Shown here in pieces: positions 1 through 64,000 of a stretch of DNA of 64,000 nucleotides (within the stretch, counting starts at the first letter, position 1; each line of letters opens with the position of its first letter). Source of the DNA: Psychroflexus halocasei (GTDB lineage: Bacteria; Bacteroidota; Bacteroidia; Flavobacteriales; Flavobacteriaceae); the NCBI RefSeq assembly GCF_900107595.1, contig NZ_FNQF01000007.1, forward strand, positions 1-64,000. The letters are read 5' to 3'. The position numbers and the translations under genes were made by a program. The notes beneath the pieces were generated by a model, which did not search any database, had not been told where the DNA came from, and saw only the letters and a list, made by a program, of their open reading frames with translations.

Positions 1-90
1 AACGGAGAACGCCATATGTTGATACCTTGAAATATGCAGCTTAAAAATGTTGAAAATTTTAACTAAAAAACTTTTTTAAACCATAGAATA

Positions 91-522
91 CGGGAGCTGC
101 AAGGGCTTGGGAGCAATGCGCTAGTGAAACGGTTCGCGTTGCGAAAAAGGTTTGTCATTCTGAAGACACGAGTACGGGAGTGTCATTCAGAATCTCATCA
201 ATTGGAGTAGGATCAGTTTTAAAATCTGATATCTTTATAAATCATGAGATTCTGAATAAATATCTCCTATCGTCGATATTTTCCAGAATGACAGATATTT
301 TGCAAGACACGATTACACCATTACACGAATACATGAAAAACAGAGAACAGACAACCGAATCACCATTCACGATTCACGGAAAACTGAGAATCGAAAAACC
401 GCTCTATGCTCTATGCCGTATGCCTAACGCTTATAGCTTAAAGCAATTTCACGAAAACCGAATCACTAGTCATAAATCACGAATCACTATTCACTGAAAA
501 ACCGACAACTGACAACAGAAAA
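91..522. repeat. Mosaic of dispersed repeats (no gene in 1-580)
   Basis: No credible gene lies between 1 and 580. The conserved core of the hairpin repeat described at 18177 lies at about 111-143, without its long arms. REP-like palindromes with ATTCTGAA and TTCAGAAT arms sit at about 152-206 and 243-292. The remainder is low-complexity sequence ('cgaatcac', 'accgacaactga') of the kind also found at 20771-21230 and 42300-44500. The block of about 175 bp starting at 91 is repeated almost exactly from about 7505. Open frames here are by-products of the repeats. Confidence 0.85.
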
Positions 523-523
523 C

Positions 524-552
524 AAAAAAAGACCACTTGCGAACAAGTAGCC
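524..552 (-). terminator. Intrinsic terminator of the 581-2145 gene cluster
   Basis: Read on the minus strand, CTACTTG and CAAGTGG arms enclose a TTCG tetraloop and are followed by seven T. The stem extends to nine pairs with two G-T wobbles. It lies about 30 bases after the stop codon of the last gene of the minus-strand cluster, so it is well placed to end that transcript. Confidence 0.85.
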
Positions 553-580
553 TTTATTGACTTCAGTTTATAACTTAAAC

Positions 581-754
581 TTACTTCTTTTTATAAAAAT
601 AGGATTTTATAAAGTAGCTTACCATAAAACTAACCGCTGCCCCTAAGCTAGCAAGTATAATTGTTTTAAAGATTTCGCTTGAACTAATCACAGGGAGGAC
701 ACTTAATATTGTGCCACCAGCTGTGCCGCCAAAGATAAAGTGACTATTCTTCAT
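581..754 (-). CDS. Small holin-like membrane protein (57 aa)
   Basis: A 57-residue frame begins MKNSHFIFGGTAGGTILSVL and ends in SYFIKSYFYKKK. It has two hydrophobic segments (about residues 6-23 and 29-48) separated by SSSEIFK, and a lysine-rich tail. Its ATG overlaps the end of the upstream 77-aa gene by 11 bases, which suggests translational coupling, and a strong terminator follows. Size, two-helix layout and the position next to a DUF5675 gene resemble phage holins, but there is no sequence motif that proves this; holin-like is an inference. The frame is too short for most ORF cut-offs and is easily missed. Confidence 0.6.
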   Translation of the reverse strand: MKNSHFIFGGTAGGTILSVLPVISSSEIFKTIILASLGAAVSFMVSYFIKSYFYKKK

Positions 755-977
755 CTGATTTTTCTTTTTGCTTAGCGTCTTTAACTGTAATCTGGCTTAC
801 ACTTGACAATACCCCACCAGCAACAGCGATATAACCTCCTATTGATGTGATTAAGGCTGGTAAACTAACAGGTGCTGTTAATATAGTACCACCTACAGCA
901 GCCATAATTAAACCAATATTTCTAAGCTTTTTAAATAACTTTGGCGTTGGTGAATTTACTCTTTCTTTAATATCCAT
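744..977 (-). CDS. Small membrane protein of unknown function (77 aa)
   Basis: The protein begins MDIKERVNSPTPKLFKKLRN and then carries two hydrophobic, glycine/alanine-rich segments (about residues 20-36 and 39-60), ending with a charged tail KDAKQKEKSDEE. I do not recognise a named family. It is the third gene of the minus-strand cluster: 12 bases after the DUF5675 gene and overlapping the 57-aa membrane protein by 11 bases. Two consecutive tiny two-helix proteins beside DUF5675 look like a holin/antiholin-type pair in a phage-like module, which is inference only. The start is a clean ATG. Confidence 0.65.
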   Translation of the reverse strand: MDIKERVNSPTPKLFKKLRNIGLIMAAVGGTILTAPVSLPALITSIGGYIAVAGGVLSSVSQITVKDAKQKEKSDEE

Positions 978-989
978 TGTTTTGTTTTT

Positions 990-1385
990 TTATGATTTAA
1001 TAATCATGCTTATTTTTTTTCTCTCTTTTAAAACAGAATAAGCGACTTGTTTTAATTGCTGAAAAGCAACAAGTGACTCTGTTCCTCGACCAGGTGCAGT
1101 TAATGCAGTGACTGGCGCAATACATCCTTTTAATTCTTTGATCGCATGATTTGCAGGATGGAAGAGTATAAGTTCTCTGTTTGGCACATTTATAAGATGC
1201 AAATGCCATTTAAAGCGTATGCTATAGCGTAGCTTTAAGTCATACTTGCCTTCTGGTATGCACGAAACATTTCTCTGATTTGCTTTCCATGGTAGCTCAA
1301 TGGTGTAACATATATGTTTGTTATTCAAACGAATGACACCATTGGTACCATGTGCATGATATTGCCTTATAAGTTGCAATAACAT
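990..1385 (-). CDS. DUF5675 family protein
   Basis: This 131-residue protein has the features of the DUF5675 family: an N-terminal GTNGVIRLNNKHICYTIELP block, a central CIPEGKYDLKLRYS segment, a HLHLINVPNRELILFHPANH region and the terminal GCIAPVTALTAPGRGTESL segment. The family is widespread in phages and in Bacteroidota and its biochemical role is not established. There is no signal peptide. It sits 4 bases after the DUF6266-like gene and 12 bases before a small membrane protein, so all four genes probably form one transcript. The context suggests a phage or mobile-element remnant kept as a unit. Confidence 0.8.
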   Translation of the reverse strand: MLLQLIRQYHAHGTNGVIRLNNKHICYTIELPWKANQRNVSCIPEGKYDLKLRYSIRFKWHLHLINVPNRELILFHPANHAIKELKGCIAPVTALTAPGRGTESLVAFQQLKQVAYSVLKERKKISMIIKS

Positions 1386-1389
1386 AACA

Positions 1390-2145
1390 TTAAGCTTGAT
1401 TTACTTTAACAACTGATAACGCATTATAAGCGCCATTCTTTAACGGATAGGTTGTTCCATTAACCTCTTGATAAAATGAAATACCTAACACAGCAATGAT
1501 TGGAAACCCTGAGTTTGCAGATAAATTTGCTGTTAAACTATCTGCAGCTGCCTCCACATCATCATAAGCGATAATCGGCGTCTCTGCCATTTCAAATTCT
1601 GAGCTTTCGTTCTCAAAATCTATGGCACCAGCACCAAAACTTATTTTAAAATGCGTCGTGCCTTGTGGAGCGTCAATCATATTAATAGGCTTATAGTCGC
1701 TATAACTCATGTCAACTTCACCAGTTGCAGCGTCTATGCTCACTTGATAGCTCACGTTAAAAAGCATACTGAATCTTGCATTTTTATTGAACTCAAAGCC
1801 TTGCAATAACTGCATCTGGCCATCTTGCACAGTTCTCACCCCACGCATATTAACATCATCAGTTTTAATAATTGATAATAAACGACCGGTTAATCGACTT
1901 GCGACACGTTTGTCTCTCGTGTTTTGTAATAGTAGTCGGAAACAACTTCTTATCACGCGACCACTCTTACCTGCACGTCCAAATTCTTGTCCGTTTTCAC
2001 GTGTTCGCTGAAATGCGGGGTCATTCGCAATTCGATTCGCATCTACACCACCTTTTTCTCTAGCAAAATATCCTTCACTTGACTTGTAAAAGGAAATACC
2101 TCCAATGGTGCCCTCTAGTTTGATAATACCTGACTGTTTGGCCAT
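1390..2145 (-). CDS. DUF6266-like protein (251 aa)
   Basis: The protein begins MAKQSGIIKLEGTIGGISFY, followed by KSSEGYFAREKGGV. This glycine-rich opening matches in style the start of the DUF6266 protein at 21235-21864 (MAQIIHNSIGTISGKAGNLV), and both continue with an arginine/glutamine-rich helix. The C-terminal half contains alternating hydrophobic stretches suggestive of beta sandwich folds (about residues 120-245). No signal peptide or catalytic motif is visible. It is the first gene of the minus-strand cluster that includes DUF5675. Function is unknown. The family assignment rests on the N-terminal pattern and is moderate; a phage structural origin is possible but unproven. The 297 bases upstream (2146-2442) show no gene. 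Confidence 0.65.
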   Translation of the reverse strand: MAKQSGIIKLEGTIGGISFYKSSEGYFAREKGGVDANRIANDPAFQRTRENGQEFGRAGKSGRVIRSCFRLLLQNTRDKRVASRLTGRLLSIIKTDDVNMRGVRTVQDGQMQLLQGFEFNKNARFSMLFNVSYQVSIDAATGEVDMSYSDYKPINMIDAPQGTTHFKISFGAGAIDFENESSEFEMAETPIIAYDDVEAAADSLTANLSANSGFPIIAVLGISFYQEVNGTTYPLKNGAYNALSVVKVNQA

Positions 2146-2442
2146 AATTATTGTTTTAATAATTGATGAATGATTTCTTATCGGCTCATTCTATTAGCAC
2201 GGTAAGCTGTTCAGATGCATCTTTGAAAAGTTTACACGACAAAACTCAGGAGAATCAAAAGTTTAAAAGCACAAGGTTTACCCAGCTTGGGTGTTGTTTT
2301 AATATTTATTTAACAATCAAGATTGTTCTATTATTGCTATATGAGCATTATTAAAACATAGCATTTTTCAGCATTAATGAAGAATTTTAAAAAAGGAGGG
2401 AAGGGGAAGTTTAAAGGTTAAAAAATTGTGAGGAAATAAGAT

Positions 2443-3282
2443 TTAGGCGTCTGCTTCAAACATACGTTGTGCTAATGAAGCTTTTAATTGATCTAAAAAC
2501 TTCAGTTGATTGGTTTTTCTTGATCTTAATTCGAGGTAAGTACGGTAATAATCGCCCAAGTCAATCTGAAAGACACGCTCAAATAAATCTGCAATCTCAT
2601 TTATACTGGTGTTACCTCCGTTAATAGATCCTGTTGTATGTAAAGCATAAACAAGCTCTATGAGATCAACTTTATTTCGTGTCCAGCTGACTTGAGGAAT
2701 TTTCTTTTTAGTTTCATTATCCTTAATCTTATGTTTATACTTCAGCTCCTCAATCTGCTTTTGTAAATAAACGATTAGTAAATCATAAGCCATTATTGTT
2801 GCAACTGAACCATCATGACTCGTCGAGAATTCATCATCGGTTACAAAGTGAATTGTGTCTGGATGTAAGCGTAAGTTTGCTTTATGCCTTAAAAAAAAGT
2901 GCTGATCTAAACTAGTTGAACCTCTTCTGAAGTAATGGTAAAACTCTAAATTCTCGTTGAAGTAATTCTGAAGCTTATCAATTTCTGTTTGTAAAAACTC
3001 CTTTTGAGATTTACGGCTACTTCTCGGTCTTCTACTTTCAATATTAAAGAGTTTGACATAGTAAATTAATTTACTAACAGCATGTGGCTTTATTTTTTTA
3101 AAAAAATAGCATTCAGCTTCTTCATCTTGAAAACCATTTAAGATGACCAACTTTCTGATTTTGTTTAAATACTCTTTTGTTGTTCTCATGCTTTGTTCAG
3201 AGCAGGTCAAAACATCATCAGTTTCAGTTTCTAAAGCTTGAAGCTTCTCTTCTAATTCTTCAATTAAGTTTTGATAAATCAT
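2443..3282 (-). CDS. RteC domain-containing protein
   Basis: At 279 residues this has the size and layout of RteC-domain proteins: an N-terminal coiled coil (about 3-50), a central YYVKLFNIESRRPRSSRKSQ segment, then YFNENLEFYHYFRRGSTSLD and the C-terminal WTRNKVDLIELVYALHTTGS / NGGNTSINEIADLFERVFQI signature, in which a helix-turn-helix-like end is predicted. RteC of Bacteroides conjugative transposons activates excision after tetracycline induction; most chromosomal relatives are uncharacterised. It is a single gene on the minus strand, with nothing conjugative nearby, so a role in element excision cannot be inferred here. It lies back to back with the two-component operon starting at 3505. 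Confidence 0.8.
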   Translation of the reverse strand: MIYQNLIEELEEKLQALETETDDVLTCSEQSMRTTKEYLNKIRKLVILNGFQDEEAECYFFKKIKPHAVSKLIYYVKLFNIESRRPRSSRKSQKEFLQTEIDKLQNYFNENLEFYHYFRRGSTSLDQHFFLRHKANLRLHPDTIHFVTDDEFSTSHDGSVATIMAYDLLIVYLQKQIEELKYKHKIKDNETKKKIPQVSWTRNKVDLIELVYALHTTGSINGGNTSINEIADLFERVFQIDLGDYYRTYLELRSRKTNQLKFLDQLKASLAQRMFEADA

Positions 3283-3504
3283 TTGTGATGTTTAAGAAAT
3301 ATACATCTCAAGTTATCAGGTTTTTAAAAACGAAAAGTATGTTTTAATCACACAAATTGTATTATAAAATACTATAAATCAAGGTCTTATTCGTGTTTAG
3401 ATTTAAGCGAATCACCAGCTTAAAGCAAGATGTAACTCAGATAGCTTCTAAGGATTAAGCTTTCCTCTTGGTGATTAAAATTATAGGAACCAAAACTTAC
3501 TAAC

Positions 3505-3699
3505 ATGTTTACAAAACAATTTTTTTTAAAACTATGCTGTATTGCATTATTTATAAATGCATGTACACCGGATTTACTAACTGAAGAATATCCAGCTGAT
3601 CCTGAAATAATGTCTCAGCAAGAAAGTGATAACGAATCGGGTGCTTATGAGACAGGCGATGACCAAAGTTTAGACCCAGATAATGAAAAGGATGGATAA
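3505..3699 (+). CDS. Small lipoprotein (64 aa)
   Basis: MFTKQFFLKLCCIALFINAC is a lipoprotein signal peptide with lipobox FINAC (lipidated Cys20). The mature part is about 44 residues, very acidic and rich in Asp, Glu, Ser and Gly, ending DPDNEKDG. There is no domain. It lies 41 bases upstream of the TPR histidine kinase in the same direction and is probably co-transcribed. Short acidic lipoproteins in this position are common in Bacteroidota TPR kinase operons, but their role is unknown; a ligand or partner for the periplasmic TPR part of the kinase is a reasonable guess. Confidence 0.75.
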   Translation: MFTKQFFLKLCCIALFINACTPDLLTEEYPADPEIMSQQESDNESGAYETGDDQSLDPDNEKDG

Positions 3700-3740
3700 C
3701 ACTTAATAATTTATTATTTTAGTAGAGCCAGTTTTCTTTT

Positions 3741-5729
3741 ATGTCTTTTAAAAAATCATATTATCTGTCCCTCATTATTGTTGGGCTTGTCGTGGTGAGT
3801 TTATCACTGATTACTCTTATTCAAAAAGACACAAAACAACAGGATCAAGACATTTCACAATTCAACAAGCATTTTAAAGCTTTAAAAACAGAAGCTTTAT
3901 CACATCATAAAGAAACTTACAATGATCTGCACCTTAAAATTGATTCGTTGATTAAAGATTTTGATCACCTTGATATTAAACAAAAAGTATATCAGGAGCT
4001 CACTGAATTAGCTTTACAAAAGAACGATTCACATTTACTATATAAATATAATGGACTTTCTTTAAACCTTGCCAAAAAATATAAAGACACAATTGCAATA
4101 GGTCTAAGCCATTGGGATTATGCAGCTTTCTTTCTCAAGCATCAAAAGTATGGCGATGCGTTTAAGCATTATCAAAAGGCTCAAAAAGCTTTTTCTGAGA
4201 ACAGACATCCTTATTACGAAGCTAAAATGTGGTACAATATGGCTTTTATCAAAGGCCGTCTTAAAGAATATACAGAAAGTGAAGCTTTTATTTACAAAGC
4301 ACTTCCTTATTTACGCGATGCTCAAAAGCATAAGCAAGTTTACAGATGTTATACCCTTCTTTCTTTTATATACGAAGATTTAGAGGGTTTAGATGTCGCT
4401 ATCAAATACTTATCCTTTGCCTTGGAAACAATACAAAATAAAGAGCTTCCGTATCTAGAAGCAGCAACTTTAAATAATTTAGGCTTGATTTATCACAAAA
4501 AGAAGAATTTCCAAAAAGCTCTAAATTATTTTAACGAAGCATTGTCCATAGATGATTTAAAACAAGTTAAACCAAGCCTCTATGCGAGATTATTAGATAA
4601 CAGAGCATATACCAGTTTTACTTATGGCGAACAAAAGTATCAATCAGACTTTGAAAAGGCACTAGAAATCAGGAAAGCACTGAGCAATAAAGCAGGTGTG
4701 ATTTTAAGCCAAATTCATTTAGCCGAAATCCATTGGAAGAGAAAAGACACGACTCAGGCGATACAGTATGCTAAAGAAGCCGTCAAAAGAGCACAAGATA
4801 TAAACTTAAAAAGAGAACTCTTAAATGGCTTATTATTACTGGCTAAATTTGAACCTCATATGGCTGACCAACATATGAATACTTGGAAAGTTACCCATGA
4901 TGAAATTGAGCATAAGTTAAGAAAGCAACGCCATAAAGTTGCTAAAGTTCAGTTTAAAACACAAGAAATTAAGGGAGAAGCTGATCGTTTGAAAATGCAT
5001 AAACAACTATTAGTCTTAGCTTTAACATTGGGTGCATTACTCTCTTTGACATTTTATCTTTATATCAGGCAAAAAAATAAAATCAAAAGGATTAAATACC
5101 AACGCCGCCAAGAGTATCAACTTCAATTAAAAGAAGAAGAGGAAAGAAACCGAATTGCAGCAGATTTACACGACAGCATATTAGGAAAATTATTTGGATT
5201 AAGAATCCACTGGGGTTTACTCGACTTCAAGAATAGTCTTAATGCCGAAAATGAACATCGCAAGCATCTAAACACTTTAAGTCAATTAGAAAAAGACATT
5301 CGTGATGTAGCACATGATTTGAAAAAACAGAATAAAGACATTGATTTAGCTTCGCAATTAGAAAATATAGGTCGCGTCAAAAGCCAAGTAGGAGCTTTTG
5401 ATTTAACTTATAAGGCACAAGATCAAGAGATAGGAAAAGACTTAACATTGTTTATTAAAAAGCACCTTCTAGCAATAACAGAAGAGGTGATGCAAAATGT
5501 GATAAAGCATGCCCAGGCAACACATGTTAGCATAGAAATAAAGAAAACTAAAGATACAATTCATCTGATCATCTCTGATGATGGAAAAGGCTTTAAGACT
5601 AAAAGAAGAAGGAAAGGAATTGGTCTTGATAATATGAAAAGAAGAGCAGAGCAAATCAATGCTAAGCTGAATATTAAAAGCAAGCCAGGTAAAGGGACTA
5701 CTATTGTGATTAAGCTTAAAGAGTCTTGA
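3741..5729 (+). CDS. TPR-containing sensor histidine kinase (HisKA_3 type)
   Basis: The 662-residue protein has an N-terminal membrane helix (about 7-27), a TPR solenoid (about 100-370) with typical repeats such as YLEAATLNNLGLIYHKKKNF, a coiled coil, a second membrane helix (about 422-442), then a NarL-type dimerisation box EEERNRIAADLHDSILGKLF with phospho-acceptor His477, and a HATPase_c domain with EEVMQNVIKHAQ (N box), DDGKGF (G1) and GIGLDNMKRRAEQ (G2). The TPR part is therefore predicted to face the periplasm. Its stop codon lies just before the response regulator gene, so the two are a coupled pair. The signal sensed is unknown. Kinases of this architecture control diverse surface and metabolic functions in Bacteroidota. 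Confidence 0.93.
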   Translation: MSFKKSYYLSLIIVGLVVVSLSLITLIQKDTKQQDQDISQFNKHFKALKTEALSHHKETYNDLHLKIDSLIKDFDHLDIKQKVYQELTELALQKNDSHLLYKYNGLSLNLAKKYKDTIAIGLSHWDYAAFFLKHQKYGDAFKHYQKAQKAFSENRHPYYEAKMWYNMAFIKGRLKEYTESEAFIYKALPYLRDAQKHKQVYRCYTLLSFIYEDLEGLDVAIKYLSFALETIQNKELPYLEAATLNNLGLIYHKKKNFQKALNYFNEALSIDDLKQVKPSLYARLLDNRAYTSFTYGEQKYQSDFEKALEIRKALSNKAGVILSQIHLAEIHWKRKDTTQAIQYAKEAVKRAQDINLKRELLNGLLLLAKFEPHMADQHMNTWKVTHDEIEHKLRKQRHKVAKVQFKTQEIKGEADRLKMHKQLLVLALTLGALLSLTFYLYIRQKNKIKRIKYQRRQEYQLQLKEEEERNRIAADLHDSILGKLFGLRIHWGLLDFKNSLNAENEHRKHLNTLSQLEKDIRDVAHDLKKQNKDIDLASQLENIGRVKSQVGAFDLTYKAQDQEIGKDLTLFIKKHLLAITEEVMQNVIKHAQATHVSIEIKKTKDTIHLIISDDGKGFKTKRRRKGIGLDNMKRRAEQINAKLNIKSKPGKGTTIVIKLKES

Positions 5730-5731
5730 AT

Positions 5732-6433
5732 ATGAACAAAATAAAAATTGATAAAATGACAAAAAATTATAATGTTTTATTGGTTGATGATCATCCCATC
5801 ATAATTTCTGCCTATAAACAAGTTTTTAAAAAAGTAGAAAGCCAAAACTCAAATTTAAGCTTCAAAATTTATGAAGCCAACAGCTTTATTGATGCCCTGA
5901 ATCATCTCAAGAGATTTAACCAAAAACGAAAACTGCATTTGCTTTTAGTTGATCTAAAACTCGCTCCAGCACCAAATCATAATTTATTGTCAGGTGAAGA
6001 TCTGGCTCTGCAGGTGAAAGAAAGCTTTACTGAGGTTAAAATCATGATTGCGACAACCTATCATCATAATTATCGCATTCACAGTATTTTTAAAAGCTTA
6101 AACCCAGATGGTTTTTTAGTTAAAGGTGATATTGACGAAAAAGAAATCGAACATGCAATTCTAGACCTTTTAGAAGATACACCCTATTACAGTAAAACTG
6201 TCAGGAATGCTTTAAGGCAATATGTAAGTAATGATTTATTATTAGATCGCTTAGATAGGCAAATTTTATACGAGTTATCACAAGGCACAAAAACAAAAGA
6301 CTTATCTAATATTTTACCCCTATCAAGTGCAGGCATCGACCGCAGAAAAAAAAGACTCAAAGAAATACTAGATGTTATTGAAAATGATGACAAAACGCTA
6401 CTTCAAAAAGCAAAAGATTTAGGGTTTTTGTGA
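5732..6433 (+). CDS. Response regulator with C-terminal HTH
   Basis: A receiver domain (NVLLVDDHPIIISAYKQVF; phospho-acceptor Asp in LLLVDLKLAP, codon at 5951; conserved Thr in MIATTYHH and Lys in FLVKGD) is followed by a short C-terminal DNA-binding part with LSQGTKTKDLSNILPLSSAG and IDRRKKRLKEIL, resembling a LuxR-like helix-turn-helix. The receiver carries extra residues between beta 2 and the acceptor Asp compared with the standard spacing. I chose the first ATG after the kinase stop (5732); MTKNYN at 5756 is an equally plausible start, and a TTG at 5726 is less likely. It is the partner of the TPR kinase and probably controls genes elsewhere. Confidence 0.9.
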   Translation: MNKIKIDKMTKNYNVLLVDDHPIIISAYKQVFKKVESQNSNLSFKIYEANSFIDALNHLKRFNQKRKLHLLLVDLKLAPAPNHNLLSGEDLALQVKESFTEVKIMIATTYHHNYRIHSIFKSLNPDGFLVKGDIDEKEIEHAILDLLEDTPYYSKTVRNALRQYVSNDLLLDRLDRQILYELSQGTKTKDLSNILPLSSAGIDRRKKRLKEILDVIENDDKTLLQKAKDLGFL

Positions 6434-6690
6434 ATAGAGGGGAGTGGTTAGTAGGTAGTAGGTAGTAGGTGAGAGGTGAGTCTTTATCTGTCATTCTGAA
6501 GGCACGAGTACGGGAGTGTCATTCAGAATCTCATGAATTGGAGACGAATCATTAATTGCCTCGAAGTCTTCATTTAACTCATGGGATTCTGATCCCGAGA
6601 TTTCGGAAGATTCAGCATCTCTTGTCTCTTTTGTCATGCCGGATTTGATCTGGTATCAGGGTGACGAAATAAATAGTTAACTTAGACATC
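6434..6690 (+). repeat. REP-like palindrome tract upstream of a GIY-YIG gene
   Basis: After a short 'gtaggta' microsatellite (about 6447-6475) there are two palindromic units: ATTCTGAA / TTCAGAAT arms at about 6491-6532, and a second with GATTCTG / GATTCAGCATCTC and a CCCGAGATTTCGG insert at about 6575-6620. The same units recur at 152, 7003, 7567, 7668, 18497, 20420, 22130, 42320 and elsewhere. No gene is present. The tract runs to within about 60 bases of the GIY-YIG start. Confidence 0.8.
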
Positions 6691-7002
6691 ATGAAACGCT
6701 CCTATCACAATTATTCAGTTTATATCTTGACAAATAAGCAGCGTGGTACATTATATATCGGAATGACTGGTGGAATAGATGATCGTATAGAACGTCATAG
6801 ACAAGGGAAAGGAAGCTTCTTTACAGCTAAATACAATTTGACAAAATTGGTTTATCAAGAAGATTTTCAATATGTTAATGATGCGATAGCGCGAGAAAAG
6901 CAATTGAAGAGCTGGCAACGAGACTGGAAAATCGAGTTAATTGAGAAGGATAATCCAGAGTGGAAAGATTTGTATAAGCCACTGAGGGGAGATTCTGAAT
7001 AA
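6691..7002 (+). CDS. Single-domain GIY-YIG nuclease
   Basis: The 103-residue protein contains the GIY-YIG fold: VYILTNKQRGTLYIGMTGGI (the second motif reads LYIG), the conserved Arg of DDRIERHRQG, YNLTKLVYQE, the Glu of AIAREKQLKSW and the tail KIELIEKDNPEWKDLYKPL. It belongs to the small UvrC-N-like or YhbQ-like GIY-YIG group; family members are metal-dependent nucleases, but the roles of stand-alone members are largely unknown. The last four residues (GDSE) and the stop codon are encoded by a dispersed repeat unit that begins inside the gene (about 6990), and another repeat tract lies just upstream. The gene is thus embedded in the palindromic repeat family, a feature discussed in the findings. 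Confidence 0.9.
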   Translation: MKRSYHNYSVYILTNKQRGTLYIGMTGGIDDRIERHRQGKGSFFTAKYNLTKLVYQEDFQYVNDAIAREKQLKSWQRDWKIELIEKDNPEWKDLYKPLRGDSE

Positions 7003-8001
7003 ATTTCTCCTATCGTCGAAATTTTTCAGAATGACAAAATAACCTTTGAATTGTCATGCTGAACAAATGCAGCCACAGGCGAAGTGCGATTCAGCATCTC
7101 TTTACAAGGTGAAGTTCTTTTCATTTTCTTTGCTCACCCAAAGAAAACGAAACAAAAGAAAAGGTGTCTTTTTTATAGGTGTTTTGTCTATCGACAAACC
7201 AGAAAACTCTCGTTAAAATACCTCCAAGGCTTCGGTATTTTTTAACGCTCAACTTTTCTTACACTTAAAAAAAGAAGACTGAAACCTGATGATTCAGTTT
7301 TAATTTAAGAATTGAAAGGCTTAAAGCATAGTGCTTGCAGTGAATCAACATATTCACGACTTGTTTGCCAAGCTATTTCTTATATTATTCCACTCACTAA
7401 ATAATAATGATATGAGGTGTAAATCTTAAAGCAAATTCAAAATTCATAATTTAAGAGAACGGCCTACTTTTCATGTTTATTCAAAAACAATAAATCCCGA
7501 AGTCTCGGGAGCTGCAAGGGCTTAGGAGCAATGCGCTAGTGAAACGGTTCGCGTTGCGAAAAAGGTTTGTCATTCTGAAGACACGAGTACGGGAGTGTCA
7601 TTCAGAATCTCATCAATTGGAGTAGGATCAGTTTTAAAATCTGATATCTTTATAAATCATGAGATTCTGAATAAATCTCTCCTATCGTCGAAATTTTTCA
7701 GAATGACAAAATAACCTTTGAATTGTCATGCTGAACAAATGCAGCCACAGGCGAAGTGCGATTCAGCATCTCATCTCCTTATTTGTCATTCTGAAGGCAC
7801 GAGTACACGAAAAATTATAAACGATTACACGAAAAACTATTCACTCATCACTAGTCACGAATCACCACTCACTGATCACTGACAACTGAAAACAGATAAC
7901 GGTAAACTGAAATCTAAAAACCTCTATTTAAGAAGGATTTTACCTCGTTTGCTTCTGAGATGACATTGTAATTTAGATGTTCATTCTAAAAGAATCAGCT
8001 C
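7003..8001. repeat. 1-kb repeat island
   Basis: No gene is seen. Palindromic REP-like units occur at about 6990-7028, 7050-7101, 7567-7615, 7660-7710 and 7716-7770. A block of about 105 bp (about 6994-7101) is repeated at about 7668-7770. At 7210-7245 there is a hairpin with GTTAAAATACC and GGTATTTTTTAAC arms. The left arm and core of the 132-bp hairpin repeat (see 18177) lie at about 7441-7560, but its right arm is replaced by a different unit, so this copy is a recombinant. From 7800 the sequence becomes low-complexity 'cgaatcacc' text. Confidence 0.85.
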
Positions 8002-8436
8002 ATGAAACTCGTATTTAAATTCAGCTACATTTTGCTCTGCAGAAGTTTCTTTATTGTCTTATTGATGTATGCAGGTCTTACAAAGCTCTTAGAGGTCGAT
8101 TTGTTTTATGACAATTTATACAATTCACCCCTGCTACCAAAATCTGAGTCACTGCTTTTCATTCTTACTTGGGCAATACCACTTATCGAAATCATGATAG
8201 CAATCGCCTTATGTTTCAAAGACTTTAATACACAAGCGCTTATTAGCATCATCTCGTTATTAGCTGTTTACTCAATTTATATCGCAGCGATTTTATGGTT
8301 AGCCCCATATCAACCCTGCTCATGTGGAGGCGTGATAAGTGCGTTAAGCTGGAAAGGACACTTTGTTCTCAATATTTCGAGTATAGTACTCGCTTTAAGT
8401 TGTTTATGGCTGCATTTAAAAAAGATTAAAAAATAA
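8002..8436 (+). CDS. MauE/DoxX family membrane protein
   Basis: The 144-residue protein has four hydrophobic segments (about 12-28, 48-70, 77-98, 113-137). The first contains MYAGLTKLLEVDLFYDNLYN, typical of the DoxX/MauE superfamily start, and the loop before helix four has APYQPCSCGGVIS with a CxC pair. MauE-type proteins are linked to thiol redox chemistry in the envelope, and the paired cysteines fit such a role. The gene is 95 bases upstream of a DUF6520 exported protein; that pairing recurs in Bacteroidota and suggests a joint envelope function, which is not known. Confidence 0.8.
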   Translation: MKLVFKFSYILLCRSFFIVLLMYAGLTKLLEVDLFYDNLYNSPLLPKSESLLFILTWAIPLIEIMIAIALCFKDFNTQALISIISLLAVYSIYIAAILWLAPYQPCSCGGVISALSWKGHFVLNISSIVLALSCLWLHLKKIKK

Positions 8437-8458
8437 AATAGATAAGTTGAAAAGAAAT

Positions 8459-8474
8459 TTTGTTGCGCAACAAA
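8459..8474. promoter_or_regulatory. 16-bp perfect palindrome, possible operator
   Basis: TTTGTTGCGCAACAAA is fully self-complementary and lies in the 95-base gap between the MauE-like gene and the DUF6520 gene. Its GC centre stands out in AT-rich surroundings. It could be a dimeric regulator site. No hairpin loop exists, so it is more likely a DNA site than a terminator. The regulator is unknown. Confidence 0.4.
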
Positions 8475-8531
8475 TCAGGGAAAGCTGAAAACCTGTAAAA
8501 AAGAGTAAGCTTAATATTTAAATTTTATGTT

Positions 8532-8810
8532 ATGAAACGTTTATTAAAGGTAGTGCCATTAATGGCACTAGTATTAACGGTTGGTTTTGCATTTGCAAAC
8601 AAAGAACATGCACAATCAGCAGGCTGGGTTGAACTCAATGGGACAGCACAGCAACTACAAAGTAAGCCTTGTGTTAGCCCAACGAATGATTTGTGTAAAG
8701 TGATTTTCGCAAGCGATCCTAATTCACAAGAACACCAGGTTTATATGGACGAGAACTTAAGCATTCCTATGCGTAATGGAAGTACAGAAGCTTATATTAT
8801 TAATGATTAA
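8532..8810 (+). CDS. DUF6520 family exported protein
   Basis: The 92-residue protein begins MKRLLKVVPLMALVLTVGFA, a classical signal peptide cleaved near FAFAN. The mature part of about 70 residues includes AGWVELNGTAQQL, two cysteines (KPCVSPTNDLCKV) and a tail MRNGSTEAYIIND, matching DUF6520 proteins of Bacteroidota. They are small secreted or periplasmic proteins of unknown function, often next to MauE/DoxX-like membrane proteins as here. The two cysteines could form a disulfide or be the substrate of the neighbouring redox protein, which is inference. The gene ends at a strong terminator. Confidence 0.8.
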   Translation: MKRLLKVVPLMALVLTVGFAFANKEHAQSAGWVELNGTAQQLQSKPCVSPTNDLCKVIFASDPNSQEHQVYMDENLSIPMRNGSTEAYIIND

Positions 8811-8822
8811 TTAAAAATGAAA

Positions 8823-8856
8823 GCCCTTTGAAAAATAGCTCAAAGGGCTGTTTTAT
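8823..8856. terminator. Bidirectional intrinsic terminator
   Basis: A 10-bp perfect stem AGCCCTTTGA / TCAAAGGGCT with an 8-base loop lies between convergent genes and has TTTT on the plus side and an A-rich tract on the other. It can end both the DUF6520 transcript and the minus-strand SusC-SusD-M16 transcript. Confidence 0.85.
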
Positions 8857-11717
8857 TAGATCTCTGAATAATCGTTTTTAGCAAAAAACTTAACTAGATT
8901 TTCATCTTTAAAATAGAGCTGACACATTTCTAAAATATCATCAGTGTTAATTGATTTAATGATCTTATCAACCTGTTTTTGCTCCACAATCGGAATATGA
9001 TATCGATAATGTTCATAGAGTGCCGCTTGTGTGCTCTTATTTTGATTTCTTTTCTTTTGACTGTATTTTGGAATGACATGAGAGTTTACAATACTTTTGA
9101 AAAGAGATTCATTTATTTTTTGTGTTTTTAAATGATGAGTGATCTTTTTTAAATCATTCTTAATTTTTGACAAATCTTCTTGACTACAGCTTAAGATTAA
9201 GTTTATTGAATTCGTTTTGTTTGTTCTGTTAATCTGTTTCCTTGCAGCAGATAGGTATATCGCCCTCTTATCTTTAAAGCGTAGCTCCCTGAGTCTATTA
9301 TGAACCAACTTTTCAATAATTTTTAAAATCACCTCATCTTTTAAGCTTAATGCACTTCCAGTTTCTCTCGTGTATTTATAGAAGAGATGAACATTTTGAA
9401 TTGCTTGTTTAGGTGTATAAACAATTTCTAATGGCTTTCCTTTAAGATAAGTGTTTGCATCAACATTGCCTTTATGCATTGCTTTTTTATTGTTTGGTAT
9501 GGCGCTCAAATACTTATTGACTAATGGTAAAATATTATCTTTTTTAAAATTCCCTGTGATAATAAATGTAAAGTCCTGCGTATTTTGCATGAGTTTACTA
9601 TAGGCTTTATATGCAATATCTAAATCAGTTTCATCTACACCTAGATATCGATATGTCCCTTGAGGTTTAAACAATCGATTTTCAGTAAGTTTATTAATAT
9701 GATAATAAAAATCTGACTTTGGGTTTGTATCAGTTTTTTTAAGAAATTTCTTCTTTTCCTCTTTTTTCCAATCTAAATATGCAGACTTATCATAACGTGG
9801 GGCAGACATATAAAGATACACGAGCTGCAAAGCTAGCTTTAAGTCTTTGAGTTTGAAGTTTCCTTTTATGCCTGATTCATGCGCGCTTATATAGGGTATG
9901 AAGCCATAAGGTATACTTGTTTCTTTGAGTTGCTTTTTTAGGTCAAATTTATCAAGTTTACCAATGCCTGAGTGCCTAACGATATCACTCGCAAATATAA
10001 CTGAATGGAAGTTTTCTTCACTAAACGAAGAAACGCCATTAGGGCTAAAACCGTGCAGCATAATATCATCTTGATATCTTCCTTTTTCTGGTTGATAGGC
10101 TTTAATAATGAGCTTTATACCATTCTTAAGAATAATTTTTTCAGTCCCAAAGTCATTTAAATCTTCATATTGATATTCGGGCTGAGGTAATAGGTCTTCT
10201 TGTTTTATTTGGTCGGCTATCCTTAAATCTTGATTCTTACTTGATATATTGATGCTATCAGTTGGTGACTCTTGTACCCATCTTCTGATCTGCGCCTCTG
10301 AAAATGGGAATTTATCTTTTGAGGGGTTAATGACAGCAATATCCTCAGGTTGTTTTTGTAAGTTTCTCCTCACAAAAGTATTGAATTCCTCTAAAGTAAG
10401 TTCTTTCAAAAATGACGTATTGACTTTTAGAGACAAGTCATTAAAATCAATGTCTTCAACAAAATGTCGTTTAAACTTGTGCAGCCAGTAAAATGTGTTG
10501 GTACTGTCCTTCTTTTTTAAACGATTAATATACTTCTCTTTAGAATTTTCAAATTCATCCTTAGTAAATCCTGATTCAAATATCCGGTTTAAAATTGAAA
10601 ATGCTTTTTGGATACTTTGTTTTGAATCCTTTTCTTCAGTTTTAACCTTAATCAGGTGAGTGTAGGGGATGTCAATAGAAGGTTGGATATTGAAATTGTA
10701 AGAAATATGATAAGCCAATAAGCTTTTATGAAGACTTTTATTGATTAGATCATACATCATATTTTCGAGAAGCTCATCTTTAATAATTGAATTCTCATAC
10801 TTCTCTTGCGTATCTCTAATATAAAAATGAAAGCTTGTATAAGTTTCTAGCTGGTGTGTCTGATTAATAGAATTATTTATAAGCATAAATTGAGGTGCTC
10901 TATCAAAATAATCTTGTTTGATGTCTGTCAGATGTATTTTACTTTTATTTTTTATAAGACCATTAAAGCGCGTTTGAATCTGATTTTCTAACTGATCCAA
11001 GTTTTTAATATGCCCTACAACTGTCAGCGCCATTAAGTCTGGCCTGTACCATTCTTTATAAAAATCCTTTAAATTTATAATTTTAAAATTATAAATGTAA
11101 TCGCGATACTCACTAGGTTTCTTTAATCCTTTATAGGTATTGGAAAAGGTACTGGCTATTTTTAATAAGTTGTAAGTCTTTCCAGCTCCTCTAAAAAGGT
11201 GCTCTTCGTAAAAAGCACCTCTTTCTCCATCAATATCTTTTTTATTAAATCTAATCTCACCAGACGCAATATCTTTAAAGAATAGCAAACTTGTATCTGA
11301 TGCTAATTTGTTATGCGAAGGAAAATTAAATGAATATTCTGTATGCTTGGCTCCAGTTACTCCATTCAGCCCCATTTCCAGCAAGTTTAAAAGCTCCGTA
11401 TTGCTGATAATCGATTCAAAGTTTTTAGTTCTTTGAAAAGGCATATGCTCTAAAAAATGAGCCATCTCATATTGCTCTTTAGTTTGATTATTATCACCTG
11501 CCTTGACTATTAAACTCGTAGATATTTTAGCATCAGAATTAGGTATATTTTTGATATAATATTGAAATCCATTTGTAAGCTGACCATATCGCGTATTCTC
11601 ATCTAAATAAGTTGTTGATTGGTTCTGGCTATATGATAGATGAGTTATCATCCAAAAGCATATCATCATAGATGCTAAATACTTTGTTTGAACTCTAAAG
11701 ATTTTAGTAAGCATCAT
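8856..11717 (-). CDS. M16 family zinc metallopeptidase (exported)
   Basis: With the start at MMLTKIFRVQTKYLAS (11717) the protein has about 953 residues and a signal-peptide-like N-terminus ending at SYSQ. The first M16 domain has the inverted zinc motif HFLEH (His87, Glu90, His91) and, about 74 residues on, the Glu-rich KKDIDGERGAFYEEH that supplies the third ligand. An inactive second M16 domain follows (about 500-720), and a third related segment covers about 720-950, consistent with a pitrilysin/PqqL-like architecture. The start codon overlaps the SusD stop by about 14 bases; a longer frame reaches 11807 but lacks a signal peptide. Co-transcription with SusC/SusD suggests that it trims imported peptides in the periplasm. 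Confidence 0.92.
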   Translation of the reverse strand: MMLTKIFRVQTKYLASMMICFWMITHLSYSQNQSTTYLDENTRYGQLTNGFQYYIKNIPNSDAKISTSLIVKAGDNNQTKEQYEMAHFLEHMPFQRTKNFESIISNTELLNLLEMGLNGVTGAKHTEYSFNFPSHNKLASDTSLLFFKDIASGEIRFNKKDIDGERGAFYEEHLFRGAGKTYNLLKIASTFSNTYKGLKKPSEYRDYIYNFKIINLKDFYKEWYRPDLMALTVVGHIKNLDQLENQIQTRFNGLIKNKSKIHLTDIKQDYFDRAPQFMLINNSINQTHQLETYTSFHFYIRDTQEKYENSIIKDELLENMMYDLINKSLHKSLLAYHISYNFNIQPSIDIPYTHLIKVKTEEKDSKQSIQKAFSILNRIFESGFTKDEFENSKEKYINRLKKKDSTNTFYWLHKFKRHFVEDIDFNDLSLKVNTSFLKELTLEEFNTFVRRNLQKQPEDIAVINPSKDKFPFSEAQIRRWVQESPTDSINISSKNQDLRIADQIKQEDLLPQPEYQYEDLNDFGTEKIILKNGIKLIIKAYQPEKGRYQDDIMLHGFSPNGVSSFSEENFHSVIFASDIVRHSGIGKLDKFDLKKQLKETSIPYGFIPYISAHESGIKGNFKLKDLKLALQLVYLYMSAPRYDKSAYLDWKKEEKKKFLKKTDTNPKSDFYYHINKLTENRLFKPQGTYRYLGVDETDLDIAYKAYSKLMQNTQDFTFIITGNFKKDNILPLVNKYLSAIPNNKKAMHKGNVDANTYLKGKPLEIVYTPKQAIQNVHLFYKYTRETGSALSLKDEVILKIIEKLVHNRLRELRFKDKRAIYLSAARKQINRTNKTNSINLILSCSQEDLSKIKNDLKKITHHLKTQKINESLFKSIVNSHVIPKYSQKKRNQNKSTQAALYEHYRYHIPIVEQKQVDKIIKSINTDDILEMCQLYFKDENLVKFFAKNDYSEI

Positions 11718-13101
11718 TTTGATTGAGTTTTGGATTTTTAAGTATTTCGTTTTCAGGTATAGGAAACCATCTGTGCTCTGGTTGCCATACAGTATTTGGT
11801 TTATCATTTAGTATAGAGGCTTGATCAAAGCGTTGCAAATCAAACCAACGATGTCCCCATTCAGCAAAGAGTTCCTTTCTGCGCTCAAGCAATATCTCTT
11901 TAAGTAAAGCTTGCTGGCTGATGCTTGGCTGTGTTACACTCAAAAGTGGCAAGCCAGCTCTTTGCTTAATCATGTCTAAATCAGCTATGGCGCCTTGCAG
12001 CTTGTTTTGCTGGGCTCTTGCTTCGGCACGGATGAGGTATTGCTCTGCTAAACGCATCACCATAGAGTACTCTTCAATCTCACCGCCTGAAAAATCAAAA
12101 GCGATTTTATATTTATAAGAATAATAAGAGCTAACACCTTCTTGTGTATACTCTCCAATCCATTTGTCATATCTTAGATCAGGAGAGGTTTCCCATATCT
12201 CCATAAAGTCTTTTGAGAGTATAACGGGGGTGTTCATTGTAGGGTCGTAAATGAATATGCTACCTTCACGTGTATGTGTTAAAGTGCTGCCCCATCCTAT
12301 AGGCGATATTTGCCAAATGGCTTCCCTGCTGTTGGCTAAAAAAACCTCCTCATGACCTAACAACTCATAAAGGGAAGCCTGGCTAATTAATTTGTCGCTA
12401 TAATTTTCTGCTTTTTCCCAATCTTCTACATATAGATATACTTTTGCTAAAAGTGCATTTGCAGCAGCTTTATTAGGTCTTGCTCTGTTGTTTTCTAGGT
12501 AATTTTCATCTAATAAGTCAAGAGCGTCTAATAAATCATCAATGATTTTTTCAATGATATCTGCTTGTTTATTTTGACTTGCAGTGGCGTTTATTCGGTA
12601 ATCTGTGCCTAAGATTAAAGGAACTTCATTATAAAGATTAGTCAGATAGAAATAAGTAAAAGCTCTCACAAATTTTGCTTCACCCTCCAGGCTTTTTCTG
12701 TTTTCATCAGATATTGATTCTGAATTCTCCAGACCTTCTAAAAGTGAGTTTGTCATATAAATAACATTATAGGCTCCTGCCCATAATTCTAAATTATAAT
12801 TGTTGAGAGCTGTGATATTGTTTTGGTTAAACTCTCTCATGTCTTCATTGTTCGTCGTGAGCTTAAAGTTATCTGAAGAAATCCCCGCTAAAAAAGTTAC
12901 AGAGTGGTTGCCCCCATTGGCAAAACTTGTATTAAACAACTGGTTATATATGCCAGTCATGGCACTTCTCGCTATTTTATCGTTGTTAAATACTGTTTCT
13001 CTCGTCACTTTATGATCAGGAAGGTCGACTTCAACAAAATCTTCGCAAGAGCTACTTATAGCAAGGATGAATAATAAAAATGTATATTTAAAAGTATTCA
13101 T
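11704..13101 (-). CDS. SusD/RagB family outer-membrane lipoprotein
   Basis: The 465-residue protein starts with a lipoprotein signal (MNTFKYTFLLFILAISSSC, lipidated Cys19). SusD-family segments follow: VTRETVFNNDKIARSAMTGI, the TPR-like AKFVRAFTYFYLTNLYNEVP, NKAAANALLAKVYLYVEDWE, and the C-terminal RLAEQYLIRAEARAQQN, LLEERRKELFAEWGHRW-type signature (here LLERRKELFAEWGHRWFDLQ). It is the surface lid that captures substrate for the SusC channel encoded 12 bases upstream. The downstream M16 peptidase suggests peptides rather than glycans as substrate, as in RagAB systems. No glycoside hydrolase is nearby. Confidence 0.95.
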   Translation of the reverse strand: MNTFKYTFLLFILAISSSCEDFVEVDLPDHKVTRETVFNNDKIARSAMTGIYNQLFNTSFANGGNHSVTFLAGISSDNFKLTTNNEDMREFNQNNITALNNYNLELWAGAYNVIYMTNSLLEGLENSESISDENRKSLEGEAKFVRAFTYFYLTNLYNEVPLILGTDYRINATASQNKQADIIEKIIDDLLDALDLLDENYLENNRARPNKAAANALLAKVYLYVEDWEKAENYSDKLISQASLYELLGHEEVFLANSREAIWQISPIGWGSTLTHTREGSIFIYDPTMNTPVILSKDFMEIWETSPDLRYDKWIGEYTQEGVSSYYSYKYKIAFDFSGGEIEEYSMVMRLAEQYLIRAEARAQQNKLQGAIADLDMIKQRAGLPLLSVTQPSISQQALLKEILLERRKELFAEWGHRWFDLQRFDQASILNDKPNTVWQPEHRWFPIPENEILKNPKLNQNDAY

Positions 13102-13113
13102 GTTTTCTATTTT

Positions 13114-16098
13114 TTAAAATGTTAATTGTAATCCTCCTGTTAAGCTTTGTAAAGAAGGGAGGGCTTTACTACCAGGTGATTGCGGATCTAAACCTTCATA
13201 ATCGGTGATCGTCAAAAGGTTTTGCGCATGAACGAATAACTTAAATTGACTCAATCCTATGTTTTTGGTGAAATCATTAGATATCTCATAACCAAGGCTT
13301 AAGGTTTTAAGACGTATAAAGGACGCATCTGTAATAGAGAAATCACTGTTATAAGCATAACGATTAAAGGCTAAAAAAGCATTAATTGATTGAGATGGAG
13401 CTTGCAAATCTTCAGGCGAAGAGCTCCCATATTCTGTGACGCTCTTTAAGTTATTCCCAAGACGACCAGGAGGTAATGAAGAGGTCTTTCTTCCATTCTG
13501 CTTCACAAATTCAAATAAGAAGCTCAATGAAAAATTCTTGTAATTGAGTTTATTATAGACGCCACCAAAAAACTTTCTTCCTAAATTTTTAGTAATCAAC
13601 CTATCATCGTAATCATAACTTCCATCTTCGTTAACATCCTTAACTGTGTAGTAGCCTGTGTCTGGATCCACGCCCTCAAATTCATATAGAATATCTAAAC
13701 TTAAAGCCTCTCCCACACGGTATGTGTTTGCATATGCTGTTTCTTCAATATCAGGAAAAGCAACGAGCTTACTACTTGGTATTGTCATGTTTAATGATGT
13801 ATTCCATTGAAATGATTGTTTCTGAAATACTTTTGCTGAGAGTCCAAGTTCCCAACCCTTGTTTTCAACTGTGGCAGGCAAGTTAGCTTCTACCTTGGAG
13901 AAACCGGTAATTGCAGGTAAAGGATAACCAACCAACTGATTTGAAGACCTGTTTCTGTACCATGCTATTTCAGTGTGTATGCGATTGTTTAAAAAGCTTA
14001 GCTCTAAAGCAGCTTCAAGTTTTTTATTGGTTTCCCAAGAAAAATCATTGTTGGTGAGTTGTGTCGGGTAAAGACCATCAGGGCCAGGCGTTGCTTCATA
14101 AGCGTCTAAGTATCTATAATCTCCGATCTGGTCATTTCCGGTTGTCCCATAACTTCCTCTTATTTTTCCAAAAGACAACCAGTTGAGATGCTTATCAAAA
14201 AAGTTCTCTTCTGTAAAGATCCATGCGGCACCAATGGCACCAAAATTGGCAAAACGTTTATCAGGTCCAAAACGAGAAGAGCCATCACGCCTGCCTGTCA
14301 GGTTTAAATAATATTTTTCTTTCCAATCATAAGCTAGACGTGCAAAAATTGCACTGTATTTATAAGTTAAATCCCTGTCTTTTATAATCGAGACTTGATC
14401 AGCAGCTTCCAAATTCCCTATGAGATTTCTGTCTATATAACCTCTTCCAGAAATCGTTAAACTTGTATTCTTGTTTTCCTGAAATGTTGCCCCTACAATC
14501 GTGTTAAAGTGATGCTGTCCCCAAGTTTTACGATAATGTATTTGAGGTTCTACAATCCATGAATTTCTTCTGATGTCGCTATATTGTGATCGATTTGTCA
14601 CCCTATCCCACATGTCAGGATCATAAGATTCAATGGGCGTTTGTATATTCTCTTCACTTGTCAGATGAGTGTAACCAAAACTTGATTTTAAACTTAGTGA
14701 AGGGGTCAGCCTGTAGGTAAGCCCTAAATTACTGATTAAGTTATTCGTGCTTAGCTTGCCTTCATTTTGTAATGTTGCTAAGGGGTTAGACCATGTTGAA
14801 TCTTCCCAGTTCAGGCTTCCATCATCATTATAAAGTCGTGGCGCGTTGGGTGCTAAAGATAAAGCTGTACTGACAAATGTACTGCTGTTAAAAAGATCAT
14901 TATCATCTAATCCATAGTTTGCGCTGAGGTTGAGTTTAAATTTTTTATCTTTTGATTGATGATTTAGATTAAGGTTAAATGTCTTTTTTTCATAAGAAAA
15001 GTCACCAGGGAATACCGTTCCTTGCTTCTGATATGAAGCGCCGATAATATAAGAGGTTGTTTCATTTGCGTTTGAAATATTAAAACTAGCACTTCTTAAT
15101 TCAGCCGTCTTTCCAAATAATTCTTTTTGCCAATCTGTATAGCGATTTTCATCCCACAGCACAAGATCAAACGCATTATACGCATTAGGCTCTACACCGT
15201 CGTTTTCAAAAGCTTGCTTTCTAATCTTTAAATATTGCTGAGTGTTTAGAAGATTTAAAAAGTTATCAACTCTACTCATCCCAGTATATAGCTTAGTACT
15301 GACTTTGATGCCTTGATTTTTTTGACCCGATTTTGTTGTAATAAGGACCACGCCATTAGCACCTCTTGATCCATATATGGCCGTCGCATCTGCATCTTTT
15401 AAAACTTCAATGCTTTCAATATTAGTAAGGTCTAAGGTGTTTAAAGGGTCAACGCCTGCACCTTCAAAAAGTTGGATTTGGCTATCTATAGGACTAGAGT
15501 TAATCGGCATTCCATCAATAATATATAAAGGTAAATTGCCATTATCATCAAAGTTTGTTCTTAAACTACTTTGGCCTCTTATTCTAATAGTTGGGGCTGC
15601 ACCTGGGACGCCTGTGCTTTGCACCACTTCAACTCCTGCCATACGTCCTTGCAAAGCTTCTATAGGGTTTGTGACAGGCTGCAATTCGATGTCTTCAGAT
15701 GTTACTTTTTCAATGCTGCCTGTGCGTTCTCTGTCTTTTACACGGTAATACCCCGCATTGATCACCACTTCATCCAAGGCTTCGGTGCTAGGGGAGAGTT
15801 GTACATTAATAAGCTTGCGATTATTGACCGCTATTGTTTGTGCTTGATAGCCTAAGTAGGTAAAAGATAAACGATCATTACCAGTGACCTCGATGTTGTA
15901 GTTTCCGTCAAAATCGGTGGTGGCGCCATTCGTTGTATTGATGCGTTGTATATGTACGCCAGGGATGGCTTGCCCTGTTGTGTCGGTCACCTGACCGCTC
16001 AATTTGTAGGTGTTTTGTGCCTTTGCTGTTGTTGTACTGAAGAAAATCAAAAGCAATATCAGGCCAAACCCACACTGGTGGGTGTAAAAATATTTCAT
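13114..16098 (-). CDS. SusC/RagA family TonB-linked outer-membrane protein
   Basis: At 994 residues this is a full-length SusC-type transporter. In order: signal peptide (1-27, ending AKAQ), carboxypeptidase-D regulatory-like domain (about 30-108, LSGQVTDTTGQAIPGVHIQR), TonB-dependent plug (about 125-250, NPIEALQGRMAGVEVVQSTG, IRIRGQSSL, PLYIIDGMPI, IEVLKDADATAIYGSRGANG) and a 22-strand barrel ending in GGLQLTF with the terminal Phe needed for BAM recognition. It forms the channel under the SusD lid. There is no STN domain, so signalling to an ECF sigma factor is not expected. Its 5' leader contains the structured element at 16325-16500, a possible control site. Confidence 0.97.
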   Translation of the reverse strand: MKYFYTHQCGFGLILLLIFFSTTTAKAQNTYKLSGQVTDTTGQAIPGVHIQRINTTNGATTDFDGNYNIEVTGNDRLSFTYLGYQAQTIAVNNRKLINVQLSPSTEALDEVVINAGYYRVKDRERTGSIEKVTSEDIELQPVTNPIEALQGRMAGVEVVQSTGVPGAAPTIRIRGQSSLRTNFDDNGNLPLYIIDGMPINSSPIDSQIQLFEGAGVDPLNTLDLTNIESIEVLKDADATAIYGSRGANGVVLITTKSGQKNQGIKVSTKLYTGMSRVDNFLNLLNTQQYLKIRKQAFENDGVEPNAYNAFDLVLWDENRYTDWQKELFGKTAELRSASFNISNANETTSYIIGASYQKQGTVFPGDFSYEKKTFNLNLNHQSKDKKFKLNLSANYGLDDNDLFNSSTFVSTALSLAPNAPRLYNDDGSLNWEDSTWSNPLATLQNEGKLSTNNLISNLGLTYRLTPSLSLKSSFGYTHLTSEENIQTPIESYDPDMWDRVTNRSQYSDIRRNSWIVEPQIHYRKTWGQHHFNTIVGATFQENKNTSLTISGRGYIDRNLIGNLEAADQVSIIKDRDLTYKYSAIFARLAYDWKEKYYLNLTGRRDGSSRFGPDKRFANFGAIGAAWIFTEENFFDKHLNWLSFGKIRGSYGTTGNDQIGDYRYLDAYEATPGPDGLYPTQLTNNDFSWETNKKLEAALELSFLNNRIHTEIAWYRNRSSNQLVGYPLPAITGFSKVEANLPATVENKGWELGLSAKVFQKQSFQWNTSLNMTIPSSKLVAFPDIEETAYANTYRVGEALSLDILYEFEGVDPDTGYYTVKDVNEDGSYDYDDRLITKNLGRKFFGGVYNKLNYKNFSLSFLFEFVKQNGRKTSSLPPGRLGNNLKSVTEYGSSSPEDLQAPSQSINAFLAFNRYAYNSDFSITDASFIRLKTLSLGYEISNDFTKNIGLSQFKLFVHAQNLLTITDYEGLDPQSPGSKALPSLQSLTGGLQLTF

Positions 16099-16324
16099 AA
16101 CTTTGTATGTGTTTTTAGTTAAACTAGGTTTTAATAAAAGCGCATTTGCCTTCCCGTGGTCTGCAAACTATAGGGGAGGTTTTTTGCTTTTAGATGTAAT
16201 GCACATTGTGCTTAAAGAGCTATTGAATAAGACTTAAGCCTGTGATTGTATGCATAACATGAGTTTGTTAAGTGTCATTGATGGGCGATTGTTTTAAAGA
16301 AGTTATTTTTTAATAATAAACGCC

Positions 16325-16500
16325 ATAAAAAGGGCGTGAAAGCTCAACCTACCGAACATGGGGTACTGGCATACCTTACCACGATAAGTGAGCTCACGCC
16401 CGGGTCGTGAGCTATATTACTTATCCTCTCGTGGTTTTAAAAACGCCAGTTTTCTGTTCGAGACTCAAAGCAATAGCTTCTATGTTTTTATTTTAAGAAG
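16325..16500 (-). ncRNA. Candidate attenuator leader or small RNA upstream of SusC
   Basis: Two large hairpins share bases. On the minus strand the first (16378-16435) pairs ACCACGA, GATAAGT and CGTGAGCT type arms over 22 positions with a seven-base loop. The second pairs GGGCGTGAGCTC (16401-16390) with GAGC-TT-TCACGCCC (16345-16332) and is followed at once by TTTTTAT, like an intrinsic terminator. The segment 16390-16398 is needed by both, so they are mutually exclusive, as in attenuators and riboswitches. Flavobacterial promoter matches lie just upstream (16506-16539). The RNA would be about 175 nt if terminated, or a leader of about 400 nt if read into SusC. No known RNA family is recognised; the plus strand can form the same stems but lacks the T-run. 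Confidence 0.5.
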
Positions 16501-16505
16501 TACTG

Positions 16506-16539
16506 CAAATATATTAATTGGACAAATATAACAAAAATA
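16506..16539 (-). promoter_or_regulatory. Putative promoter for the SusC leader
   Basis: On the minus strand three TANNTTTG boxes lie in a row: TATTTTTG (16539-16532), TATATTTG (16530-16523) and TATATTTG (16513-16506). For the last one, the TTG at 16534-16532 gives an 18-base spacer to the -7 box, the usual spacing for the primary sigma factor of Bacteroidota. The region is AT-rich, so chance matches are possible. Confidence 0.45.
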
Positions 16540-16545
16540 TTAATA

Positions 16546-16565
16546 TGTAGGTTTTTTTACCTACA
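16546..16565. promoter_or_regulatory. Inverted repeat, likely operator of the xre gene
   Basis: TGTAGGT and ACCTACA are separated by six T. This perfect 7-bp inverted repeat lies 45 bases before the xre start codon and beside the divergent minus-strand promoter boxes. The right half with its flank (TTTTTACCTACAAT) recurs at about 16961-16974 upstream of the 17054 gene. XRE regulators commonly bind such repeats to control themselves. Confidence 0.5.
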
Positions 16566-16609
16566 ATATTTTTTGATGTTATCCTCAAATTGCTAAAAAG
16601 CTTACTATA

Positions 16610-16852
16610 ATGGCAATCAAAGAGAATAATAAGAACTTGCTTTTACTTACGGGAAAACGAATAAAACACTTAAGAAAAGAGCAAGGTTTAAGTCTAAGGA
16701 AACTAGCCCAGAGATGTGATGTGGATTTTAGCGATATAAATAAAATTGAAAAAGGAGAACGTAATATGCAGATGACGACTCTTTTTGAACTAGCAAAAGG
16801 CTTAGAAGTCCATCCCCGAGATTTGTTTGATTTTGAGATGGAGAGGGAGTAA
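16610..16852 (+). CDS. XRE family transcriptional regulator
   Basis: The 80-residue protein is essentially one helix-turn-helix domain: GKRIKHLRKEQGLSLRKLAQ, RCDVDFSDINKIEKGERNMQ and TTLFELAKGLEVHPRDLFDF, the classical HTH_3 pattern over residues 15-75. It lies divergent from the SusC operon. Its 3' end (16784-16843) is duplicated at 17885-17944 with one mismatch, so a 1.1-kb segment appears to have inserted at the end of the gene while keeping it intact; the two ends differ only in the last residues (ending MERE here, ME followed by a stop in the other copy). The inverted repeat upstream suggests autoregulation. Confidence 0.9.
   Translation: MAIKENNKNLLLLTGKRIKHLRKEQGLSLRKLAQRCDVDFSDINKIEKGERNMQMTTLFELAKGLEVHPRDLFDFEMERE
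16784..16843 (+). repeat. Left 60-bp direct repeat (inside the xre gene)
   Basis: This stretch is identical at 59 of 60 positions to 17885-17944 and encodes the last residues of the XRE protein (FELAKGLEVHPRDLFDFEME). With its partner it brackets the 17054 gene and the DUF2335 gene. Such a duplication at the end of a gene resembles attachment sites of site-specific elements that rebuild the 3' end of their target. Confidence 0.85.
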
Positions 16853-16960
16853 AAGTGTTTGTTTAAAACAATTAATTCTTAATACACTTATACTTACTCA
16901 ACCAAAATAAAATAGTGTTAATAGCTATAGCATACAAATATAAGTCAATTAAGTTAGCTA

Positions 16961-16975
16961 TTTTTACCTACAATG
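16961..16975 (+). promoter_or_regulatory. Second copy of the ACCTACA half-site
   Basis: TTTTTACCTACAAT upstream of the 17054 gene repeats the right half of the inverted repeat at 16546-16565 and is flanked by TAGCTA on both sides (about 16955 and 16976). This suggests that the XRE protein also controls the downstream cassette. The full inverted repeat is not present here. Confidence 0.35.
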
Positions 16976-17053
16976 TTAGCTACAGTTTTTTTAAAGTACT
17001 AATTTGTCTAAATTTTTCAGTCATTGCTGAAAAATATTTTATATTTATGATGT

Positions 17054-17335
17054 ATGGAAAATGTTAAAGAGTTATATAAAACCGTTGAGCATAATATGAA
17101 AAAGCGTAAAACAATATTTAAAACTGACTTTCTATTACCAAAAAATAACTTTTTTGTAGGATTGGGAAGTGTTTTAAATATCGCGGGGTCTTATTTTGAT
17201 TATAACTATTCTAAATCAGCGGCAGAAGCAGATCGCAAAGCTTTAGTTTCAGATTGGGCGAATGTTGGTGATGATTTCAAGTCAGCAAAGGAAGTCTTTG
17301 AAAAAAAGAATTCCAATAAACTTTGCTTAAAATAA
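17054..17335 (+). CDS. Protein of unknown function (93 aa) in the inserted cassette
   Basis: The 93-residue protein begins MENVKELYKTVEHNMKKRKT, has a hydrophobic glycine-rich stretch (about 31-48, NNFFVGLGSVLNIAGSYFDY) that could be a membrane or amphipathic segment, and then a charged helix (SKSAAEADRKALVSDWANVG). I recognise no family. It lies 7 bases before the DUF2335 gene, so the two are probably one operon, and inside the 60-bp direct repeats. Part of the XRE half-site lies in its promoter region. The AT-rich composition is like the rest of the cassette. Confidence 0.65.
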   Translation: MENVKELYKTVEHNMKKRKTIFKTDFLLPKNNFFVGLGSVLNIAGSYFDYNYSKSAAEADRKALVSDWANVGDDFKSAKEVFEKKNSNKLCLK

Positions 17336-17342
17336 CTTTAAA

Positions 17343-17845
17343 TTGAGCAATAAACAACAAAATAATAAGCCATCGAAAGTAAAAATTCCTGAAGAATTAC
17401 AGGAGCTAGAGGAAGAACTTAAAAATATTAATCCAAAAATTTTTGATGGCTTACCAAAGAACAAAAACTTGAAATTTTAAAAAGCTTATCTTTTACTTTA
17501 ATACAAGAAAAATCTCATTCAGGCCCTCTGCCAGATGCAGAAACACTTGTTAGATATGATTCCGTTATACCAGAAGGAGCATATCGAATTATGAAAATGG
17601 CTGAAAATCAACAAAATCATAGAATTTCTATAGAAAGTAAATTAGTTGCAAGTCAATCAGCTCAAAGTAAATTAGGACAAGTTTTTGGATTGATTATTGG
17701 ATTGTCAGGAATAGGATGTGGAACTTATCTTGCTTCAATAGGGCAAGATATCGTTGGAGGCATAATAGCTGGGGGAACAGTTGTTAGTTTAGTTTCAGTC
17801 TTTGTTTTAGGGAAAAAATCTCAAAAAAAGAACAACGAAGATTAA
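17343..17845 (+). pseudogene. Frameshifted DUF2335 family membrane protein
   Basis: Two overlapping frames together encode one DUF2335 protein. The first (TTG start at 17343, stop at 17480) gives KIPEELQELEEELKNINPKI. The second continues from about 17459 with KSLSFTLIQEKSHSGPLPDA, ETLVRYDSVIPEGAYRIMKM, AENQQNHRISIESKL, and two membrane helices (VFGLIIGLSGIGCGTYLAS and IIAGGTVVSLVSVFVLG). One missing A in the CCAAAG run at 17454-17459 breaks the frame; restoring it gives about 167 residues, normal for the family. A restart at ATG 17591 would give only the helical 84-residue part. The function of DUF2335 is unknown. A sequencing error, a true mutation or phase variation at the A-run are all possible. 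Confidence 0.75.
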
Positions 17846-17884
17846 GTAAACACTAGCAAACTAGCACTCAATTTTCTATAGATA

Positions 17885-17944
17885 TTTGAACTAGCAAAAG
17901 GCTTGGAAGTCCATCCCCGAGATTTGTTTGATTTTGAGATGGAG
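17885..17944 (+). repeat. Right 60-bp direct repeat (copy of the xre 3' end)
   Basis: This is a 59/60 match to 16784-16843. Without the 1.1-kb segment between the repeats, the xre gene would end here with a TGA directly after the repeat. Beyond 17944 the sequence passes at once into dispersed repeats. Confidence 0.85.
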
Positions 17945-18176
17945 TGATTGGTGATTAGTAGTGAGAACTTAGTAATTCAAAATTTTGAATTTTAAATTCT
18001 AAATTTAAAAAGCCTAAAACCTACAGCCTACCGTCATAAGCAAAAAAACGATTTCACGAATCAACAAATTCATGATTTGTTTGCCAGGCTATTTCTTATA
18101 TTATTCCACTCACTAAATAATAATGATAATAGGTATAAATCTTAAAACAAATTCAAAATTTATAATTCAAGAGAAC

Positions 18177-18308
18177 GGCCTATTTTTTATGTTTTTTAGA
18201 AAACTAGAAAGCGTTGAAGAGAGGCAGAGGGAGCAATGCGCGAGTGAAACGGTTCGCGTTGCGGGGGCAGAGATGCTTTCATTGCTTTTCTAAAACAGAA
18301 AAATAAGC
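18177..18308. repeat. Hairpin repeat H, copy 1 (132 bp)
   Basis: The element is a long imperfect hairpin: GGC/GCC, TATTTTT/AAAAATA, TTTTAGAAAA/TTTTCTAAAA and GAAAGC/GCTTTC pair in nested order, and the centre (18231-18263) forms a further hairpin with GCAATGC/GCGTTGC. Copies lie at 19436-19568, 19889-20021 and 42912-43043, with arm-less or half copies at about 111-143 and 7441-7560. The core sequence is nearly invariant, whereas arms vary but keep pairing. Confidence 0.8.
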
Positions 18309-19435
18309 CTAGACTTTTTTCTTTCTTTTTTGGGCGATGCAAAAAAGGAAAAGGATATTAAAAGAAGTCGAATCATTATATTAAGCACGAAATAGAAACC
18401 GAAAGATAGACTTTGAATTGAGAGGGCTATGGAAAAGAAGGGAGAGCATTAATTGAAAACGAATTCATTAATAATTGATCAACCAATCTTTAAACTGTCA
18501 TGCTGAACAAATGCCGCCATAGGCGAAGTGCGATTCAGCATCTCATCTCTACATCTGTCATTCTGAAGACACGAGTACGGGAGTGTCATTCAGAATCCCA
18601 CCAATTGGAGACGAATCAATAATTGCATCGAAGTCTTCCTTTAAATCATTATTGAATATTACATAGTGATTTCTTTCATTTTTTCCATTGATGAAAAAAC
18701 GAAACATCCCGAATAGGTCGGGACTAACGAAAAAAGAGGAGGAAATTTTTGCTTCGTTCCTCTACGCAAAACCCCTGATGTCTTTTTCGCTACATGCTTA
18801 TGACTACGTCAAGCACTTCCGCGAAAGCCACAGGTATTTCTTGAAATTAGTCAGTTACTTTCATAATTCATTTCCGTTGAGTTGAGCTATGACAAACTTC
18901 TTAGCAGGGATAAGAGTAATTCAAAATTTTTAATTCAAAATTCATAATTGAAGAGAACGGCCTACCGCCTAAAGCTTATAGTCTATAGCAATTTCACAAA
19001 TCACCAATCACGAAAAACCGAATCAATCCCGAAGGATCGGGACAAACGAATCAGCAAATTAACGAATCACCGAATCCACGAATACACGAATAACTCGGGA
19101 CTAACAAATCATGAGATTCTGAATAAATATCTCCTATCGTCGATATTTTCCAGAATGACAAAACATGATCTGCTGAATATATTTCTTTCATTTTTTCTTG
19201 ATAAAAAACGAAGCAATCCCGAATAAGTCGGGACAAGAATAACAAAAGGAAATTTTCACTTCACTATCGTTTCGTGAAACCGCTGCTCAAACTGCGTTTC
19301 ATGCTCTTTTTTGCTACCGCAAAACGCACTTCCACTTGTTTGACAGACTATTTCTGATATTATTCCAATCACTAAACAATAATGATAAGAGGTATAAATC
19401 TTAAAGCAAATTCAAAATTCATAATTTAAGAGAAC

Positions 19436-19568
19436 GGCCTATTTTTTATGTTTTTTAGGAAACTAGAAAGCTTTGAAGAAAGGCAGAGGGAGCAATGCGC
19501 GAGTGAAACGGTTCGCGTTGCGGTGGAAGAGATGCTTTCGTTGCTTTTCTAAAACAGAAAAATCAGCC
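19436..19568. repeat. Hairpin repeat H, copy 2 (133 bp)
   Basis: Same nested arms as copy 1 with a G-T wobble in TTTTAGGAAA/TTTTCTAAAA and AAAAATCAGCC at the right end. Core at about 19490-19522. Confidence 0.75.
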
Positions 19569-19888
19569 TAGTCCCGACCCTTCGGGGTGCTTCTTTTCGG
19601 CAATGGAAAAGAAGAGGGAATATCAATAGAAGTTCCCTTCATTTTTTCTTGATAAAAAACGAAGCAATCCCGAATAAGTCGGGACAAGAATAACAAAAGG
19701 AAATTTTCACTTCACTATCGTTTTGTGAAACCGCTGTTCAAACTGTGCTACATGCTCTTTTTTGCGAAAATGCAAAACGCACTTCCGCTTGTTTGACAGA
19801 CTATTTCTGATATTATTCCAATCACTAAACAATAATGATAAGAGGTATAAATCTTAAAGCAAATTCAAAATTTATAATTCAAGAGAAC

Positions 19889-20021
19889 GGCCTATTTTTT
19901 ATGTTTTTTAGAAAACTAGAAAGCTTTGAAGAAAGGCAGAGGGAGCAATGCGCGAGTGAAACGGTTCGCGTTGCGGTGGAAGAGATGCTTTCGTTGCTTT
20001 TCTAAAACAGAAAAATCAGCC
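19889..20021. repeat. Hairpin repeat H, copy 3 (133 bp)
   Basis: Nearly identical to copy 2, offset by 453 bases within the tandem duplication. Arms GGCC/GCC, TATTTTT/AAAAAT, TTTTAGAAAA/TTTTCTAAAA and GAAAGC/GCTTTC. Confidence 0.75.
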
Positions 20022-20149
20022 TAGTCCCGACCCTTCGGGGTGCTTCTTTTCGGCAATGGAAAAGAAGAGAGAATATCAATAGAAGTTCTTTTCATTTTGC
20101 CTTGACGCAATCCCGAAGGATCGGGAGAAACAATCCCGAACCATCGGGA

Positions 20150-20275
20150 CAAGATTAATTTTAGGAAATTTTTACTTCGTTACTCTTCGCAAAACCCTTG
20201 TTGTCTTTTTCGCTTCATGCTTATGACTTCGTCAAGCACTTTCGCGAAAGCCACAGGTATTTCTTGAAATTAGTC
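20150..20275. repeat. Palindromic repeat Q, ~125 bp
   Basis: Arms near GATTAATTTTAGGAAAT and GTATTTCTTGAAATTAGTC pair imperfectly around a conserved centre with TTTTTCGC and TTTCGCGAAAG. Other copies lie at about 18720-18852, 22289-22411 and 43142-43267. Confidence 0.65.
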
Positions 20276-20770
20276 GGTTGAGTTACATTGAGGCTTTAGA
20301 GTTAAATAAAACCGATTCACGAAAAAACGAATACACGAATACACGAATTTACGAATAGTCGAATAACCGATTATACGATTTCACGAATCCACGAATCCAC
20401 GATTTTATCCCGAATAACTCGGGACTAACAAAGCATGAGATTCTGATCCCGACCCTTCGGGGCAGAATGACAGATATTTTGCTAGTCACCATTCACGAAT
20501 CACAAGTCACAGAATAACTGACAACAGATAACCTATTAAATGTATTCCCTTCATTTTTTCTTGATAAAAAACGAAGCAAAAAATCAAGAATAAAATGAGG
20601 AAATTTTCACTTCACTATCGTTTCGTGAAACCGCTGTTCAAACTGCGCTTCATGCTCTTTTTTGCGAAAATGCAAAACGCACTTCCGCTTGTTTGACAGA
20701 CTATTTCTTATATTATTCCTCTCACTAAACAATAATGATATGAGGTTTAAAACATACCGCCTAAAGCCTA

Positions 20771-21230
20771 AAGCTTATAGCCTAAAGCAATTTCACGAAA
20801 ACCGAATTACTAGTTATAAATCACGAATACACGAATAAACGAATACACGAAAAACTATAAACGATCAACTAACAACTGATAACCGACAACGGATAACCGA
20901 AAAACCGCTCTATGCTCTATGCCGTATGCCTAAAGCTTATAGCCTAAAGCAATTTCACGAAAACCGAATTACTAGTTATAAATCACGAATACACGAATAA
21001 ACGAATACACGAAAAACTATAAACGATCAACTAACAACTGATAACCGACAACGGATAACCGAAAAACCGCTCTATGCTCTATGCCGTATGCCTAAAGCTT
21101 ATAGCCTAAAGCAATTTCACGAAAACCGAATTACTAGTTATAAATCACGAATACACGAATAAACGAATACACGAAAAACTATAAACGATCAACTGATAAC
21201 TGATAACCGATAACCGATAACCGATAACTG
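20771..21230. repeat. 162-bp tandem repeat, about 2.8 copies
   Basis: Units begin at 20771, 20933 and 21095 (marker AAGCTTATAGCCTAAAGC) and are almost identical. Each holds 'cgaatacacgaataaacg' text and 'ctctatgctctatgccgtat'. A related single unit is at about 380-500. No coding potential is visible. Confidence 0.85.
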
Positions 21231-21234
21231 ACAA

Positions 21235-21864
21235 CTACTCCACAAAAACACTTATAGAAGCCGTTTTTTCTTTTTGCCCTAAATACCCAAACCAGACTAG
21301 AGGAGGAGACGTGCCTTGCCAAACTTCCGGGATTTTAAAGTCTGCTTGTTCATCGTTTCGTAATGCTAAGTTGGCCTTGAAATAAAATTGATGAAGCTGA
21401 GGTTGATAAAGCACAACAAACAATTCATCATCAGCCTGTGCAAGTGCTTGATCTTTTTCCGATGTCCATGTGACACTTCGTGTGAAGCTATCGACTTCAA
21501 TTATATTAAGATGAGCAGGAGGGCGTATCATTCCGTAACTCATGAGGGCTTTAGAGAGGTTGATAGAAAATTGTTGGTTATTTTCAGAAATGGCATGCTT
21601 AAGATAATAAGATTTAATAAGGTGATAAGTTGCTTTTTTCTGATTAATCGGGAAATAGGTTTGATTTAAAATAAAGCTCGCAGCATTTAAAAAATGCATC
21701 ACGCATTTCATTTTCTGACGCTGACGAAGCTGCAATTGCGTTGCAGGTTTTTTGGTTGGTCTCGGAGCGCTACTGACGTAATTCCCATATTTACTTTTTT
21801 TGAAAACTAAGTTTCCAGCCTTTCCAGATATTGTCCCTATGCTATTGTGTATGATTTGTGCCAT
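21235..21864 (-). CDS. DUF6266 family protein
   Basis: The 209-residue protein begins MAQIIHNSIGTISGKAGNLV, followed by FKKSKYGNYVSSAPRPTKKP and a glutamine/arginine-rich helix (ATQLQLRQRQKMKCVMHFLN), the N-terminal hallmark of DUF6266. The rest alternates short beta-like stretches (FTRSVTWTSE, ELFVVLYQPQLHQFYFKANL, PLVWFGYLGQ). No signal peptide is seen. Function is unknown; the family is very common in Bacteroidota and some members lie in phage-like regions. It stands alone in the repeat island; a distant paralogue is at 1390-2145. Its stop is directly at the end of the 162-bp tandem repeat, without a recognisable terminator. Confidence 0.8.
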   Translation of the reverse strand: MAQIIHNSIGTISGKAGNLVFKKSKYGNYVSSAPRPTKKPATQLQLRQRQKMKCVMHFLNAASFILNQTYFPINQKKATYHLIKSYYLKHAISENNQQFSINLSKALMSYGMIRPPAHLNIIEVDSFTRSVTWTSEKDQALAQADDELFVVLYQPQLHQFYFKANLALRNDEQADFKIPEVWQGTSPPLVWFGYLGQKEKTASISVFVE

Positions 21865-22556
21865 GGTATTTAGTTTTGATTTAAAAATACAGCAGTATCT
21901 CCAAGCTCAAGCGAGGTCTTTCACATGCAGATTGTAGTGATGAAGTATACTTAGCGCGTTGTTCCTTCGATCAAAGAACGTTGTTTCCTTGATATCACAG
22001 GACTTTATCGAGCAAAGATCGAGCAAGCATCGAGTCAATAGCGAGTTAACCTTGCTTATACCTGAGGGTGATATGGAGTATCATGCCAGTATCTATGGAA
22101 TTAAGCACTGTATTTAGACAGCTGATTTACTGTCATGCTGAACAAATGCAGCCACAGGCGAAGTGCGATTCAGTATCTCATTTCCATATCTGTCATTCTG
22201 AAGACACGAGTACGGGAGTGTCATTCAGAATCTCATCAATTGAAGTTCCTTTCATTTTGCCTTGACGCAAAACGAAACAAAAAGTCAAGACTAATTTCAG
22301 GAAATTTTTGCTTCGCTGCTCTACGCAAAATCCCTGATGCCTTTTTCGCTACATGCTTATGACTACGTCAAGCACTTTCGCGAAAGCCACAGGTATTTCT
22401 TTAAATTAGTCGGTTGAGTTGCGTTGTGATTTTAAAGATTTACTGAGTAAAGAAAGACCAACGAAAATCGAATCACGATTCACAAATCACGATTCACTGA
22501 GAAACCAATAAACGAAATTTTTCGTATCATTGCAAAACCAATTTATGACCTAACTC
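21865..22556. repeat. Repeat stretch upstream of the polysaccharide locus
   Basis: No gene. At 21950-22050 there is a short set of 'gatcaaagatcgagcaa' like repeats. REP-like palindromes follow at about 22130-22180 (ATGCTGAA/TTCAGTAT) and 22190-22240 (ATTCTGAA/TTCAGAAT), then palindromic repeat Q at 22289-22411, then low-complexity 'cgaatcacgattcac' text up to the first glycosyltransferase gene. The locus promoter is not obvious. Confidence 0.75.
22289..22411. repeat. Palindromic repeat Q, second well-preserved copy
   Basis: GACTAATTT (22289) pairs with AAATTAGTC (22403-22411), with GGAAAT/ATTTCT inside. The centre has TTTTTCGC and CTTTCGCGAAAG. It differs from the 20150 copy in several arm bases. 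Confidence 0.65.
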
Positions 22557-23498
22557 ATGTCTCAAGAACCTCTTGTATCTATTATTATTCCGACTTTTAA
22601 CAGGGCTCACCTGATTGGGGAAACCTTGGATTCTGTGTTGGCGCAAACCTACCAAAACTGGGAGTGTATTGTCGTTGATGATGGCAGTACGGATGACACA
22701 GATGCCGTGATGAAAACTTACTGTGATAAGGACGCACGCTTTAAATATTACCACCGCCCAGATGAACATTTACCAGGTGGCAATGGCGCCAGAAATTATG
22801 GTTTTAAGATGAGTCAGGGGGAATATATCAATTGGTTTGACTCGGATGATTTGATGCATAAAGAAAAGTTAAAACATCAGATGTATGCAATACAATCATC
22901 AAAGGGTGATTTGTGTATATGTTATACTAAAATATTTGGAGATACTGATGAGGATTTTGATAGATTAAATACCAAATCATTATATTCAGAAAATCCTTTT
23001 GTTAGTTTTGTTAAGAGAGAAATAGTGTTTAGGACTCAAGCCCCTCTCATAAAAAGAAAGCTAATTAATAAATATAAATTAGTTTTTGATGAAGAATTAA
23101 AGGCTTCTCAAGAATGGGAATTTTTTTCTAGATTACTTTTTTACAATAATACTTTCCATATTATAGATGAAGAACTTGTTTACTATAGGAGGCATGATGG
23201 ATCTATATCATCACAAACTTCAGCAGAAAAACTTAAACACTACTACATGGCTAAGCTTAAAGTGTTTAGAATGATTAAAGGCTCTGAGTATGAAACATTG
23301 CTTAACTCTTTTTTTGTAAATACATTTAATTCTTTTTTTAGAAGATTTCTTTTTATGAAAAGTTATAAATATGCAAAACACTCTCTTGACCATGAAATAA
23401 GAAAATATTCTGGATTTTATTATTACTTAAAGGCAAGTCTTATTTATCAAGTTTTTAAGTTTTTTGGTAAAGGCTATTATTTACGAAAATTTTTATGA
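22557..23498 (+). CDS. Glycosyltransferase family 2
   Basis: The 313-residue protein opens with the GT-A fold of family 2: VSIIIPTFNRAHLIGETLDS, WECIVVDDGSTDDTDAVM, GARNYGFKMSQGEYINWFDS and the metal-binding DSDD. The acceptor side includes ASQEWEFFSRLL and YYRRHDGSISSQ. It is a cytoplasmic enzyme adding one sugar to the lipid-linked repeat unit of a surface polysaccharide; the sugar cannot be told. It is the first gene of the locus and overlaps the next gene by four bases (ATGA). Confidence 0.9.
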   Translation: MSQEPLVSIIIPTFNRAHLIGETLDSVLAQTYQNWECIVVDDGSTDDTDAVMKTYCDKDARFKYYHRPDEHLPGGNGARNYGFKMSQGEYINWFDSDDLMHKEKLKHQMYAIQSSKGDLCICYTKIFGDTDEDFDRLNTKSLYSENPFVSFVKREIVFRTQAPLIKRKLINKYKLVFDEELKASQEWEFFSRLLFYNNTFHIIDEELVYYRRHDGSISSQTSAEKLKHYYMAKLKVFRMIKGSEYETLLNSFFVNTFNSFFRRFLFMKSYKYAKHSLDHEIRKYSGFYYYLKASLIYQVFKFFGKGYYLRKFL

Positions 23499-24415
23499 TG
23501 GAATTTGATACTATTGTTTTTGTAATTGCATTTGATAAACCTGATTATACATCTAAGGTCATGGATTGTTTCATAGCTTCTAAAAATATAAGTAATACTA
23601 AACTTGTGCTTGTTGATAATTCTGATTTTGAATGTCTAGTAGATAAGTATTACTTTAAAAGACCTGATGTTGTACATTTTAAAACTCAATTTAAAAATAA
23701 ATCTAAAGCTCTTAATCAAGCTGTTAAGGCCTTTTGTAAACAAAACAATGATTTTATAATCAGTTTAGATAATGATGTCGAATTTGATCAGTTTTTTTTA
23801 AAAAAATATATCGACAGTGCTAAATTAAAAGGTTTAAAATATTACTTCGGAACAAGTTTCATTGTTAAAAATAAACCCAAAATTATCAATCAATCAACAT
23901 ATCGTTTTTTACAAGGTTCCCAAAAAGGAAAAACTGATCAAGATTTTAAAAAAAATAAAATGTTTTTAGGCTTTTCATACGCTTTTTTTAAAAAACAGTG
24001 GCTTCAAGTTGGTGGTTTTGATGAAAGATTTGGACCAGGATCCAGTATGGGTTTAAGTGGTGATGAATCTATTTTTCAGAAAAAACTAATTTTTGCTGGT
24101 TTTAAGCCTTTTTTAATAGAAAGCAATCCTATTGTGCATAAACCTTTAAACTCATCATATCGAAAAGAGAGAGTTTTGAAAAGAGTTAAGCAAAACGGAT
24201 TAACCCATGGTTTCCAAAAAATCATAGAAAGTAAGCCAGAGTATTTCAAAAGATTATTAGGTTTATTGTGGATAAATTGTAAATTACTGATAATGTTCAA
24301 ATTTTATGATTTACATGTCCAACTAAAATATTTGAGTGGCTATCTAAATTCATTGATTATTTACATTAAAATTGAAGATAAATCTTCTATATATCAAAAT
24401 ATTAAAAAACTTTGA
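23495..24415 (+). CDS. Glycosyltransferase family 2-like
   Basis: This 306-residue protein has a divergent GT-A fold: TIVFVIAFDKPDYTSKVMDC, KLVLVDNSDF, NKSKALNQAVKAFC, the DxD motif in FIISLDNDVEFDQF and the C-terminal VGGFDERFGPGSSMGLSGDE, typical of the GT2 acceptor loop. The coding sequence is strikingly AT-rich with long A and T runs, as are the following genes to 28552. It overlaps the preceding gene by four bases and abuts the next. Confidence 0.8.
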   Translation: MMEFDTIVFVIAFDKPDYTSKVMDCFIASKNISNTKLVLVDNSDFECLVDKYYFKRPDVVHFKTQFKNKSKALNQAVKAFCKQNNDFIISLDNDVEFDQFFLKKYIDSAKLKGLKYYFGTSFIVKNKPKIINQSTYRFLQGSQKGKTDQDFKKNKMFLGFSYAFFKKQWLQVGGFDERFGPGSSMGLSGDESIFQKKLIFAGFKPFLIESNPIVHKPLNSSYRKERVLKRVKQNGLTHGFQKIIESKPEYFKRLLGLLWINCKLLIMFKFYDLHVQLKYLSGYLNSLIIYIKIEDKSSIYQNIKKL

Positions 24416-25612
24416 ATGAAAATACTCATAATTTCATCTGAAATTGTCAAAAATAAATATTCCGCAAGTATTCGAACGTCCAAGGCGATTCAAAAAATAT
24501 CTAGGGAGCATGAGGTTGATATCTTAACTGAACCCATGACGGTATGGGATTTTGAGCATCAAGCCAAGAATATTTATATATCAGATTATAAAATTCCAAA
24601 TTCCAAAAAACTATCTTTTAAAGAAAAGTTAGCTAGTAAATTTTTGAAAATTAGTTTAAGGCATCAAGCGCGTGAAAGGCAACTACGCAAAAAATTAAAA
24701 TCTATTTCTTATGATGAATACGATTTTATTATCGCTTTTGGTGGAGGCGGATTTTTTGAACCCTTAATTGTGCTGTCAGAATTAAAGACCAAAGCGACAC
24801 GAATTGGCTTTATTCATGATCCATATCCGGGGGATGTTTTTCCAGAACCTTACAAATCAGATTCAACAAAACACAGCTTAAAAATTAGACATCAATTAAA
24901 GGATGTGTTTACCAAACTAGACAAATTGGCATTCCCTTCAAAATTGTTAGGCACATGGATGGATGGATACTATGAATTTGGTCAAAGTAAAATATTAGAA
25001 TTACCACATTTATTACCAACAATTGAACTAGATAGAGATGCAAAAGATGAAGCGAGCATTTTTTTGAAATCATATAATCTAAAACCAAAAAAATTCTATT
25101 TTCACGCAGGCACTTTGTTAAAGCATAGACCTGTAGAAGAGATCATCAAGCAATTTAAGAAATTGAAGAATGAGGATCTTGTTGAGAAAGATTTTAAACT
25201 TCTTTTTATTGGTAGCGTAAATTATGACATACAAAACACTGATGAAGATGTTATCATCATCAAACAAAGACAGCCTTTAGCTCTGATTAATGCTATTTCA
25301 AGTCAAGCTAAAGCTTTAATGATTATTGAACACATCGCTGATATTAGTCCATTTTTACCTGGCAAAGTACCAGAATACATTGCCCATGAAAAACCAATTA
25401 TGCATTTTGGACCTAGAAACTCCGAGACTTGCCGAATCGTTGAACCATTTGTGGAAATATCTAATTTTAGCGCAGCTTTAGACCAACCCGAACAAATATC
25501 TATTTTGTTAAAAAACGGTGGTGTGAACTTGTCTGAAAATAAAAATATTGTCAATCATTTTAAAATTGATAATTTTATAACACAAATAAAAGCTATTGTA
25601 AATGGAAGATAA
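24416..25612 (+). CDS. Putative GT-B glycosyltransferase
   Basis: The 398-residue protein starts with KILIISSEIVKNKYSASIRT, a Rossmann-like first strand with a substrate loop, continues with DFIIAFGGGGFFEPLIVLSE and GFIHDPYPGDVFPEPYKSD, and has a second nucleotide-binding half with FYFHAGTLLKHRPVEEIIKQ, LLFIGSVNYD and FLPGKVPEYIAHEKPIMHFG. The order fits a GT-B glycosyltransferase, although the EX7E motif of family 4 is not clear. Its ATG directly follows the previous stop, and its end overlaps the next gene by 11 bases. Confidence 0.75.
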   Translation: MKILIISSEIVKNKYSASIRTSKAIQKISREHEVDILTEPMTVWDFEHQAKNIYISDYKIPNSKKLSFKEKLASKFLKISLRHQARERQLRKKLKSISYDEYDFIIAFGGGGFFEPLIVLSELKTKATRIGFIHDPYPGDVFPEPYKSDSTKHSLKIRHQLKDVFTKLDKLAFPSKLLGTWMDGYYEFGQSKILELPHLLPTIELDRDAKDEASIFLKSYNLKPKKFYFHAGTLLKHRPVEEIIKQFKKLKNEDLVEKDFKLLFIGSVNYDIQNTDEDVIIIKQRQPLALINAISSQAKALMIIEHIADISPFLPGKVPEYIAHEKPIMHFGPRNSETCRIVEPFVEISNFSAALDQPEQISILLKNGGVNLSENKNIVNHFKIDNFITQIKAIVNGR

Positions 25613-26717
25613 TGTGGAAGTCATTTTGATTTATCGTCAAGACCCATTGCCTTATCATAGTATTGGAAGTCGAACAGAACTTTACAAACGCTATATTGAA
25701 AGTGAAAACCATCTTATAGACCATATCATCTGTCCAAAACCAAAAATTGAACCATTTAAAAATTTAAAATATCATTACATAAAATCCAATCCGAATTTAA
25801 AGAATAAAATACTATCAAAAGTTAAAAATACAAATACCATAGCAGATATTGTCCTAAGTATTGTAAAACCTAAAACAAAATACATTGTAAAAATTATTGA
25901 TGATACAGGACTAGTTGTAGATTTTTACAAATTATACCAAACTGGAAAATTGAATAAAAACCAAGTCAAAATTATATTTTTTTATCACGGTTTCGAGCTC
26001 ATGTTAAATGGCATAAAAGAAAAAAGCTTTATAGAAAGTGTTAGCCATGTGGTTTATTTGACAAACTTATCTTATCAATACAATAAATCAAAGTTTAATG
26101 TTTTCCCATCAACAGCCAGTGTTATCCATAATGGTATTGATGTTGATAAGTTTAAGGCTATTGAAAAAGAGCGTCAATTAAATTTTAAAAATGAATTGAA
26201 AATTAATCCACAAGACCCCATTTTTATGTGGTGTTCTCAGGATAGACCAAAAAAAGGAATTGATTTAACTTTACAAATTTGGACACAAATTATTAAAAAA
26301 TATAAAAATGCTAAACTTCTAATCGTCGGTATAGACAGAAAAATAAAAATGAATGGTGTTATTAATATTGGTGAAGTCCCTAATCAAGATTTACCAAAAT
26401 ATTATCAAATTGCAGATGTATATTTATTCACAACACTTTGTAAAGAAGGGTTTGGTTTAACCTTAATAGAAGCTTTATATTGTGGTTGTTATTGTATTGC
26501 ATCTGATTATGGTGGTGTTTCAGAAGTTTTAGAACATGGAAAATATGGAAAACTTATAAAAAATCCTCATTTTCATCAAGAATGGTTAGACGCTGTAGAC
26601 CAGTATTTTGAAAATCCTTTATCTTTTGTTGCACTGCCTAAAGGCAAATATTCAGCAGAATCTTGGACTCAAGAAATGAATACATTATTAATCAATATTA
26701 AATCTTATTTTCACTAA
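25602..26717 (+). CDS. Glycosyltransferase family 4
   Basis: The 371-residue protein has the GT4 donor half: FMWCSQDRPKKGIDLTLQIW, AKLLIVGIDRK, DLPKYYQIADVYLFTTLCKE and the EX7E motif EGFGLTLIEALYCGCYCIAS, then DYGGVSEVLEHGKYGKLI. The N-terminal acceptor half contains KIIFFYHGFELMLNG and ASVIHNGIDVDKF. It retains the sugar configuration of an NDP-sugar donor by family rule; donor and acceptor are unknown. It follows the previous gene with overlap and is directly followed by the sulfotransferase gene. Confidence 0.9.
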   Translation: MEDNVEVILIYRQDPLPYHSIGSRTELYKRYIESENHLIDHIICPKPKIEPFKNLKYHYIKSNPNLKNKILSKVKNTNTIADIVLSIVKPKTKYIVKIIDDTGLVVDFYKLYQTGKLNKNQVKIIFFYHGFELMLNGIKEKSFIESVSHVVYLTNLSYQYNKSKFNVFPSTASVIHNGIDVDKFKAIEKERQLNFKNELKINPQDPIFMWCSQDRPKKGIDLTLQIWTQIIKKYKNAKLLIVGIDRKIKMNGVINIGEVPNQDLPKYYQIADVYLFTTLCKEGFGLTLIEALYCGCYCIASDYGGVSEVLEHGKYGKLIKNPHFHQEWLDAVDQYFENPLSFVALPKGKYSAESWTQEMNTLLINIKSYFH

Positions 26718-27647
26718 ATGAAATTACCCAATTTTATAATCGCTGGCGAAAGACGTTCTGGCTCAACAACTCTTTATGAGGTTTTAAAACAACATTCAGA
26801 AATTGATATGCACCCCTTAAGCGATATGGATTTCTTTATTGAAAAAGATTTATTTAGCCTTCAACCAATAAAAAATGATCAAATCATTCAATGGGATAAT
26901 TATGCTAAAATAAAAGACTACAAAAAGCTTTTCCCGAAAACAGATAAAAAAACTGCTCAAAAAGATGCCGATTTATTATGGTGGAAACCGGCTCATAAAC
27001 GTTTAGCTAATTATCTACCTGAAACTAAATTTATTTTTGTTTTAAGAAACCCTGTCAAAAGAGCAGAAAGCCAATATTGGAATGAAGTTAGAAAAGGGAG
27101 AGAATTACGAAGTTTTGAAAAAGCTATAAAAGAATCAAAAAAACACACATCCAGCAATTGGCATAATTTACACCTTGAATACAAAGAACGAGGTTGTTAT
27201 ATTAACAGTTTAAATCATTTTTTTGAATATATTCCAGAAAATGGATGTCATGTGGTTATCCTTGAAAAGTTATTTAAAAACTGGGATGAAGAAATGGTCA
27301 AAATTGCAAATTTTCTTGACATTGACAAAGAAGAGGCAAAATCACTGAATCCAATTCATTCTAATAAAGAGAATGTGTTGATAATTAATCCTAAATATCA
27401 GGATAAAAGTATAGGTAAAATAATATCTATTTACGATAGAATATGCAATGGCATAATAAGAAGATTAGTAAAAGACAAACATTTAAAAAACAAATTACAG
27501 AATTTCTTTTTAAGACTAGGTAAAGTTTCTAAGAGAAAAATTAGCCCTGTCAATCAAAAATTGCTAAAACAACTTAAGGAGTTTTATAAACCTTACAATA
27601 GATTATTAGAAGAAAAGTTAAATATCAGCTTAAAAGAATGGGATTAG
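26718..27647 (+). CDS. Sulfotransferase (PAPS-dependent)
   Basis: The protein of 309 residues has the two PAPS-binding motifs of sulfotransferases: the 5'-phosphosulfate loop NFIIAGERRSGSTTLYEVLK near the N-terminus, and the 3'-phosphate motif FIFVLRNPVKRAESQYW near residue 105. LLWWKPAHKRLANYLPETKF between them and VVILEKLFKNWDEEMVKIAN later also fit the family. It most likely sulfates a sugar of the polysaccharide made by this locus. PAPS synthesis genes are not in the window. The start overlaps nothing (ATG directly after the GT4 stop) and the end overlaps the deacetylase gene by 10 bases. Confidence 0.9.
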   Translation: MKLPNFIIAGERRSGSTTLYEVLKQHSEIDMHPLSDMDFFIEKDLFSLQPIKNDQIIQWDNYAKIKDYKKLFPKTDKKTAQKDADLLWWKPAHKRLANYLPETKFIFVLRNPVKRAESQYWNEVRKGRELRSFEKAIKESKKHTSSNWHNLHLEYKERGCYINSLNHFFEYIPENGCHVVILEKLFKNWDEEMVKIANFLDIDKEEAKSLNPIHSNKENVLIINPKYQDKSIGKIISIYDRICNGIIRRLVKDKHLKNKLQNFFLRLGKVSKRKISPVNQKLLKQLKEFYKPYNRLLEEKLNISLKEWD

Positions 27648-28552
27648 CTAGCATTAAATATTTAATTAAGCATAAATTGTTATCAATAAAGCCTAATGGA
27701 CAATATAATTTTTTAACTAAAAAAATCCATAAAGAGATGGACATAGATTTGGCTGAAAAAGTATTGGCTACCGATTATTTTAAAGAGAATTTAGTACCCC
27801 AACCTATATCTTACAAGAGTTGGAGAAAAATAATTATTTTTGCTCCACATCAAGATGACGAGGCTATCGGTTGTGGCGCATTGCTTACGGAATTGTCTAT
27901 GAAAGGGTGTAAAATAGATTTGGTTTTCTTAACGGATGGAAGACCTACTGGTGAAAATACAGATATAATAGTAGAAGAAAGAAATAATGAAGCAAAAAAC
28001 GTTGCTCAAAAACTTGGTGCTAGTTTAATAAATATTGCGATTAATAATGTAACTCTAGAAGTTACAAAATCTAATTACAAAAACTTAATAGAGCTTTTAG
28101 AAACAAAATATGATGCAATTTTCACTCCTTGGGTGTTAGATTCACCACCTAAGCACCGATTTTGTAATGCTTTGTTATCTAAAGTTTTTAAAAAAGTAGC
28201 TTTAGATGTACAAACACAAATTTATACTTATCAGGTACATACAGCTTTAATACCCAACGTTTACTTTGATTACACAGGTAGCTTCCAAGCCAAACAGAAT
28301 TTAATAAACATCTACGAGTCTCAACTCAAAGCACAAAATTATTTACACTTGTCTGCAGGCCTAGATGCATGGAATACCAGATTCCTTCCTTGGTCAACTG
28401 CAAAAAGATACGTAGAAGTTTATCATCAAATACCTCTAAAAGCATTTAATAAATTAGTTGGAAATTATGAAATTAATTTAGCACAAACATTTAAAGGAAA
28501 TATTAATTGTATAAAATCATATCAAAATTTAAAACAGTTGGACCAATCTTAA
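27638..28552 (+). CDS. PIG-L family deacetylase
   Basis: The 304-residue protein contains the zinc motif IIFAPHQDDEAIGCGALLTE (PHxDDE), the following KIDLVFLTDGRPTG, RNNEAKNVAQKLGAS, and the distal His region PWVLDSPPKHRFCNALL. This is the LmbE/PIG-L fold, whose members remove acetyl groups from N-acetyl sugars. In this locus it may deacetylate an amino sugar of the repeat unit. An extended C-terminal part (about 200-304) is less conserved. AT-rich like its neighbours. Confidence 0.9.
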   Translation: MGLASIKYLIKHKLLSIKPNGQYNFLTKKIHKEMDIDLAEKVLATDYFKENLVPQPISYKSWRKIIIFAPHQDDEAIGCGALLTELSMKGCKIDLVFLTDGRPTGENTDIIVEERNNEAKNVAQKLGASLINIAINNVTLEVTKSNYKNLIELLETKYDAIFTPWVLDSPPKHRFCNALLSKVFKKVALDVQTQIYTYQVHTALIPNVYFDYTGSFQAKQNLINIYESQLKAQNYLHLSAGLDAWNTRFLPWSTAKRYVEVYHQIPLKAFNKLVGNYEINLAQTFKGNINCIKSYQNLKQLDQS

Positions 28553-28568
28553 GATTTAAATTTACACT

Positions 28569-29726
28569 ATGAATATGAGAAACATTTGCGTCGTCGTCAC
28601 AGCACGTCCATCTTACAGCCGTATCAAGACGGCTTTACAAGCTATTAAAGCTCATTCAAAGCTTAATCTACAACTCGTCGTTGCTGCTTCAGCACTATTA
28701 GAGCGATATGGTACTGCTGTTAACTACATTGAAGCTGACGGTTTTAAAATTGATGCTAAAGTTTTTAATGTACTTGAAGGAGAAAACCTAACAGCTGCTG
28801 CTAAAACAACAGGCATCGGTATTTTAGAGCTTTCCAGTGTTTTTGAAAATTTACAACCCGATATTGTCGTGACCATTGCTGATCGATTTGAGACGATGGC
28901 AACGGCAATTGCAGCTTCTTATATGAATATTCCCTTAGCGCATATACAAGGTGGTGAAGTCACAGGGAATATTGATGAAAAAGTAAGACACAGCATAACA
29001 AAGCTTTCCGATTATCATTTAGTTGCTTCTGAGGATGCAGAAGAACGCGTGATAAAGCTTGGAGAAGAAAAGGAATTTGTTTTTAACACAGGTTGCCCAT
29101 CTATAGATTTAGCGCACATCGTAAAATGTGATGGCGATCTAAATTTTGATCCTTATCAAAAATATGGAGGCGTCGGTGCGCAACCTCTTATAAGTGAAGG
29201 CTATATTGTCGTGATGCAGCATCCTGTAACCAATGAATACACAGATTCACGACAGCATATAGAGGCAACACTTGATGCGGTTAAGGAAATAGATTTACCT
29301 GTTTTATGGTTTTGGCCAAATGTCGATGCTGGTGCAGACGGAACATCAAGCGGCATACGTTCTTACAGAGAAAGATATGATTTAAAGCATGTACATTTCT
29401 TTAAAAATATGGAAGGACAAGATTTCTTGAAATTATTAAACAATGCAAAAGTTTTGGTCGGCAACTCAAGCGTTGGTATTCGTGAGTGTGCTTATTTAGG
29501 TGTGCCAGTTGTGAATATTGGTAGTCGCCAAAACAGACGCCAACGCGGACATAATGTCATTGATGTTGATTATAATACTAATGCGATTAAAAATGCCATA
29601 GAGCAACAGCTCAGTTCAGGAAAAGCAGAACAATCATGCATTTATGGTGAAGGAAACTCCGGCGAACAAATAGCAGACATACTATCTGAAGTCAAACTGA
29701 AATTTCATAAAACGATTGTATATTAG
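28569..29726 (+). CDS. neuC: UDP-N-acetylglucosamine 2-epimerase (hydrolysing), NeuC-like
   Basis: The 385-residue protein matches the hydrolysing 2-epimerase family: NICVVVTARPSYSRIKTALQ, the ILELSSVFENLQPDIVVTIA and DRFETMATAIAASYMNIPLA segment, HIQGGEVTGNIDEKVRHSIT, KLSDYHLVASEDAEERV, and GNSSVGIRECAYLGVPVVNI near the C-terminus. NeuC converts UDP-GlcNAc to ManNAc, the first step of sialic acid synthesis; relatives do the same for legionaminic acid precursors. neuA and neuB lie downstream. Base composition is more balanced than in the preceding genes, so it may have a different history. Its start follows a 16-base gap. Confidence 0.92.
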   Translation: MNMRNICVVVTARPSYSRIKTALQAIKAHSKLNLQLVVAASALLERYGTAVNYIEADGFKIDAKVFNVLEGENLTAAAKTTGIGILELSSVFENLQPDIVVTIADRFETMATAIAASYMNIPLAHIQGGEVTGNIDEKVRHSITKLSDYHLVASEDAEERVIKLGEEKEFVFNTGCPSIDLAHIVKCDGDLNFDPYQKYGGVGAQPLISEGYIVVMQHPVTNEYTDSRQHIEATLDAVKEIDLPVLWFWPNVDAGADGTSSGIRSYRERYDLKHVHFFKNMEGQDFLKLLNNAKVLVGNSSVGIRECAYLGVPVVNIGSRQNRRQRGHNVIDVDYNTNAIKNAIEQQLSSGKAEQSCIYGEGNSGEQIADILSEVKLKFHKTIVY

Positions 29727-29880
29727 TAATTTAGCTGAAGAGTGCGAATATGAAATAGTTCATTAATTCAACATCGAGCTTATAGAAAGCACTCTTTTTG
29801 TTTAACATCGAGCGGAGTCGAGATGGAGCAGAGTCGAGATGGAGCAGAGTCAAGATGGAGCGGAGTCGAGATGAAAAACC
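29727..29880. repeat. REP-type repeats with four 16-bp units before a GIY-YIG gene
   Basis: Units of 'gagcggagtcgagatg' type are repeated four times head to tail at 29810-29873 and end 7 bases before the ATG of the GIY-YIG gene. 'aacatcgagc' units with 'cttatagaaagcactctt' precede them. The CGAGCGNAGTCGAG core is part of a widespread palindromic family in Bacteroidota. Confidence 0.85.
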
Positions 29881-30204
29881 ATGAAAGCCATGAAAACCTA
29901 TTTTGTTTACATCATCAAATGTGCTGATAACACATACTACACAGGCATGACAAACAACATCAATCGTCGTTGGTATGAGCATTGTTTTGATCAAGAGAAT
30001 AAAAGTGCATATACATATTCTCGAAAGCCATTAAAACTGGTTTTTTATGAAACTTTTAATGATGTCAAACAAGCCTATGCATTTGAGAGAAAAATAAAAA
30101 AATGGAGTAAAGCCAAGAAAGAAGCTTTAATTGAGAAAAACTGGGATAGATTAAAGAAGTTATCAGAGTGTCAAAATGATTCACATTTTAAGTATAAAGA
30201 GTAA
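29881..30204 (+). CDS. Single-domain GIY-YIG nuclease (YhbQ-like)
   Basis: The 107-residue protein has TYFVYIIKCADNTYYTGMTN (GIY-YIG motifs VYI and YTG), the catalytic Arg in NINRRWYEHC, YTYSRKPLKLVFYETF, and the Glu in AYAFERKIKKWSKAKKEALI. It is of the YhbQ/UPF0213 type. The second Met (29890, MKTYFVYI) is the more usual start for the family; the upstream ATG at 29881 is also possible. The gene lies wholly within a REP-type repeat tract (29727-30575) that interrupts the sialic acid genes between neuC and neuA. It is not obviously related to polysaccharide synthesis. Confidence 0.9.
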   Translation: MKAMKTYFVYIIKCADNTYYTGMTNNINRRWYEHCFDQENKSAYTYSRKPLKLVFYETFNDVKQAYAFERKIKKWSKAKKEALIEKNWDRLKKLSECQNDSHFKYKE

Positions 30205-30575
30205 AATGTAAAGAGGTTCTCGACTGCGCTCGAACATAAAACATGTGTTGTTAGTCTTTTGTTAAAGCCTGTCCTGAGTTTTAGTGGAAGGGTTCGAACA
30301 TATAACAGTTCATTTGTTCAGCATTTATCTTATAAAAAGGACTTTTGTTCAGCATCGAGCTCTTAAAAAGAACTCTTTTTGTTTAACATCGAGCTCATAA
30401 AAAACACGCTTCAATGTTCAACATCGAGCGTAGTCGAGATGGAGCGTAGTCGAGAGGGATCAAAGCAGAAATAACACAATTTAAGAAAGTTTTAAACGAT
30501 TTAAAACGCTATTTAAAAACAAAATTCTAAATTCCTAAAAAAGTCCAACCAACAACCAAGAACCAACAAACAACA
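30205..30575. repeat. REP-type repeats between the GIY-YIG gene and neuA
   Basis: 'gttctcgactgcgctcgaac' units (about 30214), a 'cctgagttttagtggaaggg' block (about 30271), 'tgttcagcatcgagctcttaaaaag' blocks and 'cgagcgtagtcgagatggagc' pairs (about 30424-30455) fill this stretch. The same blocks make the tandem array at 31380-32130. No gene. Confidence 0.8.
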
Positions 30576-31265
30576 ATGAAAATACTAGCAATAATACCTG
30601 CCCGAGGTGGAAGCAAAGGCGTACCAGGGAAGAATATTAAAGAATTAGGAGGAAAGCCTTTATTGGCCTACACAGTTGATTCGGTTAAGGAATCTCGATT
30701 GATTGATAAGTTTATTCTGTCATCAGAAGATGAAGAGATCATAAAAATAGCAAGAGATTTAGGTGTTGAGGTACCTTTTGTTAGGCCTGAGAGTTTAGCA
30801 CAAGATCAATCAGGAAGCATTGGTGTCGTTCAGCATGCTGTGGATTACTTTGAAAAAAAAGGAGAATTTTTTGATGCTGTTATTTTACTACAAGTCACTT
30901 CACCATTCAGAGAGAAAGTATTTATAGATCAAGCCATTAAAAAATTTATTAAATCTGATGCTGATGCTTTAGTCAGTGTTTTGCCAGTTCCACATGAATA
31001 TAATCCACATTGGGTGTTTGAAGAGAATGAAAAAGGTGATTTAAAAATAGCGACAGGAGAATCAGAAATTATTAAGCGAAGACAAGATTTACCTAATGCT
31101 TACTTTAGAGACGGAAGTATCTATTTAACCAAAACGGAATTTATTAAAAAAGGGAGTTTTTTTGGCGAAAAGCTTAGTTTCATAGAGTCAAACCCTGAAA
31201 CCTATGTGAATATTGACACATTAACAGACTGGGAAAAAGCAGAGAAGATGCTTAGTGATATGTAG
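30576..31265 (+). CDS. neuA: Acylneuraminate cytidylyltransferase (CMP-sialic acid synthetase)
   Basis: The 229-residue protein starts with the nucleotide-binding signature ILAIIPARGGSKGVPGKNIK and continues with GGKPLLAYTVDSVKESRLID, FVRPESLAQDQSGSIGVVQH, ILLQVTSPFREK and YFRDGSIYLTKTEF plus the terminal NIDTLTDWEKAE. The enzyme activates a nonulosonic acid with CTP before transfer. Size is normal for the single-domain form. It sits alone between two repeat tracts, but with neuC (upstream) and neuB (38745) completes the three core steps of the pathway. The actual acid could be Neu5Ac or a relative such as legionaminic acid. Confidence 0.93.
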   Translation: MKILAIIPARGGSKGVPGKNIKELGGKPLLAYTVDSVKESRLIDKFILSSEDEEIIKIARDLGVEVPFVRPESLAQDQSGSIGVVQHAVDYFEKKGEFFDAVILLQVTSPFREKVFIDQAIKKFIKSDADALVSVLPVPHEYNPHWVFEENEKGDLKIATGESEIIKRRQDLPNAYFRDGSIYLTKTEFIKKGSFFGEKLSFIESNPETYVNIDTLTDWEKAEKMLSDM

Positions 31266-32323
31266 ATCTGTTTTTTGAAAACAGCTTGTTCTATTTAGCA
31301 TCTATCTTATAAAAATGACTTTTGTTCAGCATCGAGCTTATAGAAAGCACTCTTCAATGTTCAACATCGAGCGGAGTAGAGATGGAGCGTAGTCGAGATA
31401 AATAGAAACTAAGATGAGTTCACGTTTAGCTGTTCTCGACTTCGCTCGAACATAAACATGTGTTGTTAGTCTTTTGTTATAGCTTTTCCTGAGTTTTAGT
31501 GGAAGGGTTTGAACATATAACAGTTCATTTGTTCAGCATTTATCTTATAAAAACACTCTTCAATGTTCAACATCGAGCTCTTAAAAAACACTCTTTTTTG
31601 TTCAACATCGAGCTCTTAAAAAGCACTCTTCTTTGTTTAACATCGAGCGTAGTCGAGATAAATAGAAGCTGAGATGAGTTCACGTTTAGTTGTTCTCGAC
31701 TGCGCTCGAACATAAACATGTGTTGTTAGGCTTTAGTTATAGCTTGTCCTGAGTTTTAGTGGAAGGGTTCGAGCATATAACAGTTCATTTGTTCAGTATT
31801 TATCTTATAAAAGGGACTCTTGTTCAGCATCGAGTTCATAAAAAGCACTCTTCTTTGTTCAGCATCGAGCTCTTAAAAAACACTCTTTTTTGTTCAACAT
31901 CGAGCGTAGTCGAGATGGAGCGTAGTCGAGATAAATAGAAACTAAGATGAGTTCACGTTTAGCTGTTCTCGACTTCGCTCGAACATAAACATGTGTTGTT
32001 AGTCTTTTGTTATAGCTTTTCCTGAGTTTTAGTGGAAGGGTTTGAACATATAACAGTTCATTTGTTCAACATTTATCTTATAAAAACACTCTTCAATGTT
32101 CAACATCGAGCGGAGTCGAGATGAATAGAAGTCGAGATGGAGCAGAGCCAAGTTGGAAAACTTAAGTTCTCCTAAGATTAAACTCGCAAACAATATATAG
32201 TTTCAAAATATTTACCGAGTTTTGTTGAATTAAGAAAAGCATAACAAATAATCTACAGATTAAATAAAAGTGATTGTGTGCATTAATTAATTGATCAATT
32301 AATACTTCATAAAAATTAATTTA
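31266..32323. repeat. Tandem array of ~260-273-bp REP-containing units
   Basis: Marker sequence AGATGAGTTCACGTTTAG appears at about 31412, 31672 and 31945 (spacing 260 and 273). Each unit holds CTCGAC-GCTCGAAC type palindromes, 'cctgagttttagtggaaggg', 'aacatataacagttcatttgttc' and two to four 'tgttcaacatcgagc' boxes. The array ends at about 32130 with 'gagcggagtcgagatg'. 32150-32323 is AT-rich and without gene, probably carrying the promoter of the next gene. Confidence 0.85.
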
Positions 32324-33856
32324 ATGTTAAAAAAATATATAATTAGTTCTTTCAGAGTTTTCTTTAACAATATAGGGAAGTTAGAAATTGACCTCTTTAC
32401 GCATAATGGTAAAGGTTCAAGCCTTTATGTTTTTGAAAACGACTCTGTTGTGATCTTACTTAAAAGCTCGTATGATGTTGATTTAGAGTTTTTTGAAAAT
32501 TACCTCGAAGACTTTTACAAATATTTAAAAAATACTTTTTTTGCAATAAAGTATTCAAAGCATGAAAATACATTAAATATAATAACTGATTATTTTGGAT
32601 TAGAATCTGTTTATTATACCAGACAAAGCGATGGATTAGTGATTTCTCCACTTATTTATCATCTTAATAAATATGATGTTGACATTAGTCTTTTAAAAGA
32701 ACACCTCACCTTGGGTTACACCTCTAATCAAAAATCAATTTTTAAGGGTTGTGAAATTTTTAAAAAGCAGAGAATATATGAGATAAATTCAGATTTAACT
32801 TTACGAGAGAATAAGTATTTACAATCATTTAAATTGGAAAATGAAGAGTTTTCCAATTCTCTTATAGATAGTTCAAAAAAATCTTTGATTAAAGATTTAA
32901 AAAAAACAAAAAATTTAAATTTTGGTATCACAGCTGGTAAAGATTCCCTAGCTTTAGTTTCTTGTGCATTAGATTCAAAGTTAAATATAAAAACAAGTAA
33001 TTTTGGAATTAAAAGCAGTCATGATGTTAAAATAGGATATGAAGTATCAAAAAGTCTGAGCTTAGATTATCAGCACTTTGATTATTCTGATATTGGTGAG
33101 TTTAATTTCTTTTCAAAATTAATTGCTTATTATTCATCAGGTTTAGCCACATCATCATATGTAGATATGTTAAAGTATGTATACCATATGAACACTGATG
33201 ACTCATTTGTGATTGGAGAAGGAGGTGAATGTGTTAGAATATTTTATGTTGATGAAGATATATTTAAAAAATATATTACACCAAAATATATAACAGATGC
33301 AATTTTTAATGAGATAGATTATAAATTTTTAGATCAGTTTAATACTAATAAAGAATCAATTATTCATTTAGGCATAAATTACTACAGGAATCAAAGATTG
33401 ACCAATAACTTCTCTAAAAGGCATTCTATACTTACACCTTTTATAAACAAAATAACACCTTTTTTAAATTTAGATTTTGTAAGAATAACCTATTCACTGC
33501 CTTTAGAGGTCTATCGATCTGAAATATTTCACAATTATTTATCCGATTTAAATGATACAGTCAGTGAAAAATATAACATAGATTCTAAAATAAATGATAC
33601 ACAAGTTTGGAGTAAAAGATTAGATACTGTAAGAGATAGTTTTTTGAAAGTTCATGAAGAGTTTGATTATGAACAACTAGGAATGAATAAAGAGGGGGTT
33701 GATTTTTGTTTAAAAATTATGGATGAGAATAAGAGAACAATATATTTTATACTCAGACTCCATACATTGATTTTATTTATAAACAATTTTAAGACTAGCG
33801 AATTTAAACTATTAGAGAAAGAACTCACAAATTTAAAATTTTATAAAAAAAAATGA
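32324..33856 (+). CDS. Asparagine-synthase-like protein
   Basis: The 510-residue protein has an N-terminal half resembling the class II glutaminase fold (LNIITDYFGLESVYYTRQSD, and LISPLI-like GLVISPLIYHLNKYDVD) and a C-terminal ATP-pyrophosphatase part with LNFGITAGKDSLALVSCALD in place of the usual SGGxDS P-loop, and EGGECVRIFYVDED. There is no Cys2 after Met1, so the glutaminase nucleophile is missing. Such proteins occur in polysaccharide loci and may amidate or amino-acylate a sugar acid; the substrate here is unknown. Very AT-rich with many Asn, Lys and Ile codons. Overlaps the next gene by four bases. Confidence 0.75.
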   Translation: MLKKYIISSFRVFFNNIGKLEIDLFTHNGKGSSLYVFENDSVVILLKSSYDVDLEFFENYLEDFYKYLKNTFFAIKYSKHENTLNIITDYFGLESVYYTRQSDGLVISPLIYHLNKYDVDISLLKEHLTLGYTSNQKSIFKGCEIFKKQRIYEINSDLTLRENKYLQSFKLENEEFSNSLIDSSKKSLIKDLKKTKNLNFGITAGKDSLALVSCALDSKLNIKTSNFGIKSSHDVKIGYEVSKSLSLDYQHFDYSDIGEFNFFSKLIAYYSSGLATSSYVDMLKYVYHMNTDDSFVIGEGGECVRIFYVDEDIFKKYITPKYITDAIFNEIDYKFLDQFNTNKESIIHLGINYYRNQRLTNNFSKRHSILTPFINKITPFLNLDFVRITYSLPLEVYRSEIFHNYLSDLNDTVSEKYNIDSKINDTQVWSKRLDTVRDSFLKVHEEFDYEQLGMNKEGVDFCLKIMDENKRTIYFILRLHTLILFINNFKTSEFKLLEKELTNLKFYKKK

Positions 33857-35235
33857 TTAAAAATAATAATTTACTTGTTTTAATGCCTGATGGAATAGGT
33901 GTCAGAAATTATCTACATACAAATTTACTTAAAATCGATAAATTTGAAATTTCAATATTAAATAAATTTAAGAGTGATAGTTTAAATAATTTGAATAGAA
34001 ATGATAGTATAAAATTTTTAAAACTAAAACCTTATAGAGAATCGATAGCTAGTAAGTTTTATAGAGAAACTATACACTTATCTAGACTCAGATATAATTC
34101 TAATATAAATAATAATAAAACAATACTAATTAATTTTAAAGTAAAAGGGAGTTCATTTAGCAAAATGTTATTTTACAAGTTTGTGATACTTTATTCCAGG
34201 AAAAAATATAAATATCAACAAATACAGGAACTTGAAAAGAAGTATGAAAAACATATACGAAAATCTGATGTTTATAAGTACTATTATGAGTATTTCAAGG
34301 CAAATAGGCCCTCAAAACTATTTTGTACACATCAACGGGCTGTGATTGCAGCGCCAATTTTTGCTGCTGCAAAAGATGCAAATATCAAGACTGCTACAGC
34401 TATATATTCATGGGATAATTTACCTAAAGCTCGTTTAGCTTTAAGAGCAGATGATTATATTGTTTGGAGTCCTTATATGAAAAAAGAATTAAAAACTTAT
34501 TATCCAGAAATTAAAGATGAACAAATAGAAGTATTAGGGACACCTCAGTTTCAGTTTCATTATGATAATACGCTTTTTTGGTCTAGATCAAAGCTTGCTG
34601 CTTATTATAATCTTGACTCAGATAAAAAGTGGCTTTGTTTCAGTGGTGATGATAAAACAACCTCACCCTTTGATCCTGACTATTTACAAGATATAGCTCA
34701 TGTCATTTCAAACTCTAATTTAATAAATGATTGGCAAATACTATTAAGACCTGTTCCGGTAGAGGGATTTCAAAAGTATCAGCACGTTATAGATCAATTT
34801 CCTGATTTAATTAAAAAAGCAGGAGCCGCATGGAGTTTATCTTCTGAATGGACAGATGCTTATCCTGAAAAAGAAGATTTAGCTATATTATCCAATATAT
34901 GCGAACATTCTGAAGCGGTTATCAATGTAGGCTCAACAATGGCTTTGGATTTTGGTATGCATCATAAGCCAGCAATTTATATTAATTATGAAGCTGATTC
35001 ATCTTCTCACTGGTCAATCAAAAGAATATATAAGTTTCAACACTTTAGAACAATGAACGGTTTAGAACCTGTTATATGGCTTTATGAAAAGGAAGAATTG
35101 TTTGAAATATTAACAAATTTGAAAAAGTATCACCAAAAAACAAAAGCTGATATGCAGCAATGGTGTGAAAGAATTATTCCTGAAAAATTTAGAGTTGAAT
35201 CGAGTAAGCTAATTAATCAATTTCTTTATAAATAA
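33853..35235 (+). CDS. Putative surface carbohydrate glycosyltransferase (GT-B, CDP-glycerol transferase-like)
   Basis: The 460-residue protein has an N-terminal half with NLLVLMPDGIGVRNYLHTNL and a basic middle, then SKLFCTHQRAVIAAPIFAAA, TATAIYSWDNLPKARLALRA, DDYIVWSPYMKKELKTYYPE, VLGTPQFQFHYD, and a C-terminal NICEHSEAVINVGSTMALDF. These are traits of GT-B enzymes related to CDP-glycerol glycerophosphotransferases and of Bacteroidota 'surface carbohydrate' transferases. The donor is unknown. The first ~130 residues are much more AT-rich than the rest, a visible composition break near 34300. Confidence 0.65.
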   Translation: MIKNNNLLVLMPDGIGVRNYLHTNLLKIDKFEISILNKFKSDSLNNLNRNDSIKFLKLKPYRESIASKFYRETIHLSRLRYNSNINNNKTILINFKVKGSSFSKMLFYKFVILYSRKKYKYQQIQELEKKYEKHIRKSDVYKYYYEYFKANRPSKLFCTHQRAVIAAPIFAAAKDANIKTATAIYSWDNLPKARLALRADDYIVWSPYMKKELKTYYPEIKDEQIEVLGTPQFQFHYDNTLFWSRSKLAAYYNLDSDKKWLCFSGDDKTTSPFDPDYLQDIAHVISNSNLINDWQILLRPVPVEGFQKYQHVIDQFPDLIKKAGAAWSLSSEWTDAYPEKEDLAILSNICEHSEAVINVGSTMALDFGMHHKPAIYINYEADSSSHWSIKRIYKFQHFRTMNGLEPVIWLYEKEELFEILTNLKKYHQKTKADMQQWCERIIPEKFRVESSKLINQFLYK

Positions 35236-35241
35236 ATAAAA

Positions 35242-36387
35242 ATGCATATTGTTTTTTTAACTGGAGAATACCCAAAAGAAGGCTTTCCGCACGGAGGGGT
35301 TGGAACTGTAGTGCAAATTATAGCTAGAGAATTGGTAAGAAGGGGTTTCGCTGTGAGTATTTTAGGCTTAAATTATCTCCAAAAAGACGAAGTTGAAGAG
35401 GATCAAGGCGTTAAAATTTACCGCTATAAACGCTCAAATATTAAAAAAATGGGCTGGCTACTCAATAATAAAATACTAAATAAGGCTATAAGTGACTTAC
35501 ACCAAAAACAGCCCATTGATGTAGTTGAGTCGGCAGAGTTGGGCTTAGCTTTTATAAAAAAAATAAAAGGAATTAAGTATTTGATTCGCATGCATGGCGG
35601 ACACCATTTCTTTGCAGAATCAGAAAATCGCGCTGTTGAGCCATGGAAAGCCTTTCAAGAAAAAAGAAGCTTTAAAAAAGCAGACCATATTGTTGGGGTG
35701 AGTGAATATGTGCTGAACCATACCGCTCAATATATTGATTATAAAGAAAAACGTGGAGAAGTTATTTTTAATCCTGCAAATTTTGGTCGATTTTACCCTG
35801 CCAATTATATAAAAGAAATAAAAGGGCGTTTGTTTTTTGCAGGTTCTATTTGTGAAAAAAAGGGTATTCGCCAATTGGTGAAAGCTTTACCGCTTATTAA
35901 AAAAGTAGTGCCAGAAGCGCATTTAGTAATTGCGGGGCGGGATACAAAAATTAGAGGAACACAAAAATCTTATTTGGAATTTTTAAAATCAGAAATTCCT
36001 GATGAAGTTCAACCAGACATTCACTTTTTAGGTGCTATTGAAAATACACAAATCCCTAAAGAAATAGAAAAAGCTGAGGTTTGTGTTTATCCATCTCATA
36101 TGGAAGCCATGCCTTTGGCTTGGATTGAAGTTTTGAGTATGGGCAAAGCTTTTGTAGCAAGCAATTTTGGGCCAGGGCCAGAAGCTGTGAAGCATGGAAA
36201 GACAGGTTTATTATGTAATCCTTTAGACATTCCAGGTTTGGCTAAACAGGTGATCTATATGCTTAAAAATAGAGATGAAGCACACCAAATGGGGCAAAAT
36301 GCAATCAAAGACGTTAACAACAGGTTTAGCCTTAATGTTCTGATGCAGCAGAATGTAGAAATGTACAGAGATTTAATTGAACAATGA
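35242..36387 (+). CDS. Glycosyltransferase family 4
   Basis: The 381-residue protein begins IVFLTGEYPKEGFPHGGVGT (glycine-rich acceptor loop), followed by YLIRMHGGHHFFAESE, ADHIVGVSEYVLNHT, the donor half RLFFAGSICEKKGIRQLVKA, HLVIAGRD, and the EX7E-like EAMPLAWIEVLSMGKAFVAS followed by GPGPEAVKHGKTGLLCNPLD. All are characteristic of GT4. The gene starts 6 bases after the previous stop and overlaps the next by four bases. Confidence 0.92.
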   Translation: MHIVFLTGEYPKEGFPHGGVGTVVQIIARELVRRGFAVSILGLNYLQKDEVEEDQGVKIYRYKRSNIKKMGWLLNNKILNKAISDLHQKQPIDVVESAELGLAFIKKIKGIKYLIRMHGGHHFFAESENRAVEPWKAFQEKRSFKKADHIVGVSEYVLNHTAQYIDYKEKRGEVIFNPANFGRFYPANYIKEIKGRLFFAGSICEKKGIRQLVKALPLIKKVVPEAHLVIAGRDTKIRGTQKSYLEFLKSEIPDEVQPDIHFLGAIENTQIPKEIEKAEVCVYPSHMEAMPLAWIEVLSMGKAFVASNFGPGPEAVKHGKTGLLCNPLDIPGLAKQVIYMLKNRDEAHQMGQNAIKDVNNRFSLNVLMQQNVEMYRDLIEQ

Positions 36388-37514
36388 ACTTCCTAATCAT
36401 TACACATACCAATCACTATAAAGCTGGCAATCAATATCAAGCTTATGCACCTTATGTGCGTGAAATGAACCTATGGCTAAACTATTGTGATAAAGTGAAT
36501 ATCGTTGCTCCTTTGTCAAGTGATTTGGATCCTCATATTAATTTAGCTTATCAACACAAAGATTTAAAACTGCATCAGGTTCCTCATTTTTCACTCATAG
36601 GCTTCAATGATAAAATGACTACACTTTTAAAATTGCCTAAAATTTTAAAGTCGATTTATCGAGAAATGAAAAAAGCCGACCATATTCATTTGCGTTGTCC
36701 TGGTAATATGGGATTATTGGGATGCATTGTTCAAATATTTTTTCCGAAAATTCCAAAAACAGCAAAATATGCTGGTAATTGGGATCCTCATGCTCAGCAA
36801 CCTTGGTCTTATAAACTTCAAAAATGGATTTTGAGCAACAGGTTTTTAACCAAGAATATGCAAGTATTGGTCTATGGAAATTGGCCGCAGCAAACTAAAA
36901 ATGTAAAAGCATTTTTTACGGCAACTTATAGAAATAAAGAAGCTGTCTCACTTTTAAAACGTGATTACACAGGTCAATTAAGGTTCTGTTTTGTCGGTAG
37001 TTTATCAGAAGGTAAACAACCTCAATTAGCTTTTCAGTTTTTATTATCTTTAAAATCAAAGTTGTCTCAAGAGATTCAGTTTGATGTTTACGGCGATGGT
37101 AAGTTGAAAGATCAGATGTCAGCCTTAATTGATAAACATAAAGCTAATAATTGGGTAAAGCTGCACGGAAATCAGCCAAAAAGTGAAATTAAAAAAGTTT
37201 TAAAAGAAAGTCATTTCTTACTTCTGCCAAGTAAGTCTGAAGGTTGGCCAAAAGTGGTAGCAGAAGCCATGTTTTGGGGTTGCCTTCCAATTGTAACACC
37301 TGTATCTTGTGTGCCATGGATGCTTGATGAAGGACAGCGAGGACTTTTGTTAAAAGGAAATAATATAAAGAAGACAGTTAGTGAATTGGAATCTTTATTA
37401 AATTCACCATCAAAGCTTGATGTAATGGCAAACAATGCAAGCGAATGGTCGAGAACTTATACCCTGGATAAGTTTGAAAATGAGATTATGAAATTACTTG
37501 AACAAGATGCTTAA
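36384..37514 (+). CDS. Glycosyltransferase family 4
   Basis: This 376-residue protein starts NFLIITHTNHYKAGNQYQAY and has the middle segment HLRCPGNMGLLGCIVQIFFP. The donor half contains LRFCFVGSLSEGKQPQLAFQ, FDVYGDGKLKDQMSALIDKH, and ESHFLLLPSKSEGWPKVVAE with the EX7E motif (EGWPKVVAE), then AMFWGCLPIVTPVSCVPWML. It is a cytoplasmic transferase of the polysaccharide locus; specificity unknown. Overlaps its neighbour by ATGA. Confidence 0.9.
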   Translation: MNFLIITHTNHYKAGNQYQAYAPYVREMNLWLNYCDKVNIVAPLSSDLDPHINLAYQHKDLKLHQVPHFSLIGFNDKMTTLLKLPKILKSIYREMKKADHIHLRCPGNMGLLGCIVQIFFPKIPKTAKYAGNWDPHAQQPWSYKLQKWILSNRFLTKNMQVLVYGNWPQQTKNVKAFFTATYRNKEAVSLLKRDYTGQLRFCFVGSLSEGKQPQLAFQFLLSLKSKLSQEIQFDVYGDGKLKDQMSALIDKHKANNWVKLHGNQPKSEIKKVLKESHFLLLPSKSEGWPKVVAEAMFWGCLPIVTPVSCVPWMLDEGQRGLLLKGNNIKKTVSELESLLNSPSKLDVMANNASEWSRTYTLDKFENEIMKLLEQDA

Positions 37515-37538
37515 AATCATAATAGATAAAGAAAACAA

Positions 37539-38636
37539 ATGAAAAAACAGAATCAGAAGTCTATTCGTGCTGTGCAAATCATAGATTCCTTGGATGCGGG
37601 TGGAGGTGAACGCATGGCGGTTAATTTAGCGAACTCTTTATCAAGCCAAATAGAAGCATCTTGTTTGATGGTGACAAGGAAAGAGGGGCTGCTAAGACAA
37701 GAAGTCAGCGAGAAGGTCAATTATATTTTCTTAAGTAAAAAAAAAGCAGTTGATTTTAAAGCTTTAAAGAAAGCAAAAAGATTCATTAAAAAACATCAAA
37801 TCACACACTTACATGCACATAGCACTTCTTTCTTTTTTGCGACTTTGCTTAAAATAAGCTGCCCTCACCTAAAACTGATTTGGCATGATCATTATGGAGA
37901 AAGTGAAAACTTGGCCAACAGACCTAAATCAATTTTAAGAATAAGTTCGATTTTTTTTAATTCAATTATAGCTGTCAATCAAAAGCTAGAGGATTGGTCG
38001 TTGAAGTATTTATTTACAAAAAATGTTAATTATGTAAAAAATTTCACAACTAAAAATACTGAAATTAGAGAAGGAAGCTCAAATTTATTAATAAAAAATA
38101 AATATAAGCATCACCTTATTCAAGTTGCAAATATTAGACCTCAAAAAGATCATCTTAACATTTTGAAAGCGCTTCAACTTCTAAGTAAAGAGTCTATCAA
38201 ACTACATTTATTAGGTCAGTACAATAAAGATGATCAACACTATAAAAACCTGAAACAATCAATAAAAGACTTAGACGTTGAAAATCAAGTAGAGTTTTAT
38301 GGAAGTGTTGAGAATGTTCAATTATATTTAAAAGAAGCAGATTTAGCAATTTTAAGCTCAAGGTCAGAAGGTTTACCCCTAGCTTTATTAGAGTATGCTA
38401 TGGCACAAAAACCTGTGGTATTAACTGATGTTGGTCAATGTGCTGAGGTTGTTGGTGAGCATGCTAAATTAGTCAAGCCTAATCATCATCATGCATTAGC
38501 TAAGGCTATTATAGAGTATTTGTCCGATCCGATTTTAGCTGAAAGAGATGCCTTAAACTTGTATCAAAGAGTAAGAGCTGAATATGGTGAAGAAGCCATT
38601 ATTAATAAGCTTTTAAAAATTTATGAGAAAGCTTAG
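37539..38636 (+). CDS. Glycosyltransferase family 4
   Basis: The 365-residue protein begins RAVQIIDSLDAGGGERMAVN, the GGxE acceptor-side loop of GT4, continues with ITHLHAHSTSFFFATLLKIS and LIWHDHYGES, and has the donor half LIQVANIRPQKDHLNILKAL, LHLLGQYNKDD, LYLKEADLAILSSRSEGLPL with the EX7E motif (EGLPLALLE) and YAMAQKPVVLTDVGQCAEVV. Twenty-four bases separate it from the preceding gene. It is followed by a 108-base gap before neuB that shows no gene. Confidence 0.92.
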   Translation: MKKQNQKSIRAVQIIDSLDAGGGERMAVNLANSLSSQIEASCLMVTRKEGLLRQEVSEKVNYIFLSKKKAVDFKALKKAKRFIKKHQITHLHAHSTSFFFATLLKISCPHLKLIWHDHYGESENLANRPKSILRISSIFFNSIIAVNQKLEDWSLKYLFTKNVNYVKNFTTKNTEIREGSSNLLIKNKYKHHLIQVANIRPQKDHLNILKALQLLSKESIKLHLLGQYNKDDQHYKNLKQSIKDLDVENQVEFYGSVENVQLYLKEADLAILSSRSEGLPLALLEYAMAQKPVVLTDVGQCAEVVGEHAKLVKPNHHHALAKAIIEYLSDPILAERDALNLYQRVRAEYGEEAIINKLLKIYEKA

Positions 38637-38744
38637 AACCAGATTCCTTTAATTAGGTTGTCAGTCTTTTATGTCATCAAAAAATGATTAATTTTGGAGT
38701 CGGTTTTAGTTTAATTTATTTTCAAAAGAGTTAAATGATAGTTT

Positions 38745-39761
38745 ATGCGTAAAAATAGTATCATCTATACAATTGCAGAAGTTGGGCAAGCACATGATGG
38801 AAGTTTAGGGATGCTTTATGCTTATATTGATGCTGTTGCAGAAACAGGCGTTAGTGCGATAAAGTTTCAGACACATATCGCGCATGCAGAAAGTAGTGAA
38901 TTAGAACCTTTTAGAGTCAAATTTTCTAAACAAGACAAGACGCGTTATGATTATTGGGAACGCATGTCTTTTACACAAAAACAGTGGATTGAGATTGGGA
39001 AGTATACCAAATCCAAGGGATTAGATTTTATCAGTAGTCCTTTTTCAAATGCCGCTGTTGATGTTTTGGAAAAAGCTGAGGTTGATTGTTATAAAATAGG
39101 AAGTGGCGAAGTGACAAACCTTCTCTTGCTTGAAAAAATAGTAATGACAAATAAACCTGTTATTATCTCTAGCGGAATGAGCTCTTATGATGAATTAGAT
39201 GCTGCTGTTCATTTTCTTCTTAAAAATAAAGTAGATTTAAGTGTTTTACAATGCACGACGGCTTACCCCACTCAACCTGAAGAATATGGTTTAAATGTTA
39301 TTGCGGAACTTAAAAATCGTTACCCTGATTTAAAAATAGGTTTCTCAGACCATTCAGGCTCATTATCAGCTGGTATTGCTGCCACTACCTTAGGAGCGGA
39401 AATACTTGAGTTTCATGTTGTATTTCATAAGCAAATGTTCGGGCCAGATGTTAAATCTTCATTGACGATAGAAGAAACAAAGCAATTGGTGAAATACTCC
39501 AATGAAGTGAAACTTTCACTTAATCATCCCATTGATAAAACTGATATTGAGAAATATAAAAGCTTAAAGTCAATTTTTGAAAAAACATTAGCAGTTAATA
39601 AAAACCTAGAAAAAGGACACATATTGAGCTTTGAAGATTTAGAGGCAAAAAAACCAAAAAGCCAAGGCATAGATGCTTCTCGTTACAAGGAGGTAATAGG
39701 AAAAACTTTAAACAAAGATTTTAATGCATGGTCTTTTATCCAAGAAGATGATCTGGTTTGA
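38745..39761 (+). CDS. neuB: N-acetylneuraminate synthase family protein
   Basis: The 338-residue protein shows the NeuB TIM barrel: IAEVGQAHDGSLGMLYAYID, AIKFQTHIAHAESSELE, LDFISSPFSNAAVDVLEKAE, YKIGSGEVTNLLLLEKIV, KPVIISSGMSSYDELDAAV, LQCTTAYPTQPEEYGLNVI and GFSDHSGSLSAGIAATTLGA, EILEFHVVFHKQMFGPD. The C-terminal SAF antifreeze-like domain follows (about 280-335, KNLEKGHILSFEDLEAKKP). It condenses ManNAc (or a derivative) with phosphoenolpyruvate to the nonulosonic acid. Together with neuC and neuA it completes the pathway. Its stop overlaps the polymerase start. Confidence 0.94.
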   Translation: MRKNSIIYTIAEVGQAHDGSLGMLYAYIDAVAETGVSAIKFQTHIAHAESSELEPFRVKFSKQDKTRYDYWERMSFTQKQWIEIGKYTKSKGLDFISSPFSNAAVDVLEKAEVDCYKIGSGEVTNLLLLEKIVMTNKPVIISSGMSSYDELDAAVHFLLKNKVDLSVLQCTTAYPTQPEEYGLNVIAELKNRYPDLKIGFSDHSGSLSAGIAATTLGAEILEFHVVFHKQMFGPDVKSSLTIEETKQLVKYSNEVKLSLNHPIDKTDIEKYKSLKSIFEKTLAVNKNLEKGHILSFEDLEAKKPKSQGIDASRYKEVIGKTLNKDFNAWSFIQEDDLV

Positions 39762-41176
39762 TGATGAAAAAACTAAAAAGAAAGAGTTTAAACCTTAAAA
39801 AATATGAGAAAAAGTATGCAATGTCTATATTTTTTCATCTCGTCATAGGCTTTTTAGTTTATGTATTTAAGCCTTTAGCCTTGCTATATATGCTAGGTAT
39901 ATTTGTTTATTTTATAGCAAAAATTACAAGCAACCCACAGCAGCCATTATTAGTTTTAAAAGCAGCTGCTTATATTACGGGTGCTGAAGTTTTATTGAGG
40001 ATGACAGGTGGTTTTGTCTTTTATGAAACAGGCAAGTATGCAGTGGTTTTATTTATGCTTTTCGGAATGTTTTATCATGGTTTTAAAAAGAAAGCAATTG
40101 TCTTTATCTTTTATATCGCAATGTTGTTACCGGCTATTTACGTAACTTTTTTAGAAATAGGCTACGAAGTAAGCTTTCAAAAGTATATTTTATTTAATCT
40201 TTCTGGACCTATCTCTTTAACTGTGGCAGCTTTGTTTTGCTATGGTAGAAAATTGTCTTTACAAGATTTTTTTAAGATCATGGATATCATGATTCTTCCT
40301 GTCATTTCTATGACAGTTTATTTGATTTTCTACACTCCCGATTTGGAATCTGTAATTGTAGGTTCACAGAGTAATTTTGCAGCCTCTGGAGGTTTTGGGC
40401 CTAATCAAGTATCAACCATTCTAGGTTTAGCGATGTTTTATATTGGTACAAGACTCTTTATTCCTTATAAGTCTAATTTCTTGCAAATTTTGATGATTAT
40501 TTTACTTGTCATAATCAGCTTTCGAGCTTTAGCAACCTTGTCTCGTGGAGGGGTTTTAACAGCTGCAATTATGCTAAGTGTATTCGTTTTATCGTTGTTG
40601 ATTTATGCTAAAGCAAAGATTAAGGTACAAACAAGTTTTAAGCTTTTACTGCTGATGTTAGGGGTTGTTGTTGTTATTATTTATACAGCAGCTCAAACCA
40701 ATGAACAACTTTATAATAGATACACCAACAAAAATGCTTCAGGTATTGAAAAAGAAGATGTTTCAGCTGGTCGCTTTGATGTAGCTAATGCAGAATTAGA
40801 AATGTTTGAACAAAATCCTGTTTTTGGTGTTGGTGTAGGAATGGGTAAAGATTACAGGTTAGCCAATGATTTAACCGCTGCCTCACATAATGAAATCACT
40901 AGAGTTATTTCAGAACATGGAACATTGGGTCTTATCTCTTTTTTAGTTTTACTTCTTGTTCCAGGGTTTAAAATTCTTTTAAATCCTAGAAATCTATATA
41001 TGATTCCTTTAGTTATTTTTTGGGGAGCCACCATCAACCACTCCGCGATGCGTGTGGCTGCACCAGGTTTTATCTATGGTTTGGCATTGTTAAGCGTCAC
41101 TTACCCAACTAAGAAATCAAAGAAAGCACGTAAAAATAAAATTCATGCCCAAAAAAACATTGCTTTATCTCGGTAA
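39758..41176 (+). CDS. O-antigen ligase/polymerase (Wzy-like) membrane protein
   Basis: The 472-residue protein has about eleven or twelve hydrophobic helices, from AMSIFFHLVIGFLVYVFKPL to the last pair near residue 430. The Wzy/WaaL signature is present: LATLSRGGVLTAAIMLSVFV in the middle, then the periplasmic FGVGVGMGKDYRL and ASHNEITRVISEHGTLGLIS, where the HNE and ExG residues are typical of O-antigen ligases. It probably polymerises or ligates the repeat unit at the periplasmic face. A short basic N-terminus (KKLKRKSLNLKKYEKK) is cytoplasmic. Its 3' end overlaps the next gene by 32 bases. Confidence 0.85.
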   Translation: MMMKKLKRKSLNLKKYEKKYAMSIFFHLVIGFLVYVFKPLALLYMLGIFVYFIAKITSNPQQPLLVLKAAAYITGAEVLLRMTGGFVFYETGKYAVVLFMLFGMFYHGFKKKAIVFIFYIAMLLPAIYVTFLEIGYEVSFQKYILFNLSGPISLTVAALFCYGRKLSLQDFFKIMDIMILPVISMTVYLIFYTPDLESVIVGSQSNFAASGGFGPNQVSTILGLAMFYIGTRLFIPYKSNFLQILMIILLVIISFRALATLSRGGVLTAAIMLSVFVLSLLIYAKAKIKVQTSFKLLLLMLGVVVVIIYTAAQTNEQLYNRYTNKNASGIEKEDVSAGRFDVANAELEMFEQNPVFGVGVGMGKDYRLANDLTAASHNEITRVISEHGTLGLISFLVLLLVPGFKILLNPRNLYMIPLVIFWGATINHSAMRVAAPGFIYGLALLSVTYPTKKSKKARKNKIHAQKNIALSR

Positions 41177-42161
41177 TATGCTTTCCAAAAGCGGAAGTAA
41201 TGTCACCTCTATAGAAACTTTAGGTTTATTCTTAACAAAAGAATCTTATTCTGTGATAAGATCTTCATCCAAAAAAAATCAAGCTCTACGCTTGTTTGAT
41301 ATGCTTTCTGCTATTCTGAAGTATCGCCATAAAGTTGATGTCGTGCTGATTGATACTTATTCTACACTAGGATTTTGGTTTGCTTATTCATCAGCGCGCT
41401 TATGTCAGATTTTAAAGATTCCATATATTCCAATTTTAAGAGGAGGAGATTTGCCTGAGCGTCTTAAAAAGAGTCCTGAGTTATGTCAAGCTTTGTTTAA
41501 AAATGCCAAAATTAATATTGCACCCTCTGCTTATCTGATGCATTATTTTAAAAAAGCTGGCTATAGCAATTTGACATATATTCCGAATACAATTGAAATC
41601 TCAAATTATCAATTTAAAAAACGTAAACATTTATCGCCCAAACTTTTGTGGGTGCGCGCTTTTGTTGATATCTATAACCCGCTATTAGCACTCAAGGTTT
41701 TAGAAGAATTACTAAAGACTCATCCAGATGCTGAGCTCAGCATGGTCGGCCCTTTTAAAGATGAAACCATCGATGAATGTCGTGCTTACGCAGAAGAGAA
41801 TAAACTTCCTGTCACATTCACAGGAGGCATGCCAAAAGAAGATTGGTTGGCTTACGCTGAAAATTTTGATATTTTTATCAATACCACAAATGTGGACAAC
41901 ACACCCGTTTCTGTCATTGAAGCCATGGCATTAGGCTTGCCAGTTGTCAGCACCAATGTTGGCGGATTGCCTTTTATGTTAGAACATCAAACAGATGCAT
42001 TACTGGTCAAACCAGACTCAAAAGAAGAGATGACCTCTGCAATTCAGTCACTTTTAGACTCTTCAGAACTCAGTCAAAACATCACCGCCGCTGCCAGAGC
42101 CAAAGTTGAAAAATTCGACTGGGAAGTTGTGAAACATCAGTGGTTTGAAGTTTTAAGTTAA
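41145..42161 (+). CDS. Glycosyltransferase family 4
   Basis: The 338-residue protein begins KKTLLYLGNMLSKSGSNVTS, has the middle IPILRGGDLPERLKKSPELC, NINIAPS-like INIAPSAYLMHYFKKAG and IPNTIEISNYQFKKRKHL, and the donor half LLWVRAFVDIYNPLLALKVL, ELSMVGPFKD, LAYAENFDIFINTTNVDNTP followed by VSVIEAMALGLPVVSTNVGG. The first Glu of EX7E is replaced here (DNTPVSVIE), which is seen in some GT4 members. It is the last gene of the locus and overlaps the polymerase gene by 32 bases. Repeats begin directly after its stop. Confidence 0.88.
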   Translation: MPKKTLLYLGNMLSKSGSNVTSIETLGLFLTKESYSVIRSSSKKNQALRLFDMLSAILKYRHKVDVVLIDTYSTLGFWFAYSSARLCQILKIPYIPILRGGDLPERLKKSPELCQALFKNAKINIAPSAYLMHYFKKAGYSNLTYIPNTIEISNYQFKKRKHLSPKLLWVRAFVDIYNPLLALKVLEELLKTHPDAELSMVGPFKDETIDECRAYAEENKLPVTFTGGMPKEDWLAYAENFDIFINTTNVDNTPVSVIEAMALGLPVVSTNVGGLPFMLEHQTDALLVKPDSKEEMTSAIQSLLDSSELSQNITAAARAKVEKFDWEVVKHQWFEVLS

Positions 42162-42369
42162 TAGTGAGTAGTGAGTAGTGAGTAGTTAGTAGTGAGTAGT
42201 GAGTAGTGAGTAATTCAGAATTCAGAATTTAGAGAGCTTAAAGCCTACCGCTTATAGCATAAAGCAAAAAAACGATTTCACGGATCAACGATTTTACCCC
42301 GAATAACTCGGGACTAACAAATCATGAGATTCTGATCCCGACCCTTCGGGGCAGAATGACAAATAACCG

Positions 42370-42500
42370 ACAACCGAGAACTGACAACAGACAACTGAAA
42401 ACAGACAACTGAAAACAGACAACTGAAAACAGACAACTGAAAACAGACAACTGAAAACAGACAACTGAAAACAGACAACTGAAAACCGAAAACTGAAAAC
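42370..42500. repeat. 14-bp tandem repeat array
   Basis: The unit GACAACTGAAAACA is repeated about eight times head to tail. There are no unique spacers, so it is a microsatellite-like array and not a CRISPR. It passes into degenerate variants up to about 42545. Confidence 0.85.
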
Positions 42501-42799
42501 CGAAAACTGATAACAGAGAACAGAGAACGGACAACTGAGAACCGAATCACAAGTCACAGACAACCGATTTAGTCTTGGGTCAAATGGTCTTGAGTTGGTA
42601 GTGGATAGTGGTGAGTAATTCAGAATTCAAAATTTAGAGAGCTTAAAGCCTAAGCTTAGAGCTTATTACCTAAAGCAAAAAAACGATTTCACGGATCAAC
42701 GATTTTACCCCGAATAACTCGGGACTAACAAATCATGAGATTCTGATCCCGACCCTTCGGGGCAGAATGACAAATAACCGACAACCGAGAACTGACAAC

Positions 42800-42910
42800 A
42801 GAGAACTGAGAACGGACAACTGAGAACGGACAACTGAGAACAGAAAACTGAGAACAGAAAACTGAGAACAGAAAACTGAGAACAGAAAACTGAGAACAGA
42901 AAACTGAGAA
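42800..42910. repeat. Second 14-bp tandem repeat array
   Basis: The related unit AGAACAGAAAACTG recurs about five times after two or three AGAACGGACAACTG variants. It ends directly at the left arm of hairpin element H. Confidence 0.8.
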
Positions 42911-42911
42911 C

Positions 42912-43043
42912 GGCCTACTTTTCATGTTTATTCAAAAACAATAAAGATGCGCCGCAAGGGCTTGAGAGCAATGCGCTAGTGAAACGGTTCGCGTTGTGGG
43001 GCAAAGCATCTTTAGCTAGTTTTTAGAAACAGGAAAATAAGCC
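42912..43043. repeat. Hairpin repeat H, copy 4 (132 bp, different arms)
   Basis: GGC/GCC, TTTTC/GAAAA, AAAAAC/GTTTTT and AAAGATGC/GCATCTTT pair in nested order. The arm sequences differ from those of the copies at 18177-20021 although the position of each stem and the core (about 42969-43001) are kept. Its total length is the same. Confidence 0.75.
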
Positions 43044-43690
43044 TAGACTTTTTTCTTAGTTTTTTTGGCAATGAAAAAAAGTAAAGAATATAAATCGTAG
43101 TTCTTTTCATTTTGCCTTGACGCAAAACGAAACAAAAAGTCAAGATTAATTTTAGGAAATTTTTGTTTCGTTGCTCTACGCAAAACCCCTGCTGGCTTTT
43201 TCGCTTCATGCTTATCACTATTGTGATGCATTTCCGCGAAAGGCACAGGTATTTCTTGAAATTAGTCAATTGAGTTATATTGAAATTTTAGAGTCAAATA
43301 GAACCGGCAATTGATAACCGATAAGTGAGAACGGTTAACTGATAACCGAAAACAGAGAACTGAAAACTGACAACCGAGAACCGACAACTGACAACTGAGA
43401 ACCAATTCACCATTCACGAATACACGAATAGTCGAATACACGAAAAACCAGATATTAGACAATAGATGCAAAATATAGGAAATAAGAAGCCGAAATTGAA
43501 GTCGAACTTGAAAATTGGGAAGTAACTGTCAGTTCGAGTATTTTTTTTGTAGTGATAACGGAGAAAATAATGTATCGAGAACAGAATTAGTCTTGGGTCA
43601 AAGAGTCGTGGGTCAACTCTAATCAGGGACATTCAATGAGAGTTGATAAATTCTGAATTTTGAATTTTAAATTCTAAATTGAAAAGGCCT

Positions 43691-44040
43691 ACAGCCTAAA
43701 GCCCAAAGCTTAGAGCTTATTACCTAAAGCAAAAAAACGATTTCACGAATCAACAAATTCACGATTTGTTTGCCAGACTATTTCTTATATTATTCTGTTT
43801 AAAAGATAAACAGACACTAGATATGAGATGCTAGATTTCTAAAATCTGATATCTTAAAACCTATAGCTTAAAGCCCAAAGCCCAAAGCCTACAGCCTAAA
43901 GCCCAAAGCTTAGAACTTATTGCCTAAAGCAAAAAAACGATTACACGAATCAACAAATTCACGATTTGTTTGCTAGACTATTTCTTATATTATTCTGTTT
44001 AAAAGATAAACAGACACTAGATATGAGATGCTAGATTTCA
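43691..44040. repeat. 200-bp tandem duplication
   Basis: ACAGCCTAAAGCCCAAAGCT occurs at 43691 and 43891, and about 150 bases after each copy agree closely, through 'ctgtttaaaagataaacaga' (itself a small hairpin) to 'atgagatgctagattt'. It is non-coding. Confidence 0.8.
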
Positions 44041-44608
44041 AAAGTCTTATGTCTAAAACCTGATGTCTTTATAAATCGTGAGATTCTGAATAAATATCTC
44101 CTATCGTCGATGTTTTCCAGAATGACAGATATTTTGCAAGACACGATTACACCATTACACGAATACACGAAAAACTATAACCGATCAACTAACAACAGAG
44201 AACAGAAAACGGTAAACTGAAAACCGACAACCGAAAACTGATTTAGTCATGGGTCAAAAAGTCGTGGATCGTGTGTCCTGAGAAATCGAACTGATAACAG
44301 AAAACTGATTACCGAATAAACGAATAGTCGAATAAACGATTACACGGAAAACGAAAAACTATAACCGATCAACTAACAACAGAGAACAGTCAACTGATAA
44401 CGGTCAACTAAAAACGGTCAACCGAACAACCGACAACAGAAAGCTGAGAACCGAAAGCCGACAACTGAAATAGTCGTGGATCAAATAGTCGTGGGTCGTG
44501 AGTCTAATAAACAAATCACCATTCACCAATCACGAATCAACGATTTTACAAATGGTCAAATCAACAAATCCAACTTTTTTTGTTAACTTAGAATATCAAA
44601 ACAAATTG

Positions 44609-45286
44609 ATGCATTTTAAATTCGCATTTCTTTTATACCTAACAATACAAATTTCTATGGCACAACCTCAGATAAGCTATTTGGCACTCGGTGATTCTTA
44701 TACCATTGGTGAATCCGTATCACTTCAAAAATCTTGGCCTCATCTCTTAATGAAAGACTCTCAAGAACATGATTTCAATATTAAAAACCCTAAAACCATC
44801 GCTAAAACAGGCTGGCGAACCGATGAACTGATTTCTGCTATTGCATCTGAAAATATCGCTGATGCTTCTTATGATCTCGTTTCTCTTCTCATAGGTGTTA
44901 ACAATCAATATCAATCAATTGCTTTAGAAGTTTATAAAGAAGAATTTCAAGAACTTCTCAATAAAGCGATTCACTTTTCAAAACATAAAACCAAAGGTGT
45001 TTTTGTTGTGTCAATCCCAGATTATAGCACGACAACATTTGCCAAAAAATCTGATAAAAAAAACATCAGGGAAGAGCTTAACCAATATAATGCTTACGCA
45101 AAACAACTCTGTGAATTATATGAAATTCCATTTTATGATGTTACTGATCTTTCATCTGAAATCAACTCTGAAAAAGAAATGTTAGCTGAAGATGACTTGC
45201 ATCCTAGTGCGAAGCAATATCAAAAATGGGTGAATCATTTTATAGAAAATTTTAATAAAGATTTTTCACATTTAAAGCATGAATGA
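44609..45286 (+). CDS. SGNH/GDSL hydrolase family protein (exported)
   Basis: With the start at 44609 the protein has 225 residues and a signal peptide (MHFKFAFLLYLTIQISMAQ). The SGNH blocks are visible: block I ISYLALGDSYTIGES with the nucleophile Ser, block III LVSLLIGVNNQYQS with Asn, and block V AEDDLHPSAKQYQ with Asp and His. It is an esterase or lipase-like hydrolase acting in the periplasm or envelope; substrate unknown. A longer frame to 44498 would start in repeats and lose the signal peptide. Its end overlaps the DUF2851 gene by 8 bases. Confidence 0.9.
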   Translation: MHFKFAFLLYLTIQISMAQPQISYLALGDSYTIGESVSLQKSWPHLLMKDSQEHDFNIKNPKTIAKTGWRTDELISAIASENIADASYDLVSLLIGVNNQYQSIALEVYKEEFQELLNKAIHFSKHKTKGVFVVSIPDYSTTTFAKKSDKKNIREELNQYNAYAKQLCELYEIPFYDVTDLSSEINSEKEMLAEDDLHPSAKQYQKWVNHFIENFNKDFSHLKHE

Positions 45287-46559
45287 AGATTTTTTGCATT
45301 ACGTCTGGCAGTATCAAAAGCTTGATACACTTCACCTTCAAACAACAGATGGTGAAAAGCTGCACGTGATCCAAAAAGGCTATCATAACAAAAGCGAGTC
45401 TGGCCCTGATTTCAAAGAAGCCATTATAGAAATCAATGGTCAGAAGTGGGCAGGACAAATTGAAATTCATATCAAATCATCAGATTGGTACGCGCACAAA
45501 CACGAAACAGATTCAAATTACAATAATGTGATTTTGCATATTGTATGGGAACACGATCTTGAAGTTTTTGATTTCAACCAAAATCCAATCTCAACATTAG
45601 TTATTTCTGATTTTGTGAACGCTGAAGCCTTAAAAAATTATAAACTTTTGCTCTCTCAAAATGATAAAAAGTGGATTAATTGCGCTCAAGATTTTCACAC
45701 ATTTTCAAAATTCACTTTCGATCACTGGTTGGAACGGATTTATATTGAACGCTTGGAAGAAAAATCTCAATTGGTTCAAGATTTATTGGTGAAAACCAAA
45801 AACCATTGGGATGCTGTGTGCTTTCAATTCTTGGCTAAAAACTTTGGACTGAATTCCAACGGAAATCAATTTTTGAATATTGCGCAAAGCTTTGATTTTA
45901 AAATCATACAGAAATTACAAGGGAATCAATCACAAATAGAAGCGCTGATAATTGGTCAATCTGGTTTACTTCCTGAAGATTCTCATGAAATTTACGTCAA
46001 GCAGCTCCAGAAAGAGTATCAGTTTTTAAAAGTGAAATATGATTTAAAGCCGAGGCAAGAAGCATTGGAGTTTTTCAGGTTACGACCTTCTAATTTTCCC
46101 AGCATTCGATTGGCACAATTAGCAGCATTATTGTCTAAATCAAGTCATCTTTGTGAAACATTGATGCATATCGATTCTCAAAAGTCGGCAAGAGATTTCT
46201 TTAAGGTTGAAGTGTCTGATTTCTGGAAAACACATTATACTTTTCAAAAAGAGTCTAAAAAGTCACCTAAAAAATTAAGTCATTCTTTTGTAGATTTAAT
46301 GATGATCAACGCGATTATTCCTTTAAAATTCGCCTACTATCAGCATTTAGGGCAATTGGAATTTGAAGAGCATATCTTTAAATTGATCAATAGCATTAAG
46401 CCAGAACAAAATTCTATTATTCAAAAGTTTGAAAAACTGAGGCGTCATCAAATGAATTCAGCTCTAGAAACACAAGCCTTGATACATTTAAAGAAGAATT
46501 ATTGTGATCTTAATCGCTGTTTAAGTTGTAATTTTGGACTCAAATTAGTGAGAGGATGA
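45279..46559 (+). CDS. DUF2851 family protein
   Basis: The 426-residue protein matches DUF2851: MNEDFLHYVWQYQKLDTLHL, VIQKGYHNKSESGPDFKEAI, WAGQIEIHIKSSDWYAHKHE and NYNNVILHIVWEHD near the N-terminus, and a C-terminal CxLNRCLSC element (YCDLNRCLSCNFG). The family is nearly universal in Bacteroidota and of unknown function. The N-terminal Asp/Glu pattern has been likened to nucleases, which is not proved. It overlaps the SGNH gene and the PspC gene, so the three are probably one operon. Confidence 0.92.
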   Translation: MNEDFLHYVWQYQKLDTLHLQTTDGEKLHVIQKGYHNKSESGPDFKEAIIEINGQKWAGQIEIHIKSSDWYAHKHETDSNYNNVILHIVWEHDLEVFDFNQNPISTLVISDFVNAEALKNYKLLLSQNDKKWINCAQDFHTFSKFTFDHWLERIYIERLEEKSQLVQDLLVKTKNHWDAVCFQFLAKNFGLNSNGNQFLNIAQSFDFKIIQKLQGNQSQIEALIIGQSGLLPEDSHEIYVKQLQKEYQFLKVKYDLKPRQEALEFFRLRPSNFPSIRLAQLAALLSKSSHLCETLMHIDSQKSARDFFKVEVSDFWKTHYTFQKESKKSPKKLSHSFVDLMMINAIIPLKFAYYQHLGQLEFEEHIFKLINSIKPEQNSIIQKFEKLRRHQMNSALETQALIHLKKNYCDLNRCLSCNFGLKLVRG

Positions 46560-46786
46560 ATAAACAAATCGAAAAGCTTCGTTTTTTTCTAGAGCGACGT
46601 GGGTTTTATGTCAGCAGTCGTTTAGCTGATCGTCTAGGGATCAGAGCTAAGTGGGTACGTTTGTTTTTTATTTATAGTTCTTTTGCAACTTTCGGAATTG
46701 GTTTTGTTGCTTACTTAATTTTAGCTTTCTGGTTGAGGCTTAAAGATTTAGTTTCAACAAAAAGAAGCTCAGTTTTCGATCTTTAA
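46556..46786 (+). CDS. PspC domain protein
   Basis: The 76-residue protein consists of a short basic N-terminus, GFYVSSRLADRLGIRAKWVR and a membrane helix (FFIYSSFATFGIGFVAYLIL), the PspC pattern. PspC proteins take part in envelope stress responses in enterobacteria; the short stand-alone forms of flavobacteria are uncharacterised. It starts with ATG overlapping the DUF2851 stop by four bases. Confidence 0.88.
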   Translation: MNKQIEKLRFFLERRGFYVSSRLADRLGIRAKWVRLFFIYSSFATFGIGFVAYLILAFWLRLKDLVSTKRSSVFDL

Positions 46787-46887
46787 AGAATCCGTTGATA
46801 TTAAGCTAGATTAAATCAATTAATTTCTTAGATGAGATTAAACAATTTTATATATTGCGATGTATTTTATATAAAATTAACATTCAG

Positions 46888-48954
46888 ATGACCCATAGAT
46901 ATTTCCTATTACTACTCATTTCTTTTTTAAGTTTAACAAGTTTTTCTCAGGAATTAGAAGTTAAAGCCGATTTAATCAATCCTTCAAAAACGATTAATGA
47001 CGGACAAATAGAACTTCATGTTTCCGGAGGTCAAGAACCTTATGAATATTTTTGGTCAAACCCAGACACGCCTTTATCATCATCAATTTCTACAAACTTG
47101 GTTGAAGGTATGTCTTATACAATTGTGATTGAGGATGCTAATGGTTTGAAAAAAGAGGTGACTTATGAATTAAAAGCAGAGTCAATTACAGAGAAATTAA
47201 ACGGAACGCTAAAGCCAGCAGTTGATGGACTTGGTTCAGTTTTATTCTGGGATCCGTTTGCTGCAGTCGGAATTTATGATCCTGTGATGTACTCTGATTC
47301 AAAACTTATTTTTGTACCAGGCTGGACAGCTGGGACTTCAAATCAATTTAAATTAAAAAAGTGGTTGGTCAAAAAGGGAACTCGAATTAATGAAGGAGAT
47401 CCTATTGCGATAATCTCAAGAGGAGACTTGGGTGATGTTGAAGTAAAAGCCACCACATCTGGTCAACTGAAACATCTTGTTGAAGAAGGAGAGATGATTT
47501 ATAATCCTGACAATAAATCACATGTTATTCAACAAAATGCGCATAAATTTGCTGAAGTAAAATATGATGAACCAATAGCTTTACTCAATGCTAATGGCAC
47601 TAAAAAAACAAAAGGAATACCCTTTATTGTCGTTTGGCTAGTTTTGGGAGCATTATTTTTTACTTTAAAAATGGGCTTCATCAATTTCAGAGGTTTTAGA
47701 CATGCGCTTGATTTAGCAAAAGGAAAATATGATGATCCGAACGCGCCAGGTCGTATTACGCATTTTCAAGCTTTATCAACTGCTGTTTCTGCAACAGTTG
47801 GTTTAGGAAATATTGCGGGTGTTGCTGTTGCTGTTTCTTTAGGTGGTGCAGGCGCTACGTTTTGGATGGTTGTTGCGGGTTTGCTCGGGATGTCATCTAA
47901 ATTTGTAGAATGTACACTTGGTGTTAAGTACAGATTTATTGGTAAAGAGGGGCGAATCTTTGGAGGCCCGATGAACTATTTGCGTTATGGTCTTGAAAAG
48001 AGAAACCTGACGAAACTGGGTAAATTTTTAGCAGCCTTTTTTGCTGTTCTTGCTATTGGCGCTTCTTTTGGAGGTGGAAATATGTTCCAGTCCAACCAAT
48101 CTTATGCCATATTGTCTAATCAAATTCCATTTTTAGATGGCCATGGATTTGCTTTTGGTGTTTTCTTGGCTATCCTTGTTGGTGTTGTTATTATTGGCGG
48201 AATCAATAGTATTGCAAACGTAACTGGTAAAGTCGTGCCTGTCATGGCTTTGGTTTATATCATCGGCGCATTAATCGTTATTTTTATCAATATTGAAAAT
48301 CTTGGACCTGCAATTTCAGCGATTATTAATGGTGCTTTTTCACCAGGCGCGCTTAAAGGTGGCTTTATAGGTGTTTTAATTGTTGGTTTCCAGCGTGCAG
48401 CTTTCTCAAACGAAGCTGGTGTTGGTTCTGCTGCAATTGCTCACTCTGCTGCAAAAACGCATCATCCACCTTCTGAAGGTTTTGTTGCTTTATTGGAACC
48501 ATTTATCGATACAGTTGTCGTTTGTACCTTAACAGCTTTGGTATTGATTTTTACAGGAATGCACGAAGTGGAAGGTGTTTCAGGTGTACAGTTGACAACT
48601 GATGCTTTCGGTAGTGTGATTTCTTGGTTTCCTTATGTGTTAGCATTGGCTGTGTTCTTATTCGCTTTTTCAACAATGATCTCTTGGTCTTATTACGGAA
48701 TGAGAGCTTGGTCTTATATTTTTGGAAGAGGAAAGAAGACAGAATTTGTTTATAAAATTTTATTCTTGCTTTTCATTATCGTGGGGTCTTCTGCAAGTTT
48801 AGGCGCAGTTCTTGACTTTTCAGATATGATGATTCTTGCGATGTCATTCCCTAATATTATTGGACTTTATATTTTATCAGGAGAAGTCCGTAAAGACCTA
48901 CGACAATATTTATCAGATTTAAAAACAGGTAAGCTTTTTAAGAAGAATGCTTGA
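46888..48954 (+). CDS. Sodium:alanine symporter (AGCS) with N-terminal extracytoplasmic extension
   Basis: From the ATG at 46888 the protein has 688 residues. A signal peptide (MTHRYFLLLLISFLSLTSFS) is followed by an SprB-repeat-like domain (about 30-100, IELHVSGGQEPYEYFWSNPD and YTIVIEDANGL), a biotinyl/lipoyl-like beta domain (about 130-215, LKKWLVKKGTRINEGDPIAI and KATTSGQLKHLVEEGEMI), then the AGCS transporter (about 240-670) with ALSTAVSATVGLGNIAGVAV, GLLGMSSKFVECTLGVKYR and RAAFSNEAGVGSAAIAHSAA. It imports alanine or glycine with Na+. The fusion to two extracytoplasmic domains is unusual compared with a ~450-residue AGCS. A TTG at 46855 is less likely as a start. Confidence 0.88.
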   Translation: MTHRYFLLLLISFLSLTSFSQELEVKADLINPSKTINDGQIELHVSGGQEPYEYFWSNPDTPLSSSISTNLVEGMSYTIVIEDANGLKKEVTYELKAESITEKLNGTLKPAVDGLGSVLFWDPFAAVGIYDPVMYSDSKLIFVPGWTAGTSNQFKLKKWLVKKGTRINEGDPIAIISRGDLGDVEVKATTSGQLKHLVEEGEMIYNPDNKSHVIQQNAHKFAEVKYDEPIALLNANGTKKTKGIPFIVVWLVLGALFFTLKMGFINFRGFRHALDLAKGKYDDPNAPGRITHFQALSTAVSATVGLGNIAGVAVAVSLGGAGATFWMVVAGLLGMSSKFVECTLGVKYRFIGKEGRIFGGPMNYLRYGLEKRNLTKLGKFLAAFFAVLAIGASFGGGNMFQSNQSYAILSNQIPFLDGHGFAFGVFLAILVGVVIIGGINSIANVTGKVVPVMALVYIIGALIVIFINIENLGPAISAIINGAFSPGALKGGFIGVLIVGFQRAAFSNEAGVGSAAIAHSAAKTHHPPSEGFVALLEPFIDTVVVCTLTALVLIFTGMHEVEGVSGVQLTTDAFGSVISWFPYVLALAVFLFAFSTMISWSYYGMRAWSYIFGRGKKTEFVYKILFLLFIIVGSSASLGAVLDFSDMMILAMSFPNIIGLYILSGEVRKDLRQYLSDLKTGKLFKKNA

Positions 48955-48968
48955 TTAAAATAAAAAAT

Positions 48969-49859
48969 ATGAAACTTAAATCCCATTTTGTGATGAGTAA
49001 AACTGATCGAAATGGGATTTTGATTTTTATCGGCATCTTGATTATCGGCTGTGTTGGCATTTATCTCGTTAATACTTATTCAAAACCTAAAGACATATTT
49101 CAACTTGACAAGAAAGCACAAGACCGCATGAATGTTCTTTTGGATTCGTTAAAAAAAGAACAAAACAAGCCTTATGTTCCGAAAATTTATCCTTTTAACC
49201 CTAATTTTATAACCGATGAGAAATCTTATCGTTTAGAGATGAAGCCTGCTGAGTATGATAAATTAAAAGCTTATAGAGAAGCTGATCAATGGATCAACTC
49301 TGTGGAAGATTTTCAGAAAGTGACAGGTGTTTCTCAAACTTGGCTGAATAAGTATTCTAAATACTTTAAATTTCCCGATTGGGTGATTGAGCAGCAAGCT
49401 AGAGAGCGAGAAAACAGAAGGTCACAACCAAGTGAATTGAGTTACACAGCGAAAAAAGATTTGAACAAAGTTGAAGCTGATGATTTAACTGAGATATCTG
49501 GAATTGGCTCTGTTTTGTCTCAACGTATCTTGCGTTATCGAAACAAAATAGGTGGCTTTAGGGGTGATAGTCAACTCAAAGATATTTATGGTTTAAAAGC
49601 AGAACTTGAAGCAAAGATTCTTGCAAAAATGACTGTAAAGTCTGGGAATGAAATTCCTAGAATTAACATTAATAAAGCAAGTGTAATCGAATTAGCAGAT
49701 GTTCCGTATTTCGATTATGAATTAGCGAGAGAAATTAATACTTTTATCAAATTAAGAGGTGGTATTGAAAGTTTTGAAGAACTGTCTAAAATTCAAGACT
49801 TTAAAGCTTATCAAATCCCACAATTGAAACTATATTTAAAACTAAAAGAGAATGAATAG
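48969..49859 (+). CDS. Helix-hairpin-helix domain protein (ComEA-like)
   Basis: The 296-residue protein has an N-terminal membrane helix (GILIFIGILIIGCVGIYLVN, about 15-34) and three helix-hairpin-helix regions: PFNPNFITDEKSYRL and following (about 75-138), LNKVEADDLTEISGIGSVLS (about 164-225) and ININKASVIELADVPYFDYE (about 235-290). The layout resembles ComEA-type DNA-binding proteins anchored in the membrane, common in flavobacteria, where a role in DNA uptake is assumed. An upstream TTG at 48951 would overlap the symporter gene; the ATG at 48969 is chosen. Overlaps the next gene by 8 bases. Confidence 0.85.
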   Translation: MKLKSHFVMSKTDRNGILIFIGILIIGCVGIYLVNTYSKPKDIFQLDKKAQDRMNVLLDSLKKEQNKPYVPKIYPFNPNFITDEKSYRLEMKPAEYDKLKAYREADQWINSVEDFQKVTGVSQTWLNKYSKYFKFPDWVIEQQARERENRRSQPSELSYTAKKDLNKVEADDLTEISGIGSVLSQRILRYRNKIGGFRGDSQLKDIYGLKAELEAKILAKMTVKSGNEIPRININKASVIELADVPYFDYELAREINTFIKLRGGIESFEELSKIQDFKAYQIPQLKLYLKLKENE

Positions 49860-51018
49860 ATTGTATTTTACAGAAGAGCACGACATGTTTAGGGAAAGCT
49901 TGAGAGCTTTTCTTAAAAAAGAAGTTGCTCCTCATATTGATAAATGGGAGAAAGATGGCAAAATTGAGCGCTTTATATGGGAGAAATTTGGCGAAATGGG
50001 TTATTTCGGTTTGGCTTATCCAGAAAAGTATGGCGGCTTAGATCTTGATTTATTTTATACAGTGATTTTACTTGAAGAGCTTCAGCGTATCAATTCTGGC
50101 GGTTTTGCTGCTGCGATTTGGGCACATGCTTATTTGGCCATGACACATGTGAATAAAGAAGGTTCTGATGATATCAAGGAGAAGTATTTAGCGCCTTCTA
50201 TCGCTGGCGAAAAAATAGGAGGCTTATGTATTACAGAGCCTTTTGGTGGATCTGATGTTGCAGCGATGCGATCAACAGCTAAAGACGAAGGTGATCATTA
50301 TATACTTAATGGATCGAAAACATTTATCACAAATGGTGTTTACGCGGATTATTTAGTGATTGCAGCAAAAACTTCCCCAGAGAAAGGAGGTAAGGGCATC
50401 AGTATGTTCATCGTCGATAGTGATACGCCAGGCATCAATGCAACTAAATTAAATAAACTTGGGTGGAGAGCTTCTGACACTGCTGAATTATCTTTTGATA
50501 ATGTCAAAATACCAAAGTCTCAATTGATGGGGGAAAAAGATATGGGTTTTCCATACATCATGCAACACTTTGCACTTGAGCGTTTAATTATGGGAATCAA
50601 CGCACATGCAAGAGCAGAATATGCGATTGAATATACCTTGCAGTATATGTCCGAACGCGAAGCATTCGGCAAGTCAATCAATCAATTTCAAGCATTGCGT
50701 CATCGCATTGTTGAACGCGCAACAGAAGTTGAAATTTCTAAAAACTTTAATTACACAACAGCTAAACGCTTAGATGCGGGTGAATATGTTGTAAAAGAAG
50801 CAACGATGTCTAAATTACAATCGACTAAAGTTGCTGATGAAACCATTTACGATTGTCTTCAGTTTTTAGGAGGTTATGGTTATATTGAAGAATATCCGCT
50901 TGCAAGAATGCTTCGTGATAGCCGACTTGGTCCTATAGGTGGAGGAACTTCAGAAATACTCAAAGAAATTTTATCAAAAATGATAATTGATAATAAAGAT
51001 TATAAACCTGCAACTTAA
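49852..51018 (+). CDS. Acyl-CoA dehydrogenase
   Basis: The 388-residue protein has the full ACAD fold: MGYFGLAYPEKYGGLDLDLF, GLCITEPFGGSDVAAMRSTA (FAD motif), YILNGSKTFITNGVYADYLV, the second signature REAFGKSINQFQALRHRIVE and the C-terminal IGGGTSEILKEILSKMI. The position of the usual catalytic Glu in YEGT is Gly here (IGGGT), while a Glu is present in FALERLIMG, as in isovaleryl-CoA and long-chain dehydrogenases. It acts in fatty acid or branched-chain amino acid breakdown. A terminator follows. Confidence 0.94.
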   Translation: MNRLYFTEEHDMFRESLRAFLKKEVAPHIDKWEKDGKIERFIWEKFGEMGYFGLAYPEKYGGLDLDLFYTVILLEELQRINSGGFAAAIWAHAYLAMTHVNKEGSDDIKEKYLAPSIAGEKIGGLCITEPFGGSDVAAMRSTAKDEGDHYILNGSKTFITNGVYADYLVIAAKTSPEKGGKGISMFIVDSDTPGINATKLNKLGWRASDTAELSFDNVKIPKSQLMGEKDMGFPYIMQHFALERLIMGINAHARAEYAIEYTLQYMSEREAFGKSINQFQALRHRIVERATEVEISKNFNYTTAKRLDAGEYVVKEATMSKLQSTKVADETIYDCLQFLGGYGYIEEYPLARMLRDSRLGPIGGGTSEILKEILSKMIIDNKDYKPAT

Positions 51019-51044
51019 TAAATTGTACTTTAATGAATAATTTG

Positions 51045-51076
51045 AAGCAGTTTCAGTTGATGAAGCTGCTTTTTTT
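51045..51076 (+). terminator. Intrinsic terminator after the acyl-CoA dehydrogenase gene
   Basis: AAGCAGTTTCA and TGAAGCTGCTT form an 11-bp stem with one G-T wobble and a five-base loop, followed by a run of T. Confidence 0.88.
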
Positions 51077-51117
51077 ATGAATTTAGAATAAGCTATAAAT
51101 TGTCTAAATTTGTCAAT

Positions 51118-52026
51118 ATGGATTACGTTTCTAAATTTCTTGATTATTTAGCTTTCGAAAAGAAATACGCCAAGCACACCTTGACAGCTTATCGCGCTGA
51201 TTTGCTCTCTTTTCAGAAATATGTGATTCAAACATATGATTCAAATCAGCTTGGTGAGGTTCAATACCCAATGATACGTTCCTGGATAGTTGATTTATTT
51301 GATCAAGATCTCAGTAAAAGTACGATTAACCGAAAGTTGACAAGCCTTAAGGTGTTTTATAATTACTTATTTAAAATAGGTGAGATCAAGAAAAGCCCGA
51401 TGGCCTCTCATAAATCTCTTAAAAGTCAAAAGCAGCAAGAGTTAGCATTTAGCTCAAAAGAAATCAATGGTGTTTTTGATTTGTTTGACACAGAAACATG
51501 GCAAGGACAAAGAGACCAGTTGATTGTTGAAATTCTTTATGCAACAGGAATGCGGCGCCAAGAATTGATGAATATTGAAATCTCCGACATCAATTTTTCT
51601 CAAAAACAAATCAAAGTTCTTGGTAAGAGAAACAAAGAAAGATTAGTACCAGTATCTGAAAATCTATTAGAAAAAATAAGAAACCATATCAATAGAGAGA
51701 ATGATAAGGCCGAATCTAGGACAACATATTTAATCACAACAGAGAAAGGCAAGCAAGCTTATCCTAATTTGATTTATAGAGTTGTCAACTCTTATTTCAA
51801 ATCGGTTTCTGTCAAACAAAAATGCAGTCCTCATATGATAAGACACAGCTTTGCAACGCATTTACTTGAGAAAGGAGCAGATTTAGTATCGATTAAAGAA
51901 TTGATGGGGCACGATAGTTTGGCATCTACACAGCATTACACAAAAAATAATTTAGTTAAATTGAAGCAAGTCGTTAGGAATAAGCATCCTAGGTCAGTTT
52001 TTAGAAATAAAAATGAAAAAAAGTAA
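51118..52026 (+). CDS. xerC: Tyrosine recombinase XerC
   Basis: The 302-residue protein (from ATG 51118; a TTG at 51100 would add six residues) has an N-terminal SAM-like domain (FLDYLAFEKKYAKHTLTAYR) and the catalytic domain with Arg in ILYATGMRRQELMNIE, KVLGKRNKERLVPVS, the HxxR box PHMIRHSFATHLLEKGADLV, and GHDSLASTQHYT with the nucleophile Tyr. This is the chromosomal XerC type, acting with XerD in dimer resolution. Its position just before the tRNA-tuf cluster is conserved in flavobacteria. The usual neighbours rpsU and raiA/hpf are not next to it in this genome. Confidence 0.93.
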   Translation: MDYVSKFLDYLAFEKKYAKHTLTAYRADLLSFQKYVIQTYDSNQLGEVQYPMIRSWIVDLFDQDLSKSTINRKLTSLKVFYNYLFKIGEIKKSPMASHKSLKSQKQQELAFSSKEINGVFDLFDTETWQGQRDQLIVEILYATGMRRQELMNIEISDINFSQKQIKVLGKRNKERLVPVSENLLEKIRNHINRENDKAESRTTYLITTEKGKQAYPNLIYRVVNSYFKSVSVKQKCSPHMIRHSFATHLLEKGADLVSIKELMGHDSLASTQHYTKNNLVKLKQVVRNKHPRSVFRNKNEKK

Positions 52027-52043
52027 AAAAAATATGTTTTTTA

Positions 52044-52075
52044 TTTTGCAGATTTAAATATCGGACATATATTTG
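52044..52075 (+). promoter_or_regulatory. Promoter of the tRNA-tuf operon
   Basis: TTTTG (52044-52048) and TATATTTG (52068-52075) are 19 bases apart, a textbook match to the Bacteroidota housekeeping promoter. Transcription would start near 52081, about 33 bases before the first tRNA. Confidence 0.8.
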
Positions 52076-52113
52076 CACTCCGTTAAACGAAAGTAGTTTT
52101 GACATATTGAAAA

Positions 52114-52187
52114 GCCGATGTAGCTCAGCTGGCTAGAGCAGCTGATTTGTAATCAGCAGGTCGTGGGTTCGAGTCCCTCCATCGGCT
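52114..52187 (+). tRNA. trnT: tRNA-Thr (TGT)
   Basis: A complete cloverleaf: acceptor GCCGATG/CATCGGC, D-loop AGCTGGCTAGA, anticodon arm CTGAT-TTGTAAT-CAG with TGT, and GGTTCGAGTCC T-loop. The CCA end is not encoded. Confidence 0.97.
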
Positions 52188-52198
52188 CACAATTACTC

Positions 52199-52281
52199 GG
52201 GGAGATACTCAAGCGGCCAACGAGGGCAGACTGTAAATCTGCTGTCTTTCGACTTCGCAGGTTCGAATCCTGCTCTCCCCA
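52199..52281 (+). tRNA. trnY: tRNA-Tyr (GTA)
   Basis: Acceptor GGGGAGA/TCTCCCC, anticodon GTA in CAGACTGTAAATCTG, a long variable arm (CTGTCTTTCGACTTCGCA region) and GGTTCGAATCC T-loop make a class II tRNA. Discriminator A; CCA not encoded. Confidence 0.97.
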
Positions 52282-52308
52282 CAACCAAGTCGGAAAAATG
52301 AAGAATAC

Positions 52309-52381
52309 GCGGGAGTAGCTCAGTTGGTAGAGCGTCAGCCTTCCAAGCTGAATGTCGCCGGTTCGAACCCGGTCTCCCGCT
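52309..52381 (+). tRNA. trnG: tRNA-Gly (TCC)
   Basis: Acceptor GCGGGAG/CTCCCGC, anticodon loop CTTCCAA with TCC, and GGTTCGAACCC T-loop. Discriminator T; CCA not encoded. Confidence 0.97.
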
Positions 52382-52393
52382 CTTTAATTTTTT

Positions 52394-52465
52394 GCCGACG
52401 TAGCTCAGGGGTAGAGCGTTTCCTTGGTAAGGAAGAGGTCACGAGTTCAATTCTCGTCGTTGGCT
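52394..52465 (+). tRNA. trnT: tRNA-Thr (GGT)
   Basis: Acceptor GCCGACG/CGTTGGC with one G-T pair, anticodon arm TTCCTTGGTAAGGAA with GGT, and AGTTCAATTCT T-loop. It is a second threonine isoacceptor in the same operon. Confidence 0.96.
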
Positions 52466-52557
52466 CATATAAGTCTCAAAATTTATTTTGGTGACTTTTA
52501 CGTGGTTAATAATATTGAACACTATATATAAACTAAGATTATTAAATAATTACTACT

Positions 52558-53745
52558 ATGGCAAAGGAAAATTTTGATCGTTCCAAACCGCACTTAAACA
52601 TTGGTACGCTTGGTCACGTCGATCACGGAAAAACGACATTAACTGCAGCTATTACTAAAGTACTTGCTGATAAAGGTTATTCAGAAGCTAGTGCTTTTGA
52701 TCAGATTGATAACGCACCAGAAGAGAAAGAGCGTGGTATTACTATTAACTCTTCTCACGTTGAGTATCAAACTGCAAATCGTCACTACGCACACGTTGAC
52801 TGTCCAGGTCACGCCGATTACGTAAAGAACATGGTAACTGGTGCTGCTCAAATGGATGGCGCTATCTTAGTTTGTGCTGCGACTGACGGTCCTATGCCAC
52901 AAACACGTGAGCACATCTTATTAGGGCGCCAGGTTGGTATTCCTAAAATTGTTGTTTTCTTGAACAAAGTTGACTTAGTAGATGACGAAGAATTATTAGA
53001 ATTAGTTGAAATGGAAGTGAGAGATTTGCTTTCTTTCTACGAATATGATGGTGATAACGCTCCTGTTATTTCTGGTTCTGCTCTTGGTGCTTTAGATGGT
53101 GATGAGAAGTGGGCTGAAAAAATTATGGAGTTGATGGATGCTGTTGATGAGTATATCGAGCAGCCAGAAAGAGATGTTGACAAAGATTTCTTAATGCCAA
53201 TTGAAGATGTATTCTCAATTACAGGTCGTGGTACTGTTGCAACTGGTCGTATTGAGACTGGTGTTGCTAACACGGGTGATACAATTGATATCATCGGAAT
53301 GGGAGCTGAAAAATTGAAATCAACAATCACAGGGGTTGAAATGTTCCGTAAGATTCTTGATAGAGGTGAAGCTGGTGATAACGTTGGTATCTTATTGAGA
53401 GGTATTGAGAAGTCTCAGATTACACGTGGGATGGTTATTACAACTCCAGGTTCTGTTACGCCTCACGCTAAATTCAAAGCAGAAGTTTATATCTTGAAAA
53501 AAGAAGAAGGTGGTCGTCACACGCCATTCCATAATAACTACAGACCTCAGTTCTATGTAAGAACAACTGATGTTACAGGTACAATATCTTTACCTGATGG
53601 TGTAGAAATGGTTATGCCAGGTGATAACTTAACGATTACAGTTGAATTGTTGCAAGCAATTGCTTTAAATGTTGGATTAAGATTCGCAATTAGAGAAGGT
53701 GGTCGTACAGTTGGTGCTGGTCAGGTAACTGAAATTTTAGACTAA
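52558..53745 (+). CDS. tuf: Elongation factor Tu
   Basis: The 395-residue protein has the GTPase motifs [10 protein letters not shown] (G1), DCPGHADY (G3) and NKVDLVDD (G4), then domains II and III ending [13 protein letters not shown]. It brings aminoacyl-tRNA to the ribosome. The codon use is strongly biased, as expected for a highly expressed gene. It follows four tRNAs in the same transcript and ends with a terminator at 53770. Confidence 0.99.
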
Positions 53746-53769
53746 TTTAGTCTGTTAGAATATATGAAA

Positions 53770-53802
53770 TTAAGGTGTCTATTCGGCACCTTAATTTTTT
53801 TG
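53770..53802 (+). terminator. Intrinsic terminator after tuf
   Basis: TTAAGGTG and CACCTTAA form an 8-bp stem with a nine-base loop, followed by seven T. It separates tuf from the tRNA-Trp/secE operon. Confidence 0.88.
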
Positions 53803-53857
53803 ACTTAAATTGTTTTGTATTTAAAATATTTTTAGTTTATTTGCAAACCAATAATTT

Positions 53858-53930
53858 ACGGGTTTAGCTCAGTTGGTAGAGCACTGGTCTCCAAAACCAG
53901 GTGTCGGGAGTTCGAGCCTCTCAACCCGTG
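53858..53930 (+). tRNA. trnW: tRNA-Trp (CCA)
   Basis: Acceptor ACGGGTT/AACCCGT, D-loop AGCTCAGTTGGTAGAGC, anticodon loop TCTCCAAAA with CCA, and AGTTCGAGCCT T-loop. Discriminator G. It precedes secE by 15 bases, the usual order. Confidence 0.97.
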
Positions 53931-53945
53931 CAAATCTTAACGAAG

Positions 53946-54143
53946 ATGGCAAATTTTAAATCATATCTATCTGGCTCATATGATGAGCTTAAAAACCACG
54001 TCACTTGGCCAACGGCTAGTGAGGCGCAACGACTAATGGTTGTTGTTGCAGTTTTTTCAATTTTATTCTCTTTAGCGATATGGGGAATCGATGAGCTTTT
54101 TAGTGGTCTTATCAAGCAGTATTATAATTGGGTAAAATTTTAA
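53946..54143 (+). CDS. secE: Preprotein translocase subunit SecE
   Basis: The 65-residue protein (start MANFKSYLSG at 53946) has the SecE signature SYDELKNHVTWPTASEAQRL followed by one membrane helix (VVVAVFSILFSLAIWGIDEL). A longer frame from 53901 reads through the tRNA-Trp gene and is not used. It stabilises SecY in the translocon. nusG starts 3 bases after its stop. Confidence 0.96.
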   Translation: MANFKSYLSGSYDELKNHVTWPTASEAQRLMVVVAVFSILFSLAIWGIDELFSGLIKQYYNWVKF

Positions 54144-54146
54144 TTG

Positions 54147-54698
54147 ATGGCGGACGCTAGTTTGAAGAGGTGGTATGTTGTAAGATCTATTAGTGGATCT
54201 GAAAATAAGATAAAAGATTATATAGAGAAGGAAATTGCTTCTCAAGGTCTTGAGGAGTATGTTGACGATATCTTGGTGCCTACTGAAAAGGTAGTTCAGA
54301 TTCGCAATGGAAAAAAAGTCAATAAAGAAAAAGTTTTCTTTCCTGGTTATATTATGGTTCAGGCCAATCTTGAGGGTGAAGTTCCTCACGTTATTAAAAA
54401 TGTTAATGGTGTGATTGGGTTTCTAGGTGAAACCAAAGGTGGTGATCCTGTTCCATTGAGAAAGTCAGAAGTAAATCGTCTGTTGGGTCGTGTTGATGAT
54501 CTTGCTGTTCAAAGCGAGACAGTTGCGATTCCTTATTCAATTGGTGAGTCTGTAAAAGTGATCGATGGTCCTTTTAATAGTTTCACTGGAACGATTGAAA
54601 AAGTGAACGAAGATAAAAGAAAACTTCAGGTTATGGTTAAAATCTTTGGTCGTAAAACACCAGTTGAGCTTAGCTATATGCAAGTAGAGAAAATATAA
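54147..54698 (+). CDS. nusG: Transcription termination/antitermination protein NusG
   Basis: The 183-residue protein has the NGN domain (LKRWYVVRSISGSENKIKDY, VFFPGYIMVQANLEGEVPHV) and a C-terminal KOW domain (GESVKVIDGPFNSFTGTIEK). It couples RNA polymerase to ribosomes and to Rho. The ATG at 54147 is preferred over the TTG at 54144. Confidence 0.98.
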   Translation: MADASLKRWYVVRSISGSENKIKDYIEKEIASQGLEEYVDDILVPTEKVVQIRNGKKVNKEKVFFPGYIMVQANLEGEVPHVIKNVNGVIGFLGETKGGDPVPLRKSEVNRLLGRVDDLAVQSETVAIPYSIGESVKVIDGPFNSFTGTIEKVNEDKRKLQVMVKIFGRKTPVELSYMQVEKI

Positions 54699-54772
54699 GT
54701 GTTACACTAAATAATGAATTGCAGGCAAACATTGCTTCCCTCTGTCTGTAATCCAAATTAAATTTAACAAAA

Positions 54773-55210
54773 ATGGCAAAAGAAGTAAGTAAAGTAGTTA
54801 AGCTTCAGGTTCGTGGAGGTGCCGCTAACCCGTCGCCACCAGTTGGTCCTGCTTTAGGTGCTGCCGGTGTTAATATCATGGAATTCTGTAAGCAATTCAA
54901 TGGTAGAACACAAGATAAAGCTGGTCAAGTTCTTCCGGTTGTTATCACTGTTTTTAAGGATAAGTCTTTTGACTTTATTATTAAGACTCCTCCAGCTGCT
55001 GTACAGTTATTGTCAGCATCAAAATCTAAAAAAGGTTCTGGAGAGCCAAATAGACAGAAGATAGCAAGTGTGACTTGGGATCAGGTAAAGGCTATAGCAG
55101 AAGATAAAATGCAAGATTTAAATGCTTTTACGATTGAGTCTGCAATGAAAATGGTTGCAGGGACAGCGAGATCTATGGGTATAACAGTAAAAGGTGATGC
55201 ACCATTCTAA
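54773..55210 (+). CDS. rplK: 50S ribosomal protein L11
   Basis: The 145-residue protein shows [35 protein letters not shown] and the C-terminal [15 protein letters not shown]. It forms the GTPase-associated stalk base with 23S rRNA. A 74-base gap from nusG has no gene. It lies 11 bases before rplA. Confidence 0.98.
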
Positions 55211-55221
55211 AATAAAGACAA

Positions 55222-55920
55222 ATGGCAAAACTTACAAAAAAGAGAAAAGAAGCGATCAGTAAAATAGATAAAACATCTACTTATACTGTTGCTGAAGCAG
55301 CTGGTTTGTTGAAGGATGTTGTTTCTGCTAATTTCGACGAGTCTGTTGAATTAGCTGTTAAACTTAATGTTGATCCTCGTAAAGCAAATCAGATGGTGAG
55401 AGGTGTTGTAACGCTTCCTCACGGAACTGGTAAAGATGTTAAAGTCTTGGCTTTAGTTACGCCTGATAAAGAGCAAGAAGCTAAAGATGCTGGTGCAGAT
55501 TACGTTGGTCTTGATGAGTACCTTGAGAAAATCAAAGGTGGTTGGACAGATGTTGATGTGATTGTGACAATGCCAAGTGTGATGGGTAAATTAGGTCCCT
55601 TAGGTCGTGTTTTAGGGCCAAGAGGTTTAATGCCTAATCCTAAAACTGGTACGGTAACGATGAATATCGCTAAAGCTGTTGCTGATGTAAAAGCTGGTAA
55701 GATTGACTTTAGAGTTGAAAAATCAGGAATTATTCACGCAGCTATTGGTAAAGCATCTTTTGATAAAGATCAGCTTGCAGGCAATGCAAGAGAATTATTA
55801 ACGACATTGGTAAAACTTAAGCCTCAGGTTGTTAAGGGTACTTACATTCAGAGTATTTTTATGACAGCAACGCAGAGTCCGAGTATAGAAATCGATACAA
55901 AAAGGTTTACTGAGCAATAA
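55222..55920 (+). CDS. rplA: 50S ribosomal protein L1
   Basis: The 232-residue protein has [53 protein letters not shown] (the L1 signature) and [20 protein letters not shown]1 binds the mobile stalk of 23S rRNA and in many bacteria its own mRNA. It is slightly longer at the C-terminus than the E. coli protein. Confidence 0.98.
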
Positions 55921-55928
55921 TTTAAGTT

Positions 55929-56450
55929 ATGACAAGAGAAGAAAAATCAAAAGTAATTGAAGACATAACTGCAAAGTTAGCCGAAACATCGAGCATCTAC
56001 TTAGCAGATATTTCTGGCTTAGATGCGGGTTCTACGACAGCTCTTAGACGTGCTTGTTTTAAGGCTGATGTGAAGCTAATGGTGGTTAAGAATACACTCC
56101 TTGCAAAAGCAATGGAGGCTTCTGATAAAGAGTTTGAAGAGTTAAATACAACTTTAGTTGGTAACACTTCAATTATGTTATCAGAAACTGGAAATGCTCC
56201 AGCTAAGATTATTAAAAATTTCAGAAAGAAAAACGATAAGCCTGTATTGAAAGGTGCTTACGTTGAAGAGGCCGTCTATATTGGTGATGAAAACTTAGAA
56301 GCACTTGTTAATATCAAGTCTAAGGAAGAAGTTATCGGAGATATTGTTGGCTTGTTACAATCGCCTGCTAAAAATGTTATTTCAGCTCTTAAGTCGAGCG
56401 GACAAACATTATCAGGTGTGTTGAAAACACTTTCAGAAAAAACAGAATAA
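55929..56450 (+). CDS. rplJ: 50S ribosomal protein L10
   Basis: The 173-residue protein shows MTREEKSKVIEDITAKLAET, SIYLADISGLDAGSTTALRR and VKNTLLAKAMEASDKEFEEL, the L10 N-terminal fold, and a C-terminal helix (LLQSPAKNVISALKSSGQTL) that binds L7/L12 dimers. Only 8 bases separate it from rplA, so no long L10 leader is present. Confidence 0.97.
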   Translation: MTREEKSKVIEDITAKLAETSSIYLADISGLDAGSTTALRRACFKADVKLMVVKNTLLAKAMEASDKEFEELNTTLVGNTSIMLSETGNAPAKIIKNFRKKNDKPVLKGAYVEEAVYIGDENLEALVNIKSKEEVIGDIVGLLQSPAKNVISALKSSGQTLSGVLKTLSEKTE

Positions 56451-56495
56451 AATACACTAAATACTAAATAATAATTTTTTTTAAAACGATAGAAA

Positions 56496-56873
56496 ATGGC
56501 AGATTTAAAAGATTTCGCAGAACAATTAGTTAACTTAACAGTAAAAGAAGTTAATGAGTTAGCTGATATTTTAAAAGAAGAATATGGCATTGAGCCTGCT
56601 GCTGCGGCAGTAGCTGTTGCTGGTGGAGGTGCTGCAGATGGTGGTGCTGAAGCTGAAGAGCAAACAGAATTTGATGTTATTCTTAAAGCAGCTGGTGGTT
56701 CAAAATTAGCAGTTGTAAAACTTGTTAAAGAATTAACAGGTCAAGGATTAAAAGATGCTAAAGCATTAGTTGATGGCGCACCAGCTCCAGTAAAAGAGGG
56801 TGTTTCAAAAGACGAAGCTGAAGCTTTAAAAGCTCAATTAGAAGAAGCAGGAGCAGAGGTTGAGCTTAAGTAA
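56496..56873 (+). CDS. rplL: 50S ribosomal protein L7/L12
   Basis: The 125-residue protein has the N-terminal dimerisation part ([20 protein letters not shown]), an alanine/glycine hinge with [20 protein letters not shown] and the C-terminal domain with [20 protein letters not shown]. It recruits translation factors. A hairpin follows (56896-56932). Confidence 0.98.
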
Positions 56874-56895
56874 TTTAAGTTCACTTAGATTTATA

Positions 56896-56938
56896 GGTTT
56901 AGACCTCAGATATTAATCTGTAGGTCTAAACCATTTTG
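56896..56938 (+). terminator. Hairpin between rplL and rpoB (attenuator or processing site)
   Basis: GGTTTAGACCT and AGGTCTAAACC make a perfect 11-bp stem with a 15-base loop, followed by ATTTTG. The short T-run suggests partial termination between the stalk genes and rpoBC, as known in E. coli. A TAATTTTG box at 56980-56987 could be a secondary rpoB promoter, though no clear -33 TTG is seen. Confidence 0.65.
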
Positions 56939-57020
56939 CGTATTTATACGTAGGGTGTGAAAACACATTATTTTTTGGTTAATTTTGCTTTTGAGAAAAA
57001 GCATTAAATTCTTTCTTTAG

Positions 57021-60000
57021 ATGTTAGCATTGCAAAACAATCGTATCAGTTTTTCTTCGGTTAATCAACCCGATTATCCAGATTTTCTTGACATACAAGT
57101 CAAATCCTTTCAAGATTTTTTTCAACTTGAAACTAAGCCAGAAGAAAGATCTAACGAAGGTTTATACAAAACCTTCAAAGAAAACTTCCCTATTACAGAC
57201 ACAAAAAATCAGTTTGTATTAGAATTTTTAGATTATTTCGTCGACCCTCCGCGTTACTCTATTCAAGAGTGTATTGAGCGTGGTTTAACATATAGCGTGC
57301 CTTTAAAGGCAAGATTAAAACTTTACTGTACTGATCCTGAGCACGAAGATTTTGAAACTATCGTTCAAGATGTTTATTTAGGAACAATACCTTACATGTC
57401 ACCTAGTGGTACTTTTGTCATAAATGGTGCTGAACGTGTTGTTGTATCTCAGCTTCACCGTTCACCAGGTGTCTTTTTTGGACAATCATTTCATGCTAAC
57501 GGAACTAAACTTTACTCTGCCAGAGTTATTCCTTTTAAAGGATCATGGATTGAGTTTGCAACAGATATCAACTCTGTCATGTATGCTTATATCGACCGTA
57601 AGAAAAAGCTTCCAGTAACAACGCTTTTTAGAGCGATTGGTTACGAGCGTGATAAAGACATTCTTGAAATCTTTGACCTAGCAGAAGAGGTTAAAGTTTC
57701 AAAAACAGGATTAAAAAAACATATTGGTAGAAGCCTTGCTGCAAGAGTCCTAAATACTTGGTATGAAGACTTTGTTGATGAAGATACAGGGGAGGTGGTC
57801 TCTATCGAAAGAAATGAAATCGTTCTTGATCGAGATACAATTCTTGAAAAAGAACATATTGAAGAAGTTTTAGAAACAGGTTCTAAAACAATCTTACTTC
57901 ACAAAGAAGACAATACAACTGGTGATTATGCAATTATTTATAACACATTGCAAAAAGACCCTACAAACTCTGAAAAAGAAGCTGTAGAGCATATTTACCG
58001 TCAACTTCGTAATGCTGAGCCGCCTGATGAGGAAACTGCGCGTGGCATTATCGATAAACTTTTCTTTAGTGAGCAACGTTACAACTTAGGTGAAGTTGGT
58101 CGTTACAGAATGAATAAAAAATTAGGTCTTGATATCAGCATGGAAAGTCGTGTATTGACTAATGATGATATCATCACTATTATTAAATATTTAATCGAGT
58201 TAGTTAACTCTAAAGCAGAAGTTGATGATATTGATCACTTATCTAACCGTCGTGTACGTACAGTTGGTGAGCAGTTATCTCAACAGTTTGGTGTTGGTCT
58301 AGCACGTATGGCACGTACGATTCGTGAAAGAATGAATGTTCGTGACAACGAGGTATTTACACCTATTGACTTGATCAATGCGAAGACGCTTTCATCTGTC
58401 ATTAACTCTTTCTTTGGGACAAACCAATTGTCTCAATTTATGGATCAAACCAACCCAATTGCTGAACTGACAAACAAACGTCGTTTATCAGCTTTAGGGC
58501 CAGGAGGTCTATCACGTGAAAGAGCTGGCTTTGAGGTGCGAGATGTACATTATACGCATTATGGTCGTTTATGTCCTATTGAAACACCTGAGGGACCAAA
58601 CATTGGTCTGATTTCTTCCATGTCTGTTTATGGAAAGATTAACTCGATGGGCTTTATCGAAACGCCTTATCGTAAAGTAGAAGATGGTAAAATTGATTTT
58701 GAATCAGAACCACTTTATCTTTCTGCTGAAGAAGAAGAAGATAAATTAATTGCTCAAGCAAATATTCCTTTAACAAAGGATAACGTGATTGATGCCGAAA
58801 AGGTTATTGCACGTATGGAAGGTGACTTCCCAGTTGTTGATCCTAAAGAGGTTCACTACGTTGATGTTGCACCTAACCAGATTTCATCAATCTCAGCATC
58901 TTTAATTCCATTCTTGGAACATGATGATGCCAACCGTGCTTTGATGGGATCTAACATGATGCGTCAAGCAGTTCCATTATTGCGTGTTGATTCACCAATC
59001 GTTGGAACAGGTCTTGAAAGACGTGTTGCACAAGATTCTCGAGTGTTGATTAACGCTGAAGGTCCAGGTGTGGTTGAATATGTTGATGCACGCCAGATCA
59101 CAATCAAGTATGATCGTACTGATGATGATAGACTTGTTAGCTTTGATACTGATTCTAAAACTTATGATCTTATTAAGTTTAGAAGAACGAACCAAGGAAC
59201 ATCTATCAACTTGAAGCCAATTGTAGAAATTGGTGATCGAGTTGATAAAGGACAGGTTCTTTGTCAAGGTTACGCAACTGAAAAAGGTGAATTAGCACTT
59301 GGTCGTAACATGAAAGTGGCCTTTATGCCATGGAAAGGTTATAACTTTGAGGATGCTATTGTAATATCTGAAAAAGTTGTTCGTGATGATATCTTGACAT
59401 CTATTCATATTGACGAGTACTCTCTTGAAGTCAGAGATACAAAGCTTGGTAATGAAGAATTGACAAGTGATATTCCTAACGTTTCAGAAGAGGCAACAAA
59501 AGACCTTGATGAAAATGGAATGATCCGAGTTGGTGCAGAAATCAAGCCAGGTGATATCTTAATTGGTAAGATTACACCAAAAGGTGAGAGCGATCCAACG
59601 CCAGAAGAAAAATTATTGCGCGCTATTTTTGGTGATAAAGCCGGTGATGTTAAAGATGCATCATTAAAAGCTTCTCCATCATTAAACGGTGTTGTTATTG
59701 ATAAAAAATTATTTTCACGTGCTGTTAAAGACAAACGCCGACGTGCTCAAGATAAGCAAGAAATTGAGAAGTTAGAATCTAAATTTGAGGTGAAGTTTGA
59801 AGAATTAAGAAACATTCTTATCGAAAAACTTTTCTCTCTTGTTGGTGGCAAAACAGCTCAAGGTGTACAAAATGATTTAGGTGAAGATGTTCTTCCTAAA
59901 GGTAAAAAGTACACACAAAAGATGTTGAACTCAGTTGAAGATTTTTCTCATTTAACAAGAGGAACTTGGACAACAGATGCTAAAACAAACTCACTTGTTG

Positions 60001-60839
60001 CTGACTTGTTGCATAACTATAAAATCAAACAAAACGATTTACAAGGTTCTTTAAGACGTGAGAAGTTTACAATTACTGTTGGAGATGAACTTCCATCAGG
60101 AATTTTAAAACTTGCTAAAATTTATGTTGCTAAAAAACGTAAACTTAAAGTAGGTGATAAGATGGCAGGACGTCACGGTAACAAAGGTATTGTTGCTAAG
60201 ATTGTACGTCAAGAAGATATGCCTTTCTTAGATGATGGAACACCGGTTGATATTGTTTTAAACCCACTGGGTGTACCTTCTCGTATGAACATCGGTCAGA
60301 TTTATGAAACTGTTCTTGGTTGGGCTGGTCAAAAATTAGGTAAGAAGTTCGCAACACCTATTTTTGATGGTGCTTCTCTAGATCATATCAATGAATTGAC
60401 TGACGAAGCTGGTATTCCACGTTTCGGACATTCATACCTTTATGATGGTGGTACAGGTGAGCGTTTTGATCAACCAGCAACTGTTGGTGTGATTTACATG
60501 CTGAAACTTGGTCACATGATTGAAGATAAGATGCACTCGAGATCTATCGGGCCTTATTCATTGATTACGCAGCAGCCATTAGGTGGTAAAGCACAGTTTG
60601 GTGGTCAGCGTTTTGGTGAAATGGAGGTTTGGGCACTTGAGGCTTATGGCGCATCAAGCACGTTAAGAGAAATCTTAACTGTTAAATCTGATGATGTGAT
60701 CGGTCGAGCTAAAACTTACGAAGCAATCGTTAAGGGTGAGCCAATGCCAGAACCAGGATTACCAGAGTCTTTCAATGTATTAATGCATGAGTTAAAAGGA
60801 CTTGGATTAGATATCCAACTTGAAGGGGATAACAAGTAA
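57021..60839 (+). CDS. rpoB: DNA-directed RNA polymerase subunit beta
   Basis: The 1272-residue protein contains the conserved beta regions: [31 protein letters not shown], the rifampicin region [20 protein letters not shown] with [60 protein letters not shown] and the C-terminal [20 protein letters not shown]. Rif-region residues seen (Q-L-S-Q-F-M-D-Q, H replaced by N in [12 protein letters not shown]) should be compared with susceptible flavobacteria before any inference. It forms the active centre with beta'. rpoC follows after 48 bases. Confidence 0.99.
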
Positions 60840-60887
60840 TAATTGTTAGTAATAAATTTTTAGAATAATTCTTTAGCAACTTGTATT

Positions 60888-63800
60888 ATGGCAAGAAATA
60901 ATGAAAAGAATACACAACCGAGATTTGATAAAATCTCAATAGGTTTAGCATCTCCAGAAAGTATACTTTCTGCTTCTAGAGGTGAAGTGCTTAAACCTGA
61001 AACTATTAACTATAGAACACATAAGCCTGAACGTGATGGCCTTTTCTGTGAGCGTATTTTTGGCCCAGTTAAAGATTACGAATGTGCTTGTGGTAAATAT
61101 AAAAGAATCCGTTACAAAGGTATCGTTTGTGACCGTTGTGGTGTTGAAGTCACTGAAAAGAAAGTGCGTCGTGATCGCGTCGGACATATCAATTTAGTTG
61201 TTCCTGTTGCACACATCTGGTATTTCAGATCTTTACCTAACAAAATTGGTTACCTTCTTGGAATTCCTTCTAAGAAGCTCGATATGATCATTTATTATGA
61301 AAGATATGTCGTCGTTCAGCCTGGTATTGCTAAAAATGCTGAGGGTGAAGAAATCAATAAAATGGATTTCTTAACTGAAGAAGAATATCTTGATATTTTA
61401 GAGACGCTTCCTCAGGACAATCAAATGCTTGATGATGATGATCCTAATAAGTTTATCGCCAAAATGGGTGCTGAGTGCTTATTAGAAATTTTAAGACGTA
61501 TTGATCTTGATCAATTATCTTACGATTTAAGACACAAAGCAAATAATGAAACCTCAAAACAACGTAAGACTGAAGCGCTGAAAAGACTTCAGGTTGTTGA
61601 AGCTTTAAGAGATTCAAAAGAAAATCGTGAAAACAATCCAGAATGGATGATCATGAAGGCAATTCCGGTAATACCACCAGAATTACGTCCTTTAGTACCA
61701 TTAGATGGAGGGCGTTTCGCTACTTCTGACTTGAATGATCTTTACCGTCGTGTGATTATCCGTAACAACCGTTTGAAGCGTTTGATGGAAATCAAAGCAC
61801 CTGAGGTTATTTTACGTAACGAAAAACGTATGCTTCAGGAGTCTGTCGATTCATTGTTTGACAACACAAGAAAGTCATCTGCTGTTAAAACAGATTCTAA
61901 TAGACCATTAAAATCACTTTCAGATTCATTGAAAGGTAAGCAAGGACGTTTTAGACAAAACTTACTTGGTAAGCGTGTTGATTATTCTGCACGTTCTGTC
62001 ATCGTCGTTGGACCAGAATTGAAAATGTACGAGTGCGGTCTTCCTAAAGACATGGCTGCAGAGCTTTACAAACCTTTTATCATTCGTAAATTAATCGAAA
62101 GAGGTATTGTGAAAACTGTGAAGTCAGCAAAGAAGATTATAGATAAGAAAGAACCAGTGGTTTGGGATATTCTTGAAAATGTCTTGAAAGGGCATCCGGT
62201 CTTATTAAACCGTGCGCCTACACTTCACAGGCTTGGTATTCAAGCTTTCCAACCTAAGTTGATTGAAGGAAAAGCGATTAGTCTTCACCCATTAGTTTGT
62301 ACGGCATTTAACGCCGACTTTGATGGTGACCAGATGGCTGTTCACTTACCTTTAGGGCCTGAGGCTATTCTTGAAGCACAATTATTAATGTTGGCTTCTC
62401 ACAATATCCTTAACCCAGCAAATGGTTCTCCAATTACTGTTCCTTCTCAGGATATGGTTCTTGGATTATATTATATGACAAAGCATAGAATTTCTACTGA
62501 AGAAAAGCCAGTGAAAGGTGAAGGCCTGACTTTTTATTCTGATGAAGAAGTTGAAATTGCTTATAACGAAAACCGTGTTGCACTAAACGCTGGTATTAAA
62601 ATCAGAACAAAAGATTTTAATGACGAAGGCGAATTAGTTAACCAAATAATCGATACAACCGTTGGTCGTGTCTTGTTCAATCAAGCAACGCCAGAACAAA
62701 TTGGTTTTGTCAATGATGTCATGACAAAGAAAGCTTTGAGAGACGTTATTGCACGTGTACTTAAAGTCACTTCAGTTCCTGAAACAGCTGAGTTTTTAGA
62801 TAAGATTAAGTCTCTTGGTTATAACTCTGCCTTCAGAGGTGGACTTTCATTCTCATTAGGTGATATTATTATCCCAGCAGAAAAGCAAGAGATGATTCGT
62901 GATGCTGAAAGCCAAGTTGAAGGTATTACAGGTAACTACAACATGGGTCTGATTACGAATAACGAGCGTTACAACCAAGTTATTGATATTTGGACGGCAA
63001 CAAACGCAAACTTAACAGAGCTTGCAATGAAGCGTATTCGTGAAGATGATCAAGGCTTCAACTCTGTATTTATGATGCTTGATTCTGGTGCGAGGGGTTC
63101 TAAAGAACAAATCCGTCAGTTAACTGGTATGAGAGGTTTGATGGCTAAGCCTAAGAAATCGACAGCAGGAGGTGGAGAGATTATTGAAAACCCAATTCTT
63201 GCAAACTTTAAAGAAGGTTTATCAATTCTAGAATACTTTATCTCTACTCACGGTGCTCGTAAAGGTCTTGCCGATACGGCTCTTAAAACTGCCGATGCTG
63301 GTTACTTAACGCGTCGTTTGGTTGATGTTTCTCAAGACGTCATCGTCAGAGAATCAGATTGTGGAACTTTAAGAGGTATTGAAGTTCAAGCCTTGAAGAA
63401 GAATGAAGAAGTTGTTGAAAAACTTGGTGCAAGAATCATTGGCCGTACAGCGCTTAATGATATTATTGAGCCAATTACACAAGAATTAATTGTCTCTGCA
63501 GGTGAAGAAATTACGGAAGATATCGCTGATAAAATTGAGGTATCTCCATTAAATTCTGTTGAAGTTCGTTCTCCACTATCATGTGAGGCTAAACAAGGTA
63601 TTTGTGTGAAGTGTTACGGACGTAACCTCGCAACTAATAAAACTGTTCAAAGAGGTGAAGCTGTTGGTGTTGTTGCTGCTCAATCGATTGGTGAGCCAGG
63701 AACTCAGTTAACACTGCGTACTTTCCACGTAGGTGGTATTGCAGGAAACATTTCTGAAGAAAGTAAATTAGAGATTAAATACGACGGTATTGTTGAGATT

Positions 63801-64000
63801 GAAGATTTAAAAACCGTTAAAGGTGAAGATAATGAAGGTAAAGAAGTAGATATCGTGATTTCACGTACTTCTGAAGCTAAAGTTGTTGATAAAAAATCCG
63901 GAATCACATTAAGTTCTAATGTTATTCCTTACGGTTCTCAGATATTTGTTAAGCCTGGTCAAAAAGTGTCTAAAGGTGATGTTATTTGTAAGTGGGATCC
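60888..64000 (+). CDS. rpoC: DNA-directed RNA polymerase subunit beta' (partial, 3' end beyond window)
   Basis: The frame starts [20 protein letters not shown] and stays open to the end of the window (about 1037 codons; complete flavobacterial proteins have about 1430). The first zinc-binding motif ([18 protein letters not shown]), [40 protein letters not shown] and the catalytic [10 protein letters not shown] (about residues 475-481) are present, as are the bridge and trigger regions [19 protein letters not shown] and [20 protein letters not shown], and the second zinc motif ([18 protein letters not shown]). Confidence 0.99.

Follow-up and report, generated by a model that had tools for sequence, protein, structure and literature searches.

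A dispersed hairpin repeat with compensating arms in Psychroflexus and related Flavobacteriaceae

Sea ice, brine and other waters are common habitats of flavobacteria, in which the DNA between genes can be packed with repeats that go unannotated. Miniature elements of the ERIC/RUP type are single long imperfect palindromes of 100–200 bp that lie between genes in multiple copies, and attC sites, with their consensus GTT..AAC ends, conserve structure above sequence and are recognised as single strands. REPINs, in the accessible portion of their description, are paired REP sequences moved by RAYT, with a variable middle in which compensatory changes occur (PMC3116915). For the Bacteroidetes, the accessible part of Weinberg et al. 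2010 presents Flavo-1, Bacteroides-2 and GUCCY-hairpin as candidate structured RNAs (PMC2864571), and the available portion of another study places atypical secondary structures alongside TnpA-REP genes of subclass 2.6 (PMC6006769).

The 64,000-nt stretch analysed here, called the window below, is from the genome of the salt-loving Psychroflexus halocasei and carries four full and two partial copies of a hairpin repeat, all on the + strand. Like REPINs as the accessible text describes them, these are dispersed intergenic hairpins with conserved ends, a variable compensating middle and clusters of related copies. However, the ends found in alignments are GGCCTA..TAAGCCT instead of two inverted REPs with a tetranucleotide of the GTAG/GTGG type, the repeat exceeds REPINs in length and is asymmetric, since just one of its ends bears a second hairpin, and no RAYT gene flanked by it was found. 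It resembles ERIC/RUP elements as a long imperfect palindrome lying between genes in many copies, whereas taxon and sequence differ and neither target duplication nor partner IS was found for it. With attC sites it shares a structure better kept than sequence and, in the reading that we favour, recognition as a single strand, but it comes without integrase, core boxes or cassettes. The RNAs in the accessible part of Weinberg et al. are likewise candidate structured elements of Bacteroidetes; however, the stretches searched gave no Rfam match to Flavo-1 or any other family of that set, and Bacteroides-2 and GUCCY-hairpin, lacking Rfam entries, fall outside this comparison. Subclass 2.6 TnpA-REP genes belong to the same phylum and are also accompanied by repeated hairpins, but the three Psychroflexus genes that fit the motif in the available description are flanked by GCGAT..ATCGC palindromes and not by the hairpin repeat.

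We propose, with about even confidence, that the repeat is a dispersed non-coding, non-autonomous element of the REPIN/ERIC kind whose single-strand fold is under selection and which is mobilised in trans. Its interest rests on covariation and on spread across genera: it is a strongly covarying family, without counterpart in the libraries searched, for which a concrete model and alignment can be given, and it lets one ask whether bacterial genomes hold other classes of dispersed element that depend on their fold, and by what enzyme these are moved.

Copies and architecture of the repeat

The repeat unit spans about 180 bp and consists of a main hairpin of 130–134 nt followed by a second, small hairpin, which the length of 132–133 bp in the preliminary description had left out. 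The four full copies named there are present. The main hairpin of copy 1 (18177–18310, +; 130 bits with R1, a covariance model derived from 40 distinct Psychroflexus copies) is followed at 18311–18353 (+) by a second hairpin with a T-rich arm, the loop GGCGATG and an A-rich arm. In copy 2 (19436–19569, +; 126.3 bits) the T-tract of the second hairpin (19570–19614, +) is replaced by a palindrome, and copy 3 (19889–20022, +; 128.7 bits) has the same insert in its second hairpin (20023–20067, +). Copy 4 (42912–43044, +; 125.6 bits; second hairpin 43045–43081, +) differs from copies 1–3 by a block change that affects both arms.

The near-invariant core is 34 nt long, the same in copies 1–3 and with two mismatches in copy 4 and in both partial copies, and the inner stems quoted earlier were recovered in the copies and are complementary. 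One partial copy does lack its right arm as described but starts at 7461 and not at 7441; it extends to 7560 (+) and consists of the core and a left arm split by an inserted TCCCGA..TCGGGA palindrome. The other (96–144, +; core 111–144, similarity from 96) lacks not only the right arm, as had been noted, but also the outer left arm. Recombination between elements, also suggested at that stage, is borne out by the copy at position 48773 of contig C23, which combines a left arm of the copy 1–3 type with a right arm like that of copy 4, and by the fusion of some copies with other repeats.

The whole 2.67-Mb genome (43 contigs) holds the core eight times, every one on the + strand, on contigs C21 and C23. 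BLAST in this genome returned six full copies (E 3e-66 to 2e-16) and the partial copies (E 3e-10 and 1e-9), the next match having an E-value of 0.002.

The second hairpin reaches about 37–45 nt beyond the main hairpin and has loops such as GGCRATG or ATCAATG. It is uninterrupted in 20 of 42 Psychroflexus copies, and 19 of these 20 are near-fully paired (8–9 of 9 checked pairs, G.U counted; the exception has 6); it is broken in 14 of the 22 copies invaded by another palindrome or repeat. We also observed that palindromes CCCGA..TCGGG or CCCCAAAGCTTTGGGG occupy positions that are T- or A-tracts in other copies or repeats, as at 19572–19587, 7495–7510 and 18707–18723 of the window and at three loci elsewhere (L032, L038 and L073); these short palindromes look as though they target T- or A-tracts.

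Compensatory change and strand bias

From Psychroflexus we extracted 49 copies matching the core pattern and removed five in which the two ends were not both present; the 44 left included the 40 distinct sequences of the genus alignment. Their conserved structure has 35 pairs in four helices. In this alignment 97.1% of the cells were paired, compared with 92.4% after shuffling and 42–55% after sliding the register by 1–3 columns, the paired fraction being raised by a collection based on the core pattern, which left the loop and some of the apical stem no freedom to vary. Both sides had changed at 10 pairs, compared with 5.0 in shuffles. In a tree-based test, in which a custom script (not R-scape) redistributed substitutions on the tree as the null, 4 of the 35 structure pairs reached E<0.05 within the genus when structure pairs alone were considered, and none of 8646 did so in the all-against-all comparison, where the top pair, 21-46, lay outside the proposed structure. 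Three full Psychroflexus copies missed by the collecting pattern (L180, L182 and L189) were each paired at 33 of the 35 positions and showed three double changes absent from the 40, at pairs 61-84, 14-122 and 64-81.

The signal was also found across genera. An alignment of 44 copies from 30 chosen loci, 18 of the copies from outside Psychroflexus, was fitted to the model; in it 93.9% of the cells were paired (77.2% when shuffled), with double changes at 27 of the 35 pairs (shuffled 15.6) and in 235 cells (shuffled 60.0). When the same 44 sequences were aligned independently with MAFFT, the tree-based test gave 6 of 35 pairs at E<0.05, and one proposed pair was significant among all 8256 (E 0.005). 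The fold is kept by compensatory change across the genus and in related genera, and as far as these alignments tell it seems to be what evolution preserves while the sequence changes. Compensatory arm change, proposed in the preliminary description, exceeds shuffles, slid-register controls and, for some pairs, the tree-based null, and the main claim made there, that the arms drift while a selected structure is kept and that no named family corresponds, holds as far as the searches reach. The loop AGTGAAACGGTT was identical across the 22 copies first gathered by BLAST; the three full out-of-pattern copies each departed from it by a single base or gap, and it was more divergent in other genera.

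The wobble pairs are unevenly distributed between the strands. In the 40 copies, 56 cells held G.U and 3 held A.C. Counted as events on the tree, replacement of a Watson-Crick pair led to G.U 18.5 times and to A.C 3.0 times, compared with 43.9:27.7 for the corresponding changes in unpaired columns (Fisher P 0.037). Because a cruciform would use both strands equally, this bias speaks against the symmetric DNA cruciform offered earlier as one option and gives moderate support to a single strand, which would act as RNA or ssDNA.

Folded as RNA, the four window copies beat dinucleotide shuffles, with z-scores of -5.0, -3.3, -3.0 and -2.4. Copy 4 is predicted to adopt the described fold, whereas copies 1–3 are predicted to take another one (-43.0 to -48.3 kcal/mol, against -30.0 to -34.7 for the conserved fold when forced). 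Across 13 copies, the conserved fold came to no more than 2.5 kcal/mol above the predicted optimum in six, copy 4 included, and was clearly worse than it in seven, among them window copies 1–3.

Spread, dispersal and candidate explanations

R1 gave 63 matches in 10 of 27 Psychroflexus genomes, with at most 14 per genome. Copies with unpaired arms, whose equal abundance the preliminary description had named as evidence against selection, were not equally common: 53 of the 63 matches were full-length (at least 104.6 bits) and 10 were truncated or degenerate, two of them at contig ends. The core pattern was found in the same 10 of 27 genomes, and its reversed control matched nowhere. In GTDB contigs the exact core pattern occurred in 28 stretches, all from Psychroflexus. 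Psychroflexus is a member of the Flavobacteriaceae, and in 397 genomes of this family R1 matched (E 0.01 or better) in 14, from 8 of 237 genera; three of the 14 were Psychroflexus, and E-values beyond that genus were as low as 5e-16. Viral contigs had no match to the core pattern, and plasmid records (two short queries) and phage records (one short query) had none either, so carriage by phage or plasmid was rejected.

The statement that no named family corresponds to the repeat agrees with our Rfam searches, in which the whole window was judged by gathering score and parts of it, with 18 loci, by E-value: only tRNAs reached the gathering threshold. At relaxed thresholds the best E-values for window 16100–22500 were 0.6–5, and one locus (L200) matched a Wolbachia sRNA family at E 0.033, below the gathering score of that family. 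In the literature searched, mostly papers outside subscription, no published description of the repeat was recognised.

The hairpin repeat is a self-contained unit that recurs in surroundings unrelated to one another. The 42 copies compared gave 187 pairs with at least 90% identity, which are not independent of each other; the flanks were unrelated in 180 of them, a likeness to MITEs. With the right end set at the end of the second hairpin, identity fell from 0.95 inside to about 0.35 by 25–30 nt outside at both ends. Near-identical copies in unrelated flanks argue that the unit disperses. A target duplication of 5 or 6 nt was not found in the 42 copies; an offset of 4 nt in 8 of the 42 exceeded 200 shuffles, in flanks that are A-rich and copies that are related. 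Empty sites were not found either. In four species copies have a glycosyltransferase gene upstream (window 41145–42161; L136, L152 and L154), and since this neighbour is common to all four, part of the copy set is inherited and not newly moved. The picture is that of a dispersed family of some age in which a degree of turnover occurs.

In the favoured reading, an enzyme supplied in trans would recognise the single-stranded fold, either in ssDNA at replication or in an RNA copy, and would move or copy the element, as the accessible text on REPINs proposes for them. Because it is the single-stranded fold that would be recognised, the arms could drift freely provided that pairing holds, while the loop region and the ends would remain constrained; old copies would decay, recombine with neighbouring repeats and acquire other palindromes. 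A putative structured RNA is a tentative alternative of distinctly lower probability: the repeat would be a multigene family with transcripts arising at numerous loci, and its binding sites would be the loop AGUGAAACGGUU and the second hairpin. The strand-biased wobbles together with covariation, the invariance of the loop in the 22 BLAST-collected copies and the span of model matches over eight genera are consistent with it. However, in the 40-copy set loop invariance is built in by the collecting pattern and is lost outside it, 17 of the 27 congeneric genomes have no element, orientation relative to genes shows no preference, and the other RNA fold predicted for window copies 1–3 also speaks against it. 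We consider it unlikely that complementarity arose by mutation alone, through template switching in a palindrome that copies arm onto arm with no selection on the fold. This mechanism is published for RNA hairpins, in the accessible part of its source (PMC8794818), and one event could produce the two-arm block change in copy 4. However, template switching yields perfect pairs on both strands and does not explain the excess of G.U over A.C, itself moderate (P 0.037); alone it accounts neither for the conserved loop and ends nor for the complementarity of CTTGAN and NTCAAG in the 3' modules described below. The copies form a natural set on which mutation through template switching and selection on the fold could be told apart.

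A cis-acting signal of the adjoining genes (a terminator, an attenuator or an mRNA end) would fit the observation that 47 of 50 placements avoid open frames of 110 aa or more, but is very unlikely. The upstream gene was on the same strand in 23 of the 50 placements and on the opposite strand in 18, and the downstream gene in 22 and 15, the others being unassigned; orientation thus has no preference relative to the nearest genes, which vary and lie anywhere from about 100 to several thousand bases away, and no T-run follows the second hairpin in any of the four window copies. A cis-regulatory RNA was rejected for the same lack of orientation preference. In several genomes clustered copies share an orientation, and this uniformity, with a hairpin of comparable length, is what an integron-like recombination site (attC) has in its favour. 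Such a site is nevertheless highly improbable: no integron integrase scored above the curated cut-off in any of the 27 genomes, GTT..AAC ends are absent from the alignment, and other repeats, not gene cassettes, lie between the copies at 18177–20022. Equally improbable is the remnant of a protein-coding gene. Of the 40 distinct copies, 30 have an open frame from GTGAAACGG and 20 an open first ATG frame, but the two frames contain stops in 10 and 20 of the 40, indels shift them, and the stem changes track pairing. With respect to the replication strand, orientation matches the sign of the local GC skew at many loci, with exceptions (L135, L140, L141, L150 and both copies at L155); the skew is near zero at L131, L142 and L151.

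For the trans-mobilised element that we favour, several enzymes were considered. Y1 transposase genes were inspected at 24 loci, a portion of all Pfam Y1 matches. At 16 of them, from 12 genomes, the flanks (230–400 nt, by eye) hold other short palindromes, as do those of the eight further loci. String searches of the 24 placed the element at a single locus, some 11.5 kb away from the Y1 gene, and detected a bare CGGCCTA at one other; no cognate transposase flanked by the same palindrome was found among them. RAYT/Y1 transposases were rejected as movers on the basis of these flanks. Psychroflexus Y1 genes (L127, L128, L132, L137, L143 and L277–L279) have palindrome arrays of their own, of at least three sequence types. 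The genome of the window has no Y1 gene; the one Y1 hit that Pfam gives there falls within an Eco57I/TaqI-type methylase of 1207 aa (L282, contig C30), a stretch of which scores as Y1_Tnp above the Pfam cut-off. A reverse transcriptase was rejected as well, being missing from 4 of the 10 element-bearing Psychroflexus genomes (G003, G015, G024 and G004).

By hand-entered distances, at least 5 of the 35 element clusters, merged by hand, have a GIY-YIG gene among the matches listed no more than 5.2 kb away, where 1.1 would be expected (Poisson P 0.0055). Several element-free genomes carry equally many GIY-YIG genes, and the association is confounded by the occurrence of both genes and elements in repeat-rich DNA, which makes GIY-YIG a lead only. 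The window has single-domain GIY-YIG nuclease genes at 6691–7002 and 29881–30204, and the clusters with such a gene at about 5 kb or less come from several genomes.

Related elements and repeat-rich surroundings

The window also contains elements on the minus strand that combine a different long hairpin with a module of the form CTTGAY, T-tract, hairpin and RTCAAG. The element at 22245–22412 (-) has like architecture, with the hairpin GACTAATTT/AAATTAGTC and a CTTGAC..GTCAAG module at 22261–22289. That at 43100–43270 (-; module 43116–43144) also has like architecture and is convergent with copy 4; its outer stem is unclosed in the predicted fold. An element of another subtype lies at 20545–20730 (-), with the module CTTGAT..ATCAAG at 20560–20588. 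In five of the six full copies of the genome, a minus-strand element starts about 61–68 nt after the main hairpin, with the two 3' modules facing (window 19436–19830, 19889–20280 and 42912–43270; L157 and L158); the exception is the copy at 18177. The architecture that they share suggests that the minus-strand elements and the hairpin repeat may form one superfamily.

The 3' module is made up of CTTGAN, a T-tract and an A/T-rich hairpin whose loop NTCAAG is complementary to CTTGAN. A strict pattern for it matched 19 times, in 11 of 395 Bacteroidota genomes and 8 of 170 genera, and its reversed control did not match. In 23 distinct modules the free letters of CTTGAN and NTCAAG formed 22 Watson-Crick pairs and one G.U. 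Several genomes have units in which other interiors lie between the ends GGCCTA..TAAGCCTAG and are accompanied by the second hairpin; a non-exhaustive look saw no gene-bearing version with the same ends. In the way that SINEs have a tail in common with their LINE partner, the elements could belong to a superfamily, structured and non-autonomous, that spans the phylum Bacteroidota, the common 3' module serving as the handle of a mobilising enzyme while the front hairpin is nearly free to vary, although we rate this extension as rather improbable; the module might then work as an RNA with a pseudoknot.

Paralogous DUF6266 genes adjoin copies on both contigs, at 21235–21864 of the window and downstream of the copy at L157, which suggests a duplicated segment. 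Around the copies, the intergenic DNA is rich in arrays of 7-nt units (ACTGAGA/ACAGAAA or TAACTGA-like) and 8-nt units (ACACGAAT-like), with short-unit arrays at 42344–42912, 21178–21235, 20307–20400 and other places in the window. TAACTGA heptamer repeats are described from Beggiatoaceae, Cyanobacteria and a few Bacteroidetes in the accessible portion of an earlier report (PMC4679880). Longer tandem repeats also lie between genes, one of about 260 nt in three units at 31321–32111 and one of 162 nt in three units at 20759–21244.
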